Assembly: GCA_000827325.1 (NCBI GenBank) | Contig: KN832872.1 | Location: forward strand, 2,895,698-2,959,697 | Direction of reading: 5' to 3' | DNA from: Oidiodendron maius Zn | Taxonomy: Eukaryota; Ascomycota; Leotiomycetes; Myxotrichaceae | Length of the DNA stretch: 64,000 bases | In this document: positions 1-64,000 of the stretch, in pieces | How positions within the stretch are numbered: position 1 is the first letter of the stretch | Layout: every line of letters starts with the position of its first letter | Position numbers and translations under genes: made by a program | Notes under the pieces: generated by a model | What the model was told of the DNA's origin: nothing | The model's database searches: none | What the model saw: the letters and a program-made list of their open reading frames with translations, nothing else

Positions 1-233
1 CGTGTATCATGGATTCGCTTGCTTCTAGACACGGTAAAGGCATAACCTCTAGGCTTTGACCAGCTCTGAATAGCCTCAAAAAGGGCTTCCTTTGAGGGGT
101 AGGTAGCTAGAGGTGGCAGGGATAACGCGTCAGACGCGCTGGTCAGGGGTTGTGATAGTGGTGGCGGTGGTGATAGTGGTGGTGGTGGTTGAGAAAAGGG
201 GTCAGAAACGTCGAATTGGCTGAATTGATCCAT
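1..233 (-). CDS. Mutator-like (MULE) transposase, N-terminal 77 codons
   Basis: An open frame runs from ATG at 233-231 to the window edge without a stop. It begins MDQFSQFDVSDPF, continues with a proline-rich stretch built on PPPPLSPPPPL, and then reads TYPSKEALFEAIQSWSKPRG and AFTVSRSKR. From memory, the last part matches the opening of fungal MULE transposases, where a FAR1/WRKY-GCM1-like DNA-binding region starts with YPSKEALFEAIQ and a basic segment. The catalytic DDE part would lie outside the window, so completeness cannot be judged. Confidence 0.6.
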   Translation of the reverse strand, partial: MDQFSQFDVSDPFSQPPPPLSPPPPLSQPLTSASDALSLPPLATYPSKEALFEAIQSWSKPRGYAFTVSRSKRIHDT

Positions 234-238
234 TTTCA

Positions 239-320
239 GGGCTGTATTCAGGCTTTAAGAGGGCTGTATTCAAGCTTCAAGAGGGCTGTAATCAGGCTTC
301 AAGAGGGTTGTATTTGATTC
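239..320. repeat. 22-bp tandem repeat, about 3.6 copies
   Basis: Units begin at 239, 261, 283 and 305 (last one partial), with consensus GGGCTGTATTCAGGCTTCAA plus GA. Copies differ at one to three positions. The array lies a few bases upstream of the transposase ATG, in the element's leader. Confidence 0.75.
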
Positions 321-505
321 AGGGCTATTAAGAGCTTAGGTTCTGTAATAACAAGCAAAGGGGGACTAACTGTAAAGGGATACGCTAGTTATATTCACAC
401 CACAGCGTCCTAAAGGGGTAATCTTAGTAATATTCACACCTCTTTGGCCGAAAAGGGTAAATGATATGCGTGGTGTGAAAATGAGTCAGCATCTGTGGTG
501 TGAAT

Positions 506-1096
506 GTAACACGAGCCGTGTAAGGGCCGCCCGTCTAAAGGGTCAACGCTTAGTAATGCTGTCACCTGGTCCCCCACCAGTCCGACCGCATTCTTAAGGG
601 AAGAAAACACGAGCCCTCGTTTTGGGCGATAGGAAACTCCATTTGTTCATGCTTTCCCATATCTCTCCAACACCACTAGGGCCCACCTGTCGGTCATATG
701 GCTGGGGAAAGGCTTCCAAAAGCCAACTGTACTCTGTCATATATATTAATCTTCTTTGTATATGGTATTTGCAAATTATTTAAAATATTTGTTACTTTCA
801 GGGTTGACGCCCGTTCGATAACTCAGTCGAGGGCAGGAAACGGAACAAGGCACATTATTACGTACCTTTTTCATCGACTCCCATAATAACAACACCTAGG
901 TGACAAGAGTATCAAGATGTAAAAAGATACAGGAACGGCTCCCATCAACTCCTAAAAAATGCTTCATTTTCCTCTACAGAAGCCTTTTTAAGGTGAGCTA
1001 CTACTACTAAGATGAGGGACAGTATCGCTAGTGTGGTAGATGTCAAGTAGTTGGCCGTCCTGCCCATTTAGCCACGGGGAAGACTCTATCCATCTT
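506..1096. other. Intergenic, no gene seen
   Basis: This stretch lies between the transposon end and the 3' end of the CipB-like gene. I see no credible coding sequence; the short open frame at 698-886 has no recognisable features. Confidence 0.6.
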
Positions 1097-2218
1097 CTAC
1101 AATTCTACCACTAATTTCGTTGCACTAACACCGGCCTTGGACTGCTTCAGCGCGCTTTGGATGTGCTCCAACCCCTTACCGACGATGGTTCGCGGTGGAA
1201 GGCACTGGAGCTTTCCGGCCTGCAACGCGGGCGTAACATAGTCCCTCCAGACAGGCGTTGCAACGTCGTTAACGGCGAAGATCATACCTGCCTTCACATT
1301 CGCCGGCACTTCGGCGGGAGGAGGATGCACGCAGGCAAGGTGGCCTCCACCTAGCTTGGCAAGGATGGCGAGGCCATGGGCATACGTCTCGGGAGTGGCG
1401 ATGGCATCGAAGATGCCGATGAAATCGTGTTGCCCAGTTTTGCCAACCGCTTCGATGACCTTGTCGGCGACCGAAGGATCCTTGTAGTCGAAGACTTGGA
1501 CAGCCCCACAGCGCTTGCTGAAGTCAAAGTTGTGTGTGCTGGCAATAGAGATAACGTCGATTCCCGCGGCAGTAGCCAGCTGAGTCGTCATGGAGCCGAC
1601 GGAAGATGAGCCGCCGTACACAACAAGAGTCTTGCCTAAGGACAGCACTGGGTGTTGAAGCGAGGGGTACGGCAGGCCGAGGGCTGGGGTAGGGATGCCA
1701 GGCATAGCCACGCCAGGCACTTTGAGGGAGAGCACGCAAACAGCCGCCTCCAACGCCATTGGCACCACGACACCGTCAGTGAAGGGGATGGCATCGGGGA
1801 GGATAGCCGCTTTGTCAGCTGGGATAACGGTGTACAGAGCAAAAGCCCCATCCTGGGGGCTGCCGCTGACAAGGTTGATGGCATGCCTACAATGAGGGAA
1901 GTCAATATTAGTTCAAGGCAACCTGATAAAGAGAGCATATTAACTGACTTACCCGATGATACGATCTCCTTTCTTGAAGCGCTGCACGTCCGGTCCCACT
2001 TCATACACCTCGCCGGCCACGTCACAGCCGAAGATGGTAGGCCACTGCTGGACGAAGACGCCAGAATCCTGCATATGACAGTCGAGTGGGTTGATGGCAA
2101 TGGCAGCATTCTTGACGACGAGCTTGCCAGGGCCAGCCGTGGGCAATGGGGCATCGCCAACCTGCAGGGGGGTATTGGCTTTCATGAGCCATGCGGCTTG
2201 GTTTGTCGGTGCTGCCAT
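1097..2218 (-). CDS. CipB-like medium-chain dehydrogenase/reductase
   Basis: Two exons, 2218-1953 and 1886-1097, with a 66-bp intron (GTAAGT donor, GTAG acceptor), give 351 aa from ATG at 2218. The N-terminus (APTNQAAWLMKANTPLQVGD) and the catalytic-domain phrase NPLDCHMQDSG with FGCDVAGEVYEVG are typical of fungal MDR enzymes related to concanamycin-induced protein CipB and polyketide trans-enoyl reductases. The nucleotide-binding motif is VVYGGSSSVGSMTTQ, about residues 170-185. No structural zinc cysteine cluster is seen, so it should be a zinc-independent NAD(P)H oxidoreductase. The substrate is unknown. It is divergently arranged with the regulator at 2990 across 771 bp, so co-regulation is possible but not shown. 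Confidence 0.85.
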
Positions 2219-2989
2219 TCTGACTTTCGTATCTTCTTTCCTTCTCCTTTATTTGTGTGGGTGGATAGGAATAGCAGGTGGGTGAGACGGAGCGGTGCGC
2301 CTACGGATGGATATAGATTTGTGGACTAACAACGGTGATGGAAAGAAAGGGCTATCTAATGCGAATGATGGAAGATGGTTTGCGCTGAGAAACTGCCTTA
2401 GATATATATATCGACATATATCTGATCTAAGTGGAGAACAAGAAGCGGAGACCACAGACTGACAATAGCAGCATGATTTCAAACCAGCGATATGATCCCC
2501 GAGGGAATTTCAAAGCAGACAGGAGATGTGAAGAAAGATACATGCATGCCATAATCAGTTAGGGTGGCTAATTAGCTGACGGGAGGTAGTAGTTGATCAA
2601 TATGTGTGGGAGTGCATATAAGCAACTCGGAACTTCACATGGCGATCCCATGGGGAACCACATGTGCTGTTCCTGACTTAAATTGGTTTAGTGCCAAACG
2701 TGACTTGTTCAGCCACATTCCTCAAGCATGAGGGTGATGATTTCACTGACTACAGTAATATTCGCAAATTTAGCTCCCTTTATTTAACGTACGAAGGAGG
2801 TTTAAATTATCGGACCAACAAGGCTAGTTTTCGATTGCTTGAATTAGACAGCAGATAACAGCGTGAACAATATTCGGGGCATGCATGATGAGCGCTCGTT
2901 AATCTAGTGTTTAGCCTCACAGACGTCTTCTACCACATGATTGTGCGACTCTACCACCATCATCACTACAATAGTCAAGCAAGATCGCC
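2219..2989. promoter_or_regulatory. Divergent promoter region
   Basis: This 771-bp stretch separates the start codons of the minus-strand CipB-like gene and the plus-strand regulator gene. A TATATATAT run at about 2403-2412 may serve the reductase. I recognised no specific operator. Confidence 0.5.
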
Positions 2990-4648
2990 ATGCCAGCCAT
3001 AAGACTTGACTCACGTGATCTGCTCGAGTACAACTCCAGGTACCGCGTACTTATCTGTCGAGAATGCCAGTATGCGATTCAGAAGAGCGCGCTGCGGAGC
3101 CACTTACTCCGACACAGGATCTACCGTGGAGAAAGGCAACGTTTGATGTCCTCTATCGCTCAACTCGACCTCTTCGAGCCACATCACGTGCCTCTACCCA
3201 GTCCAACTTCCCCACCTATCGATGCACTGCAAATCATCTCCGGCTACCGCTGCGCAGCAACTGGGTGTCGAAATCTTTGTGCTAGTTTGAAGCGCATGAG
3301 GCGCCACCAGACCGAGATCCATGGCCTCAGCGAGCCTCCTAATTCGTCCTCCTTCTCCCTCCCAGTGAAGCTTCAGACATTTTTCCGTGGCACCAAACTG
3401 AGGTATTTCGAGGTCGCTGCTCCCCTGGCGGCAGATATGACTAGAGCAGTGCCGTTAGCCACCACCGCTAAGGGTGGTGATAGTGATGGCGAAGATGAAA
3501 GACATGATGAGAAAGGGCAGCAAGAGCATGATTGGGACACAGTGTCCCCGCTGCTGCCATCACGATCACCACTCCCGCCAACGCCTTCCAAGTCTCCCCC
3601 TGAGTCTTATCCAGCCGACCCTGACATGGATACGCTGACATATTTTCACCATTTCATTACCACGACGAGTCTCACGCTTCCTGGTGCCGAACCCGCACTG
3701 CCTGGAACGCACTACTGGCAGACGGGTGTTGTTCTCCAAGCCCTGCACCAGCGATGGTTGATGTGCGGTTTGTTGGCCATCTCCGCATGCCATTTGGCCA
3801 CGCTTGCAGACGATACAAAGATTGAGCGCGTCCACCGCGAGCGATCAGCGCAATTCTTTTCAAGATTCTCCGCTGGATGGGAAGAGAGAACAAGGCCTGA
3901 CTTGGGTGTAGTGGTCGCCGGAGTCGAAGAGGATGCAAAGAAAGCAGGCGGGAAAATAAGAAGCATGCTACGTTGTGTGCACTGGGTGTTTGCCGAATCC
4001 ACGCTCGATCAGGGGGTCCTCTCAGAGCCGGCTTCCCCTTCTCAACTGCAGTCCATTATTACGATCATTAAGAGCTTCATCATTCCCGACCGTGCGCTTT
4101 GCCCCAGGAGCGTCTGGAATAATGATGATTATGATGATCGTCAGGAGCAAACGTTCGCTCATGCGTCAAGAGTCCTGAAAATGAGGAGCTCATCAGGCGC
4201 AGAAAACTTCGATGCATCTCCCTCCGGTGACAACACACTTCCTGCGCTGCTCAACCACTTTTGTGCGCTACCTTCTCGCATGGCAGAGATGTTCGGAAAA
4301 CCGGAGAATGTCCAAGACGTCTTGGCCATACTGTCAGCCATTGCCGCTTTAGTCGAATGCTCTGACACCAGCTTCGCATCGGATGAGGTAGGGGCTGCGT
4401 GGTGTGGTATGGCGACGTGGTTGACCAAGGTGCCGGATCACTTTAACCACATGGTTTCGCGCCATGACCCAGCCGCCCTCGTGGTGGTAGCACACTGGGC
4501 AGCTTCGTTGGTCAAACGAGCGGAGAATTGCGGCAGCTGGTTCTTGAGGGGTTCGGCGAAGACAATCCTGCTGCGGATTGCAGAACAACTTCCCGCAGAC
4601 GACCAAGCTATCCGGTGCTTGGTTGGGAGCCTGATGCATGAGCTATAA
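2990..4648 (+). CDS. OrsD-like zinc-finger regulator with Upc2-like C-terminal domain
   Basis: A single-exon gene of 552 aa from ATG at 2990. Residues of about 18-46 carry CRECQYAIQKSALRSHLLRH, and residues of about 85-112 carry YRCAATGC and RRHQTEIH. This paired Cys/His arrangement is that of the DUF3505 (OrsD-type) zinc-finger region found in the orsellinic acid cluster. A Ser/Pro-rich acidic linker (about 150-205) follows, then MDTLTYFHHFITTTSLTLPG and WLMCGLLAISACHLA, the start of the fungal sterol-regulator-like (Upc2 type) C-terminal domain. The expected role is nuclear, DNA binding and transcription control; the target genes are not evident. It is divergent from the CipB-like gene, a pairing often seen for local regulators. 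Confidence 0.8.
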   Translation: MPAIRLDSRDLLEYNSRYRVLICRECQYAIQKSALRSHLLRHRIYRGERQRLMSSIAQLDLFEPHHVPLPSPTSPPIDALQIISGYRCAATGCRNLCASLKRMRRHQTEIHGLSEPPNSSSFSLPVKLQTFFRGTKLRYFEVAAPLAADMTRAVPLATTAKGGDSDGEDERHDEKGQQEHDWDTVSPLLPSRSPLPPTPSKSPPESYPADPDMDTLTYFHHFITTTSLTLPGAEPALPGTHYWQTGVVLQALHQRWLMCGLLAISACHLATLADDTKIERVHRERSAQFFSRFSAGWEERTRPDLGVVVAGVEEDAKKAGGKIRSMLRCVHWVFAESTLDQGVLSEPASPSQLQSIITIIKSFIIPDRALCPRSVWNNDDYDDRQEQTFAHASRVLKMRSSSGAENFDASPSGDNTLPALLNHFCALPSRMAEMFGKPENVQDVLAILSAIAALVECSDTSFASDEVGAAWCGMATWLTKVPDHFNHMVSRHDPAALVVVAHWAASLVKRAENCGSWFLRGSAKTILLRIAEQLPADDQAIRCLVGSLMHEL

Positions 4649-5827
4649 ATTCTATGGTGTAGACCATTTTTCTACTTGAAATACACTATACCTCGTTGAG
4701 ACTCACTCAGACTTCTTATTTGGAGAATAGAGGGCTGTAGAAGACTGTACTAATTCAATCTGTCACGGCTTGCGTGAGCAAAGGAATAGGATAATATCGA
4801 AAACTAGATAGCCAGTTGACAAATATTACTGACGAGACGGCACAAGCCCGGACTTCTCGCTTGCCATCTTCAGGGCTTTTTCTACCGTCTAAGTTACCTA
4901 TCTCTTGCTAGGTGATTAGCAGAGTTATATTTGTTGCACAAGCGTCTGAGTGCGTATGGCATATTATAAAACGCTCGACCTGGCGGGTCTAGGAATTCGT
5001 TGATAACCTCAAGCCATATCACTCGCCGAAGGCTATGCAGAGCCGTTCGGGCACTGAAGCCACCTCGCAAGGGCCTTATACTGAGCAATGTTTTCAATCA
5101 ATCCTGGAAGCCGCATGACAGTAAGCTGACGTTATAACCGCTATAAGTAGGACCCAGGAGTTTAAACCTAAGTACAGTAACAGTATAAATTTCTTTCGAA
5201 CGATCCTTAGAGAAAGATTGGCGCTAACAAGGTGGCCTTCAGCTGAAAGCGGAATAGCCCAATCGTAGCGAGAGGAGCTTCATATTGAAATGGGCTTCAA
5301 GTTAGATATGACAGGAGTCAGATAATATAGGGCAGGATTATGAAAAAAGACGAAGACAGGCTAGTGCAAACTTCCACGAAAGTCGTGCAGAGGGCCTAGT
5401 AAGTTTTGTGTATCCGCCAAATATGAAGCGACCCGAGTTGTCACTTCGTCCGTTTCTCGTCCGCTTCTCTTATGCGCAATAAGCCCAACCCATGTCGCCT
5501 TTTTAATGCTGTGACTGGAGAATTACCGCATCTGGGACCTCTTCGGCATTCCTGACTATCATGGTGGATTCGGTCCAAGTACAAAACAAATTGCTTGAAT
5601 CTCCCTGCTTCGCTACAACACTTCCGTGTGATGCGAGTTGCATAAATGGCTCGCTCTCTAATAATAGCCAAATTAACAGCTAAGTCTCCCATAAACTGTT
5701 ATTGCTATTTTACAATCAGGAGGTGCAGTCAAAACACCTTTTAATAATATAAAGGTCCCAGTTCCTTCCCCTTATGGTGCAATCTGTCTATTCAAACTCG
5801 ATGACAAGTCGAAACCTCTGATATATT
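4649..5827. other. Intergenic, AT-rich, no gene seen
   Basis: This lies between two convergent genes. Short open frames on the minus strand at 4894-5097 and 5441-5692 match no family I recognise. The stretch TTCGTCCGTTTCTCGTCCGC near 5446 resembles the GTCCGC motif that recurs elsewhere in the window. Confidence 0.5.
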
Positions 5828-7011
5828 TTAATAGAATCCTAGAACCCTAACCTCCGCACTGATCCTCCCTTCGCCCGTGGATCTTGGGTTGTCGAATGCC
5901 GCATGAAAAGCCCCTTTGAACGTTAGTCCGTTCCTTGCTGCCTTTCCAGAGGCTGGATTTGACATACTCCTGCTCCCAGGGTCGGATCCCACATTGCGGA
6001 AGACAAAGCATTCGTCAGCAGCCTGATTGCTGAGATAGTACCATCTGTGGTTCTTGCTCGGATGCAGCATTGTGTTTTCGAAAATTCGATTATAGTGAAC
6101 TACATCGCTCTCGCGGATATCCTCGTTGGCGATAGTTGCGGCGTCGCAGAGAGCTAAGGGCCAGTCGTCATTCGGACCTTTGAGAGGGCGCCAGACACTG
6201 GTGATATATTTGTCAATGAGAAAGTCATTTTATACTGAACGGAGGTGTAGAGGAAGTGGTATGGGCAAAGCGAACAGGACGGGGAGTGAATATGGCCAGT
6301 CTATGAGATACGCAGAGAAGAGTAGAAAGTGGTAATCGCCATACTGAGAATTGGTAAGGTAGTAGGGAAAAGCACATTCGCTGGAGCTGATAGTCGCGTA
6401 GAAAGCCACTTACTTTAGAATATCAAACTTCCTATCCTCGAAGTATTTCTGTTGACCGGGATATACAAATGGAAGCTCCATTAGTGCGCCTGCGAGAGAG
6501 TAATCCGTGTGGGCCACAGGCGAAGGTTGTTCGTGTTTGGTCAGCTTAATCTCATCTCCCAGGGGAAGGTCGCGTCCCGCTTTCGGACCTAGGTATCGGT
6601 CAGTGAGACAAACTGATCGGTGCCTGTCCTGTGCGTGATGAAGGGCCATACCGTGAGGTCATAGCACTCGAAGCGTCGATATTCCGGGAAATGCGCATAC
6701 ATGGCAGCTCTGATCTCGCCGAAGTACATTTCCTCGCATTGGCGGGGGTTCTCTAAAGCTTCGGCAGCTGTCATATTAGATGGAATTGTCACCAGGCAGA
6801 AGCCGTTTTCTGCAAGTGTAGGCCGGAAATTGCTATCGCGCAGGTCCCAAATGGTGACGGGGCATTTTTGGATAATATGGTTTGAGAGCGCTGCGCCTTT
6901 CGGAACTGCAAAATCTGCGATATATGGCTTCTCTCTGGTCCATCGGAGGTCTCTCGCAAGGTGAGCGATGGTGGAATTGATGTTGTGTGGTGGCTGAGTG
7001 TCTGAGATCAT
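5828..7011 (-). pseudogene. CmcJ/AsaB/NvfI-family oxidoreductase gene with an unexplained frame change
   Basis: ATG at 7011 opens a reading frame with WDLRDSNFRPTLAENGF and FPEYRRFECYDLTVWPF. The frame ends near 6590, and the family sequence carries on in another frame (DRYLGPKAG, KHEQPSPVAHTDYSLAGA, VYPGQQKYFEDRKFDIL). A 216-bp intron (6198-6413, GTAAGT donor, CAG acceptor) then leads to a last exon, 6197-5828, reading NVWRPLKGPNDDWPLALCDA, MLHPSKNHRWYYLSNQ and FHAAFDNPRS. These are hallmarks of the fungal family related to cephem 7-alpha-methoxylase subunit CmcJ and to AsaB and NvfI, hydroxylases/isomerases of secondary metabolism. Between 6589 and 6655 the frame must shift by -1 or +2. No GT-AG intron I tried restores phase without losing family sequence, so I suspect a broken gene; a rare splice or a sequence error would also fit. 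Confidence 0.7.
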
Positions 7012-7857
7012 GATGGGGAGAATCTGCTATTGTGAAGTCCTGTAACAGCTATCACTTGGCAGATACAAATACCCATCGATCCACACCAAGATATATCTGG
7101 CAGACCGCCAGTTAACGGGCATAGAATAGCGATATGAGATTACAACACCGCACACGTGAGTATCGGTGTCTTAGTTAGCTTATATCTTCTGGCCAATCCA
7201 CACATTTCGTTTGGCGGTTAGACCGGGCGTAAAAGTCAGCTTTCATGCATGGTTTCTGACTACAACTCACACACTAGTATAGAGCCAAATGTAGCCATCC
7301 ATGCACCTGCATAATAATAGACGGCTAGCGCATGGTGACTGTGAAGCTACATGGCCAATGAGTGAGAATTTCCCGCAGTAATCTCATTTCTCAAAGCATG
7401 GGTCTATCTAGACTAGCTACCAGGAATCCTTGTTCAAACCGACAACATGATCAACTTTACCCAACTTAATCCGAATCAATCAGATGCTGAACCCATGGAT
7501 TGCGCAGTTCTAGGCTTACCCACTCGTCTGACAGCACTTATCCGGTGTCCACAATACTGCTGACTTCCCGTCGTGCTGACCGATCCCAAAGTATTTAAAG
7601 GGAGTAAAGGATCCAGCGCAACTAGGACGAGACCTCAAGGCAATCTCCTCAACTAGTAGTGAAAATTTCTGTTCTCTTCTGAGTTATCCAGGGCTAGTGG
7701 TGTAGTAGAAACATATCTGTCGACCTACACTCTGAGTGGCATAACTTGGGATTCATCTCGTGTCAAGTATCGCCGTAAGGATCGCAACTATATAGTATTG
7801 CTTGCTAAGGCCAGTTGCTGACATAGATTTTAGCTCTAAAAATCTTTTCCTTCCAGT
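7012..7857. other. Intergenic, likely promoter of the oxidoreductase gene
   Basis: No coding sequence was recognised. A TATTTAAA box near 7590 faces the small plus-strand ORF at 7858. Confidence 0.45.
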
Positions 7858-8061
7858 ATGGCACCACCTACCTCAGCTAGCCCCTCGCAGCTACAGCCCT
7901 GGAAAGCATGGTATCAACCAACCGAACTCCCTGAGACAGAGTTGAACATTGTCTGGCCCAGCACGCTAGCAGGTATGGGGTGGGGCAATGCAGCGAAATG
8001 CTTAAAGCGAGACATCAATCTTGAAGACGGAGATAAGACGGATGACACCGTGACGAAATAA
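7858..8061 (+). CDS. Small hypothetical protein, 67 aa
   Basis: ATG at 7858 starts a 67-codon ORF with composition unlike random AT-rich DNA: the N-terminus is Pro/Ser/Gln-rich (MAPPTSASPSQLQPWKAWYQ), the middle reads VWPSTLAGMGWGNAAKCLKR, and the end is acidic (DINLEDGDKTDDTVTK). There is no signal peptide or membrane segment. A TATTTAAA box lies about 260 bp upstream. I recognise no family. It could be a species-specific gene, the last exon of a longer gene, or chance. Confidence 0.28.
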   Translation: MAPPTSASPSQLQPWKAWYQPTELPETELNIVWPSTLAGMGWGNAAKCLKRDINLEDGDKTDDTVTK

Positions 8062-9450
8062 ACATCCTGCTAAGAGTCGTGAAGAGAAGGTGTCATGACA
8101 GAATAGTGTTGCGTCTCCTACAGTTTTAACTGTTTATCATCAACCTAATATAACAAGTTTTCTTATGAGACGAGTCAGAACATCTAATGATGTGCGCCGA
8201 GATTCCATGTTCACATCTAAGTCTTGCTCTCCTAAATGGGGAGAGAAGATAATCCCCGTAGTGTAGCCAATTACAAGCCATTCCTGCCTAACAATCTGCA
8301 CTTACGAATTTCTTTAGGCTTTAGAGAAAAACCCTTTATATCTTATATTTCTTCCGTGAATGATAGAGGTTTTGTTGGAATGCAACTTCGCTTGATTTAC
8401 GTTAGGATGAAGATATCGCGTCGATTATCGTCTACTTAATTGGAATAACGTAATGGCTTTAAGTTTGGCAAAATTTAATAGCTGCAAGGTCAGCTCTGCG
8501 TTAATAAGGATCCTCTCTAATAGGCTAGGAGACTCGCCACTTACATTAGACCTTCTAGATAAGGCCTGACACGTAGAACACCCGAATACGAAGCAACCTA
8601 GGCTGTCTATTTGTCCACTTTTTGTCCGCATTCTTATCTATAATACAGCTATTAATAAGTCGGCGGACGAAAAGCGGACGAAAAGAACGTTCATGCATCT
8701 TCAGACTTTTTTATATTGTCTTGTGGAATCCCTGATCCTTCGTAAGGTTGATCTTACTACGTTACCGATAGCGTTTTTATAGTTGGCTCCATCTGTCTGG
8801 GAATAGCCTTTTTGAGCCAACAATCTCATCACTGCTGAAGGAAAATATCGGGATGGATATGTATATTCTGAGCCTAAGAACTTGTCTACTACGTTAGTGA
8901 AGGGATTCTAAGGAGTAGAAACTGGGGTTTCTCTGTCCGCCATTTGTCGGCTGCCTTTGCTGGCAGTAGAATGTATAATATCGGGAAGAGTTAAATGTAA
9001 CAGATCGTTACATACACGTAGCTGAAACTGCTAAGGCAGTTAGGTAACATTAAGGACAGTTAGCTCATCTGTGTAGACATTTTGAGCGGGCCACCGGTCA
9101 GACAGGGCTAAGATAATAAAGAACTATTATTCATTTTTTGAATAATTATTCGCTAACTAGACTACGTTGCAAGGCTCTTAATCTTCAATAAGCAGGCTCC
9201 GATCTAAGCGCCGACTTATAGCCAATCAGAACGCGATACAGGAAGTATTATTTTTCTTCCTTCAGATTGGCCGATTGAAGCTGATGTGTAGGCCAACGAC
9301 GGGATACCGAAGCTCACCAGACTTCTGGTGACCAAACAGAACGACAGTATTCGGAACCTCAACCCCCTCTGGGCGCCCCCCTCACAAATATAGATCCCAT
9401 ATCCTTTGCCAAGAAGAGCGTCGTAAGGACTACTGTGCTTCTTCTGCCTG
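8062..9450. other. AT-rich intergenic, probably decayed repeats
   Basis: No credible gene. Repeated GTCCGC/GCGGAC motifs form an inverted pair at 8610-8685 (separate entry). At about 9084-9107 the sequence GCGGGCCACCGGTCAGACAG resembles, from memory, terminal repeats of the Vader/Tan1 Fot1-like elements of Aspergillus niger; this is only a suggestion. Confidence 0.4.
8610..8685. repeat. Inverted repeat of a GTCCGC motif
   Basis: TTTGTCCACTTTTTGTCCGC at 8610 onward is matched on the opposite strand by the block GGCGGACGAAAAGCGGACGA at about 8661-8680. The two arms are separated by about 25 AT-rich bases. The right-hand motif recurs nearly exactly at 27517. Confidence 0.55.
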
Positions 9451-11322
9451 TCATGAGGCTGCGGCACTCTCCGGAGTTCTCAGCGGATTCTCATCCGTAT
9501 AGCCTAAGACGTACTGGGTCGCTTTGCCTTCCTTACCATGAGAAGCGAATCTCTCGCCGAAGATAGCCTGTATTTCTTCCTCCGACATGTCATCGCATTC
9601 CGCGCCGCGCGGGTCTGTGACGGATCCCCAGCTTGTCTTGGCGCGGATCAAGTCAAGCGCTTCGGCCCAGGTCCCGCTCAGTAACAAGACACTCTCCAAA
9701 GTAATCTGAAGAGGCCCGTTAAGACCGATAAGGAAGGTTTTCAGTTCGCTCACATGAAGAGGATAGTGTGACAGCTGTAGGATCCTTAGGTCCGGACACT
9801 GTCGTAATGCGAGAAGAGAACCCATACTAGCAGGGGGTTGGGGCCCAGATTCATGGAGTGTCAAGTCCAAGTCAACGTCGAGTCGCCTAAGAGCCTTCCC
9901 TCCCATACATGCTGATATAATCGAGCCAAGGCTGGCGATTTCCTCTGGGCCATGGTCAACTGTTGGTCCTCGGTTTGTTTCTGGGGCAAAACAACGGAAG
10001 TCGAACACTCGCAGGCGTTCCGTCCCTGCTGTCAGTTGCTGGAGCTGCTCCTTGGTGGCTGGGATGGACAACTCTGTAGCCGGCGAAAGCTCGACACAAA
10101 GATAATTGATTGGAATTCCATTATTGAAGACACTCAGGAGAAGTTGGAGAAGGATCTCTTTAGGCTGGTCATCCAGCTGGTTAGATCTCGCAACATCCCA
10201 ACTCTGCGGCCAAACCGTCCCAGCCGCGGCGAGACCTTCAAGATCCTCTACCGCATCTACAAAGGGCTTCACATAATCGTATCGACCATTGTGGAAATCT
10301 CGAAATGTGTCTCCCACAAACAACCTTTTTGCAGTAGGCATTTTCGACATGGCAGTGACGACAGCTCGAACAAATGTGTCTTCTTTAAGCAAACTCTCCT
10401 GTGCTAAGTATTTCTGCCGGTAAATTTTATGAGCGCTCGCAAGTCCTGCCACTTCCTTGCTCTTGGCAATTTCTTCCCTGATAATATCCGGGTTTCTGTC
10501 CGAGTCCTGTAATACATGCAAAAAGTCTGACCATGCTTCTGAAATCAGTTCAGCCTTCTCGATAGCCGGTCCGAGTTTCTCAGGCGGTATGCCGAAAATA
10601 GTCTTGTCCGAATCCTGCTGATACTCGAATCTGTGAATGTCCAGTGTCCCTTCCAAGTACTCAATAGCAAGCAGGCTGAAAAAAAGTATATTCGTTGCTA
10701 TGTCGACACTGAAGTAATTGAGATGGACTCGAACTGCTTGGATCCCTTTGCTGAGGAGTGGATGACATGCTACCTCTTCCAGATGAGCAAGGGAAGATGG
10801 ACTCATGGCGACATCGATATGGCGAAGAAGAAGGTGGGAACTTGTGTTGCAGAATCGCCGACAGGTGAGACGGATGTTTTTGATGTCCTTGACTGTGCCC
10901 CAATTGCCAAAGTCGGGAATAAAGAAATAGTCTTCGTTTGATGCCGATTGATTCCTAAAGTTTGCGAAGATCTTCCTTAATAACTCGTCAGGTAGATCCA
11001 GAATTTTGAGAGGTCGGATCCGGGATCGCGAAGACGCATTGGCGACCTCACGCATAGAACCGTGCAAACTCTCCACTTTACACTTGATCTGCTTCAGTTC
11101 GTGGATAATTTTCTGGAAAGAGTCGCCAGGCCAATCATCAGGCCCAGGCCAAGGACTGTCTGCTGGCCTAGTCGAGTTCACATACTCGGCCATGCTTGAT
11201 TGCACTCTGACGGAAGCTATTTGGTGTGAGAGGGTTCGATGGATGGAGTCCAGCTCTATGAGCTGGTGATAAATAACGCCGAGAGTGAGATTCACTCCCG
11301 GTGTACCATCGCTCTGTTCCAT
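9451..11322 (-). CDS. F-box protein
   Basis: A single exon of 623 aa from ATG at 11322. An N-terminal helical region holds a possible coiled coil (residues about 65-95, FQKIIHELKQIKCKVESLHG). The F-box follows at about 105-150 (ILDLPDELLRKIFANF, then IKNIRLTCRRFCNTSS). The rest resembles the irregular leucine-rich tail of many fungal F-box proteins, for example ALRRLDVDLDLTL and CPDLRILQLSHYPL. The F-box normally binds Skp1 of SCF ubiquitin ligases, and the tail would choose substrates. The target is unknown. It is convergent with nothing obvious and independent of the neighbouring polysaccharide locus as far as I can see. Confidence 0.8.
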   Translation of the reverse strand: MEQSDGTPGVNLTLGVIYHQLIELDSIHRTLSHQIASVRVQSSMAEYVNSTRPADSPWPGPDDWPGDSFQKIIHELKQIKCKVESLHGSMREVANASSRSRIRPLKILDLPDELLRKIFANFRNQSASNEDYFFIPDFGNWGTVKDIKNIRLTCRRFCNTSSHLLLRHIDVAMSPSSLAHLEEVACHPLLSKGIQAVRVHLNYFSVDIATNILFFSLLAIEYLEGTLDIHRFEYQQDSDKTIFGIPPEKLGPAIEKAELISEAWSDFLHVLQDSDRNPDIIREEIAKSKEVAGLASAHKIYRQKYLAQESLLKEDTFVRAVVTAMSKMPTAKRLFVGDTFRDFHNGRYDYVKPFVDAVEDLEGLAAAGTVWPQSWDVARSNQLDDQPKEILLQLLLSVFNNGIPINYLCVELSPATELSIPATKEQLQQLTAGTERLRVFDFRCFAPETNRGPTVDHGPEEIASLGSIISACMGGKALRRLDVDLDLTLHESGPQPPASMGSLLALRQCPDLRILQLSHYPLHVSELKTFLIGLNGPLQITLESVLLLSGTWAEALDLIRAKTSWGSVTDPRGAECDDMSEEEIQAIFGERFASHGKEGKATQYVLGYTDENPLRTPESAAAS

Positions 11323-12048
11323 GATCGCAGCCTCTCGGTCTTCGAAATTTGTAGATCAAGGTTCAGGTTCAGGATGAGATGACGCGAACTTTTAGTGATT
11401 ATGTTCATGTGTTGTTGCCTTAGGGATTAGGTATCCACATACACCGTTCTGTTAAGTTAAGTTAACTTATGTGACTGGCTCATTAAGTTATGTAACCCTC
11501 GGGTATTTAACAAGCACTGGGAGTGTACGCAGATCCTAATCCCTTGCCCTATCCTTCATATTCGAGCTCACCTTGGTTGTGAATCGACTTGGATCGAAAA
11601 GTCTCAAACAGGATGGAAGAGAGTTTCTTAACTCGAGATATCGCAAGATATGACAATTCCTAGTGATCTAGGAAATGCCGGTGGTCTAGGGCTAGCCAGG
11701 GATGGGAGTACTAATATTGGTGACCTCCTTTCAGTAAGCCGACCTTCTATCCCAACCCTCAACAAATGACGGGGCAAAGCCTACGTCCGTACAGACGGAT
11801 CATACGAGAAAGAAGCTAGATTAGAAGTGTACTAAATTTACAGGGACTGAGGAAAAAACATATTTAGAGATAAGATAAGAGAAGTTGCTCTTAATCATAT
11901 GATTATAATTACTGTATAATGCTATCTATAAAGGAAATCCCCGGTCAAAGTAGAGCAATAGTTATTATAATTAACAAACTTCTACACATGTCATTATGTC
12001 CTTCTATGTAGCCCCCTCCCCCGTATTTCTATGAGCTGGAAGTATGGG
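11323..12048. other. Intergenic, no gene seen
   Basis: Upstream of the F-box gene and downstream of the GT4 gene. It contains TAAGTTAAGTTAACTTA near 11453, a short palindrome, and AT-rich sequence. No gene was recognised. Confidence 0.5.
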
Positions 12049-15000
12049 TTATGTAGGCGGGGTATTAAAGATAATCTCCCTGGTAGACACCAGCGTACCT
12101 CTCTTGGATTTACTCTGATTTGACAGCGAATTCCATAAATCTGGCGTGAGTCTCGGGCTCCGCAGCGGCGTTATTACGCTGAGTTGTGATGATGATTTCT
12201 CTTTGGAGGACCAAACACTGGAATTGTTCGACGATGGCAGCGCGCTAAGACGGGAGTGGTAGTTTCTGCTGTGGTACTTGCCGATCCAGAGCATCTGCTC
12301 GTGTTCACGGAGATAACGCTCAGAGGAGAAATTCTTGAGCACATTCTCACGGCCCATCATGCCTAGCCGTCGACGCTGCTCGGTTTTCTCATACATGCGT
12401 TGGGTAATCTGTTTGACTTGTTCTGGCGTTGGGTTTGGATATGCAAGAACTGGCGGCGAGGTTCCTGGTGCATCATCGGCGTGGGTGCTCCATTTTCCAA
12501 GAAGGGCCATGATACTGAGTTGCGCACGGGCAAGAGATTCGGCGTCATTCGGAGGCACGACCTCGCTGAAGCGATCTCCAGTTATGCGATCTGTCACGAC
12601 ACAGAAAGATGCCCCGACATCAGTGCAGACGACCGGAACACCTGTCAAGGCGGCTTCACCCATGGCTAGAGGAAGACCTTCAGAGATGGAAGAGTTCAGG
12701 AAGAGCCAAGCGTCTTGAAGGACAAGGGATGGGTTGCCTAGACCCTTGAGAACGCAATGGTCTCGCAGGCCCTTCGAAGCGATGAGCTCCTGACATTCCG
12801 TAGAGATAGTCGCGGCTCTTTCCATGTCTCCGTATATATGAAGGCGGTAGTCGGTAAACCCCCACTTGTTAACGATCAGATCAGTGGCCATGATGGCGTT
12901 CTTCAGGTCCTTCACGTATTGAACATGAGACAACATGACTACTGTGGGCTTGTCCGTCTTAATCACCTTGATCGGTTCAAACTTCTCCATGTTGCAGATC
13001 CCGTTGACGACCGGGTCAATCTTTCTAGCGAAGGTGCGTCGATGTTCTAAGGAGCCTTCGGCAGTTCCCAGCTCGACCTCCCAACCGGGGTTAAAATATT
13101 CGGCGCAGGGGAGTACAACATCGGCATGGTGCTCGAGGAGAACACAGCTCAGATGTCCAAGGGATATCAGAGAACTGTTTATAAAGGGACTGTCATATGA
13201 AACCGCCGAAGACAGGAATGTCGTCAGCTCTCTAAAGCTGATACAGTGGTCCCAAACATGCAGTGTGCATTGGCGCTTGACCTTGCAGAGGATACCATAC
13301 GTGGCACCCGTGAAGTGATGAGACGCCTGGAAGACATCGGGGATCCGTTCCGGCACGGGAATAGAGAAAATAAAGAGATATCGATGCCACATATCGAGAG
13401 CCTGGTCGAGTTGCAGCATAGTGGGTTTCTCGAAATCCAGCCATTGCGATACAGAGTGTGTTCCTTCCATATCTTCAGTCAACCAAAGCTTCCTCCATGT
13501 CTGCTTAACAATGTCACTACACCAGACGTCATTCCAACTTCTCGACGACTCAAAGTAAGTGTTAAGGTCCACTAAGGCCATTGTAGCTTCTTCGATGTGC
13601 CTGCGAGTCAGCTTAAGTGTGCGCGAGCATCGAACCAAGCTAGCAAGAATTGGCAGAAAATTCTTCTTGATGTCCTCAGTTCTTGTGTCATAGGACCATT
13701 CTACAACAGCCGAATCGAGGGTATTTTCAAGGATTCCGTGAGTTGGGTTGAGAAAATCCAAACCCCACAGTGGCAAGACCGTAAGCGATTGCACATTTCT
13801 TTCGATCTGGAACCTTGGCACGCCGTAATCATTCGCCGATTCGGCGACGATGTGCCACTTGATCGTCTTGAGGTCATTTACCATGTCCCTACGGCAAGCC
13901 GACACTCCACCGGGCTCATTCGGCCATGTTGATGTGTCCATGGCAAGAATGTGGAGTTCATCATCGCTGTCTCGCAGTTGGGATGACAGAGTTCTTGTGT
14001 TAATCCTAGAATCGCCGCCCTGTCCGAAACTGTACAAATCGCTAATCTTGAAGGCAATATGCGTCCAGGAGCTGATCAGCGGGTCGACATCAACTCTTGC
14101 CATGATAGTATCAGCTTGTGCGTCGAGATACGTCTTCGCAGTATCGAGCATGCCCAGATCACGGTTCCTCCAGTAGGTATCGAGAATTCCGTCTGATCTC
14201 AACAGACCCTCGTCAATCCATCGGGCAGTGATAGCGTCAAGTTCTTTGCCATCCTTCCAAGTTTTCCATAGTTGAGTCCTGGCATGCGACGTTGGTATTG
14301 GATATCGTTTGACATTGAGACCAAGAAGGCGTGAGAAGAAGTTCGACTTGACCGAGGAAAATGACAAAAGTGGATTATCGCTCAGAAACGCACACTTTTC
14401 TGGTTTTTGCAGAATGTGAAACCAATCTTCCCGTATCATTGGGGGAGTTGGCACGGCCTTTCCATTTAGGGTGGTAGCGATATCGGGATGGAATTTGTGC
14501 TCATAGATCCACGTTGCGTGATAGATGTCATTGCCCTGTATAAATGTAGCTTCCGTGATATTGCTGAAGGGTATCCATTCGTCTAGTCTCTCTGGGTGGT
14601 TTCGAGGCGGTACGCTCCATAACACCCTGATCGTAATGTGTGGAAAAACATACTCCCCTCTGAGAAGTTCGTCTTCAAACTTGGCACTTTTGCGATACCA
14701 GTAGGTAAATTGGACTGGATTGACACCCCTGAAGGCGGATCCAGTTGTGATATACCCTCTGTGATCGTACTGCACGATCTGCCCGTTTAATTCTCCCTCC
14801 ACACATTCACGTTGCAGTGGCAGCTTTGAACGCAATTTCTTGTCGTTCTGGGGATACTCGTAGGTAAAGGAATTGCCGAGTTTCCCACCATCATACTCTT
14901 CCCTCTTGCGGAGAATCAGTTTGTCGCTATAGGTGTTAATGGCCATGAGCTTCTTTGAGTCACCTGGTTCTTTTTCATGGCGTCCAGTATATTGCACCAA

Positions 15001-18000
15001 TCGAAAGCTACCGTCGGTCTGAGTAGATAGAAAACATGTTGAAGGGCCGCCGAGGCTTTCGATTGTAATCGTATGCTTCTCTACGACGGTCCTCATGCCC
15101 TTCATATTACTGTGGAGCCTCGAGAGGGTTTCACGATTGTGGAACAAGACAAGTGGCAGTATCACTTCCTGAAGTGCTTTGCACAAAGACCAGATTCCAT
15201 TCAGGAAAAGGGTGACTGGCCAGTGGATAAATAGTGGCTTCGCTCGCAACATGTAGTGGAGTTCCCTCTGATACTCTGGATCGGCAACAAGCGAAAGGAC
15301 GAAGAATTTGATGCACGTTTGCACGATCTGATGGAACCGCGAGAGACTTCGCTTGAGATATTTGAATATCGATCCTGGCTCACTGGGCCTCGAGGCATCA
15401 AAACCGAGCAATGTTTCGCTGCTCGAATCGGGAAATTCTGGCTGGCCTTCGCTGTAATGACCGATCATCTCCACTGTCTTCGCAAAGGCATTCACAGATA
15501 ACGTCATAACGGCGCCAAGGTCGCATCTCGCAACATGTTCTTCTACATTCAGTGAACCACTTGCCCAGATCCTTGAGCGGATCCAGTCTTCCTGATAGGA
15601 GGACAAAGGGACACGTTGTCCACAACATCTACCAAGCAGGAAAGATCTAATTGGCCTAGGGAGAATGTCCCATTCCCTATCACAGTCTACTCCGAGGAGG
15701 AGATAGCGAAGTAAAGCTTTGTCGCCATTGTTGATGACTCGAGCACGTTCAGCAGGCGAACATTCAAGCTGGAGCTTAACGCCTTCTGGAATAGATGGTT
15801 CTCTATCGCTTAGACCCTTTACAACGAGTAATTCAGCTAACATCGAATAATCATGCGGGAAACCAAATTGGTATTCGGAAGTGGCCCGGACGAGAGCTTC
15901 TGCAATGATATTGCAGTTCCTGTGGGTATTCAATATCCATTGATCTCGTACCAAGTCAAGACCAATGATGATGAATATGTGTATCTGATCGCCATTCTTC
16001 CGACTAATAGCTCTGATAGTCTCTTCTTGCTGGAGCAGGTGTCGCCCCGAGACAAGCTCAACTACAATTTGACCAAGTCTCCAAAGTTCTGCTGTCCGGT
16101 GTATCAATTGATCTGCAGACGGGAAAGCATCTTGTAGTAGGTCTGATTTTCTTGTCTTGCTGTGGGATAACAATATTTCTAAGATTTCAGCGCCTGGATG
16201 TTGGGACGAATCGACTGTGTAGCGTAGCTCAGAGGGAAGAGAACAAATAGATTCACATGTCTTGGACAAAGTAGCCTGGGAGAGCTCACGATAAGGTTCG
16301 AGAGCGCTAGTGGAGTAAGTAGATGGCGAGCCGTTGACTCCGATTTCTTGGTAATCATATTTAGATAGCGAACCGGAAAAGCTCGGCCATCCAATGTTGG
16401 CATACCACATTGAGTGCGCAGCGGCAGCCCAGGTTGCAACGGCTAAGGCGATGACTTCGCTGTATGCAAAAGACCGAAAATAAACACGCAGGACGATGCC
16501 TACTGGGAGACCTAGAATGGAGGCCAAAGCGAGACATTTAGCCGCGTTGTTCCCGCAATATATTTTGTTGTACTGGTACCAAAGAAGGCCAGTATATGCA
16601 CCAACATAACTCAGGTACATTGTCGTAGCACTCCTTGATGAGTCGAATGTCCACATGAGCGCCGCTGTAAAGGCAGCTCCCCAGATGTGCAAGAAGAAAA
16701 ACTTTGAGATGTTCTTCCAATAAAGAGCTCGTCTTGCCCTAGCATCATTGATAGTCGCTTGTCGCAGGAATTCCAAGGAAGTAATCCGCTGGGTAGTATT
16801 TTCGTTCGCCAGCGCCCACAAAGGTTGTGATACGGCGTCCAGAGACACGGCCCCAATGAGATAGTAGCATAGTCCGAAACCTACTGCCAGACGAAATTCT
16901 GCGCTGCTGGCAGCAGAGAGACCCACGAGGCCACCGCTAGTAAAAAGGGAAACCCACTTGTCCATAAGAGCGACTACAAAATATAGGAGACCAGACCAGA
17001 TATCTCGACCAGTATGCCGATAGTGAAGGAAAGAGCTGTGGAGCTTGAGGCCCTTTTGCATATTCGTCATGTTCTCGAGGCCGGCCTTCAGCGTCAGATT
17101 CCACGTTGAGCTATAAGGCAATGGCATCTTCGCCCTTTTGTGCCTACAATACCACGACATGAGGAACAAAGTGGATGCATACCCCTTAGCCAGCCTGTCA
17201 ACGAGCGGATCCGATGTGGAAGTCTCCCAGAAATGGCGCTTGTGCTCTTTCAAAACGGCAGCGTGGAGCTCTTTCCGAGGTTGCGGCATCGCTTCACCGT
17301 CTTCAAGCATTCTTTTGGAACCAGTGGTTGGCTTGCGAGCTGGTATTTTGGTGTACCAATCAGCGACTTCGGTGTCCGTTACCACTGGTATATTGAGATA
17401 CCAGGTCCCCCATTGAGATATGATACTTCGTGCTCCGAGTAGAAGGGCAATCAAGAAACAGGTAAAAACGCAGAAGTAGACCGCGATATCGTGTTGAACC
17501 CATAAGCTGACAATGGGAGATATAAATAAAATTGGAATGCAGCATACGATGGTGGTTCTTCCCTGAAAATTTGATGTCTAGTTAGTGATCATATATCCGA
17601 CAGAGGAAGAAATCGGAAAGGAAACTAATATTAGACACAACTGGAGTATACTTACAGACTGGAAGCTGGACCCTGGGAGTTGATAGACAGAGAGTACAGA
17701 TAGAGTCAAAAGGTATGTGGTGAGCATAGCAAAATAGTAGAGAAATATCAATCCAGCAGTGATGCCCTTCACAATACTGACGGCCACCATACCCCCTAAG
17801 CCGCCAACCAAGGCGATTGCAATTCCAGCAATGAAGCGTGTAAGGACAAACATGTTCATTGCTGGGAAGCCACAGGCATAGAGATAATAAGTTCCTCCTG
17901 AGGTGATCCAAGAGCCGACTGCACCACATGCTAATAGTGCCAACATAAGTGCTGTCGTTGCGAGTGTTTTCTGTGTCGAGCTCATGAAAATTGTCAGATA

Positions 18001-20851
18001 GAGACCACGACCCACCGTTGTGAGCAACATAATGTCGATAAGTGCGGGCAGTGCAAAAATGGCCAAGAAAGTAAACTTATAATATATAGGTACTGCTTCC
18101 TTGCCATCTTGCGGATCTGCATCAATTTGCATAGCTGCGTACGCTGTAGGGAGCTCGGTGAATCCCGCTTCGCGAGGTGGTGGCTGGTGATTTTTGTAGT
18201 GGGACATACACTGATCTGAGATGATCCGTCCCAAGGCCTTGGGTGTCATGTCAAAAAAGGAGTCGCAGCGGGAGCCAACAGCAAAATTCTCAGCAAAGCA
18301 AGCCGCCTGATCAGTTGTAGTGTTTGGGTATGGATTGCGGTCCAGGACTTCCAGATAGATCTCATCCAGAGCAAGTTTCCGGAACGCGCAGAAGACCGCC
18401 AGAGAAAAGATGTCAGCGCCGGCATCTATCCGGTTCTTCTGCGTTATTGTTTGGATCACCACACCTAATTGCGCTAGAACTTCACTCTGGCCGCTTATAA
18501 GCACTTCGTACAAGCGGGCGTCGACTTCTACGAAAAGCGAGAGGCTAGCTGAAAGATCAGGGTGCCAACAGCCCTTTTCGCCAAGCCAGGCAAGCCGGGA
18601 TGCTATCACACTCTCCGGTGTAACTTTACCACTGAGATACGCCGTCGAGTTCATGGCCCGGATTTGGGAGAGTGTGGGAACCTCCATGAGCTGGTACTTA
18701 CAACACGCGCGTAGTCTCTCCAACAATGGCGATTCATGTGCGCGATCCAGGAGACCCAGGCGCCGCATGAATAAAACCATTTCCATTGGCGAGAGCTGTT
18801 CCACGTCGTGGACAATTCGAGACGGAAGACTCCACTTCTCTGACAGTACACCATGGTGCTCGGCCATGGCCAGCTCTGCCATGAAGCATTCTGTCCGTGA
18901 CAACCTCCGGCTGGACAAGAACGTGTGGAGGATTGTACCGGCGCGATCTGGCGTCTTACCCGAGAGGAAGATGGTGAAGACGCCTGAATTGGGGTCCGCG
19001 CCATAGAGACCCCAGAATTGAACAGTGGTACTGGTTTGGAATCCAGAGTGTAGTCCCACGTAGACCTGGATGCGGGGATTGCCATCATCGGGGTTGGGAG
19101 TAAAAAGTTCCAGTAGCTCTCTGACCGCAGCGGCCCAGACGGGCGTGCTATCGCCGATGCATTTTGCATCATACAGTAACCGTATCTGTTTTGCGATGAT
19201 CTGGAGTTCTTCTTCTTCAATGCACTGTAACAAATCCAGATCTTTCAGGTTGCGCTGTGCCTGTAGGATCTCAGCGAATGTGTCTTCCGTGGCTTCGAGA
19301 CCGAGGTGGAAGCATCCCAGGCCCGTCCAGTCTTCTCCAAGTGCTGACCTCGACAACGGGTCTCCATCCGTCGCAACCAGCGGCCATGCAGAGTCGGTCT
19401 GGGCATGGTTGAAGATCTGCAAATCCACATCCCCTTGGTCGTTTTTGCTTATCTTTTCAACGGGCGGCTGTGACAATCGCAATCTGGTCGGCAGGTCTGG
19501 AATAAAGGACTGCAGCGACTCATATAGAACATCATTGTCACATGAGCTTTGGGCGATCTGTAAATATATAAGTATAAGATAAAGAGAATTACGACTTGTC
19601 TGAAGCTATTCATACCTGGTCGTTGGAGCGCCACGAATCATGTGCCCGCATATTGTCTTCGTTCTTCAGCCACATTAGTGCGCCCAAAGGTTTTTCCGAC
19701 CATGTGGCTGCAGATACCGCTGCATTGGTCAGAGCGGCCGCAGATCCAATCCAGCAAAGCGCACTGTTGTACCGACACCAACTGAAACTACGCTGGACCA
19801 CGGCATATTGAAGCTTCACGTTATCATCCACCGTCTCCCATATCATCAACGGAGGGCCATGAGGAACCCGTTGCGCCGCGATAGCTCTCATGGCCGTGCG
19901 CATCGATGTCATTTGGAAGTAGTCCTGGATGTCTCCGTCTGTGCCGATGGTGCCATTGCGACAGACGATGCCGCGGACCAGCTCCATGTTGATATCACGA
20001 CATTCGCGCTCTGTCAGGTAGGCGGGCGGCGCCATCTCAAGCCATAGGTCAAGGTTGAGGCTGCAGATGTATCTGGCGATCTCGTTCAAGACAGGCGGCT
20101 GGAAGTGCTTCTCGAAGCCAGCCAGTAGGACACCGGTGAAGGGCGACGCCGAGGACGACGACGACGCCATATCTTGCGGAGTCGTGAAGCGTGTAGTCAG
20201 TGTCTGCGCGATGATGCCGATGGCTGAAATTGCGTCGTCATGGCTGGAGCTTCCGTTGGACTGGGCTAGTGTACTTATCTCTAACCGTCCGATGATATGT
20301 GTAGACGAACTGCCGCAAGTCGAAAGGGCGTCCATCACCCCGTCTTCCAGGGGGTCGAGAACGAGGACATCCCATCTCGACAACAGAGATGTCTGGTGAG
20401 TAGTAGGGGGGTTCGAGAAGCTACCGACATAGACACCAAACGACTTGGGCTCATCCTTGGCTGTTGCTGCCCTTTCTTCCGCGATGGGTTTGCTACTGCT
20501 GCGAAGGCGAGCGATGTATCGCGCAACGGACCTGGGCACAACAACTTGTTGATGTCGAGTCTAGGGGAAATGGATTCTCAGCATCACATCCGGGGTCATG
20601 CTTCTTTCTGCGCTGGTGGACAAGACAACTTACCGTCCAGACTCGGACCAGTCGACACCATATTAGATACAACAAATAGAGCACACCCAGGACTATGGTG
20701 GCCAGCAGGAAAGCTCCCAATACCTTGATACCTGTGTTAGCTCGGTATCTAAGAGGGCTTGTAGAGGATAACAGGACCATACCTTTTCCCATACTGAATC
20801 CAGCATCAAGTGCCAGCCTACAGCCGACAGCCCCAGGTATTGCGCCGTCAT
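12049..20851 (-). CDS. Giant membrane glycosyltransferase, GT4 (PelF/Gtb3-like)
   Basis: Five exons: 20851-20783, 20723-20634, 20560-19616, 19557-17656 and 17562-12049. They are joined by introns of 59, 73, 58 and 93 bp in consistent phase and give about 2839 aa. The start is ATG 20851 in a CACCATG context, followed by a membrane segment (GAFLLATIVLGVLYLLYLIW). Residues about 80-370 look like a TIM-barrel-type extracellular domain (FGVYVGSFSNPP, LLAGFEKHFQPP, DLWLEMAPP, MIWETVDDN). Clusters of membrane helices lie near residues 850-1060 and 1180-1390. The C-terminal 500 residues are a GT4 domain: PNEPGGVSACRRDMVNDL, then KPTVVMLSHVQYVKDLK, HIYGDMERA, and the E-x7-E motif SEGLPLAMGEAALTGVPVV. 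This resembles PelF and the Gtb3 synthase of the Aspergillus galactosaminogalactan locus. Expected role: polymerising a UDP-sugar into a secreted polysaccharide at the plasma membrane. The first acceptor (AAG) is the least certain junction. Confidence 0.8.
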
Positions 20852-21486
20852 GGTGACAGCGCGACAAAGCAAGTACTGAACGAGTGACAATGCAGAAACA
20901 GAATAAAGAACAAAAGAGAAGGATAGGGGGTGTCAATGGTGCATTGACAAGTGTCCAAGAGAGTGTGCCTCTCAAAAGAAGGATATAAAATGGCAGCACT
21001 ACAACAGAATTCAACCTCGCCCCTGTTTCGGCTGAGCAAAGTAGACCAGTAGACCGGAGGCTAACCCTGATGGAAAGAAGTCTTACTTTGTACGGATATA
21101 TCCCATTCGAAGATTTACGAAAGTAACCCTAAACACCAACATTAGTAGTTCTCATCGTGGGCCGTTCTCATTGTATCCCGTTGCATGGACCCCCAAGGCC
21201 CATCTCGGCCTATGATCTGAGGTTGCTGACGCCACGACAGCCCTGATAATAAAGCTGCGGCTGGTAGGCTATTATTAGCCTCATAGCCGTGCTCCGTACC
21301 TCGGAAAGTACACGTTGCGACGGGTCCGAAGGCCCCTACGGCCCCTGACAAGGGCGCCTAGCAGGCATTGTCCATGCAGTTGGTCGGTGAGAGCGGTAGG
21401 GCGAGCTAATGGAGATCAATGCAGTAGCGTACCTGAGATAAGCTGCGGCTGGATTCTCTTGCTCATTTGCTGCTACGGTACCGTAC
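20852..21486. promoter_or_regulatory. Divergent region between GT4 and first GH135 gene
   Basis: The GT4 gene and the first GH135 gene are transcribed away from each other, and their start codons are 1103 bp apart. The part nearest the GT4 gene has in-frame hydrophobic triplets before the ATG but no ATG of its own, so I treat it as leader. The rest of the shared region is occupied by two small inverted-repeat elements (21489-21773). Confidence 0.5.
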
Positions 21487-21488
21487 TA

Positions 21489-21590
21489 CGGTAAACTCTC
21501 TGGTTGATTTATACCGTACTCACCAAAATACCGGATTTTTCCCGTCCCGCCCCATACAACATCTTTTGATCCAGTATCGAGAGTTTACTG
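21489..21590. mobile_element. Small MITE with TA target site, copy A
   Basis: A 102-bp element. The left end is CGGTAAACTCTC and the right end is GAGAGTTTACTG, imperfect inverses (one mismatch in 12). TA dinucleotides flank both sides (21487-21488 and 21591-21592), as expected for a non-autonomous Tc1/mariner-type element. The terminal repeat is short, so the call is moderate. Confidence 0.5.
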
Positions 21591-21592
21591 TA

Positions 21593-21773
21593 CTATCCCC
21601 CCTGAATCCTTTGAACCGCTTAACCTAGAAGAGCATTAAAGGAATGATTTTTAGCTTACACATCCAACCAGAACTTCAGAAATCCTTCGAAATATACTCT
21701 TTTAAGTTAAAAGTTCGAAGGGATCAAAAAGGATCAAATAAGTTGGGGGGTGAACTGTTCAGGGGGGGGATAG
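21593..21773. mobile_element. Small MITE with TA target site, copy B
   Basis: A 181-bp element abutting copy A and sharing its TA at 21591-21592; the other TA is at 21774-21775. The left end is CTATCCCCCCTGAA and the right end is TTCAGGGGGGGATAG. Inside, TCCTTCGAA and TTCGAAGGGA form a second inverted pair (about 21680-21722). It ends 181 bp before the ATG of the first GH135 gene, so it sits in that promoter. Confidence 0.55.
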
Positions 21774-21954
21774 TAGCCATTGCTGTTACCCGCTCCTGCT
21801 GCCCCTTCAGGGGAGTGGAGACTTCACGTATTTTGTGCTTGGGTTTGCTTCGCGTTCACATCTTCTACTTCTTTCTACGTAATCTTGTAATTTTATCTTT
21901 ATTTTGATTTTCTCCCTGCTCCAGTCGTGAGAGCAGTTGTGAAAGTCGCATTTC

Positions 21955-23125
21955 ATGGCTCCAACAAAGTCATTACCGCGGCGCAAGTGGTGCATTTCTA
22001 TTACTGTTGCTGCTATCATTGTCATTATCATCGTCATTGTGGTCCCGCTCGCTGTTATTTTGCCCAGAAAGAAGCACAACATTCAGAAGGCCAACGTTAT
22101 TGTGCCTCTGTACATCTATCCAAGCAGCACGAGTTTGTGGGATCCATTGTATAATGCGTAAGTCTAAGTCCAGGTCTCCCTCGTACCATCATCCTTCTTG
22201 TCAGCAATAGTAGCTAAATTTTCAATGCCCACAGGCTCGAAATCCATCCAACTTTGAACTTCACTGTGATCATCAACCCTAACAGTGGCCCTGGAACAAC
22301 CCAGTTCCCCGACGCGGACTACACAGCAGCCGTGGAAAAGCTGAGCACGTATGATAATGCACTGATGGTGGGATACGTCCGGACCGGATATGCTACGCGC
22401 AACATCAGTACCGTTATCGCCGAGGTCGATACATACGCCAGTTGGTCATCCAATTCCAGTGCGCTGACAATGCACGGTATCTTTTTCGACGAGGCGCCAT
22501 ATGACTATTCGGAGGATGCAGTGGATTTCATGCACACCGTTAACCAGGTCGTGAAGAACTCCACCGGCCTGCATGGACCCCGACTGGTAAGTGCCGCTCT
22601 CTTTCGTGATCTGCTGCAGCCGAGTATCTGAGCCGCTCTGCCGGGAATTGGCAATATAACCCCTATCTTACAAGGAGCAATGCTGACAGGGGCGAACATT
22701 TTCCCGACTCCCTCGCAGTGGCTGGCGTTGCTTTTTTTTTTATCTTGGCAGGGCGCGTAGATAAGGAAAGCAAAAAAGGTACTGTTACCCGAGCTAACAA
22801 AATACTTCCATAGGTGCTTCACAATCCCGGGCTGATCCCAGACTCACGCTTTGACGACAATACTACGGATGTAACTGTGGTCTTCGAGCACGATTACCCA
22901 ACATTCCTGACAAAGGAGGCCAGCCTAGACGCCCTGCCCAACAATCGATCCGAGTACTGCTACTTGATCAATTCAGTCCCGACGATGGCGCTGGCCAATC
23001 TGACGACGCTGGTGGACACGTTGAGCTCGGAAGCGCAGTACTTGTTTCTAACGGAGGAGACGGTCGACTTCTACCAGAGCTTTGGAAGCTTGTGGACAAA
23101 CTTTACAGCAGCGATGACCACGTAG
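21955..23125 (+). CDS. GH135 (Sph3/spherulin-4-like) glycoside hydrolase, membrane-anchored, copy 1
   Basis: Three exons, 21955-22157, 22235-22586 and 22814-23125, with introns of 77 and 227 bp, give 288 aa. A basic N-terminus (RRK) and one membrane helix at residues about 13-37 predict a type II anchor with the catalytic domain outside, as in A. fumigatus Sph3. Family motifs are NVIVPLYIYP, FTVIINPNSGPG, MHGIFFDEAPYDY and DVTVVFEHDYPTFL. The acid pair D153/E154 and E210 correspond to the conserved Sph3 catalytic acids. Sph3 is an endo-acting hydrolase of N-acetylgalactosamine-containing galactosaminogalactan needed for its production. It neighbours the GT4 gene divergently and a second GH135 gene convergently. 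No broken features were seen. Confidence 0.85.
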
Positions 23126-23549
23126 GTTGGGGGGGGGGTTTCTATCTTGCATATCTTGTAGCCAATAATCGCTTGTTTAATAATCGCTCAACTGTCTTTC
23201 CATCCACTTTTCCCCACTACCACGGGATGATTTTTCTGGGCACGGTGAATGATAATAGTCCAGCCGAGACTGGTACATGCGATTGCGAAGAGAAAAGTAC
23301 TGTGGCGCAGGTACACATGATGGGCTGAGTCATTCGTCCTAAAGAGGAAAGGTTGTTGCGATTTAGCTACTGTAAGTAGTATTGCGACTGTCAGGGCGAA
23401 GCCTAACTTACCTCTGGGTAAGGTAAGGTGCGTAGGGCAGATTTACACAGGGGGCGAGGTGGGCCAGGCTGTGTGCCAACGTAGATAAGAAGTCAGCCGC
23501 ACCTCGTATAAATCAGCCACCATATTGATTTTCCTCCCGCAAGCACTTA
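23126..23549. other. Intergenic, no gene seen
   Basis: The 3' region of GH135 copy 1, leading into a MITE. No coding sequence was recognised. Confidence 0.5.
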
Positions 23550-23773
23550 CGAAGATCGGCGACAAAAGCCCTGGCACACGCTAGTAGGGATGTGTCCTCT
23601 GGGCGATTGCCCAGCAACTAGGGCCTACTGAAAAATTAGTGAGTTACAGGCTCACATTCCCTAATTTTACGGCGCCTATAGCCCGTACAGTACTGTAATG
23701 ATCACTGTTACCCACTAATTTTTCAGCCCAGTGGACGCATCCCTACTAGCGTGTACCAGGACTGCAATCTTCG
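23550..23773. mobile_element. Tc1/mariner-type MITE, 224 bp
   Basis: Flanked by TA on both sides (23548-23549 and 23774-23775). The terminal inverted repeats begin CGAAGAT and include the near-identical core ACACGCTAGTAGGGATG and a GAAAAATTAGTG block, in all about 70 bp with small gaps. There is no coding capacity. It lies between the two convergent GH135 genes. Confidence 0.75.
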
Positions 23774-23987
23774 TACTGTGGCTGCTTACTGACTTGTGAT
23801 TCTCACTGGACACGGGAAGTCGAACCAATGATGCAAGGGCGCTACTGCACATGTTGTAACAAGCCATCCAACAGACATTGCCCTATCCGGAGGATCAAAA
23901 ATTATCTCTCTACGATCTTATACTCTTTTGCGAAAGAAGTCCACACCTGTATTCCAATCTTTTAACGACCTCACACGAACATAGAAA

Positions 23988-25223
23988 CTAACTCCCCTCA
24001 ACCGCAGCTACAAAACCGTTCCAACTCTCACCAAAGCTCTCATAGAAATCGTCCACCAGATCCGTAGCAAACACGTAATCCCCCCTGCCTTTCAGCTCCT
24101 GCACCGCCTCGGCGATTTCCCCTAGTGGGACACCGGATATCATGTATCCTGAGCGTGAGGGTGGGTAGTAGTATTCTTTGAGGCGGTTCTGGACTTCGGG
24201 GCTAAGATATCGAGCGTGGGGTTCTTCGCAGGTCAAGATTATATCTGGGCCGTAGGTCGGGCCTGATATGTCTTTGTCCGGCTCTATGTTTGTGGTTATG
24301 GGTGTGGGTTTGATGATAGACGCGAGGGGAGGAGGCGGAGGAGCGAGGCTGTAGTCGGGAGGGGTGCCAGGGTTGTGAATGATCTGTGTGGGTGTAGAGA
24401 TGTAAGTGATAGATATATAGAAGTAGCAACAGAATCTGGACGCGTGGTCTGGAGGAAAATAGTGTCCCTAATCTCGAGAGAAGATATCCCACCTTCGAAC
24501 GTGCTGGTTTTGCCCGAAAGTCTGGAAAAATAAAAAAAATTCGCCACTTACTAGTCGATCCCCTACAAACCCTTCTGAACCTCTGATCTTTCTTGCCAAC
24601 CTCTCAAGATACTTCTCCCTCTCTGCACTCCAATGATTTGGACTCTCATCTAAGAGAATGCCCTCAAGTGCCATGCCCCCTCTTCCTCCCTTTCCCTCAT
24701 CTTGCTTCCCTCTTCCTTCTCTCTTCCCTCGCTCCTCCCACTCCCTTCCCCATCCAGCATACGTGTCGATATCGGCCTCGACTGCCGCGATATCACGACG
24801 GCAGTAGTCAATGAGGACGTATCCAACAGTAGTGACGTTGGGGTAGGCGTGGAGGCGAGGGACCTCACGAGCGTAATCGTCGGATGGTAGAGGGGGTGCG
24901 GAAGGCCCCGAATTGGGGTTGATGACAATCAGGAAGGGGGTTTCAGGGTGGGCTGTGATGCTACGGGGGATGTTGTGTTAGTTGGGGGCTGTAGGGAAAA
25001 TAAGGCATTGCTACTAAGGAGGTATAGGAAGGCGAGAGATATGGCTTAATGAGCAGGAATTAAAAATTGGCGCCGTAGGCAAATATAGAAAGCAAACATA
25101 CACATCATGCAGTGGCTGCCACGTCTTGTCGCTTACTGGATAGTAATAAAGCGGGACGAGGACGGTCGTCTTATGATGTTCTGTGCGTGGCTCAGGGGCA
25201 GCAGGAGGCGCTTCGGGTTCCAT
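23988..25223 (-). CDS. GH135 (Sph3/spherulin-4-like) glycoside hydrolase, copy 2
   Basis: Three exons, 25223-25102, 24960-24552 and 24383-23988, with introns of 141 and 168 bp, give 308 aa. Motifs align with copy 1: TTVLVPLYYYP, FLIVINPNSGPS, VTTVGYVLIDY, LEGILLDESPNHW and DIILTCEEPHARYL. The acid pair is D145/E146. Both introns fall at the same aligned positions and phases as in copy 1, so the two are paralogues. A highly charged Gly/Arg/Glu/Lys stretch (about 113-136) sits before the acid pair and is absent from copy 1. From ATG 25223 no signal or anchor is visible. An in-frame ATG at 25430 would add 69 residues with a hydrophobic run (FLTLLTLASILSIYL) behind a basic segment, giving a type II anchor; I cannot decide between them. 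Confidence 0.8.
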
Positions 25224-25524
25224 GATAGATAGTAAGTTACAATTCTCGAGATAGATTGAGAGGATTGAGGCGAGGGTAAGCAGGGTGAGGAAGGGTGAGC
25301 ACGAGGTGAGGCGAGGGAGAGAAAAGCGGCGAGTGGTCACGTGCGCTGTCCCTTGGCGAGCACGCAAATGAGGTGAATATTCTGGACAAACAACAGAGAA
25401 ACTATAGAGAATTAACAGCTGTTTGTCCATATCAATTCAGTCAACTGCGTATGAACGGTCGGTTGCTATGTAGTAATCCAATGCTAAGAACATTAAATAC
25501 CTTACCCCTCTGGCACATTTGCTT
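25224..25524. other. Short intergenic or alternative 5' coding region
   Basis: This holds the possible upstream ATG (25430) of GH135 copy 2 and the 3' end of the GT25 gene. A CACGTG E-box lies near 25339. Confidence 0.4.
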
Positions 25525-26804
25525 TTACCATTGCTTGATGAATTCCTCCGAGCCCGTCAGGAGAGGCTCCATATTCAACCTTGCGCTCAGGACAATCGTA
25601 TCCGTCTCAGCCTTCGGCCGGAACTTGCCCGTATCTCCGCCCAGGATATCACTATCCCTAGATAATGAGCCAGCGGAACGATGGTGGTGTATTAGTTCAG
25701 GCTGCACTGAGTAGCACTGCACGTCGAGGAAGCCATCACGGCAGAGCGTCGCTAAAGCATTGTCGAATGCAAGTGCTCCCATACCTTTAACTGCAAGGGC
25801 CATAAGCAGTTTCTGCGCGCCTCGGTACGAGACGCCATACCCAAAGCTGCATATAGGAGCACCGGCACGCTGGATAAGGCGCGTGCCTTCGGGGTATTCA
25901 GCCAGGCCCTTGAGCCAGGTCTGGTGTTCTTTCGGAGCAACGGTCTCGTCATGTTCGATTATGTAGAGCTGGTCCTCGTGTTTAGGCATCTCGTCACCGC
26001 AGTGGCCAGGCCATATCACGTCCCAGTCGTCACCGTAAGGGGAGTGCTGCTTCTCGGTGGGAGAGACCCCACTAAGTTGACGGATGCCTTTGGCAAGGTC
26101 TCGCATTTGAAATGGGAGGCGAATATCCCAGTCGGCATCATCCTCCAGGATGAATACAGATGAAATCTTATTCTCAACAATACTGCAGGAAGAAATATTA
26201 GCATATAGGAACGATGCTATGTCCTCGTTGCTCGGTCATGGTGCGTATATGCTCACCTTCGGATTATGTCCATGTGACCCCTCCAGGAACCTATCCTTCC
26301 GGGAAGGAGTGTATCCATTCCCTACTCAATACGTTAGTGCTCAAGAAAAAAAATAAGTAATTGCATGTATGCATACCGGCGGCAAGAACTTCTCTACTAT
26401 GTCCTCTCCCCGTATAGACTCCCAAAACTCAACATCGAAACCAGTCAGCGATGCCGCCAGGGTGATTGCATCTCTCCTATCAAACCGCTGTTTCAAGCCT
26501 AAGACGTAAAGCTTCTCGTACTGAAAGATTGTTAGAAGGAGTGAAAAGAAGGATGGATATGGCGCACTCCAAGAGTGGCATTACTTGCACGGCCAATTTC
26601 GGACGTAGTATCGAGTTTATGCCTGTTCGATGTGATAGATCTGTAGTTCGGAGAGAGCTTAGCCTTCGTAGAGCTGAACGAGATTGTGGTTATTTCTTTC
26701 AATATGAACGGCCATCGAAAGGCCAGGATGAGAAGAAGAGATAAGGCTAAAGAGATAACAAGCAGGTGAGGAGAGCTCTTTAAAGAGCGCGAGAGTCCCG
26801 CCAT
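25525..26804 (-). CDS. GT25-family glycosyltransferase, type II membrane protein
   Basis: Four exons, 26804-26568, 26520-26377, 26321-26257 and 26182-25525, with introns of 47, 55 and 74 bp, give 367 aa. ATG 26804 (ACAATGG) precedes a single membrane helix (residues about 13-32, LLVISLALSLLLILAFRWPF), typical of Golgi glycosyltransferases. The domain opens with YEKLYVLGLKQRFDRRDAIT, then DTLLPGRIGSWRGHMDIIR, VFILEDDADW (acidic metal-binding-type motif) and a C-terminal part with AGAPICSFGYGVSYRGAQKL. Together these are hallmarks of fungal GT25 (LPS-type glycosyltransferase) proteins. The sugar and acceptor are unknown. Its place beside two GH135 genes and the GT4 gene suggests it decorates or primes the same polysaccharide; this is inference. 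The first intron's GTGCGC donor is unusual. Confidence 0.8.
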
Positions 26805-26902
26805 TGTGATAGTGTTGTGCTCCAGCAAGAGTGGAGGAAGATCCAAGTAATTCAAACAGAAAAGGAAGAACTCGTTCCATTATGGAAGATTTTGCAGTCT
26901 TT

Positions 26903-26968
26903 AATCCAACAATATCCAACAACACAGCCGCCCTACTACTAGGCTGTGTTGTTGGATATTGTTGGATT
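26903..26968. repeat. Perfect 27-bp inverted repeat (hairpin)
   Basis: Arms 26903-26929 and 26942-26968 are exact reverse complements; the right arm starts GGCTGTGTTGTTGGATATTG. They are separated by 12 bases (GCCCTACTACTA). The structure lies upstream of the GT25 gene and next to the Mutator-like relic. Confidence 0.85.
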
Positions 26969-27027
26969 AGTCATGGGCCGTCTCAGATAGTTATGACTAC
27001 TCCTAGCCAGTCATTAACCGCTCACAT

Positions 27028-27165
27028 ACATTCGCACCACAGATGCTGACTAATTCACAACACATATAAGTTATTAATTACCCTTCACGGCCGACTGTGG
27101 TGTATATTAGTCAAGAGTATCCCCTTCGGACGATAGGTGTGAATATATTAGCGCGACCGCTTTTG
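27028..27165. mobile_element. Mutator-like element relic (subterminal block)
   Basis: Starting with ACATTCGCACCACAGATGCT, this block matches the reverse complement of about 360-505, including a GATGCTGACT core, ATTACCCTTnnCGGCC and GTGTGAATAT motifs in the same order. No transposase sequence follows, so it is a decayed or deleted copy. Confidence 0.6.
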
Positions 27166-27179
27166 GCCAGTATCATCTA

Positions 27180-28627
27180 AGTGCTGTACTAGCCTGTTTT
27201 CATGGACCGGTATCACCTGACCTCGCTTCCCATCACCTTTATCACGTGCCACCCTTTGAACTATATTGGCGGCAATCTATGATATGTTAGACTTCTCTTC
27301 TTTAGCTTTGTATTCTAGTTATTACCCTCTTTTGTGTTGTGAATACTAGTCATCATTTGTGGCGCAAATGCGATTTGAGCCGTAATTTGAGCCATGTTTA
27401 AACTAGCTATAAGTCAATTAACTTAAAGTCAGGTTGGCTGCTGTACGGATGATTAGGTACAGTACACTCACACCATGCATAACTTAACGCGAGTCCAAAA
27501 TGAGCCTAGAAAAAATCGGCGGACGAAAAGCGGACGACAGAAGAGAAATCTCGAGGCTGTCTATATTTCGTATTCCGTAGTTGACTACTTCTTACCGGGG
27601 TCGACTTGGGCTGGTGAAGGTTGTCTCACACAGAAGCTTACATTCGTTTATTTTGTTACAGCACTCCTACCTGTTCTTGGAGATCCTAGTCACAGTTGGC
27701 CTTCAGCTTGTCTCGAATCTAGCGACACGCCCCATCTCACCTGGTTGGTCTTGCTTCCAAATCCTAAGATTGAGAATTTTACTAGAATATCAATTCCTTC
27801 TAGGCTGCGCACATGGTCATCAAAGCAAATAAAGCTTACCCTATGTCATCCTCCTTTACGCAGAAACCCCAAGTTTTATCGTAATATTTACAGTAATCGC
27901 GATGCTGCGATAAAAATAACTGATTTTCATCAAATAATACTTAGAAATGATGAAAGGAACGGCGATTTACAGCGAACTTGGGTACCCATTCCGCAGCCTA
28001 GTTTCCTTAAGGGGGCATAAGGCCACTTCCTGTAATGGAATAAAGCTAACAAGCATCCACCTTACATTGAAACAGATCAAGTCTAATTGAATTTCGAGGT
28101 AGGGACGATGAGTCCTCAATATTGAGAATAGACTTTCTAGAGTGCAGCCACTTTATTACTGTAATAGGGATATTTGATGACAGTGGGTGAGGCTTATATT
28201 CCGGCTTGTATGTGCGAGTATATGCGAACCGAGCGTTTCTCTCATCCGCTTTTCAGTCATCTTTCATCTACCTTTCATCCCCTGAATAGCTAAGGAATTC
28301 ATGCAAAGTGTGTCAGGGCAGAATCATATCGGCGGTAAAGTTGTATTAATAAAAGGAATTCCGATATGGTGTTACTCGTGATATCGTCTGGCTGCCACCC
28401 TTAGAGTTTGCGCGTGCCGGTGAAGAAGGCAGTAGAAGATTTTTGGGAGGGATAAATTGGATTGCGATAGTATTCAAATGAAATCGCAGGAACGAAATGA
28501 GCAGAGACCCCTAAGTCGAAAGCTGAGGAAACGAGAACGAGTGAGAAGAACTGTAGTGTTCGATTCAAAATTTATATTGCATTCCCTCGTTCCATTCTCA
28601 CACCCCAGCCTAACCAAACACCTTCTC
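27180..28627. other. AT-rich intergenic, repeat debris
   Basis: No supported gene. The block GGCGGACGAAAAGCGGACGA at 27517-27536 repeats the motif seen at 8661. Open frames here (27475-28020 and smaller ones) lack family features. Confidence 0.45.
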
Positions 28628-28858
28628 CTAGTTGGCCCCCTCCACCTCGGTCGCAAAGCTCATCTTATCCTTTGTATAAAACTGCACGCCCACTTTCCCA
28701 ATATCTGCCTTTTCGCCATCCAAACCCCCCGATTTGATGCACATCTTATTGGGCATAGCTTTCAATTCCGTGTACAAACTACTTCCACAAGTACTGCAGA
28801 AGAAATACTTGTTGACTTTTCCCGAATTGCCAATTGCATGGTAGGTTTTAAGCGTTCT
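28628..28858 (-). pseudogene. GFA/CENP-V domain gene, C-terminal fragment
   Basis: Read on the minus strand, 76 codons ending at a TAG (28630-28628) give RTLKTYHAIGNSGKVNKYFF, then CSTCGSSLYTEL, MCIKSGGLDG and QFYTKDKMSF. This is the second half of the glutathione-dependent formaldehyde-activating (GFA/CENP-V) fold, with its CxxC zinc ligands kept. The preceding sequence (up to about 28960) does not give the expected N-terminal zinc-binding half in a usable frame, so I call it a truncated relic. An intact upstream exon that I failed to recognise is the alternative. Confidence 0.6.
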
Positions 28859-29765
28859 CTATCTACTTCTTGCATACAGAGACTAAAACCGGCGCATTGT
28901 CGGCGAAGCATGCAGATATGCCTGAAGTATTGAGACAGGCTGCTCTGCTTGCGCGAACCCAATTAGTTTTCTAGAAACCACTTCATTATGATCATAATAT
29001 CTTCTCTTGTAGCAGCTTCTAGGAATTCAAGGCGGTCTTCACCAAGAAATTCGCATCATCTAAAGCTCTAGTGAGTGGATTCAGGACAATATGAAATGAT
29101 ATCCTGGGTACCTACTGTGTCTATATTCTCTGAGCTTTTCGATAGTATTCTAAAGAGCAGAGTAATATTGCTTCTTCGCTCCATGGTCAATAAAACGTCA
29201 ACAATACTGATGTCAGTCAACCCGAGTAAGTTTGCGGTTAAAAGCTCTTGCTGCACCCGCAGCTCGAGTAAAGCTTACAGGAAAGGTCTCCACGAAGGAT
29301 ATTTCATTTTGGAAGTCCAAAACCTTAGGATAGGGATAAACCTCTAAGCTTTTATTTAAAATATATGTCAGTTGCGTATGAAAATCGCCGTTCGTATGAT
29401 CGGGTCATTGCCCCTGGGTTTGGTAGGGATGACGAAAGTCGGATAAAATAACGACGAAGTCAGCGGCTATTACACTTGAATGTTCCTTTTATATGTATTC
29501 TCCTACCTCACAAATGCATAGAAACGGACCCTGCGCCGACTCAAATTAGACACACGACACGTTACAGTCAACTGCCGCCTGCTGTGCCACTTCGGTTAGC
29601 CTTTAGATCTAACACCAGGGGTGTCCATTCTTTAATAAATCCCCACCATCGGCTCATTCCCGTCAGCCTGCTCTAAAATATTCATTCTGATATCAATGTC
29701 GCTTCTTTTATCGGGCTGGCAGAGCACTTCAAGTCAACTACCGACGTCTTCTCGTTATCACGATC
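28859..29765. other. Intergenic, upstream of HET gene
   Basis: No supported gene. A short minus-strand stretch near 28965-29035 reads DRLEFLEAATREDIMIIMKW, which looks protein-like, but I do not recognise it. Confidence 0.4.
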
Positions 29766-32700
29766 ATGTCTAGCTACGACTCTGCACGCGTGGTCCCTCA
29801 ATCGCCAGCGCCACGGCGGAATTCCTCTTCTAGCACTAGCAGCAACGAAAATTTCATCGTCATGATTGATCGAGGCAATCAAGAAGAAGACGATGCAACC
29901 TCATCTACGCCACAACTGCACCATGATCGCATCGCTGATGGATTATCAACATTCAACAGCCGCGCGTCCGGGAATGACAATCAGCCATCTCCGCTATCAT
30001 TAAAATCTGTAGGCAGCTTTTTTCAAAAAGCAGGCCAAAACATCAAAAGCGCACATTCTAATGCGCAAAATCTCCTCGAAAAATCGGGTGCGACAAAGGT
30101 GGCAATTCAGACGAGCAAATTTATCACTCAGACTGGTGAGAACGTGGTTGAAACGTTCAAGGAAACTGGTACCGAACTTCTCCAAGGCACTACCACAGCC
30201 GTAAATCGAGTTGGAGAGCAATTAGGTGGAGTCGGTCAAAAGCTTGCTTATTTGACGCCACCCTTGCTTCCCGACCCCATCAAACAAGATATACAAGACT
30301 TGACCGGCAAGACCATGGGATTTAGAGACCTTTGTACCCGATGTTCTGAACTGCCGGTCTCGGCATGCTGGGAAGATGAAGCAAGCATTCCATCCGAGAT
30401 TTTGAAGTGGAGTACACCTCTGGCAAGAGTCATATACCATGCTGAATGGTGTCGTTTGTGTAAGCTCCTACTCATGATGCTCTGTCGTCCCGAGCACGAC
30501 CCGTTGAAACACCCTGAAGTGGAACCACACTTGCAACCAGAACTCCAGAACATGACTATGAAGGAATGGGTAGACCAAGGCTGGGCTTTCACAGACAAGA
30601 ACTGGCCTTTTGGACGTAGCGAGACGCGTCAAGAAGGAGCGACGCTCTTTCTTGGCCCGCTTGGCCAAGGAGCAAAACAAATATTGTTAACTCCAGAAAA
30701 ACGGCATGTAGCCGTCTCTCTAGCAACCTCCCTTGTGTCGGCAGCTGCTAATAAACCACGCCCCAAGCCTCCACCATTCAAAGGCACGTACAATGATGGT
30801 CTCAGACGAGGTCTGAAAAAAGGCCGAGAAGAAGCAACTAAGTATCCACTAAGTTGTGATATCTACATCTCAATTTTCACCAGCAAGAGCTCTGAATTCC
30901 CGGGGCTCCTCATGGCGAGTTGTGTTGGGTATGGGAACCGCCCAGGAGGGGAACCCAAGACATTGGCCAGATTCTGCATGCGTGTAGCTCATCCGAACAT
31001 TCGCTCTAATTTGGGATTGGAGGCACCGTTATCATATGGTCGCCTCCTTGACCCAGACTGGATTGATTTATCCGTCGCCAGATGGTGGATATACGAGTGC
31101 GAGACGAAGCACGGGACTCTTTGCAGTCAGCATGGGTGGGACATCGCTTTGCAAACGCTGGAGTCAATTCGCCTTATCGACGTTGAAAAGATGTGCCTCG
31201 TCGAGCATTTGGACATGACTTCAGCTTGTCGTTATGTGGCTCTATCATACAGATGGAGTAAGACAAAGGTGGTTCTGAAGTATGAGAACAGGATCGAGTT
31301 CATGGAAGAAGGTAGCCTTCAAAAGGTTTTAGATCAAATCCCCAGAACCATCGTAGATGCAATGGAGGTTACGATGGAACTCGGCGAGCGGTACCTCTGG
31401 GTAGATGCACTTGTAGGCATATGCTTTATCACGTCCCGTACACACTATGCTAATCTCAATAGTGCATCATCCAAGAGGCCGGGGACGACGAAGCGAAAGC
31501 TCACATATCTATGATGGATCGAGTCTATAGCGGTGCTTTAGTCACGATCGTAGCCGCCCCGGATAACACGAAAGAAGGCGATACGGACCCTGGCCTTAAA
31601 GGAGTTTCGCGACATAAATTTATCACCAATAGTGACAACGAGGGGACCAAACGGGAAATCACACAACCGTCAGCCGAAGTCAGAGATGGTGCTCGTATTA
31701 TTGCTCCATTTGCTTGTCGTCAACAACTGGCTACGACGGCCTGGAATTCCCGATCTTGGACTTTGCAGGAGAAGCTATTATCTCGCCGTTTGCTTGTTTT
31801 CTCCGGAGATGAAGTAGTCTGGCATTGCAGACAGATGATCGCTCGCGAGGACATGAGGAATGAAGACTCCAGGGGAACAGTCAAACCTCTAGAATGGCTG
31901 AACTTGAAGCCCAAGTTCTTCGACCAAGGCACCCATAGTCACTGGATTGATGGCAGTGTGAAGAAAGACCGGCATGGAGGAACACATATTGTTCGATCCG
32001 GGACCTTCGCTGAGTATACCAAAGTGATTGAAGAGTACACCCATCGCCAATTATCGTTCAAGTACGATATTATCCGTGCCTTGGAAGGCATGTTGCAGAT
32101 TTTCGGTCGAAGCTTTCGAAGTGACTTCATATATGGATTGCCAAAGATATTACTTGATATTGCCATTCTATGGAAGCCGTCACGCCGGTTACGCAGGCGG
32201 ATATCAGAGAATTGGTCGGTCTTTCCTAGTTGGTCGTGGGCAGGCTGGGAAGGTCTAGTATGCTACGATGACCCGATAGACATCGAACGAGACATGGATG
32301 GAGAGGTCATTGGTTATCGCAGGAGTCGTGACGGCGAGGAAGGGATCCGTCCCTTGTTGAAATGGTATTATTGGGACGAGAAAAGGGCCAAAGTTGAAGC
32401 GTTGAACGGGCATGGGCTAGGTATTCCGTTGGGAGGTTCAGAGTTGCCCTCTGAATGGGATATCAGCCGTCCCAATGGTTTGAGACCTGGCATTCCTGAC
32501 ACGACCGGGCTCAATCTGCAAAGCTATCATCTCATCTTCCACACAAGGTCGGTAGCTTCTTTCCAGCTAGCTGACATAGCCACCCAGAACAGAAGCGGTC
32601 AACTGCTTCTTGGGGGTGGTTCGAGCAAACGGCAAGCCGACCAAGTACCGCATCGCTTTGCCATTGTTGACTCTTGGTTGAGGAAGATTGGAAGTTTCGT

Positions 32701-32944
32701 TCTTGACGGCGAAGAACCTCAGCGGCTTGAAGCAGAACGGCATGAGTTCATACTTCTTGCAGAGACACAACTACTTGGTCTCGAGGTTAACGAGAAGTTG
32801 AATGAGGAGTTTCGGTACTACTTCGTCATGCTGGTTGAAAAGGATAGTGCCACTGGGACATATGCTCGGTGCGGGCTTGGAAGAGTGTCAAAGGAAGCGT
32901 GGAGATTGGCGGAGCCAGTGTCAAAAGTCATAGTCCTTGGGTAG
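29766..32944 (+). CDS. HET-domain protein, 1042 aa
   Basis: Two exons, 29766-31412 and 31463-32944, with a 50-bp intron that splits the HET domain in phase, give 1042 aa. The N-terminal 60 residues are Ser/polar-rich. Residues about 75-170 form a run of amphipathic helices (FFQKAGQNIKSAHSNAQNLL, FKETGTELLQGTTTAVNRVG). Next comes a cysteine-bearing segment (LCTRCSELPVSACW, HAEWCRLCKLL) common before HET domains. HET blocks are CRYVALSYRWSK, RYLWVDALCIIQEAGDDEAK and SRSWTLQEKLLSRRLLVFSG, the last followed by VVWHC. HET proteins act in the cytosol in heterokaryon incompatibility and other fungal non-self responses. The trigger and partner are unknown. The gene appears whole. Confidence 0.85.
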
Positions 32945-33344
32945 AGCTGTATTTAACAAGTCAATTATCAAAGTGAGAGAGACTCAAGATAACACCACAC
33001 GATGGGATGCTCTGAGCCTTCAAGGGTGTGCTCGGGTAAGCTCGCTGCTCAGCTCGAGGGCCCACTCCTTCAAAAGCTTAAGGGAAGCTGACAGTATCCC
33101 TTGAGCGACGGCAGGCAATTTTAGCGTTTTGGCATCACAATATTAAAACATTAACATCATAAACAACTGCTTATTCTACATGATTCTGTACCCAAAATGC
33201 CCCCAAAAGTGATGCACGATATAGTGTCTTATACCACGGATCCTGCAACCAAGAGAACTGACCTCCGACCGGCTAAAGAAATGGGGCAAAGCTTCCAGAG
33301 GCTTCATTTGGCTGATTATTCCTAACAAATCAACCTTCTAACCA
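32945..33344. other. Intergenic, no gene seen
   Basis: The 3' region of the HET gene. The part from about 33190 may belong to the piggyBac relic that follows, but no motif is clear. Confidence 0.4.
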
Positions 33345-33724
33345 CTGCACAACCTTCTGATCCACGGAAAATCTTCAAGCTATTTATCACCACTGAAATG
33401 GTGGCTATTATAATCAGTTTCGCCAATGAGAAGGCTTCACAATTACATAGTGAGGACCTTAAGCCACGTGCTCTGCTTAAATCCTGGTACCCAGTTATAG
33501 TTGAGGAGATATTTGCCTCCAGTAGGATCAGAGTTTATATATGATTGCGCTTAGAAGCATCTGTGAGGGACTATTAGGCGATGGGAGCCAATAAACTCAC
33601 CCATCCACTAAAGGAACTCATGTCAAGGAAGAAATATGAAGCCATTTATGAGATTTATGCTAGAATGAGGCTGGCGACAGCAGATCCGAAAGCAGAGTTT
33701 GAAGCAGTGTCACCTTTCTTCTAG
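33345..33724 (+). mobile_element. piggyBac-like DNA transposon relic
   Basis: Plus-strand translation gives DPRKIFKLFITTEMVAIIIS, FANEKASQLHSEDLKPRALL and SWYPVIVEEIF, then after a stop ASVRDY, AMGANKLTHPLKELMSRKKY and EAIYEIYARM. This matches the N-terminal part of fungal piggyBac-type (DDE_Tnp_1_7) transposases as I know them. Several in-frame stops (for example after RIRVYI and within the RDY-AMG segment) show it is dead. No terminal repeats were found. Confidence 0.6.
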
Positions 33725-34192
33725 CAGAAGCGAATAACGAGTAATTTATAATTGGTTACTAAAAGGGAGGGCAGGAACGTGACTGAGCAACATCTCTGTT
33801 TTAGTTATCACTTACTCAATTTACAGCGTTTACTTAGTAAGTGTGTAGTGTACTCTCACTAACTCTAGTTGTTAACTCAGTATGAATATAGCCGCCTATG
33901 CTCTGTAACTTAGTAATAATATTGTTTAAATCTAGCAACTAATTTATGATGATATTATCCATATAGTTATATCATAAACATATTATTCAGACACCATTAC
34001 AAACCGAATACTCAGTATATACTGATGATATGGGCACGACGATGTATCGTGGGTAGGCGGAAAAGAGGGGTAGTAAGGCCCTGAAACGCTAACCGATTTC
34101 CTGGAAATTTTCGAGAACACTCGTAACCGACCGTACCGCACAATTACATCTTTAGTCCCGCCAAGTTGATACTGCATTCCGAGGAAATAGCC
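33725..34192. other. AT-rich intergenic before the aldo/keto reductase gene
   Basis: Strongly AT-rich DNA, with no gene seen. Confidence 0.4.
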
Positions 34193-35245
34193 ATGGCAGG
34201 TCCAGATCCGGCTCGCTTCCAGGGCATCCCGAGTATCATCTATGGGACAGCTTTTAAGTTCGAAAAGAGCGCGTCGCTCGTTGAGGCAGCGCTCAATGCC
34301 GGCTTCAGAGCGATCGACACGGCAGGTAGCCAGTCCGCATACCGGGAAGCTTTAGTCGGAAAAGGCCTCGCGGCAGCGCTGACCTCTGGTGCTTTTGAGC
34401 GCAGCGAGCTATACGTGTGTGTTCATTTCTTGGCGCTCCGCCGAGCGGATCATTATCTATGACAGCTAACCGGAGAATGTATGATACTGTACCATCAGAT
34501 CCAGACCAAGTTCTCACCTTTCAAGTCGGGCAAAGATCCCGCTTCATACCCGTACGATACGACAAAAAGTATCCCAGAGCAAGTAGCGGAGTCGGTGGAG
34601 TCGTCGCTGGTCAACCTCGGCGTCGCTTACCTTGACTGCCTAGTCCTGCACTCGCTCTACCCAGACATACAAGACACTCTTACGGCCTGGAAAGCGATGG
34701 AGACACTGGTGCCGTCAAAGGTGGCGTCTCTTGGTGTTTCGAATACCGACCTTCAGTCTCTGCGCCGGATCTGTGAGGTGGCCATTGTCTGGCCCAGCGC
34801 CGTCCAGAACCGCTTCACCCAGGACACTATCGATCGGCCCAACCCCACTTTTCCATCTGATTTACCATACCCATTGGTAACATTCGACAGAGACGTCCGC
34901 GAGTACTGCCGGCGGCATAGGATTGCTTACGCCCCATGGGGTTTACTGTGGGGTAGCCTTGAAGTGCTTAATGGCCCCGAACAGCTGATTTCTAAGGCGG
35001 GGCAGGAAGTCGGGATCTCCAAGGAAATCGCGTGCTTTGCTTGTATGAGAGGTTTGGGGGGCTGCCAGATAAGTATCTTGTGCGGTACGTCCAACGAGGG
35101 GAGGATGCATGAGACACTGGAAGGCCTAGCTAAGGTTGAGCGGTATTTAGCGGAGAGCAAGGAGCATAGAGAGAAGTGGAAAGGCTTCGTCGATCGCCTC
35201 AGAGTCGTTATTGATGGCGGTGAAACGCTGGCATCAGATGGATAG
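34193..35245 (+). CDS. Aldo/keto reductase
   Basis: Two exons, 34193-34414 and 34499-35245, with an 84-bp intron (GTGTGT donor, GCTAAC branch, CAG acceptor), give 322 aa. The start is ATG 34193 (GCCATGG). The N-terminal beta strand reads IPSIIYGTAFKF. The catalytic set is visible as D42 (AIDTAG), Y50, K78 (YIQTKF) and the histidine of LDCLVLHS. VASLGVSN follows, as in the family. It should reduce carbonyl compounds with NADPH in the cytosol; the substrate is unknown. The length is normal for the family. It lies tandem with the FAD oxidoreductase at 36029. Confidence 0.85.
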
Positions 35246-36028
35246 AAGAAACTATTGTATGAAAGAAACTAAGGCTTTAATCATCGCTGTTAAGGCTTAC
35301 ATTAAGTTAGCTTATATTCAGGTTGCCCAGCACAATAGGTGGTAGTCCCTCTGATGAGTACCCATTATGTTAGGTACCCAATAGGCGCCTACTAGGGACT
35401 CAGTATCCTAGTACGTGATTTTTATGATAGTTATAAATTTTTATTATATAGTAGCCTTTATACTAACCTATTAAATATATTACGTTATAAGAATAACTTC
35501 TAAAGTACCTCTTCTGTGAATGAACTCCTTACTATCTGACTAATATAAAAGGGTCCTCTTTTAATTCTTCTTACTTGAACGGCAAAATTGAATCCACCCA
35601 CTAGCAGCCCTTATCTCGGCTACGTATTCTGCACGAATCGGGGTCAGACTGCTAAATCGAGCTAATATTCTCGCCACAATCGCAGGATCATGAATTCGAG
35701 CTGGATTGAAAATTATGGGTCAATTGAAAATCATAGTCTTTCTGACTGAAGCTATGCAGGGTCGCATCTTGCTGTATCCTTATAACCCTATTCGAAATTG
35801 CGGCAGAATATTCTTGCTGCCTAGTAACCTTGGGTTCCCTACGTCACGGCGCACGTATGCACGATGTGAAGCCCACCTTTAACTCTGTATGCTAAAATGC
35901 TAACACGCCAACACGCAACCTCCTGTACCTATACATATGTCTGTTCAACAAGTACAAATTAACACCATCACCCGGCGTGGTTCATACTATTATAGTTTTC
36001 AATTATTTACTTGCTGTCGGCTCTAAAC
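35246..36028. other. AT-rich intergenic, no gene seen
   Basis: It contains GGTACC-centred repeats near 35360-35375 and AT-rich DNA. No gene was recognised. Confidence 0.45.
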
Positions 36029-37545
36029 ATGGACAAGATCTATCCCGTTGAAAATGCTACAGTCCCGTATTGGCGGTCGGAACTCCACGAGATCGATAGC
36101 TACCGATCCACCGCAAAGCTTCCCGAGGAGTGCGACGTTATTATCATTGGAGCTGGCCTATCAGGTGTCTCTACGGCCCATTTTCTGCTTGATGATAATC
36201 CAAGCCCACCGTCCGTTGTGCTCTTAGAAGCGAGACAGATTTGCTCTGGCGCAACGGGGAGAAATGGTAATCCCAGTCTGATTCCAGACATAAGAATAGG
36301 CTCATGGAATCGCAGGAGGACATCTCATGATGGTGTATCCTTACATTGATAAAATAACTGAGGCCTACGGAGCAGGTGCTGCACGCGAACTGCTGCTTTT
36401 CGAGCAGGCACAAGTGTTTGCAATGAAAAAAACTGCCGAAAAGGAAGAGTTGGACTGTGACCTAGTATTAACACGAGTGTGTGAAACAACACAGTCTCAA
36501 GAGATTGCCAACGAGCGGAGAGAGGGTTATGAGAAGCACCGACGCGCAGGGCTTGATTACATTGACGATGTGGATTTTATTGGCCCGAAGTTTGCTGAGA
36601 TGGTGAGTTAATCACAGCAAGTGGTGCTTGAAAATATCTCAAACTTATCATGATGACTTAATCTTTATAGATATCTGGAGTAAAAGGTGCTAAGGCGGCA
36701 ATTACCGTCACAGCCGCTCAACTGTGGCCGTATAAATTTGTGACGGGGCTCCTTGCAAAGCTAATAAAAAGGACATCTATCAATGTTCAGACGCACACGC
36801 GCGTTATATCCGTGTCATCAGACCAGAACGGCATGAACACTGTCACTACCCCTCGAGGCTCCATCCGAGCAAAAACCATCATTTTTGCTACTAACGCCTA
36901 TACGTCAGGGATAGCCCCGGAATACTACCAGAAAATAGTACCGACAAAGGCTGCAAATTCCCATATCCATGTTCCTAAGAATACTGCATATCCACCTCCA
37001 CATCTCAGTCATACGTATGGACTGAGTTATGCTAACGGCTACCGAGACTATCTCATTCCTCGCCCAGACGGCGGGGTAATCTGTGGTGGGGGGAAGCACA
37101 CTTATGGAGAGCAGAAGGAATTGTGGTTTAACGTTTGTGATGACAGCACGGTTATTGAGGCCACGCGGAAACATTTTGAGACGGTAATGCAGGAGAACTT
37201 CATAGGTTGGGAACGCAGCGGCGCCGAAGTTGATTATCTGTGGTCAGGGAGTAAGTACATCGTCCTTAATAGAAAACAGAAACAACGAGTCTTGATTGTT
37301 TGCTAATATGATATAATTTAGTTATTGGGACTACAGCTGATGCCTTGCCGCACTGCGGAAAGGTTCCTGGGAAAGAGAACCAATTTATTTTAGCTGGATT
37401 CAATGGCGCCGGAATGCCGCATATTTTCCTCATTGCGAAGGGCATTGCGAAGATGGTTAGAGACCGGGTTCCGTTCGAGGAGTGTGGCATTCCTAGAATC
37501 TTCAAGTCAACTGAGGAAAGGCTTGTGGACAAGGTTAACTGTTAA
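36029..37545 (+). CDS. FAD-dependent oxidoreductase (DadA/DAO family)
   Basis: Four exons, 36029-36266, 36316-36602, 36671-37250 and 37322-37545, with introns of 49, 68 and 71 bp in consistent phase, give 442 aa. The N-terminus carries the FAD-binding motif DVIIIGAGLSGVSTAHFLL (GxGxxG at about 41-46). ARQICSGATGRNGGHL follows, typical of fungal DAO-fold proteins. Later motifs are TPRGSIRAKTIIFATNAYTS, DYLIPRPDGGVICGGG and LPHCGKVPGKENQFILAGFN, the last being the C-terminal FAD contact. It probably oxidises an amine or amino acid using FAD and oxygen; the substrate is unknown. No targeting signal is obvious. Confidence 0.85.
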
Positions 37546-38525
37546 TGTCACTGTAGTCAAGTGATATGCGTGGATGATTTTCATAGTAGTAACTAGGAAG
37601 GGTATGCGGTAGGGGCGTCCCAAGAATATAAAAGTATGGAGGAAAGACTTTTGAATATTTCTGATATTAGTTGGTTTTAGGCTATATTTAACTTCTTCAT
37701 CCGCTCTCCGTCTGAACCTACGAAGCAACCCACTTACGTTACATACAAACCATACTTGTTTCGCAGATATACAATGGTATCTGCCGCAGTGTTGTCTTGC
37801 TCCACATAGAACTCTGTCATATCCGCCTGTATCGCTCCCAGTCAACAGCGCCACGATGAGTCGGCATTTCAATCGAGGGTTAAGTGCTGTTGAAATATCC
37901 TGTAACGGCAGCCCAGAAGGGACGGAACAGTTGTGGGGGAGCCAGAAGATGGCAACAGAAGTATTTAAATGCCTTCCGGCTGGGCGGGACCGTCTTCGAT
38001 TGGTTGGGCGAGGGTTTGACAAAAGTTCCGGATCGGAACTTTTTGTGTGGGTTCCTGAGGCATGAACAAGGCACCTAGGTGTGTCAGGTTTACGAGCAAT
38101 GCAGCGCTAAACTTAATACAGCTACAACTACAACATATCGGTAATATCCTCTACAGGTTATACTAGCAGAACAATAAACCGTAAAGGGCACGTAAATACA
38201 GCTGTAAAGGACGTGTAAAGTGCTTCAATTAATTAAGGATATAACCCTCTGGCTTAGGGGTTTATATGCTTCTAGGGTTGGGCTTCAATCCACCGGATTG
38301 GGTATCAATTATATAAGCAAACTCTGACAAGGTGCAACCTTTCAGAGTGAACGGAACAAATAGCCGCCTCTGCCTTCTGCACAACTACATCTAACGATAC
38401 CATCCGGTATCGATACCTCCATCATTGTTCATCGGGAGAGGCAAAATTTGACATTAACTAATGCCGTTGGTGGGTCATCATCATTAAATATGTTTAGAAC
38501 CCACGAAGTTGATTAGGGACAAGGA
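37546..38525. other. Intergenic, no gene seen
   Basis: Between the FAD oxidoreductase gene and the HET relic. Open frames on both strands lack family features. At 38178-38222 the phrases GTAAAGGGCACGTAAATACA and GTAAAGGACGTGTAAAG form a loose direct repeat. Confidence 0.45.
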
Positions 38526-39405
38526 CTAATACATGGCGGGGTCTGTGGCCCGGCAAACTTTGTCTGGCGGTTCCACGCACTCTGCTTCTCTGTACTCCTC
38601 GAGCAGCCTCTTGAGGGTGTGCGAGTCGTTGTATTTTCCCTGATGGAGAAGCCTGTCTAGTCTTAGCGGCCCTGTGGATCCATCCCTATTGTACATGGTA
38701 ATGAAGTCCATAAACTGCTCCCACGAAGATGACTCGTTCCCGAAGCAGCCCGGAGCATCTTCGCACTCCTAATCTCCTGTAATATTCAGAGGCGGTCCTA
38801 GTATGGGTCGGTTCGTAAATATCGAACGATCTCCTGCTAGATGTTGTTGCTGTCCTGGGAAGAGTCCTGCTCTCCTTTCTCGCCCTTCTCGGCCTCCAGT
38901 TCCCTAATCATGCTCCTTTGAAACTTTTTGTACCCGCTCTCTTACCAGACCATAGCGGTGCTTGCCCTAAAGTAGATCTAGTGCATGATCTGGAGCTGCC
39001 GGCTCCGATCCTTCAAATTACTCTAGTTAATGCTGATGACATCGATCCAGAACAGCTGGCGCGCCTTCCGACACGTGAGCTGGCTGCAGAGGAAGCGGAG
39101 GGCGTCCAGGAGGTTCCTTCCGATCTCAAACGGGACGTCGTCCGGGGTGATGGCATCGTCTGCGCTCTCGGTGCCCACATGTATGACAGTGCCTCGAACT
39201 TGGGCCTGCTGCCGAAGGTGACCTTGCTTAGCGTGCAGACCACAGGCTCGCTCTTGTGGGCGGCAGGTTGTATCTCAACAGGCCGCATGCTGTCCTTGTC
39301 AAGCTCTCTTCCTGGATAAGGCGGCGTGTAGTCTATCTTTGGTCTGGTGCTGTTAATAGATCCTGGGCCTGGATCGGTCCGCCGGCGTGACCGGTTCGCG
39401 CTCAT
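38526..39405 (-). pseudogene. HET-domain gene relic
   Basis: The minus strand from ATG 39405 shows family pieces across several frames: VVCTLSKVTFGSRPKFEALS with YMW (HET block 1), QLFWIDVISIN (block 2), and downstream GPLRLDRLLHQGKYNDSHTL and EYREAECVEPPDKV (the later region where functional proteins have DKVYGLLGLA). The pieces are in order but the gene is broken, with several disruptions, and a stretch in the middle is unrecognisable. I treat it as a fossil. Confidence 0.65.
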
Positions 39406-39793
39406 GACCTCTCGATGTGACCTTACGTTAGATAAGAAGAAGTTATAGAGTTAAGACGAACTAAAATCTTCTAGTGATAAGCTAGAGTTTAAGGACAGTG
39501 TAGTGAATAATGCCTGGATGATGGCTCCGGCTCGAAGGGCGGATGCCTAGATGTCCAAGCCTCATCTCGGGCGATGGATATAGGCACCTCTCGGCTAACT
39601 TCCAAAATCGAGTCCAAGATCTAAGTCGACTACCACCCACGTCGCATTCGCCTTTTGAGGGCATTTGCGGGCTCAGCACCCACGACAACATCACTCCCAG
39701 CTATTCACCCAGTTCAAAAATACGGAACACCTTCAATCCGGATATTCCTTCGGGGCGCAGCCATGATTCAACTCTCTGGCCGCGGCTTGTTGA
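39406..39793. other. Intergenic, possible 5' region of the membrane-protein gene
   Basis: It contains ATG-initiated open frames (39543, 39762), but I could not connect them confidently to the downstream coding region. Confidence 0.35.
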
Positions 39794-39862
39794 CTAACCG
39801 GGGTCCTCTTATCGTTCATCGCTCACGGTCAGTCGTGGGATCCGTCTTCGAATTCGACGTGT

Positions 39863-41419
39863 TTGATAAAGAGCGAGGAAGATAACGTCGTCCGCACTTT
39901 CTTGGTACACGGGGTCCTTCTCACGTATACAGTCCCATATTCGTGGTGTACGGAGAACTGTAGTGGGTATAATCCAGAAGCCTCGGCGGACTTCATTCTC
40001 ATACTCCTTGCATTTGCCCTTCCAGCGATCATTTTCAGCACCATTATCCCTCGGCGGTGGCGTCTTGATTTACCGGAACGGTTTTTCAAAGTCGGTCGTC
40101 ATAGAATTTTCACTATATTAAAGCTGGCCATCTCCTTACCTGCTATCTGTATCGTGGCGGCTCTCGATATGATCGGTTGGATCACCTGTATTATGACTTT
40201 CGCTGGACCGATGGTATTTGGCGGGTTGCAAGAAATGTTGTTGGACTATCGTGTAGTTCAATTCTTGAAGGGAAGTGTGGCTGTTCCAGGAAGAGAAAAA
40301 TTGGAAGCGGTTATCGCTTTGTTGTGTGGGAACTTTGACCAGGACCTTGATGACCCAATGACACGAATTCATGCCTCCCTTATCCCATCCAAGTTCACAG
40401 AAGCATCACTGGAAGATACAAAGTCTCGCTTGATTACGATCATGAATGCTCAGACAAACTTCGGAATGGCTATTGGTATTCCAGCTATTTTCTTTTTAGC
40501 TGGTTTCGTGTACAATGCTGCCCAAGAAAACCCCTTGGGTGCCATATCGTTTGGAATCTATTGGATGGTTCTTGTTCTCGTGACCATTATATCTGGGACT
40601 CTTCTTGCAGGGAATAGTCCGACCGTTATCAGCGTGCTTCTGACCGATCACAAAATCAGAAGACCTCGAACCCGGCTAGTTCTATTGAACGACATGTATG
40701 ATTCAGAGCTATATCCAGTACCTATGTGGGATAGAGGGATCAGAAAATATGAATGGTTAAAGAAAACGACGCTCTGGCGAGATCTACGATGTGTTCAGCG
40801 TGGCACTTTCAGAGAGAGAATTGAAATCGGTCGATGGGGCTGCGCAGTTATTACTATATCGACATGGTTGTTGGTTGCAACACCTTGCCTTCTGGCTTGG
40901 TCGTTTGACTATCTGCTGCCTTTGCCATCTCTGGGATGCCTAAGCTTGATTTACACCATTTATTTAACCACGCAAACCTGGCTCATCCTCGTGGCGCTTG
41001 TTCCGGCATATCTAAACCTTCCATTCCATAATGTTTGGCGACCGTGGCATTTGCTATCAGAAGGATCCTCTCGATCAGTCTTTCTAATCTCTTGCCTGCA
41101 CATTTCCACAACATTGACTGGGATAGCAACGTTAGCAGCTGCATTAGTTACTCTCGTTGGCTCTACAATTCAATTATCTGGCGGTTTTGACAGCTGTTTT
41201 TGCTTCAGCGCGGCTTTGTTCAGGCCGCATTCACATCGCTTTGCTCTCATTTATTTTGAATACACTAGTCAAAGTTATCGTAACTATGTGTATCTTCTTA
41301 ATATTAGTCTACACCGGGGTGCTGCGGCTTTCACATGTATGATTTGCTTTCTGGGATGGTGGTATCAACGATCATTGCGTGGTGCTCTACGAGAGATCAT
41401 CGAGGACGTTAAGCAATGA
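39863..41419 (+). CDS. Polytopic membrane protein of unknown function
   Basis: A continuous open frame of at least 518 codons (open from 39794) ends at TGA after REIIEDVKQ. It has seven or more hydrophobic segments, including FILILLAFALPAIIFSTIIP, LAISLPAICIVAALDMIGWI, FGMAIGIPAIFFLAGFVY and WLILVALVPAYLNLP. A conserved-looking loop IPRRWRLDLPERFF lies just after the first helix. I have seen similar undescribed proteins in Aspergillus but know no function. The frame has no ATG near its beginning: the first codon shown (39863) is TTG, so a 5' exon is missing from this model. ATG 39762 joined by a 46-bp intron is possible in phase but poorly supported. Confidence 0.65.
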   Translation: MIKSEEDNVVRTFLVHGVLLTYTVPYSWCTENCSGYNPEASADFILILLAFALPAIIFSTIIPRRWRLDLPERFFKVGRHRIFTILKLAISLPAICIVAALDMIGWITCIMTFAGPMVFGGLQEMLLDYRVVQFLKGSVAVPGREKLEAVIALLCGNFDQDLDDPMTRIHASLIPSKFTEASLEDTKSRLITIMNAQTNFGMAIGIPAIFFLAGFVYNAAQENPLGAISFGIYWMVLVLVTIISGTLLAGNSPTVISVLLTDHKIRRPRTRLVLLNDMYDSELYPVPMWDRGIRKYEWLKKTTLWRDLRCVQRGTFRERIEIGRWGCAVITISTWLLVATPCLLAWSFDYLLPLPSLGCLSLIYTIYLTTQTWLILVALVPAYLNLPFHNVWRPWHLLSEGSSRSVFLISCLHISTTLTGIATLAAALVTLVGSTIQLSGGFDSCFCFSAALFRPHSHRFALIYFEYTSQSYRNYVYLLNISLHRGAAAFTCMICFLGWWYQRSLRGALREIIEDVKQ

Positions 41420-42360
41420 AGATGCTTTTGAACGAACGTTAACTTAATGGACGCAGTAGATAACTACCTATATTATTCTTCTGCCATTTTGCGATCGTTC
41501 GAGTTATAAGCTAAGGAGTGGCTGCTAGAACACTAAAGAGACGATTACTACTATATTAATTGTGCTATGATGCGATGATATTTGCTAGTTCAAAATACGA
41601 TATAGGAGGGTGACGAAGCATGCCCAACGATCAATTCATTATGGGACCAGCTAAATCCCGACCACTTTCCGCTTTAGGAACAGATGAAAAGCGGACGTAG
41701 GGGTTCTCTGGTCGCTTTGTATTCAGCTGTTTCACTTAAATTAAGCTTTGTAGTTAAGACTAGTGCTTACTCGTATTTTTCGTCACCGGTTAGTTGTCCA
41801 CGACAGTCTGTCTCAGCCTGCGTGTCCATTGAGGAATGTGGAGCTTCCTCAGACTACCTTAATCCGTTAGGCAGCCCTCGCTTAGCAGTTCTCGCATAGT
41901 GATTGGCTCTCGTATTCAAAGAACTGCATTCAATAAGCGCTAGTCCAGAATGGGACTGCACTACCTGAATATGCCTTCTTGTAGTAATAACTATATAACC
42001 AAGGTAACCGGATCAACTTATATACGACGATTCAGGTGGATGAATATCGGACCGGGTGATGAATATAATAGAGATTGAGATAGCCTTACCTTTAGAGAAT
42101 AAGAACAATTAATTCAATCAACCTTTTTGACCCCATATTGCATATGCAGTATCACCGGAGTGATACAAAAATAAGTAACTAGGGTTGTCAGGATTAGAGT
42201 AATAGATTCTATTGGCGAAGCCCACTGTTAAGCGAGGCAGTAACTGCTGGTTGAGGGGATACTGTGGTGGAAGTGGGGGTATTCGAGCTGACCGAGCATC
42301 TATATAGGTAAGAACTATCGCATTCACGAGTTGTCCTTGATCTGTGCATACTGGGGCATC
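41420..42360. other. AT-rich intergenic, no gene seen
   Basis: The 3' end of the membrane-protein gene and the promoter of the sedolisin gene. GATGAAAAGCGGACGTAG at 41682 is a partial copy of the recurrent GCGGACG motif. Confidence 0.45.
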
Positions 42361-44322
42361 ATGTACTTCTTTAATTTATTGAACGCCGTTCTGTTAATCA
42401 GCGCCTCGGACGCTGCGTCCATACGAGACGATCATGTTCTCCATGAACGAAGACATATTACTCCTTCCCCATGGGTCAAGAGATCCCAAGCGCCAAGAGA
42501 TGTTATCCTCCCGGTGCGTATTGCTATAGAGTCGAGAAATATAGAGCGGGGCCATGAGTTTCTCATGGATATTTCGGACCCCACTTCACCAAATTTTGGC
42601 AAACACTGGACACCGAAGAAAGTTCACGATACTTTCGCACCCGCCCAGGAGACGGTTCAGGCAGTACGCGAATGGCTGTCTTCATCTGGCATTGACGCAC
42701 ACAGACACACCGTTGCGGTTGGCCAAGGCCAAATCCTCTTTAAGGCATCTGTGGATGAAATGGAGTCCCTGCTAGGAACTCAATATGACGTCTGGGAACA
42801 CGACAAGACAGGTGCTCTCAGCATCGCCTGCGACGAGTATCATGTCCCCCAACCAATCAAGCATATGATTAGTTTCATTACGCCGGCTATTGGTATTACT
42901 GCACCTCGTTCCTCGAATTACAGGCGGCGTGGTGTCCAGAAAGAGACCAATAGACAAGGACGACCACTCTTGTTAAGGTCAAACGATAACCCTGCGACTA
43001 ACTTAAGCAACTGCCAGGAGAGCATCACTCCGGCGTGTGTAAAGGCGCTTTACCAAGTTCCGCGGGGGACCTCCGCTCAGGCAGGAAATGAATTGGGAAT
43101 CTACGAATTCGGAGATGATTATGACCAGGGCGACTTAAATCTGTTCTTCGCCAATTTCTCCCCCAACATCCCCAACGGGACATCTCCTATTCTACAAAGT
43201 ATCGATGGAGGATCTGCGCCAGTGCCGATCCAGGGCGGAGGGGGAGAAAGTGCGCTTGACTTGCAACTATCGTATCCGTTAATCTATCCGCAGAATATCA
43301 AAGTTTTCCAGACTATGGATGATTTTACGGCGGACAATACGTATGGAATCTTCAACCCATTTTTGGATGCTTTAGATGCAAGCTACTGCACATTTGACGG
43401 CGGAGATGATCCCCAGATCGACCCGCATTTCCCAGACGGTCATGGGTGGAACCACAGCGAGCAGTGTGGAGTCTATAAGCCAACACACGTAATCTCTCTG
43501 TCGGCCGAAATCGCTGAGGCAGCTTACCCTCCAGCATATGCAATCAGACAATGTCACGAGTACCTGAAGCTTGGTCTTCTTGGGACGTCGATCATCTTCT
43601 CATCTGGCGACAATGGAACTGTTTCTCAATTCGGCGTTCTTGGCTGTCTCGCCAATGATAGTCAGAACCCCAGCTTCCCATCATCGTGTCCATACGGTAA
43701 GCTATCCTTTTGGTATTAGGGCGTGACCGGCAGGTATACTAACAATGAACTAGTCACGTCCGTCGGAGCCACCCAAATCAAACCAGGCGCCACAGTGTCC
43801 GACCCCGAAATCGCCGTCCTCCCCGGTGGTGGTACCTTTCCTGACGGCATCGACCCTTTCACCAGCGGCGGCGGCTTCTCCAAGGTATTTCCACGACCCT
43901 CGTACCAAAAGTCTGCCGTTACCAGTTACCTCCACATCGACACAGCCCAGCTGCCCCCTAGCAGCACCTACAACTCCACAGGCCGCGCCTTTCCCGACGT
44001 GTCCGCCAACGGCTGGAACATCGCGGTGTATTTTGAGGGCTTTTCCTTTACACTATGGGGCACATCGGCATCGGCACCCATTTTTGCATCGGTGATTAAT
44101 CGACTAAATGAAGAACGGCTAGCGGCTGGTAAAGGGCCAATTGGGTTCTTGAATCCAATACTCTATAGTAACCCAGATATGTTTAACGATATTACGGAAG
44201 GTTATAATTGGGGGTGTAATGCTGCAATTGCGTTTTATGCTCAGAAGGGTTGGGATCCGGTGACGGGGTTGGGGACACCGAATTATCCGAAGATGCGGAA
44301 GATATTTTTAGAGCTACCATAA
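42361..44322 (+). CDS. Sedolisin-family tripeptidyl/endopeptidase (S53), secreted
   Basis: Two exons, 42361-43696 and 43754-44322, with a 57-bp intron (GTAAGC donor, TACTAAC branch, TAG acceptor), give 634 aa. The start is ATG 42361, giving a signal peptide (MYFFNLLNAVLLISASDAA). A pro-kumamolisin activation domain spans about residues 45-185 (SPNFGKHWTPKKVHDTFAP). Catalytic residues are E296 and D300 in GGGGESALDLQL and S550 in GTSASAP; SSGDNG supplies the oxyanion-hole aspartate region. The C-terminus has the expected calcium-site region (NDITEGYNWGCNA, WDPVTGLGTPNY). It should be an acid-active extracellular peptidase cleaving peptides from the N-terminus or internally, as for the Aspergillus SedA-D proteins. 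It appears whole. Confidence 0.9.
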
Positions 44323-44607
44323 CTCAATTAATGGATTGATTAATTTATATACCGGATAATGATGAATCTTGCTGTAGAGTTAAGTGTCATATTCTGTGAA
44401 ATTGCCATCTTGACCACTGTACTCTCGGTACTATGACAATGGTCTATATCTGTTTCCAGAACAATTCCCAGACTTTGAATCACATCTGTCTATAGTTCAG
44501 TCACCTCATTAGTAAGGTTAATCCAGGAATATTCATTTTCAGCAGGTGAGATTTGTCCGGGCTGCCACACAAATCTACTATTCTCCTGTAAGAAACCCTG
44601 GAGCGAG

Positions 44608-45570
44608 CTACAACTTGCGTACGTTAGGCGGTTGAAAATAGCAGAGGAGGTGACGGGCGTAATCCTTAAGGGGGACGTTCCGGAGCCGAGGGGTATTTAG
44701 ATCAGCCTGGCCAGTTGGATACAGGGTCGGAAAGGCGAGTGAAAGGATACGTTCCCTCCCGGACGTCTTATCAATCGGCGTATGTCGAATCGACGGGGCC
44801 GGGACGCCGGCAGGGGGCGGTCTACGGCCTGTAATCTCCTCGATGATTAGATCAGCCTCTGTAGTATCCTGATCCAGGCTTAAGACGACTGATTGCGTAT
44901 TGGGAGGAGCATCCGTCAGCTCGACGGGCCCGTCAAGAGTAAGGGTATCGTCCGTGATGCACACGACAGATGGGGAGACGTCACTATCAACTGGGAGGGC
45001 AGTAAGACGGTCCGCTGCGATCGAGATATAACGATAATCAAGGTGATTCGCCTTTAAGAAGTGGAGCCACGTTAGGACGCGCTGCCTACAGACCCGAAAA
45101 TCAGTCCGGAACTGTCGTCGATACTATAGGTTGTCTGTACAGCTCTTAGGTGGCTGTAAGAGCACAATATCGAGTTCGGACGGTAGGTTAGGGAGTACCC
45201 TAACGGTCTGTATGATGTTCTGTATGAATACAATACAGTGGCCAGTATATTGATATTGGTGCCCCTGGACCCTCTTGATAAGTATCTGTACGTACGCCTA
45301 TATAATCACTATCTCCTCGACCTGGCTCAGCTCTGGCAGGTGGCTCGGGACGACTCCCGGATCCATATTATTCTCCATGGACATCATGAAGGGTATGACG
45401 GGCCGTTTCCGGCTGTCTGTATCCCGTAAGAAGCACCGGTGGCAGACGCTATCCTTAAGATCCATTAAAAATCCATGCTCTTGGTAGCGCTAGCAGGTCT
45501 CCATCCGTATAGCCGCTATAGCCTGATTAAAGTCTTGTATCTGTCGCCATTCGTCTGCAGGTAAGAAGCC
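44608..45570 (-). mobile_element. Helitron-type element fragment
   Basis: Read on the minus strand, frames carry ADEWRQIQDFNQAIAAI, HGFLMDLKDSVCHRCFLRD, then RVLTWLHFLKANHLDYRYIS and, near the end, [20 protein letters not shown] with [14 protein letters not shown]. In fungal Helitrons these precede the helitron helicase-like (Rep) domain and the Pif1-type helicase. Only this N-terminal part is present, the reading frame changes more than once, and it stops around 44600. The upstream part, to about 45845, may also belong. It is a 5' fragment without helicase. Confidence 0.6.
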
Positions 45571-46419
45571 TGTAGGCTTGGTCAGAGGCAGGGCTGTAAC
45601 TGGGGCTTGAGGTTGCAGTTCGATAGGACGGGCCGTAACCAGGCCCTGAGGAGGTAGCGGGTGAGTAGGAGGGTTCGGAGGTAAGGGAGGTGGTTCGACA
45701 GGTAGAATTTGAGGTAGAGGAGCTAGAACTATAGGCTGCGGACGTGTATTCGAACGAAGGATATGTCTTGCAGGTTAGATATTCGGATCCAAGGACCGTA
45801 AGACAGCCCGTTTCTTAGTAGCAGCCTTCTTGTTACTACAGTACTAGATACAGGTTATATAAATACGAGAAGTAAGGCTAGCAAGAGTATCTTTAAGAAA
45901 GCAAGATAAGGGGAGCTTCCAAATACAGGCCGAGCAATACTTAGAACTTATTATAGCCCTAGGCTATAGCTTACAGCTACAAAAACAGGTGAAGACAGGT
46001 GAAGACAGGTGAAAACAGGTAAGTAGGAGTGTAAATAAGGAGACCAAATATATAAAAAGAGTAAACATGTAAGATATACAGTACCATTAATCTCAAAGAC
46101 CCCTTTCAGGAGAATAGCGTCACTAGCTGAAGCAGGAAGTAGGTAAAGAGAGCTAGAAAGGAGGTTGGAGTATTAGAGCTACAGGCGCTACAGGCCGGAT
46201 TAGCCAATCGCTTAAGGGACGTGGCACGTAATACAGACAGAGCCACCAGCTCGGGCAGGGGGGTCGGAATTTAAGAGAAAGCAAGCTTTCAATTATAATC
46301 ATCTAGACAATGTTGATAATACTATCAACTTTGAGGATGATCTTGTTTGATTTATATATACTAGACTATACGATAAGGTTTTCATTTTGTATATAGAATA
46401 GGGTCTATTCATTTCCACG
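45571..46419. other. Low-complexity intergenic
   Basis: Purine-rich DNA with a short tandem repeat (separate entry). No gene was seen. Confidence 0.4.
45981..46020. repeat. 10-bp tandem repeat, 4 copies
   Basis: Four consecutive copies of GAAGACAGGT, the first and last with small changes. Confidence 0.8.
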
Positions 46420-46641
46420 ATGGTTTCTGTAAATATCACACTAAGTGATGGTGGGGCAAGGAGGAAGAAAACATTGATTAGGAAAGCCCATCAATTAGGG
46501 AAGTGTTCTGGGTTTGAGGTAGCTCTATTCATTCACCAGCGAGACAAAATTACTACGTACCAGTCAATAGACCACGAGTCTTGGTGGCCAGTAATGGCAG
46601 AAATAGTATGTATAACTCGTATGGATCAAATCTGTAACTAA
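46420..46641 (+). CDS. Mini MADS-like protein, 73 aa
   Basis: From ATG 46420 the ORF reads ARRKKTLIRKAHQLGKCSGF, EVALFIHQRDKITTYQSIDH and ESWWPVMAEI. The pattern (basic K/R run, TLxxKAxxLGxxxGxEVALFI) is that of small fungal MADS-box-like (SRF-type) proteins seen in several copies in Eurotiales. Such proteins could bind DNA as dimers. This one is embedded in transposon-rich DNA and is followed by nothing recognisable, so it may be an expanded accessory family member or a relic. Function is unproven. Confidence 0.45.
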   Translation: MVSVNITLSDGGARRKKTLIRKAHQLGKCSGFEVALFIHQRDKITTYQSIDHESWWPVMAEIVCITRMDQICN

Positions 46642-47220
46642 TAAAATAATGTGAGGAATACTAGTATTAGAACGATGGCGCTTATTAAATTAAATGCTTC
46701 TTGGCTGATTATCTGACCAAAATATTTTTGGACGTTGATGATAAGACCAAAAGGGATCAGAACATCGTTAGTTCTTACAGACATTTCTTCGAGAGACCAC
46801 GGATCAATAAAGCAATAATATAACGTATTCCTATAACATGTACTTTTCAATCGATCCAAGGAGTCGGAGCGGAAGAGGTAATCAGTTTGATCTAAAAAGC
46901 AACATTAAAGAAGCACACGTTATATTATTGTATTAGACGCCGAGTTAGTTCGAGTTTTAGTGTTAATCTTCGGTGTGCTCTAAGTTTTATTATGCGGAAT
47001 TCGGCCTACTTTGGCTTGAAGCATAAATAAGGCACGTACGTCATATAATATGCTAAAGTAATATACTTCAAACGCAATTACTTTGAGGTGTAGTCTTTCA
47101 ACCCGATCTACTCGCAGTTGTAGTACTCCGAATCTAAAAATAGTCATAGGCATGACGCGGCGTCGCATAGGGAGCGGTATAAGTGAGTGTGGGGTCGAAT
47201 TGGGTTTCTAGGCTCCCCAG
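46642..47220. other. AT-rich intergenic, no gene seen
   Basis: No supported gene or repeat was recognised. Confidence 0.45.
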
Positions 47221-47284
47221 CGCTGGCGCATCCATTTTGCTAACGCTTCCTATCACTGGTGTTAGCGAAACGGATGCGCCAGCG
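47221..47284. repeat. 24-bp inverted repeat
   Basis: Arms 47221-47244 (CGCTGGCGCATCCATTTTGC onward) and 47261-47284 pair with two mismatches, both transitions. Sixteen bases separate them. The right arm also begins the tandem repeats that follow. Confidence 0.75.
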
Positions 47285-47575
47285 CCGTTCATCAAGCGCC
47301 AGCGAAATGGGTGCGCCAGCGTCAGGGATCCAATTTCTGCTCCCTTTTCAACGCTGGCGTTCCTTCAGCGCCATCACAATGGATGCGTCAGCGCGAGGGA
47401 GCCAATTTTTGCTCCTTTCTCCACGTCTGTCAAGCACCAGCGCAATCGATGCGTCAAAGCGAAGGAGACGAGATTTACTCCCTTCTCCACGCCACACTCT
47501 GTCAAGCACCATCGAAGTGGATGCGCTGGCGTTAGGGAGCTAATTCTCACCGCGAGCAAATTGGGTCCTCTAATC
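47262..47575. repeat. Minisatellite, about 68-bp unit, roughly four degenerate copies
   Basis: Each unit contains AGCGcnATGGATGCGCCAGC, then an AGGGAGCCAATTTTTGCTCC-like phrase and a CTCCACG-like end. In one plus-strand frame the units encode a 22-24-residue repeat (QRNGCASVRDPISAPFST and variants), yet nothing around it looks like a gene. I treat it as a DNA repeat. Confidence 0.65.
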
Positions 47576-47942
47576 CGTCGCAATGACGCGATAATAATAT
47601 TGCGGCGGGCCATGTGCCATGATGTCACAAGAATATTAGGAGGCAATATTCTCATTGGCTGCTGGAAGTCAGCGTCGTACTGTAAACCGACTGCTTTTCT
47701 GATTTGCTACAATTGCTTGCGAATCTATGAGGACATACCGTACAGCAGAACCCGAAACCAGCTTCTCCGCAAACACTCTCTTATGAAAAGGTTGGCCCCA
47801 CTTTATAAGCTCAGCCTTGCTATTCGTAGCCAGACGGTGCCGCCGCTATCATCTCTTTTGAACAGTTTTTTATCTCACAATACTGTACTTCTACTATTGT
47901 ACTGCCAATACTCTCCCAACTGCACAGATCCATCAACGAATA
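47576..47942. other. Intergenic between minisatellite and pogo element
   Basis: No gene was recognised; the open frame through this stretch is likely chance. Confidence 0.4.
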
Positions 47943-49816
47943 ACGTAAGTCGTGGCGTAATTAATCGTATAGCGTAATTAATCGCTTTTAGCGACAGCAC
48001 CACACAAATCCATTAACTACTCAACATCTACTACAATACAGTCTTCTGCACCACTTTCAGATTCATCCCTAGCTTCTTCATCATCATCCTTATCAGTTTC
48101 AGCTTCATCCAACATCTTTTTGCCCTTCTTTTTGCCATTTTTAGCCTGTCGCTCTTTTATTACTTTTTCAGCTGCTAAGACGCCAGCTAATAAAGTTTGT
48201 ATAGAAATATAGAAGTGGCCTTGTAAGACCATCCTCTTACCACTCTTCCGAGTTGTACGCTTCTTAACGATAGAGCGTAGATTAGTAGCATCAAGTTGGT
48301 TGACTTTATTTTGAGTATAAAGTCGCTCACTACCGCTCGCTAATTTTTCGATATATCCACGTACTAGCGACAGAACCACTGTATAACTCTGAACAGTTAA
48401 AAGAAGTAGCTGATTTGCCTGGTGTAAGGTACTTATATCTGGTAGAGAGCTATTAACAAAGACCTGATTAAAAATATCGAATTCCGAAGGTATAGAAGGC
48501 GTCTCTACCTTGGGGGGAAGATCCCCGTCAATCATACGAAGTGCTCGCTTTGGATTAAAAGGTACTATACCAGAGCCACGCCACGAGGACTCAATATTCT
48601 GGGTTATACAAGCATTAGAGCGTGCCTGTATATATACCTCTAGCCACTCAATTTTCTGAATTTGTGCCAGCTAGGCCTGGTTAAGGTGCTAAAGTGCAAC
48701 AGTTAGTCTTTTTTTTAGGGGGCTGAAAATCGCAATATCGAGTGGTTGAAGGATATATAATGTATATAGAGGCAAAATAAGAAGCGTAATACTATTCTGA
48801 ATACAGTATGATATAAAATTACCACTTATATGGCTATTGTAGCTGTTATATATAAGAAGACGTTGCTTGCCACCTGCTTTTACCCTAGTTGCTGGGTTGA
48901 ATATACGCTATAACCACTCTAATCCATATAGATTGCTTGTCCACCCCTTGGAATTAGTAAAGAAAAACCACTTCTTTAAAAGGGGTCCTGGAATCCAGTT
49001 CTGTAGGACGTTCTGGCCTTTAAATATACAAAGAGGGTTAATGATTGTACTGTCTGTATAAATACACTCGATTAGAGAAACCCACTCCTGCTAGCCGGGA
49101 TATACTTGGTATTTCGTACGAAGTATAGAATCGATTATAATACATGTTGACTCTATTGTTCCAATCGAGAATCCTGATTTGTCTATATTATAGATGTTCT
49201 GTTACTCAATTCCTTGCCTATCAATAATCCCTTTATATGCCCTAAACCATGCCTCCAACACCTCTTTTGTTGCTCCATCCGTTTGTACGCTCTCAATTCG
49301 ATGCCCAATAATAGACTTTAGGTGTGTATATTGCTAGACAAATCGTGGAACCCAGTCCTAGCCAAGTGGGAGGTAATGATATAGGGTAGAGGGTGAGGGT
49401 GTTGCTTCGTGTAAGTCGTGTCTTTGCCTAAGTCGAATTTCTTCTGCTATTTCTCTCAACAACTGGTACCCTGGTATATATCTACCAATTGTTAATTGCT
49501 TAATCCACTTCAGAAGTACATTCTCTTGTTCTAGTGAAAGAATCTGCTGCATATAGTGTACCTGTATACGTGACAAGTGTCCAGCTACATGTCGCACGAC
49601 AGTTACGCGATTTAGCCCTAAGGCTTTAGCAGCCGTATATAAGGACTTAAACTTCCCTGATCGGACTCCATTTACAGCTTCAAGTAATTGGGTGTCTAGT
49701 TTAGCAGCTTTGGCACTTTTTCGGCGAACCATGGTTGAGCCATGAAGAAGTTAAGTGAGGGGGTAGGTCCAAAGCGATTAATTACGCCATACGATTAATT
49801 ACGCCACGACTTACGT
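47943..49816 (-). mobile_element. Fot1/pogo-type (Tc1/mariner superfamily) DNA transposon, 1874 bp
   Basis: TA target-site duplications lie at 47941-47942 and 49817-49818. The terminal inverted repeats start ACGTAAGTCGTGGCGTAATT and run about 46 bp with a single difference. The transposase lies on the minus strand, from 49732 to 48017. The element's ends look intact, but the transposase frame is interrupted. Confidence 0.88.
48017..49732 (-). pseudogene. Fot1/pogo transposase, interrupted
   Basis: ATG 49732 starts MVRRKSAKAAKLDTQLLEAV, SGKFKSLYTAAKALGLN (N-terminal helix-turn-helix) and a CENP-B-like HTH (LEQENVLLKWIKQLT, PGYQLLREIAEEI). Reading on, the DDE_1 domain shows IYNIDKSGFSIG, LLIYNSYNSHIS (where active copies have DGHGSH) and LPLYTLYILQPLDIAIFSPL. 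The C-terminal part, 48535-48017, is lysine/acidic-rich (KNGKKKGKKMLDEAE). Stops occur after YHYLPLG (about 49358) and several more times before 48540. Loss of a catalytic aspartate and many C-to-T-like changes fit RIP-type decay. The copy is inactive. Confidence 0.8.
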
Positions 49817-49824
49817 TACGCATA

Positions 49825-51971
49825 ATGGTGGAGCCTTCCGACCCAAAAAATTTATGTGAAGTATGCAATCATATAAACCTGGAGGATCTCAAGGGAACAG
49901 ACGGCTACGTACATCAACCATCATTCAAGGCCCTTGTGGACAGCGCAAGTGGTTGCATGCTATGCAAATTGATTGGAGAGGCTTGTGATCGTTATTTATG
50001 TAGGGAAAGGGTGAACGTTGATGCAGCAACTGGCCATTTAGGCCCCGTTCGATTGTTTGCGACAGGCCAAAAGGAAAAGTTTTCGGGAATGGAGCTGCGA
50101 ACCCTCGCAGTACTTCGAGAGAGGGAGCTGTCCCAAAATGTACTTGTGACTGTGGGTAAACTTCAACAGAAGCTGTTTGTGGACCCATCTTGGTCAATCC
50201 TGCTTGAGATGTATGCATTGAAAGGTAAGTCGCCATAGCGACGATTGCTAGCATCTATTCATTTTATTTAGGTTCTTCTGCCGAGCAGGCTGGAATACCT
50301 AGACTGAGGGAGATTGAAAGCCATGCTGCATGCGAAACCAACTTTTCAAGGCTTAGAAAATGGCTCGAACTATGTAAACGCAACCACGAGATATGTTCTC
50401 TAGAACGTATCAGACAACTTATTGGTACATCATCCATGCCGAAGCGACTCATTGATCTCGGAGCTTTGAATGCCTCACAAACCAAACCCAAGATCATTCA
50501 TACCCGAGGACGCCAAGAGCAGTACGTTGCTCTAAGCTACTGCTGGGGGTTAACGCAGCATTTCTGCACTACGAACGAGAACTTCAGTGAAATGCAGAAG
50601 TCAATTCCTATCGAAATACTTCCACAGACCATCCGAGACGCTTTCTTAGTTGCTCAAAAGTTGGATATACGGTACATTTGGATTGATGCGTTGTGCATTA
50701 TCCAGGACAATGAAGATGACTGGCATAGCGAAGCCAGGCGAATGGGTGCAATCTACGCAAATTCATATTTTACTATCGCAGCAACGGCCGCCAAAGACTC
50801 TGGGGAGGGGTTTCTATGGCCTCGAGCACTCAACAGAGTCTCGATGCCATTTCGGCGTTACGCAACCTCCGAAAGTGAAGGCACTGTGTGCTTCAGACAG
50901 CGCTCCGATTTTCTTCGGGATCATCAAGAGTATGTTCTTAATAGCCCATTACAGAAAAGAGCCTGGGTACTGCAAGAAACGCTTCTATCGCGTCGCACAG
51001 TGCACTTTTCGAGCAAGCAGATATACTGGGAATGTCGCAGTACATTTGGTGTTGAGGACAACATGACAAATGATGTCGATTGCAGAGAACATGCACACGA
51101 GTTTCTGAACATGTTGTCGGCGCTCCAAGGCGGAATATGTTCAGAGAATCATGCCATGATATTTTTCCGGATATGGGCCAAAATTCTATCCCGGTACTCA
51201 ACACTTTCCATAAGCCGACCTAGTGACAAGCTTCCTGCACTATCAGGTCTCGCTTTACTGGTAGAACGTATCATTGGATGCCGGTATTTGTATTGTATTT
51301 GGAATTTTAATCTCCCATACAATCTTTTCTGGCAACCTGTAAATCGCCCGATACCTCGAGTTAATGAATGGAGAGCGCCGTCGTGGTCATGGGCCGCTTG
51401 GAATGGTGAGATCATGTTCGAGAACTATTTCCCAGTGGAATATTCGAGCATTAGCTTCAAAGATGCATTTGAGGGCAGCCAACTACGAGGAGCGTTGAAA
51501 CTGGCGGGTCAGATCCGCCCATGTTACGTCTCCCTTGATCTACAGCCGCAGCCAAAACCATGTCGAAGTGATCGCAAGCTCAAGGAGATACCCATCGCAC
51601 CACCTGAATATGCATTTGCAGAAGACAAATCAAAGCTTCTTGAGTATCAAGCATCTATCGAAACTAGCCCCTACGATCTCTACGGCGAAGCACCAGGTAT
51701 CTCATTACTTCGGATAACAGAAGGCAGATTGATGAGCGCGCAGGGTCCTGGCGAGCGCAATGTGTGCAGGTTTGACGGAGAAAGAGGGACTGAAATAGAC
51801 TTCTTCTTCCTTAGGCTCTCCTGCACTTCCGGGATGGAATTTCATCATTGTCGTGGATTGCTTCTACGCTGTGCGACCGGAGCCATTGATGTATACGAAC
51901 GTGTGGGTGTTGGATGGTCAACGGATACATGGTGGCATACCGCTCCCGAATCTGTGGTTACGCTTGTCTGA
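49825..51971 (+). CDS. HET-domain protein, 699 aa
   Basis: Two exons, 49825-50224 and 50272-51971, with a 47-bp intron, give 699 aa. The N-terminus has the pre-HET cysteine segment LCEVCNHINLEDL and SGCMLCKLIGEACD. HET blocks are YVALSYCWG (about residue 215), RYIWIDALCIIQDNEDDWHS and RRMGAIYANSYFTIAATAA, and QKRAWVLQETLLSRRTVHFS followed by IYWEC. The later APSWSWAAWNG motif is usual for the family. Role: cytosolic non-self recognition/cell-death signalling, inferred from family. The ATG lies 8 bp after the TA target site of the pogo element, so the original promoter or leader was displaced or is supplied by the element. Confidence 0.87.
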
Positions 51972-52350
51972 CCGCGGTGAGACCCCGAAAGTATAGCTTA
52001 ACGTTTGAAATCCTTCGTTTAGTTTATCCCTTGCACATATAACGAACCGTGGTCCTGGTGGTGGAACAAAGGCAACGTTGAGTTGGATGAGAGGCAGGGA
52101 CGCTGTCACTGATCACGGGTAGTTGCAAGTTACTAGAATTGGCGATACTTAATTTGAGTTAAATACAGAGCATATATCTAAAGGATATTCGGGCATTCGG
52201 ATCCGAACGGGTGATCTGAATATCCGTAACGTAGCGAGTGGCGGCGCACCATATATTGTGTGGTTATATGCAGCTTAGAACCCAAGACAACTCAATACAA
52301 CGATTCCACACACATACTGATGAATCCTTCGATCCTGTAACCTTTGACAA
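51972..52350. other. Intergenic, no gene seen
   Basis: The 3' region of the HET gene; nothing recognised. Confidence 0.45.
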
Positions 52351-52484
52351 TAAATGTACCCCCTGAGGGTTTATACTTCTAGAGCTTTCCACATACAAAT
52401 CAGGTAGAAGCATCTCACTTATTGACCCAAAGCCCCCTGGCTATGTCCGTGCTCTAGAAACCTCAGGGGGTCCGTTTATTTATC
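52351..52484. repeat. Imperfect fold-back repeat, about 134 bp
   Basis: The left arm has ACCCCCTGAGGGTTT and, further in, TTCTAGAGC. The right arm, inverted, has ACCCCCTGAGGTTTCTAGAG. Outer bases ATAAAT/ATTTAT also pair. It could be a small MITE; no target-site duplication is clear. Confidence 0.55.
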
Positions 52485-52791
52485 CCAAGACCAGAGTACA
52501 GTAAAAGACGTAGATATGACGAGAGCTTGGACAAAGGAACATTACCCTTGCATGGTGCTATGCTAAAAAGAGCAAAGCGGCATACGGTCTTCGCTTGTAA
52601 AGTGGGGCCGACTTTCAATGAAAGAGTGTTTGGGAAGAAGGCGGTTTTGAGAGACAAGGTGCAGAGACATGGGGCAGAGACGGGGAGCAAAGACAGGGGC
52701 AAAACTTAAGCGTCAATCCCAGTCTTTTTTGTTGTGATGCTGGACAGGGGTTATTCTGGCCGTGGAAGAGGTAAGGCCTAAAGCTTGTTTG

Positions 52792-53087
52792 TGTGACGGC
52801 CCAGCCAGGCTAGGCCGGTGTGGTTCTGCCAGACTGGTTGTGGCCAGTAATCCGGACGTGGTGGTTGAGGAGGATTAGTGACGGATTAGGACTAGCGGGC
52901 CGAAGCGGCCGCCAGCGATTCGCTACGTCCCCTCGGCACTAGGCTTAATCCGGGCCGAGCAGTATTTATACAGTTAAGCGTTTGCCCAGAGAGCTTTTCT
53001 CTCCTTAGTTTAATTGTCTTCGTCAATACAGCACCTTAACTGGCCACTGCCTCCCTTCGTGAAGCTTATAGTAGCCAGGCTGTCACA
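52792..53087. mobile_element. Solo LTR, probably Ty3/gypsy-type, 296 bp
   Basis: It starts TGTGACGGCC and ends GGCTGTCACA, with the TGTGAC/GTCACA short inverted ends typical of fungal LTRs. A perfect 5-bp target-site duplication GTTTG flanks it (52787-52791 and 53088-53092). A TATTTATAC promoter-like box lies at about 52965. No internal domain is adjacent, so it is a solo LTR left by recombination. The exact target duplication suggests a moderate to young age. The family assignment is by general look only. Confidence 0.75.
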
Positions 53088-53092
53088 GTTTG

Positions 53093-54096
53093 AACATCAG
53101 CAACGCTAACGCCTTTCTCACTGTGATTGGTTTAATCCCACTTTTAGCTAAATAATGCCCTGTCAGCTCCAATGTGCATCTAAGGATTCCTAATCCTCAA
53201 GTCTTGACTACGTCATATGAGCTCATTTTATAAACATACTGTAGGAGTCGGACAAGGCATTTTCTTCCCCTGTAATTTCTATCCGTCCCTCTGCATTGCT
53301 TGTCCACTAACTTGATGTTAATGAGCCGTCACTCTATTTTGGCAGATGCCTCTAGCATCTAGGCCAGGCATGGCTTGCCCGAGAGTGATCTGATATTATT
53401 TCCTCCATCGGGTGCATCATTTCGCTTTTTCCGCTTGGAATTGTTATGAAAGACGAAAAGTCACGCAGACAATTCATCATTAGTCTTTATTGTCCTAAAC
53501 ACTACACATTTATAAAACCCTTCTTTGCAAGATCTTTCCTATCCTTTGAAGTCTTGTAGTTGCAGCCCATGATTATGGAATTAAGTCTGGGAATGATACT
53601 AAGTAGAGCCGATTAAGTGTGAGACCATATTACAAACCTCGACCGCCCTCGAGATATCTGTTTGCATACTCTTTCCTTTCAGAGACGAGCTATGTTATAA
53701 GTGACTCATATTTTCTCTTGGAGAGGCTCGGTTTAAGAGCTACGAGGAAGCTTTGGTATTAGTGAGAGTGACAACTGATCGCTCCAGTAGATGTACAGCT
53801 GGAATTTGCTATATGCACTATGTAACCCTAAACTTCCCATTTATCTACTAAAAATAATAATTCGAGTATAAACATTGACGTTTAAGGGTGGTTACCCTTC
53901 GATTATTAAATCTATTAAAAGTAGGAAGTTTAAATTTAATTCCGAGCTCATATTATCAAGTCCGGGTTTGAAGCAAAGATAAAACTCAAACTCTAGTATA
54001 GACACAGCTTTTATTTAATCTCTCGTCAAATTCTTAGCTCCTGCATGATCGGCCGACCGAGACCTACAACAAACTTTTTCATCTTAGCAAGCGCTC
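53093..54096. other. AT-rich intergenic, no gene seen
   Basis: Between the solo LTR and the 3' end of the MFS gene. No coding or repeat structure was recognised. Confidence 0.45.
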
Positions 54097-55921
54097 TCAA
54101 TCTGAAGCGAACTTGCTTCTCCGCCTCAAACTTCTTCCACACCAAAAGAAAATGTAGCTGGGCGAGGTTAGCTATATTTTCAATGGAAGGGTGTAAACGG
54201 CACCTACGGGAAAGGCAGCATGGCCAATGTAAAGAAAGCAAGCAGCGACGACGCCCATTGGTAGCCGAGATGGTTAAACACTATGATCAAGTCAGTGTCG
54301 CTCTAGTCTTCTTGCCCGGCCGGAGCTTACTTTGCACCGTAAACAGAGGGAACGCTGCTGCAAAGATACAGCGCGTAGTCGTGTTAACAGCCATAGAACT
54401 GGCTGCATACTTGGGATACGCAGCCACCAGGAATGTCCAGATCCCCTGGAAGACGAAGAAAAATCTGACCACCAATGTTAGTAGGTCTTTCTATACTAGT
54501 ATTAAGGAAAGAGAAATCACGTACCCAATACTGAAGGGTACCGTTGCTATAATAGGTACAATCCAATGCACAAACCGATAAGTCGTCCACGCAAACCAAA
54601 ATAACGTAACAGTTACCAATACTGACCCCACCATGGCCGGTGGTAGTCTCAACTCGGGTTCAGGCTTATAATCCGCCCCATGCTTCTCCTTCATTTTTCT
54701 GATGAGCCCTACCCATTGCGTGTGCCAGAAGGGGTTGAACAAGCATGCAATCAGATTACCTATCGCAAGACCAAGGAACGTGAGGCCAATTTGCCAATGA
54801 TTGAAGCCGTGGTTAGTGCCGAATACTAGTGGGAAAGCACCGAAAAAAAGGTAGAGGATTCCTTGGAGGAGAGACGTGTAGATGCTGAGAGCCAAGACCA
54901 TGGGGTCGAGGCACAGAAGTTGGAATGGGACGTAGAGAGAAATAAAGAGAGCTTGGGAGAGTGTCTTCGAAGCGCGGGCTACCTCGGATGCGGAGTGGTA
55001 CTCGCGGTTGTTCGTGCTTCTACGGAGGGCTGCCGCTTTTCTGCTGAGGAGGATGGGGTGGAAGGTTTCTTGTACGAAGATGACGCATACAAGGATAACC
55101 CCAGTCCAGATGAGGAGAACATAGAAGCACCAGCGCCTTAGTCGGGTTAGCAGATGCGGGTAGATGAGGGTGGTGGATTTACCAAACTGTAAACGAATTG
55201 ATGAAGCCACCGATGAGAGGTCCAAGGGCTGGTCCAACGAAGGGAGCACCGGTGAAGACCGTCATTGGAAGCAGAAGTTCCTGAGGGATGAACAAGTCTA
55301 CTACCGTCCCACCAGCGACACTAAGGAATGCGCTTCCTGAGAGACCATTGAGAAATCGAGCGACCAGGATGGTCTGGATATTTTGAGCAACGGCGCATGG
55401 AATCAACCAGATCAAGAAGAATACTGTCGAGGTGATGTATATGGGTCTCCGTCCATAGAACTGACATCCAAGTCAGTGAGATGTGAAGCAACAGCAAATG
55501 GCAACCATACCTCTGATAGCGGGCTAAAGACCAGAGGTCCGATGCCCAGACCCAAGACGTAAAGCGACAGTCCCAGGTTTGCTATTTCTTGAGAGCATTC
55601 GAACTCCTTGATAAACTGGTCATAGCATGAGGTGTACAGAGACGAGGTAGCCGTTCTGTATGTGTCAGTAGATTCAAAGAGAAGCAGACTTCAAAGTGCT
55701 CACACCAAGAGAGAACCCACAGCCACCACAGCCACATAGAACCACTTCCTCGCTGCGGAAAAGTTGCGCGGGTCTAGAGGATCATTATCGCCATCCCATT
55801 CCACCAGGAACGATTGACCGGCTTCCTGCTGCTTTTCCTCGTCACTGATGACCTCTAGTGGGTTTGCTGCATCCAACTCAGACGTAGCCTTTCGTCCTAG
55901 TTCGTTCTCGTCACTCGGCAT
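54097..55921 (-). CDS. MFS transporter, DHA1 (polyamine/drug exporter-like)
   Basis: Seven exons: 55921-55704, 55655-55511, 55460-55183, 55136-54525, 54464-54331, 54280-54208 and 54157-54097. Introns of 48, 50, 46, 60, 50 and 50 bp keep phase throughout and give 506 aa. The N-terminus is cytosolic and acidic; VEWDGDNDPLDPRNFSAARK is the classic lead-in of fungal DHA1 drug:H+ antiporters. LGLGIGPLVFSPLSEFYGRR is motif A, and FTGAPFVGPALGPLIGGF is motif C of exporters. The C-terminus ends LPFPYIFFWCGRSLRRRS. It is expected to export a small molecule at the plasma membrane. It is divergent from a Zn2Cys6 regulator, which may control it. The last two short exons are easy to miss. Confidence 0.87.
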
Positions 55922-56441
55922 GGTTTCTTTGCAGTGAGTTGCAGTCCACAGTCAAAAGGATATATTGATTCTACTGATGTGAATAAAAGTAGCTTAGGAT
56001 ATAAGACCGGGCTTGCCACAACAATGTCTGCAAAGAGATGGATAATCTATATATCCTAATCCCGTTGGATCCATGCGGCCCCCGGTGTCAACGTCCGTCG
56101 TTTGTTTGTTCCGCCGTTTGTTTGTTCCGCCGTGCTCTATTTCGGCAGATGTCACCGATGTTACAGATATCAGGATTCGACCGCTGCAGCCCCTTGCTTG
56201 CTGAAGGCCCTATCCCCTATTAGCCCCTGACAAACACTCGCGTATTTTTCGTCCGCCGTGCTTACGTAGACATCGGCGTATGCTGACAACGTCCCCCGCA
56301 AAATTCACCAGATCCTTCATTTTCGTCCGCCGAGATCACGTGAATTCGACCTTGGTCCTCACCCGCGTCCTTCTTACCTTGTCTTCTAACGATTAGCATT
56401 GTATCTGCCGACAGTATAATTCTGCTGAAAGACCGTATGCA
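55922..56441. promoter_or_regulatory. Divergent promoter of MFS and regulator genes
   Basis: 520 bp between two start codons. It contains TTTGTTTGTTCCGCCGT as a tandem pair near 56100-56130 and two TTTTCGTCCGCCG copies near 56246 and 56322, inverses of the CGGCGGACGAAAA motif seen at 8661 and 27517. These could be repeat remnants or regulator sites. Confidence 0.5.
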
Positions 56442-58852
56442 ATGTCTTCGTCCCCTTCGCCTTCTGGCGCAGCTCCGTCAAATCGCGCCCGGCCCGAGAC
56501 AATGCGGAGAAGGCTGCGGAAAGGCACCCACAGCTGCTGGGAATGCAAGCGGCGGAAGATAAGGTGTATATTCGACCGGCTCCCTGATGCCACCAGCTGC
56601 AATGGCTGTCGGCGACGGGGCGCCCCATGTATTAGTCAGGAGTTCCCTGAGGAGGCTTCACTGGATGGCGTTGTGAGGGCTGAGACTCGGCACACTGGCA
56701 GTGACAGCAGTGTCTATGAGAGAAGAGCAGCGACGACACTCTATGACAATGGTAGGGCGGATCATGACATTCCAACTCCCATGTCCATGATCGGGGATCC
56801 TTCACGGTATCTAGCCTTCTATACATCTTCTGAGGTTCGTATTCCAGATTCAGATATCGCGATCATGGCTATTGATTGCTTCATTAGCATCCCCCTATCG
56901 AGAATGGCTTTCTTCCAGCTTCACAAGACAAATATGAGAGGCTGTCTCGGTTCTTGCATCAATCACTACCCTCGCGAAGAGACACGGAGAAGATATGCAC
57001 GGCTGCGCGTCATCCTTCTGTCCTCGCCCATGAAATAATGACCATGCCCTACACAAACCTTGATCAGAACGGCCTTGCCACGCCCGAAACCTTATTAGAG
57101 ATCCCTGAACCTCATATACATCCTGTACTGATAGCAAGGCATATGCTCCTGCTCGCCAGCTTCCTTCAGCAACTTCACCCCGAACTTCACAAGGAGATCA
57201 GAGGCTTGTCGGAATCGCCACAAGCTATAAGGGAACGGCTAGCAGATCTGGCTGCTAACCTCGTTACGACAAATGACGAACTTCTGGGCAGTATCGAAGG
57301 CCTGGAGTGCGTAATGATCGAGAGCGTGTATCAGGCGAATATCGGCAATCTTCGACGAAGTTGGATATCAGGCCGGAGAGCTATGAGTATTGCACAGCTG
57401 ATGGGCATTAATCGATCGCATAATCAGGCACAGTACAAGGTACTTGATCCGAAGACAAAATACAACCCTCATCATATGTGGTTCCGCATAGTTTTTCTGG
57501 ACCGCTATCTCTGCCTCATGCTGGGAGTTTCCCAGGGCTGCCTTGACCGTAGTATGGCTTCCGATGTGATGCTAGCAAACGACACTCCCATGGGACGTCT
57601 CGAACGAATCCATTGCGTTATCGCCTCGCGCATCCTGGAGCGGAACGAATCCAACTATGACATAGCCCTGACGCGAACCGTCGATGTGGAGCTACAGATA
57701 GCGGCCAGGAGTCTCCCCAGCAAGTGGTGGTTAATACCGAACCTGGAAATGGTCTCAACTGACTCTCAAGCTTTGTTCTGGAACACGCGGCGGCTGTTCG
57801 CTCAGGTGCTCCATTATAACCTCCTAAATCAGCTCCATTTGCCTTACATGCTTTGCTCTTTGCCGCCCCAGTCCAAGTATGAGTACTCCCGAATAACTTG
57901 CGTGAACGCCTCGCGGGAGGTGCTCTCACGCTTCATCACACTACGCCGCTTCAACGGGATCGCCTGCAGCTGTCGTACCGTCGACTTTCTTGCCCTCATG
58001 GCCGCCATGACCTTGCTATTAGCCCACCTAGACAGCAATCTCTCAGACATGGAGAATCTCCTAGCTCACCAGTATCATAGCGATCGCGCCATGATTGAGC
58101 AGGTGCAGGAGAATATGAAGGAAGTTAATCGTCTCAATTCCGATGCACTGAGTGCTCAGAGTGCCGACTTGCTTCGCCGGCTGTTGACTATCGAGGTTGA
58201 AACGGCGGGTTGTTATCCACGTCGTGCCAGCAGAGTGAGCGTGCAGAAAGCAGGGGCCGAAACGGTGCTACCGGATCAGGATGATGCCGTCGTGAGCGTA
58301 CATATTCCTTACTTTGGCATTATCAAGATTACCCATGAGGGCCTGAGCAAGGAGGTTCCCAAACCACGAGCTTCTACTGCAGCAACTAACGGCCCAGCTC
58401 GGTCGCAGGTAGAGGACCGGTCCAGTACAATCAGCCCAGAAACCCTCCATGCGGAGCCCCAGATGCATTTCTCCACGCAAGCTAGGCTAAGCAGAGTTCC
58501 AAATATTGAGGCTATGACACCGGTCAATAATGGCAACGGCAATATCGAGGCGCCTTCAATGATGCCAGATACCTATGCAAGGACTCAGGCGCAAGTAGGG
58601 ACGATTCCAATACCGGCCACTGACGCGATCGATGTTACTACACATCTCACCCTGCAGCCCCAGAACGGCTTATCCGATCCCCTCTTGCAACTTGGAGAGT
58701 ACCCTGGATTGGTTGCTGGGACAGAAGACTGGGCGTTCCAGGGCGTCGACTTAGCTTTCTTTGAGAGCCTGATGAGAGGCACCGGGAACGAGGAGAACAT
58801 TGGCGCGGATTGGGCTATGATGGGAGAGGTGAGGATGAACAACCAGACGTGA
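56442..58852 (+). CDS. Zn2Cys6 transcription factor
   Basis: Two exons, 56442-56834 and 56888-58852, with a 53-bp intron (GTTCGT donor, TTAG acceptor), give 785 aa. The binuclear zinc cluster is at about residues 31-64 (SCWECKRRKIRCIFDR, then SCNGCRRRGAPC). Splicing restores the family phrase PPIENGFLPASQDKYERLSR, FLHQSLPSRRDTEKI. A fungal-specific regulatory middle region follows (LLEIPEPHIHPVLIARHMLL, NIGNLRRSWISGRRAMSIAQ). The C-terminus is low-complexity with an acidic tail. It probably regulates the divergent MFS gene. The non-GTAAGT donor is the weak point of the model, but frame and homology agree. Confidence 0.85.
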
Positions 58853-59316
58853 AAATTCCCGATGACTGAAGAGGCATCGGCATCTAACTTCACCTGAGCA
58901 CTCTTCAGTGGTCGTGAAGCACTGTACGCTGAACCAAGATAATGACAACAAGACACTAATATACCATCACCATATCAGCATACCTTATTGCATGTGCAGT
59001 AGATGTGACCTTGCAAATTTCTGATCTGATTAATGCAACTACCATTACCCTGTGGGCCTTAGTCATGAACCCGAAATTCATCGGCAGAACGGCTTCTAGG
59101 AGGCTGCCTTAAGTATTGAATAAGAATCAGCTGTTTCTTTACTTATAAAACCTACATAAGAGAAAATAAGCCCAAACCCAGATGTAGAATGACTGGTCTA
59201 ATGTTTCTGATAGCAGTGTAACGGCCGAGGCAGGCATTGTATTCAATCCTACAAGTATGTGGATGTGAAACTTAGCGTCCTCTTCGTCCGCATCTCCCTA
59301 ACTGGTGCATGCATAT
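58853..59316. other. Intergenic between convergent genes
   Basis: The shared 3' region. CTTCGTCCGCATCTCC near 59281 again resembles the GTCCGC motif. Confidence 0.45.
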
Positions 59317-60455
59317 TCAGTCTCTCTCAACCTTAACGATGACCCTCCCACGCGCCCTCATGGTGGCTACGCGCTCATAGGCTCTGATGGCGTCCTCCAT
59401 ACTAAACACCGAGTCGACAGAGATCTTGAGCTTACCCTCTTCAACTAGCTTGACCAGCACGACGGCGTCGTCTTTGGATATCGGCGTGGAGAACATGACG
59501 TAGCGGCGCGGCACCCCGCCCAGCCACGTGGGCCACCAAGTGTTGACTATCCAGTTCTTAAGTATGGCGCCCATGCCCTCCATGGAGCCGATGTTGATCA
59601 CCATGCCGTCTGGTTTGAGGTACTCCGGCGAGTTAGCGTACAAGGCCTGCAACCCGACGCAGTCGAACACAAAGTCGAAAGGCTCCGCCCCGTACTGCGA
59701 CGCCAGGTAGGCCGGCAGCGGGTTGTGCTTGCGATAGTCGATGAACTGTTCACAAAGGTCAGCTCACCACCCTCTTCTAGAACCCCACGGAGATCAACCT
59801 TCAATACAGCAAGCAGCAGAAAACATACCTCATCAGTGCCTAAGCCGCGCACCATCTCCTCATTCCCCCCACTCGCAACACCCGTGACTTTCGCCCTCCT
59901 CATCTTGCAAACCTGTATGAGCAGCTTCCCCACAGACCCGCTGGCCCCATTAACAAGCACGCGATGCCCCTCTTTCACCCCGGCTGTGCGTGCCATCTTG
60001 AGTGCCGTCGACCCACTCCCAAGCACACCCCCCATGGCCACCATATCCGACCCCTCCGGTAGCCGCGTCACCTGGCTGCTTGGAGTCAACACATACTCCG
60101 CCAGCGCACCCTGGCCGAACATTACCATATCCGGGATATTCTGGTACGCTACCACGCGTGTCCCGACCTCTCGCACGTCGGACGAAGCAGCGGAGCCTGC
60201 GGCTACCACAGTACCAGTGAACTCGATCTCGGGGATGGGGGGCGCTGTGAAGGGTATCACCGGAAGGGTTTGGAATAGCATCTCGCTGCTGAATTGCAAA
60301 GCTACGTGCGACACGCGGATTAAAACTTTGGCGGAGGACGCAGTAGGGAGTGAGGGTGTGGGGTAGGATGTTGCCAGCTTCAGCGAGGTGCGGGCGGGGC
60401 CGCGCCGCTGGCGGAGCCAGGCGTGCATTGTAGGCGGAAGTGAAGGAGATGCCAT
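59317..60455 (-). CDS. Quinone-oxidoreductase-like MDR enzyme
   Basis: Two exons, 60455-59829 and 59745-59317, with an 83-bp intron, give 351 aa. The GroES-like N-terminal domain includes VLIRVSHVALQFSSEMLFQT and IPEIEFTGTVVAAG. The cofactor motif is VLVNGASGSVGKLLIQVCK (about 157-175), then FDFVFDCVGLQALY. No zinc ligand set is seen. It should be an NADPH-dependent quinone or enone reductase. It faces the Zn2Cys6 regulator tail to tail, and with the MFS gene this may form a small detoxification or export group; this is inference. Confidence 0.85.
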
Positions 60456-62334
60456 TTTCGAGGTGGATTAGGGGTTTGTTTAGAGGAGCTAGCAAAGACA
60501 CGTTTCGAGAGCTCTGAGAGAACGGTTAAGGCCTCGGATAGCAATTGTAGAAGTACGGCACTTCAGTCTAATAATGAAACCCCCAACCAGTGACGTGCGC
60601 ACTGGCGCCTTCGGCTGCTTAACAGGCCGAGAAAGACGTACTAGCAGCACTCGATCTTCAGGCGAGGGTCTAGCGTACTGGTAATGTTGATAAATTATTC
60701 TACTACGACTAAAAGCTGCCAATTTTATTTATCTCGGTCGCCATTAAAATATCTAAAGAGGAGGGGTCGCTGGTGACGTCAACTTCATTGGAGAACGTCT
60801 TTTGTCGCTAAGGTTATCGCCAATGGCGGTCATTTCCATACCCGAACGATTTTATTCAACTGTAGATGCGATTAGTAGTTTTAATTGGCCTTGTCAAATG
60901 GCTGCTACGCCATCTTACGTCAGTTATTATCCTCGAAGACTAGTTGATAATTCCGGGTCAAGGGCTCCGCCGATCGTTCATCCAACGCCTAATGCTAAAA
61001 TTATATATTCGAAGCCAGTACCACCTGCAAACTCAAAGAACTTCATCAAATGCAAGTGTATTTGGGAGGGGTTGGTGTGCTACAAGTTCTGTCACGTGGA
61101 CGGGCCGTATTTCTTCCGTTACAAGCCGTAAGGGGTTACTTGATTATGCCCACTCAAATGCGCCTACTTGAATGCACTCAGTCAAATATACCTACTCTAT
61201 TTGTAATTAAGCTTAAGTAGCGGCCTGACTGGAAGGAGGCCACGCTTAGTGCAAGCGCAAGCTTAGCGAGCTAGGCTGTAAGTGTAGCATACTGCCTTCT
61301 GAGTTAAGATATATATAACTATTAATCCCCTATTACTATAAACTAATAAGGGGGGTTAGGGGGGTCTTGCCCCTAGATTAAAGCAGATTAAAGACTATAG
61401 AGGTAGTATTTCTAGAGGGTATATAATTTAATCAATTTAGAGTATTTGATTTGATTTGATTTGATTCGATTTAATTGATTCAATTTGGAAAATCTAGTTA
61501 ATTCAGTCAAGTCAATTACTTCAGAGGGTTTATATAATTCAGAGGTAAGCTAGGGGTAGAGTTATAATAGGTCTACTAGGTAATATATTTTGAAATAATA
61601 TAAAGGGAGGGAGAAAAGTGGGGTTTGGGGGGGGGGGCACCTTTCGTTGCTTTATGACATCACGTGCTCATGGCCTCGGCGTGTTTACGCGTTTTACGCG
61701 TCACTCATGGACAGAGTATTGAACCACACTTAGTGCCCGCGAGCAATTGCAGGGTTCGTTGATGAGCTAGGATGGACATATGATCCCAGAGCGGTTGAAT
61801 TGCCCAAGGATACGGTACGCAATAAGGAGGGGGGTGATATGAAGGGACAGGGTGGAGTAAAGCCCGATATTGGCTGGTGGGTGAAGAGCCATGGGGCAAT
61901 GCCCACGATGAGGATGAAGGGGCGAGTGACGGATTAGCCGCTGACAACAAAGCGGAGGTAACAGGAAGCTCTCGATATACAGCTCGGCCTGTCGTTACTA
62001 TTTGAGCAGAGTCTTATGCTTCCGACGTAGGCGCGGGCCGGACGAACTACGCAACGACACCCGTTACCAGGTATATCAACACCCTATAGGTCGTGTTAAT
62101 CTGTATTAGAGAGCGCATCGCCTCTGGGATGTCGGGGATTGGGTTGAGAGAGGAGATCGCCATGGTCGGCGCCATCTCAACATCGGCTCTGTAGGTTCGG
62201 GGAGGGGTTTCACATGGCTGGAGAAAGTTGGGACGACGGATACTTCCGCCAGGGGCAGTGCGGGGTACCACCTGGCAAAAGTCGGGACGGAAAACGATAG
62301 TCGGATTCCGTTTTACTGTATATATTTAATACTA
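60456..62334. other. Intergenic, repeat-rich, no supported gene
   Basis: It holds a (TTGAT)n run at about 61444-61480, a 12-base G tract at 61627-61638, and AT-rich DNA. A 103-codon ORF from ATG 60823 and a 74-codon minus-strand frame at 62047-62271 match no family I know. Confidence 0.45.
61444..61490. repeat. (TTGAT)n microsatellite
   Basis: About five pure TTGAT units followed by degenerate TTCGAT/TTAAT units. Confidence 0.8.
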
Positions 62335-62509
62335 AGATCGGCTTACCCTGTTGATTGGTGCGCATAGTGCATCTCGATATCTAGTAGCCCCGGAATCTGA
62401 TACCAGATTCTGTACGAAGCCTCTGCAGCAGCCGGATCGGCCTTTTTACCCCGCAGATCCATCGCCTAGATCGGCTTGCGTGCTGCGGATTGGTGCGCCT
62501 AGTACATCA
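62335..62509. repeat. Pair of imperfect ~41-bp direct repeats
   Basis: Copies at 62335-62374 and 62468-62509 share AGATCGGCTT and GATTGGTGCGC followed by TAGT and CATC. They are 133 bp apart, about 620-790 bp upstream of abfB. Confidence 0.6.
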
Positions 62510-62989
62510 GACGCACTGACAGATACCCCAGCAAGAGCCGAGAAGGACGGTAGTGGAACTCCTTTTAGATGAATACCGAAGCCCAGTGGTATAAGTGCAG
62601 TTCGTAGAGCGGCATCTTAACACCCAAAACTCGGCATGCAAATAGCACGACGCAGCATCTTTCCACCTTCTTAATCCGGCTATGTCCCCTTCAGTATTTA
62701 GCATAATCACTCATCCGAGTTGGACGGAATGTTATATTCCACCTCTGATGCTCGCATGAGGCAGGCTTACTTGTGTCACACGGCCCTGTTCCTGCAGCAC
62801 TGGAGATAGACAGTACCAATTCGACGGGGATATCTAGGCCGTTCTGAATGCACCCCCCGCATAATAGTAGGTAGCATTAGGAAAATATGAGTACACTGCC
62901 CATATTATTGGAGGAAATCCCCGCCACTTTAGTGGCACATGCCCCCCTTAAACCTAGAAAACGGACATCTTAACGGGTCAGATGAAGAG

Positions 62990-62998
62990 TATAAAAAG
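62990..62998 (+). promoter_or_regulatory. TATA box of abfB
   Basis: TATAAAAAG lies 140 bp before the abfB ATG. An inverted CCAAT (ATTGG) lies near 62907. No convincing XlnR or AraR site was found by eye. Confidence 0.55.
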
Positions 62999-63129
62999 AC
63001 ACGCTGGACACCACGCAACTTAAAATCCTACGAATGTAGCTGTCCTGCTTCAGTGGCCATTAAAGCTTCTTGTCAATGATTTCAAAACGCTCACCTGTCC
63101 CACCGTGCCCCCACCAGAAGTGATCAGAC

Positions 63130-64000
63130 ATGTCACGATCAAGCCTGGAACGAGCCCGGGCACTGGCTCTAGGCCTTGTTGCTACAGGCTCTCTTGTCGC
63201 CGCTGGGCCTTGCGACCTCTACTCCTCCGGCGGCACACCCTGTGTCGCTGCGCACAGCACCACTCGCGCCCTGTACAGCAGTTATTCTGGCGCACTCTAC
63301 CAGGTCTCACGCGGCTCTGATGGTACCACGACCAACATTGGGCCTCTGTCCGCCGGCGGTGTTGCCAATGCCGCTGCCCAAGACTCCTTCTGCGCCAGTA
63401 CGACCTGTCTCATCACCATCATTTACGACCAGTCCGGCCACGGTAATCACCTCACCCAGGCTCCACCTGGCGGCTTCGACGGCCCAGATACCAATGGCTA
63501 CGACAACCTGGCTGGCGCAATTGGCGCACCGGTCACGCTGAACGGTCAGAAGGCGTACGGCGTCTTCGTCTCGCCCGGCACCGGCTACCGCAACGATGCC
63601 ACCAGCGGCATCGCCACAGGCGACGCGGCGGAGGGCATGTATGCGGTCCTCGACGGGAGCCACTACAACGGTGGCTGCTGCTTCGACTATGGCAACGCCG
63701 AGACGAGCGCTCACGATACGGGCAGCGGCCACATGGAGGCCATCTACTTTGGCGTCAACGATGTCTGGGGCACTGGATCCGGCAGCGGCCCTTGGGTCAT
63801 GGCCGATCTCGAGAACGGTCTGTTCTCCGGCTCCAGCGCTAGCGTCAACTCTGCTGACCCGTCGATCTCCTACCGGTTCGTCACGGCGGCCGTCAAGGGG
63901 GAGCCAGACCTGTGGGCGATTCGGGGCGCCAACGCTGCGTCTGGCTCGCTGTCGACGTACTACAGCGGGGTGCGCCCAAGCGTGTCTGGTTACAACCCGA
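63130..64000 (+). CDS. abfB: Alpha-L-arabinofuranosidase B (GH54), 3' end outside window
   Basis: ATG 63130 opens a frame that runs to the window edge (290 codons). The signal peptide is MSRSSLERARALALGLVATG and a few more residues, followed by the mature start GPCDLYSSGGTPCVAAHSTT. Further phrases, CLITIIYDQSGHGNHLTQAP, GFDGPDTNGYDNLAGAIGAP, VFVSPGTGYRN and SYRFVTAAVKGEPDLWAIRG, match Aspergillus AbfB closely from memory. The segment GPWVMADLENGLFSG contains the glutamate equivalent to the known nucleophile. The missing 3' part should hold the rest of the catalytic domain and the CBM42 arabinose-binding domain. The secreted enzyme removes L-arabinose side chains from arabinoxylan and arabinan. 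No intron is present in the visible part. Confidence 0.92.
   Translation, partial: MSRSSLERARALALGLVATGSLVAAGPCDLYSSGGTPCVAAHSTTRALYSSYSGALYQVSRGSDGTTTNIGPLSAGGVANAAAQDSFCASTTCLITIIYDQSGHGNHLTQAPPGGFDGPDTNGYDNLAGAIGAPVTLNGQKAYGVFVSPGTGYRNDATSGIATGDAAEGMYAVLDGSHYNGGCCFDYGNAETSAHDTGSGHMEAIYFGVNDVWGTGSGSGPWVMADLENGLFSGSSASVNSADPSISYRFVTAAVKGEPDLWAIRGANAASGSLSTYYSGVRPSVSGYNP

What the first reader, a model, noticed from the sequence alone, without database searches (positions are those of the whole stretch)
12049..26804. A galactosaminogalactan-like exopolysaccharide locus with an unusual gene set
A giant PelF/Gtb3-like GT4 membrane synthase, two GH135 (Sph3-type) hydrolases and a GT25 transferase lie side by side. 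In the described Aspergillus GAG locus Gtb3 and Sph3 sit with Uge3, Agd3 and Ega3. Here no epimerase, deacetylase or GH114 gene is visible, while a second GH135 and a GT25 are present. This could be a paralogous pathway making a different (for example non-deacetylated or branched) polymer.
Basis: partly seen in the sequence, partly recalled or inferred. Interest (0 to 1): 0.82.

Follow-up and report, generated by a model that had tools for sequence, protein, structure and literature searches.

The report
Reduced fungal GAG-type polysaccharide locus
A mould carries a giant membrane enzyme and trimming enzymes like those that build the sticky polysaccharide galactosaminogalactan, but two partners that the known pathway needs were not found in its genome, so it may make a different polymer or the set may be a leftover.

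Summary
The four genes are there and intact: a 2,839-residue membrane synthase with a PelF-like GT4 domain, a membrane-anchored GH135 that is this genome's closest match to Sph3 (42.6% identity), a second GH135 without a membrane anchor, and a GT25. No epimerase, deacetylase or GH114, nor a remnant, was found in the 64-kb window. 'Paralogous' fails: no second such synthase was found in the 45.9-Mb assembly. The GT25 has a 68% paralogue elsewhere, so its place in the locus is weak. Best reading: a reduced GAG-type locus making an undeacetylated, probably GalNAc-poor polymer; a remnant or missed genes remain possible. By the published definition it is not a GAG cluster. Conservation in other fungi could not be tested, because no fungal collection is searchable here.

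The parts
12049..20792 (-). Giant membrane synthase, 2,839 aa; exons 20792-20634, 20560-19616, 19557-17656, 17562-12049; hydrophobic helices at aa 28-46, about 857-1050 and 1225-1360; PelF-like GT4 domain about aa 2205-2692
12496..13956 (-). PelF-like GT4 domain; SISEG...E (E-x7-E) and KDL motifs shared with 5 of 5 bacterial PelF aligned
21955..23125 (+). GH135-1, Sph3-like, N-terminal membrane helix, 288 aa; exons 21955-22157, 22235-22586, 22814-23125; catalytic Asp (FFD) and Glu (VVFE) kept
23988..25223 (-). GH135-2, 308 aa, no hydrophobic helix in this model (start uncertain), low-complexity insertions, Asp (LLD) and Glu (LTCE) kept; exons 25223-25102, 24960-24552, 24383-23988
25525..26804 (-). 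GT25 glycosyltransferase, 367 aa, N-terminal membrane helix; membership in the locus uncertain; exons 26804-26568, 26520-26377, 26321-26257, 26182-25525
20793..21954 (.). 1.16-kb intergenic stretch between the divergently transcribed synthase and GH135-1
   Evidence: coordinates

Best explanation
This is the fungus's only GAG-type locus, in reduced form. The cytosolic PelF-like GT4 domain of the giant synthase polymerises a UDP-sugar and the same protein's membrane helices pass the chain out; the membrane-anchored Sph3-like GH135-1 trims the emerging chain. Without Agd3 the chain stays undeacetylated (neutral), and without Uge3 the donor is probably UDP-galactose from the UgeA-type epimerase, so the polymer is probably poor in or free of GalNAc. 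Shown: gene structures, the PelF-like domain and its motifs, a Sph3-like hydrolase with its catalytic residues, no second synthase found, no Uge3-type and no Agd3-type gene found. Inferred: export by the same protein, trimming, polymer composition, and that the locus is active.
For: PelF-like catalytic domain. GH135-1 is the best of 6 GH135 genes of this genome for Sph3: E 1e-70 at 42.6%; next by E-value C4 (2e-45, 33.9%) and GH135-2 (4e-44, 30.9%); of the two GH135 in the window it alone has an N-terminal membrane helix. One match for the synthase's last exon. Epimerase: of 22 GalE-model matches, 3 are exons of one gene on C8, 75% identical to A. nidulans UgeA (4lis) and with Leu where UgeA and Gal10 have Leu; C19 and C20 read STDEVYG and are dehydratase-like; a search with the C8 protein gives itself and five places at 28-31% identity. 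Agd3: no match with two Pfam models or with 283 residues of Agd3 at E up to 10, while the same two models recognise a bacterial Agd3 homologue (9.6e-17, 5.8e-16). In A. fumigatus Uge5 makes UDP-Gal, Uge3 also UDP-GalNAc (PMC4619649, passages); Uge3 and UgeA share about 39% (PMC5598270 Table 1), so one search should have shown a Uge3.
Against: GH135-1 keeps the catalytic residues of an enzyme that cuts GalNAc stretches, and an Ega3-like GH114 (58.6%) persists in the genome; both fit a GalNAc/GalN polymer better than a galactan. In A. fumigatus loss of uge3 abolishes GAG (PMC4619649), which speaks for an inactive remnant. No expression data. Assembly completeness was not measured. The exon-by-exon search missed the window's own GT25 with its Pfam model, and the three empty Agd3 searches had no positive genome control (the tool says so). 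14 of the 22 GalE-model matches (E 4.6e-11 or weaker) were not read. No fungal Gtb3 was available, so orthology is unproven.
Confidence: 0.5

Rival explanations
1. Ordinary GAG biology: Uge3 and Agd3 exist in this fungus but are outside the assembly, or were missed because exons are short or diverged; the cluster has simply been scattered, as the Ega3-like gene has.
For: The Ega3-like GH114 is unlinked on contig C6. The exon-wise search missed GT25 with its family model; no positive genome control for Agd3; completeness not measured; 14 weak GalE-model matches unread. The GH135-1 active site is conserved.
Against: The epimerase searches found the UgeA gene exon by exon and dehydratases at 30% identity, but no second GalE. 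Agd3 was sought three ways without a match. The 14 contigs whose lengths I saw are 0.6-3.2 Mb, so gaps at both genes are less likely.
Confidence: 0.25
2. One reading: a separate, paralogous four-gene pathway (synthase, two GH135, GT25) conserved as a unit in other fungi and branching apart from GAG loci, making a branched or non-deacetylated polymer.
For: The two GH135 genes are 0.86 kb apart and one is beside the synthase. GT25 includes animal procollagen galactosyltransferase (matched only weakly, E 0.17), and the 68% GT25 paralogue lies 3.4 kb from the UgeA-type epimerase on C8.
Against: No second synthase found in the genome to be paralogous to. GH135-1 is Sph3-like as far as one reference can tell. 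GT25 is one of 5 places in the genome.
Confidence: 0.12
3. A non-functional remnant of a GAG cluster: precursor supply and deacetylation lost, remaining genes drifting.
For: uge3 deletion abolishes GAG in A. fumigatus (PMC4619649, passages). GH135-2 has low-complexity insertions and no membrane anchor in the model. No Uge3 or Agd3 found.
Against: All four reading frames are intact, including 2,839 codons, with GT..AG introns and conserved catalytic motifs.
Confidence: 0.13

Closest known systems
GAG biosynthetic cluster of Aspergillus fumigatus (uge3, sph3, ega3, agd3, gtb3) and its Metarhizium and Neurospora counterparts
   Same: Predicted membrane glycosyltransferase near a membrane-anchored GH135 (GH135-1 is 42.6% identical to A. 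clavatus Sph3)
   Different: No epimerase, deacetylase or GH114 in the locus; no Uge3 or Agd3 found genome-wide; a second GH135 and a GT25 beside it. The N. crassa cluster has one GH135 (PMC11356417, passages)
Bacterial GAG/Pel-like operons (Deinococcus, Streptomyces, Kocuria plasmids; the kind is described in PMC7229062, section 13)
   Same: PelF-type GT4 with a membrane protein (read as such by hydropathy in two) and GH135 and/or GH114 annotation
   Different: Separate genes for GT and membrane protein; no similarity found between that membrane protein and the fungal membrane part; in two of them the sugar-nucleotide gene resembles LegB 4,6-dehydratase
Sph3 (GH135, PDB 5c5g/5d6t)
   Same: Family, catalytic Asp and Glu, and for GH135-1 the N-terminal anchor
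   Different: GH135-2 is only 30.9% identical, has no anchor in the model and carries insertions

Membership tests
GAG gene cluster (criterion of Lee et al. 2016, PMC4817252, passages) | Predicted glycosyltransferase at the locus | tested here: met
   PelF-like GT4 in a 2,839-aa membrane protein
GAG gene cluster (criterion of Lee et al. 2016, PMC4817252, passages) | Hydrolase or spherulin-like protein at the locus | tested here: met
   Two PF12138 genes
GAG gene cluster (criterion of Lee et al. 2016, PMC4817252, passages) | Epimerase at the locus | tested here: not met
   None in the window; the clear GalE of the genome is a UgeA/Uge5-type gene on C8
GAG gene cluster (criterion of Lee et al. 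2016, PMC4817252, passages) | Deacetylase (Agd3) at the locus | tested here: not met
   None in the window; none found genome-wide, without a positive genome control
Gtb3 (GAG synthase) orthologue | Groups with Gtb3 of other fungi in a tree | not testable with these tools
   No fungal Gtb3 sequence could be reached; only the single match in its own genome is shown
PelF equivalog (NF038011) | Score of 100 bits or more | tested here: not met
   66.3 bits; so PelF-like, not PelF
GH135 (Sph3), GH135-1 | Spherulin4 profile with catalytic Asp and Glu | tested here: met
   E 1e-79; FFD and VVFE aligned to AcSph3. D166 variant inactive: PMC8546845 passages; Glu222: PMC12054363 passages, which prints Asp196 for the other residue
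GH135 (Sph3), GH135-2 | Spherulin4 profile with catalytic Asp and Glu | tested here: met
   E 1.7e-65; LLD and LTCE aligned; activity untested
GT25 | PF01755 above curated cut-off | tested here: met
   24.2 bits against 24, marginal

The most novel reading that the evidence does not exclude
An active GAG-type export system that runs without the GalNAc-making epimerase and without the deacetylase: the giant PelF-like synthase polymerises UDP-galactose (or UDP-GlcNAc) into a neutral alpha-linked exopolysaccharide, two GH135 enzymes with shifted specificity trim it, and a GT25 adds branches. Surveys that demand epimerase plus deacetylase would not have counted such loci.
Probability: 0.17. Interest if true: 0.62.

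Novelty: new variant of a known kind. Interest (0 to 1): 0.42.

Why it matters
Which sugars Gtb3-type synthases can polymerise was left open in a 2019 review, which says it is not known whether Gtb3 makes all the sugar combinations of GAG (PMC8647848, passages). A fungus with a Gtb3-like synthase and a Sph3-like hydrolase but no Uge3 or Agd3 would be a natural test: the synthase accepts another donor, or UDP-GalNAc comes from an unrecognised enzyme, or the locus is a remnant. The survey criterion of 2016 (synthase, epimerase, deacetylase and a hydrolase or spherulin-like gene; PMC4817252, passages) would have passed over it.

Tried and rejected
1. Paralogous second GAG pathway: rejected for this genome, as no second synthase was found (with the last exon only). 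2. Missing genes hidden or decayed in the window: tblastn of part of Agd3, UgeA, C8 GalE, Ega3, C6 GH114 and bacterial counterparts gave nothing below E 0.75; no repeats of 40 bp or more in window 9000-30000. 3. Weak epimerase hits as Uge3: C19 and C20 read as dehydratases; C13, C1 and C12 I judged by eye to be other SDR enzymes, from recalled knowledge. The remaining 14 of 22 matches (E 4.6e-11 or weaker, among them a 47-residue one on C38 with a stop inside) were not read. 4. Synthase membrane part as a fused copy of the bacterial operon's membrane protein: no similarity above reversed or shuffled controls. 5. Fold of exon 2 (aa 54-368): AlphaFold2 on one sequence gave mean pLDDT 33.5, useless; my impression of a TIM barrel there is unsupported. 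The second prediction job and all fold searches were not used. 6. Relatives: one viral-contig scan found none; plasmids gave only the PelF part of the last exon and nothing for exons 3 and 2. The genome-contig scan was not used (prokaryotes only). 7. My first genome search used PF03659, which is GH71 and irrelevant here. 8. PF01755 in the genome found nothing, not even the window's own GT25: a failed control that limits all exon-wise negatives. 9. Literature on reduced GAG loci: one search found 0 papers; one search listed 20 of 41, none on it by title and start of abstract. One search (GT25 in fungal polysaccharide loci) listed 3, none relevant; one search listed 15 of 691, none on the fungal synthase.

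Full report
What is there. The window lies in a 45.9-Mb, 58-contig assembly, at C3:2895698-2959697. HET-domain genes in the window fit a filamentous ascomycete (recalled knowledge); the species was not determined. I rebuilt four genes at GT..AG introns. The synthase runs 20792-12049 (-), 4 exons, 2,839 residues, joining the 1,842- and 675-codon frames and two smaller exons. GH135-1 (21955-23125, +) starts 1.16 kb from the synthase on the opposite strand. GH135-2 (25223-23988, -) and GT25 (26804-25525, -) follow. None has an internal stop.

What the parts are. The C-terminal part of the synthase (about aa 2205-2692) is PelF-like over nearly the whole length of PelF: tblastn against plasmid records 4e-15 for a Deinococcus PelF, hhalign 99.4% over 425 columns with reversed and shuffled versions of the segment at 0.1 and 0.2%, and the KDL and E-x7-E motifs shared with 5 of 5 bacterial PelF aligned. 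It scores 66.3 bits against the PelF equivalog cut-off of 100, so it is like PelF but not filed as PelF. The rest, about aa 54-860 and 1370-2200, has no clear relative in what I searched: exon 2 gave only a sub-threshold DMRL_synthase match (15.8 bits, cut-off 26.7), exon 3 nothing (plasmids), and aa 1370-2200 no match. The exon-2 structure prediction failed (mean pLDDT 33.5). Both GH135 proteins match Spherulin4 strongly. I count 6 GH135 genes from 8 exon matches. Against the solved A. clavatus Sph3, GH135-1 is best: E 1e-70, 42.6% over 258 positions; then C4 (2e-45, 33.9%), GH135-2 (4e-44, 30.9%), C21 (7e-32, 32.5%), C2 (2e-28, 34.7% over 196) and C9 (0.004), the last four being unspliced frames. 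GH135-1 has an N-terminal membrane helix, as Sph3 has (PMC11356417, passages). The Asp and Glu that act in Sph3 are aligned in both window proteins (residue roles from PMC8546845 and PMC12054363 passages). GH135-2 lacks a hydrophobic helix in my model and carries low-complexity insertions; the frame is open further upstream, so its start is uncertain. The GT25 assignment is marginal (24.2 bits, cut-off 24).

Is it paralogous? Not in this genome. The last exon of the synthase finds itself only, and the PelF model finds the window (62.8 bits) and one GT4 on C8 (38.8 bits).

Where are the other GAG genes? In the window there is no trace. In the genome: (a) GH114: one gene, C6:33229-33909, 58.6% identical to A. 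fumigatus Ega3, with no GAG gene among the 5 of 7 neighbouring frames that I tested. (b) Epimerase: the GalE model gives 22 matches, all below its cut-off because exons are scored apart; ranks 1, 2 and 6 are exons of one gene on C8. That gene is 75% identical to A. nidulans UgeA, the Uge5-type enzyme, and has Leu where UgeA and yeast Gal10 have Leu in the printed alignments; that this position decides on UDP-GlcNAc is recalled knowledge. I read 5 further places (C19, C20, C13, C1, C12), none a GalE to my eye; 14 weaker matches were not read. Searching the genome with the C8 protein at E 0.1 returns itself and five places at 28-31% identity. Uge3 and UgeA share about 39% (PMC5598270 Table 1, passages), so a Uge3 should have shown. 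(c) Agd3: no match with Agd3_CE, CBM87_Agd3 or 283 residues of Agd3 itself up to E 10. The tool warns that an empty answer without a positive control shows nothing. The same two Pfam models recognise a bacterial Agd3 homologue at 9.6e-17 and 5.8e-16, which supports the models but is no control of the exon-wise genome search. That search did fail once: it missed the window's own GT25 with PF01755.

The GT25. Of 13 exon matches at 5 places, the window included, the closest outside the window, 68% over 220 residues, is on C8 at 762702-763990, 3.4 kb from the UgeA-type epimerase at 767401-768588, in a stretch with CLP1, Arb1 and helicase genes. So the window copy may be a duplicate of a core-genome GT25, and its place beside the synthase may be chance; the closeness of its paralogue to the UDP-galactose enzyme is suggestive but only one case.

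How it most likely works. In A. fumigatus Uge5 makes UDP-Gal, Uge3 makes UDP-Gal and UDP-GalNAc, and loss of uge3 abolishes GAG (PMC4619649, passages). Gtb3 is predicted to polymerise and export, Sph3 to cut the acetylated chain, Agd3 to deacetylate (PMC8647848, PMC7229062, PMC12054363 passages). With Uge3 and Agd3 not found, the consistent picture is a reduced GAG-type locus whose product, if any, is undeacetylated and probably GalNAc-poor. Against this stand the conserved GH135-1 active site and the Ega3-like GH114. In N. crassa acetylated GAG of the deacetylase mutant still acts as an adhesive for particles (PMC11356417, abstract and passages), so loss of Agd3 alone need not abolish function. 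The remnant reading and the missed-genes reading cannot be excluded.

Membership and novelty. Lee et al. 2016 selected clusters with glycosyltransferase, epimerase, deacetylase and hydrolase or spherulin-like gene, and found them in 28 of more than 250 genomes searched (PMC4817252, passages). This locus meets two of those four features and fails two. It works like part of the GAG machinery but is not a GAG cluster by that definition. MrGtb is only 28% identical to Gtb3 (PMC8224951, passages), so sequence distance alone would be a weak guide to orthology. I found no paper on a synthase-plus-Sph3 locus without epimerase and deacetylase (searches; listings only, of an open-licence library).

Limits. 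Assembly completeness was not measured. Gene models rest on splice consensus and homology, not RNA.

Noticed in passing
L043 (Deinococcus sp. QL22 plasmid), L044 (Streptomyces californicus plasmid), L058 (Kocuria rosea plasmid): Plasmid-borne GAG/Pel-like operons with pelF and GH135 and/or 'endo alpha-1,4 polygalactosaminidase' genes; L043 also has an Agd3 homologue. The kind is described in PMC7229062 (section 13), but in L043 and L044 the sugar-nucleotide gene scores best as LegB 4,6-dehydratase (467.6 and 453.6 bits, cut-off 475) and is followed by a nucleotidyltransferase and a second NAD-dependent enzyme, hinting at a modified amino sugar.
   Followed up: partly
L058:5517-14585: In Kocuria rosea the pelF-GH135-GH114 stretch on a mobilizable plasmid lies between two copies of a transposase with the same protein accession on opposite strands, as if it could move as a unit.
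   Followed up: no
L031 (C4:1840000-1849900): Another GH135 gene lies between an alpha-galactosidase A with a ricin-type lectin domain and a DUF3431 gene.
   Followed up: no
L032 and L033 (C21 and C2): Two GH135 genes 74% identical to each other on different contigs, one about 20 kb from a contig start.
   Followed up: no
C8:762702-768588 (L053, L027): GT25 paralogue, a zinc alcohol dehydrogenase and the UgeA-type epimerase lie together within 6 kb.
   Followed up: partly
window 29691-32941 and 50229-51968: HET-domain genes on the right flank; in the first, the HET profile is split over two long frames that meet near 31500, so an intron or a frame break lies there.
   Followed up: no
window 17656-19557 and 19616-20560 (-): About 800 residues of the synthase before its main membrane part match no Pfam family above cut-off and nothing in plasmid records.
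   Followed up: partly
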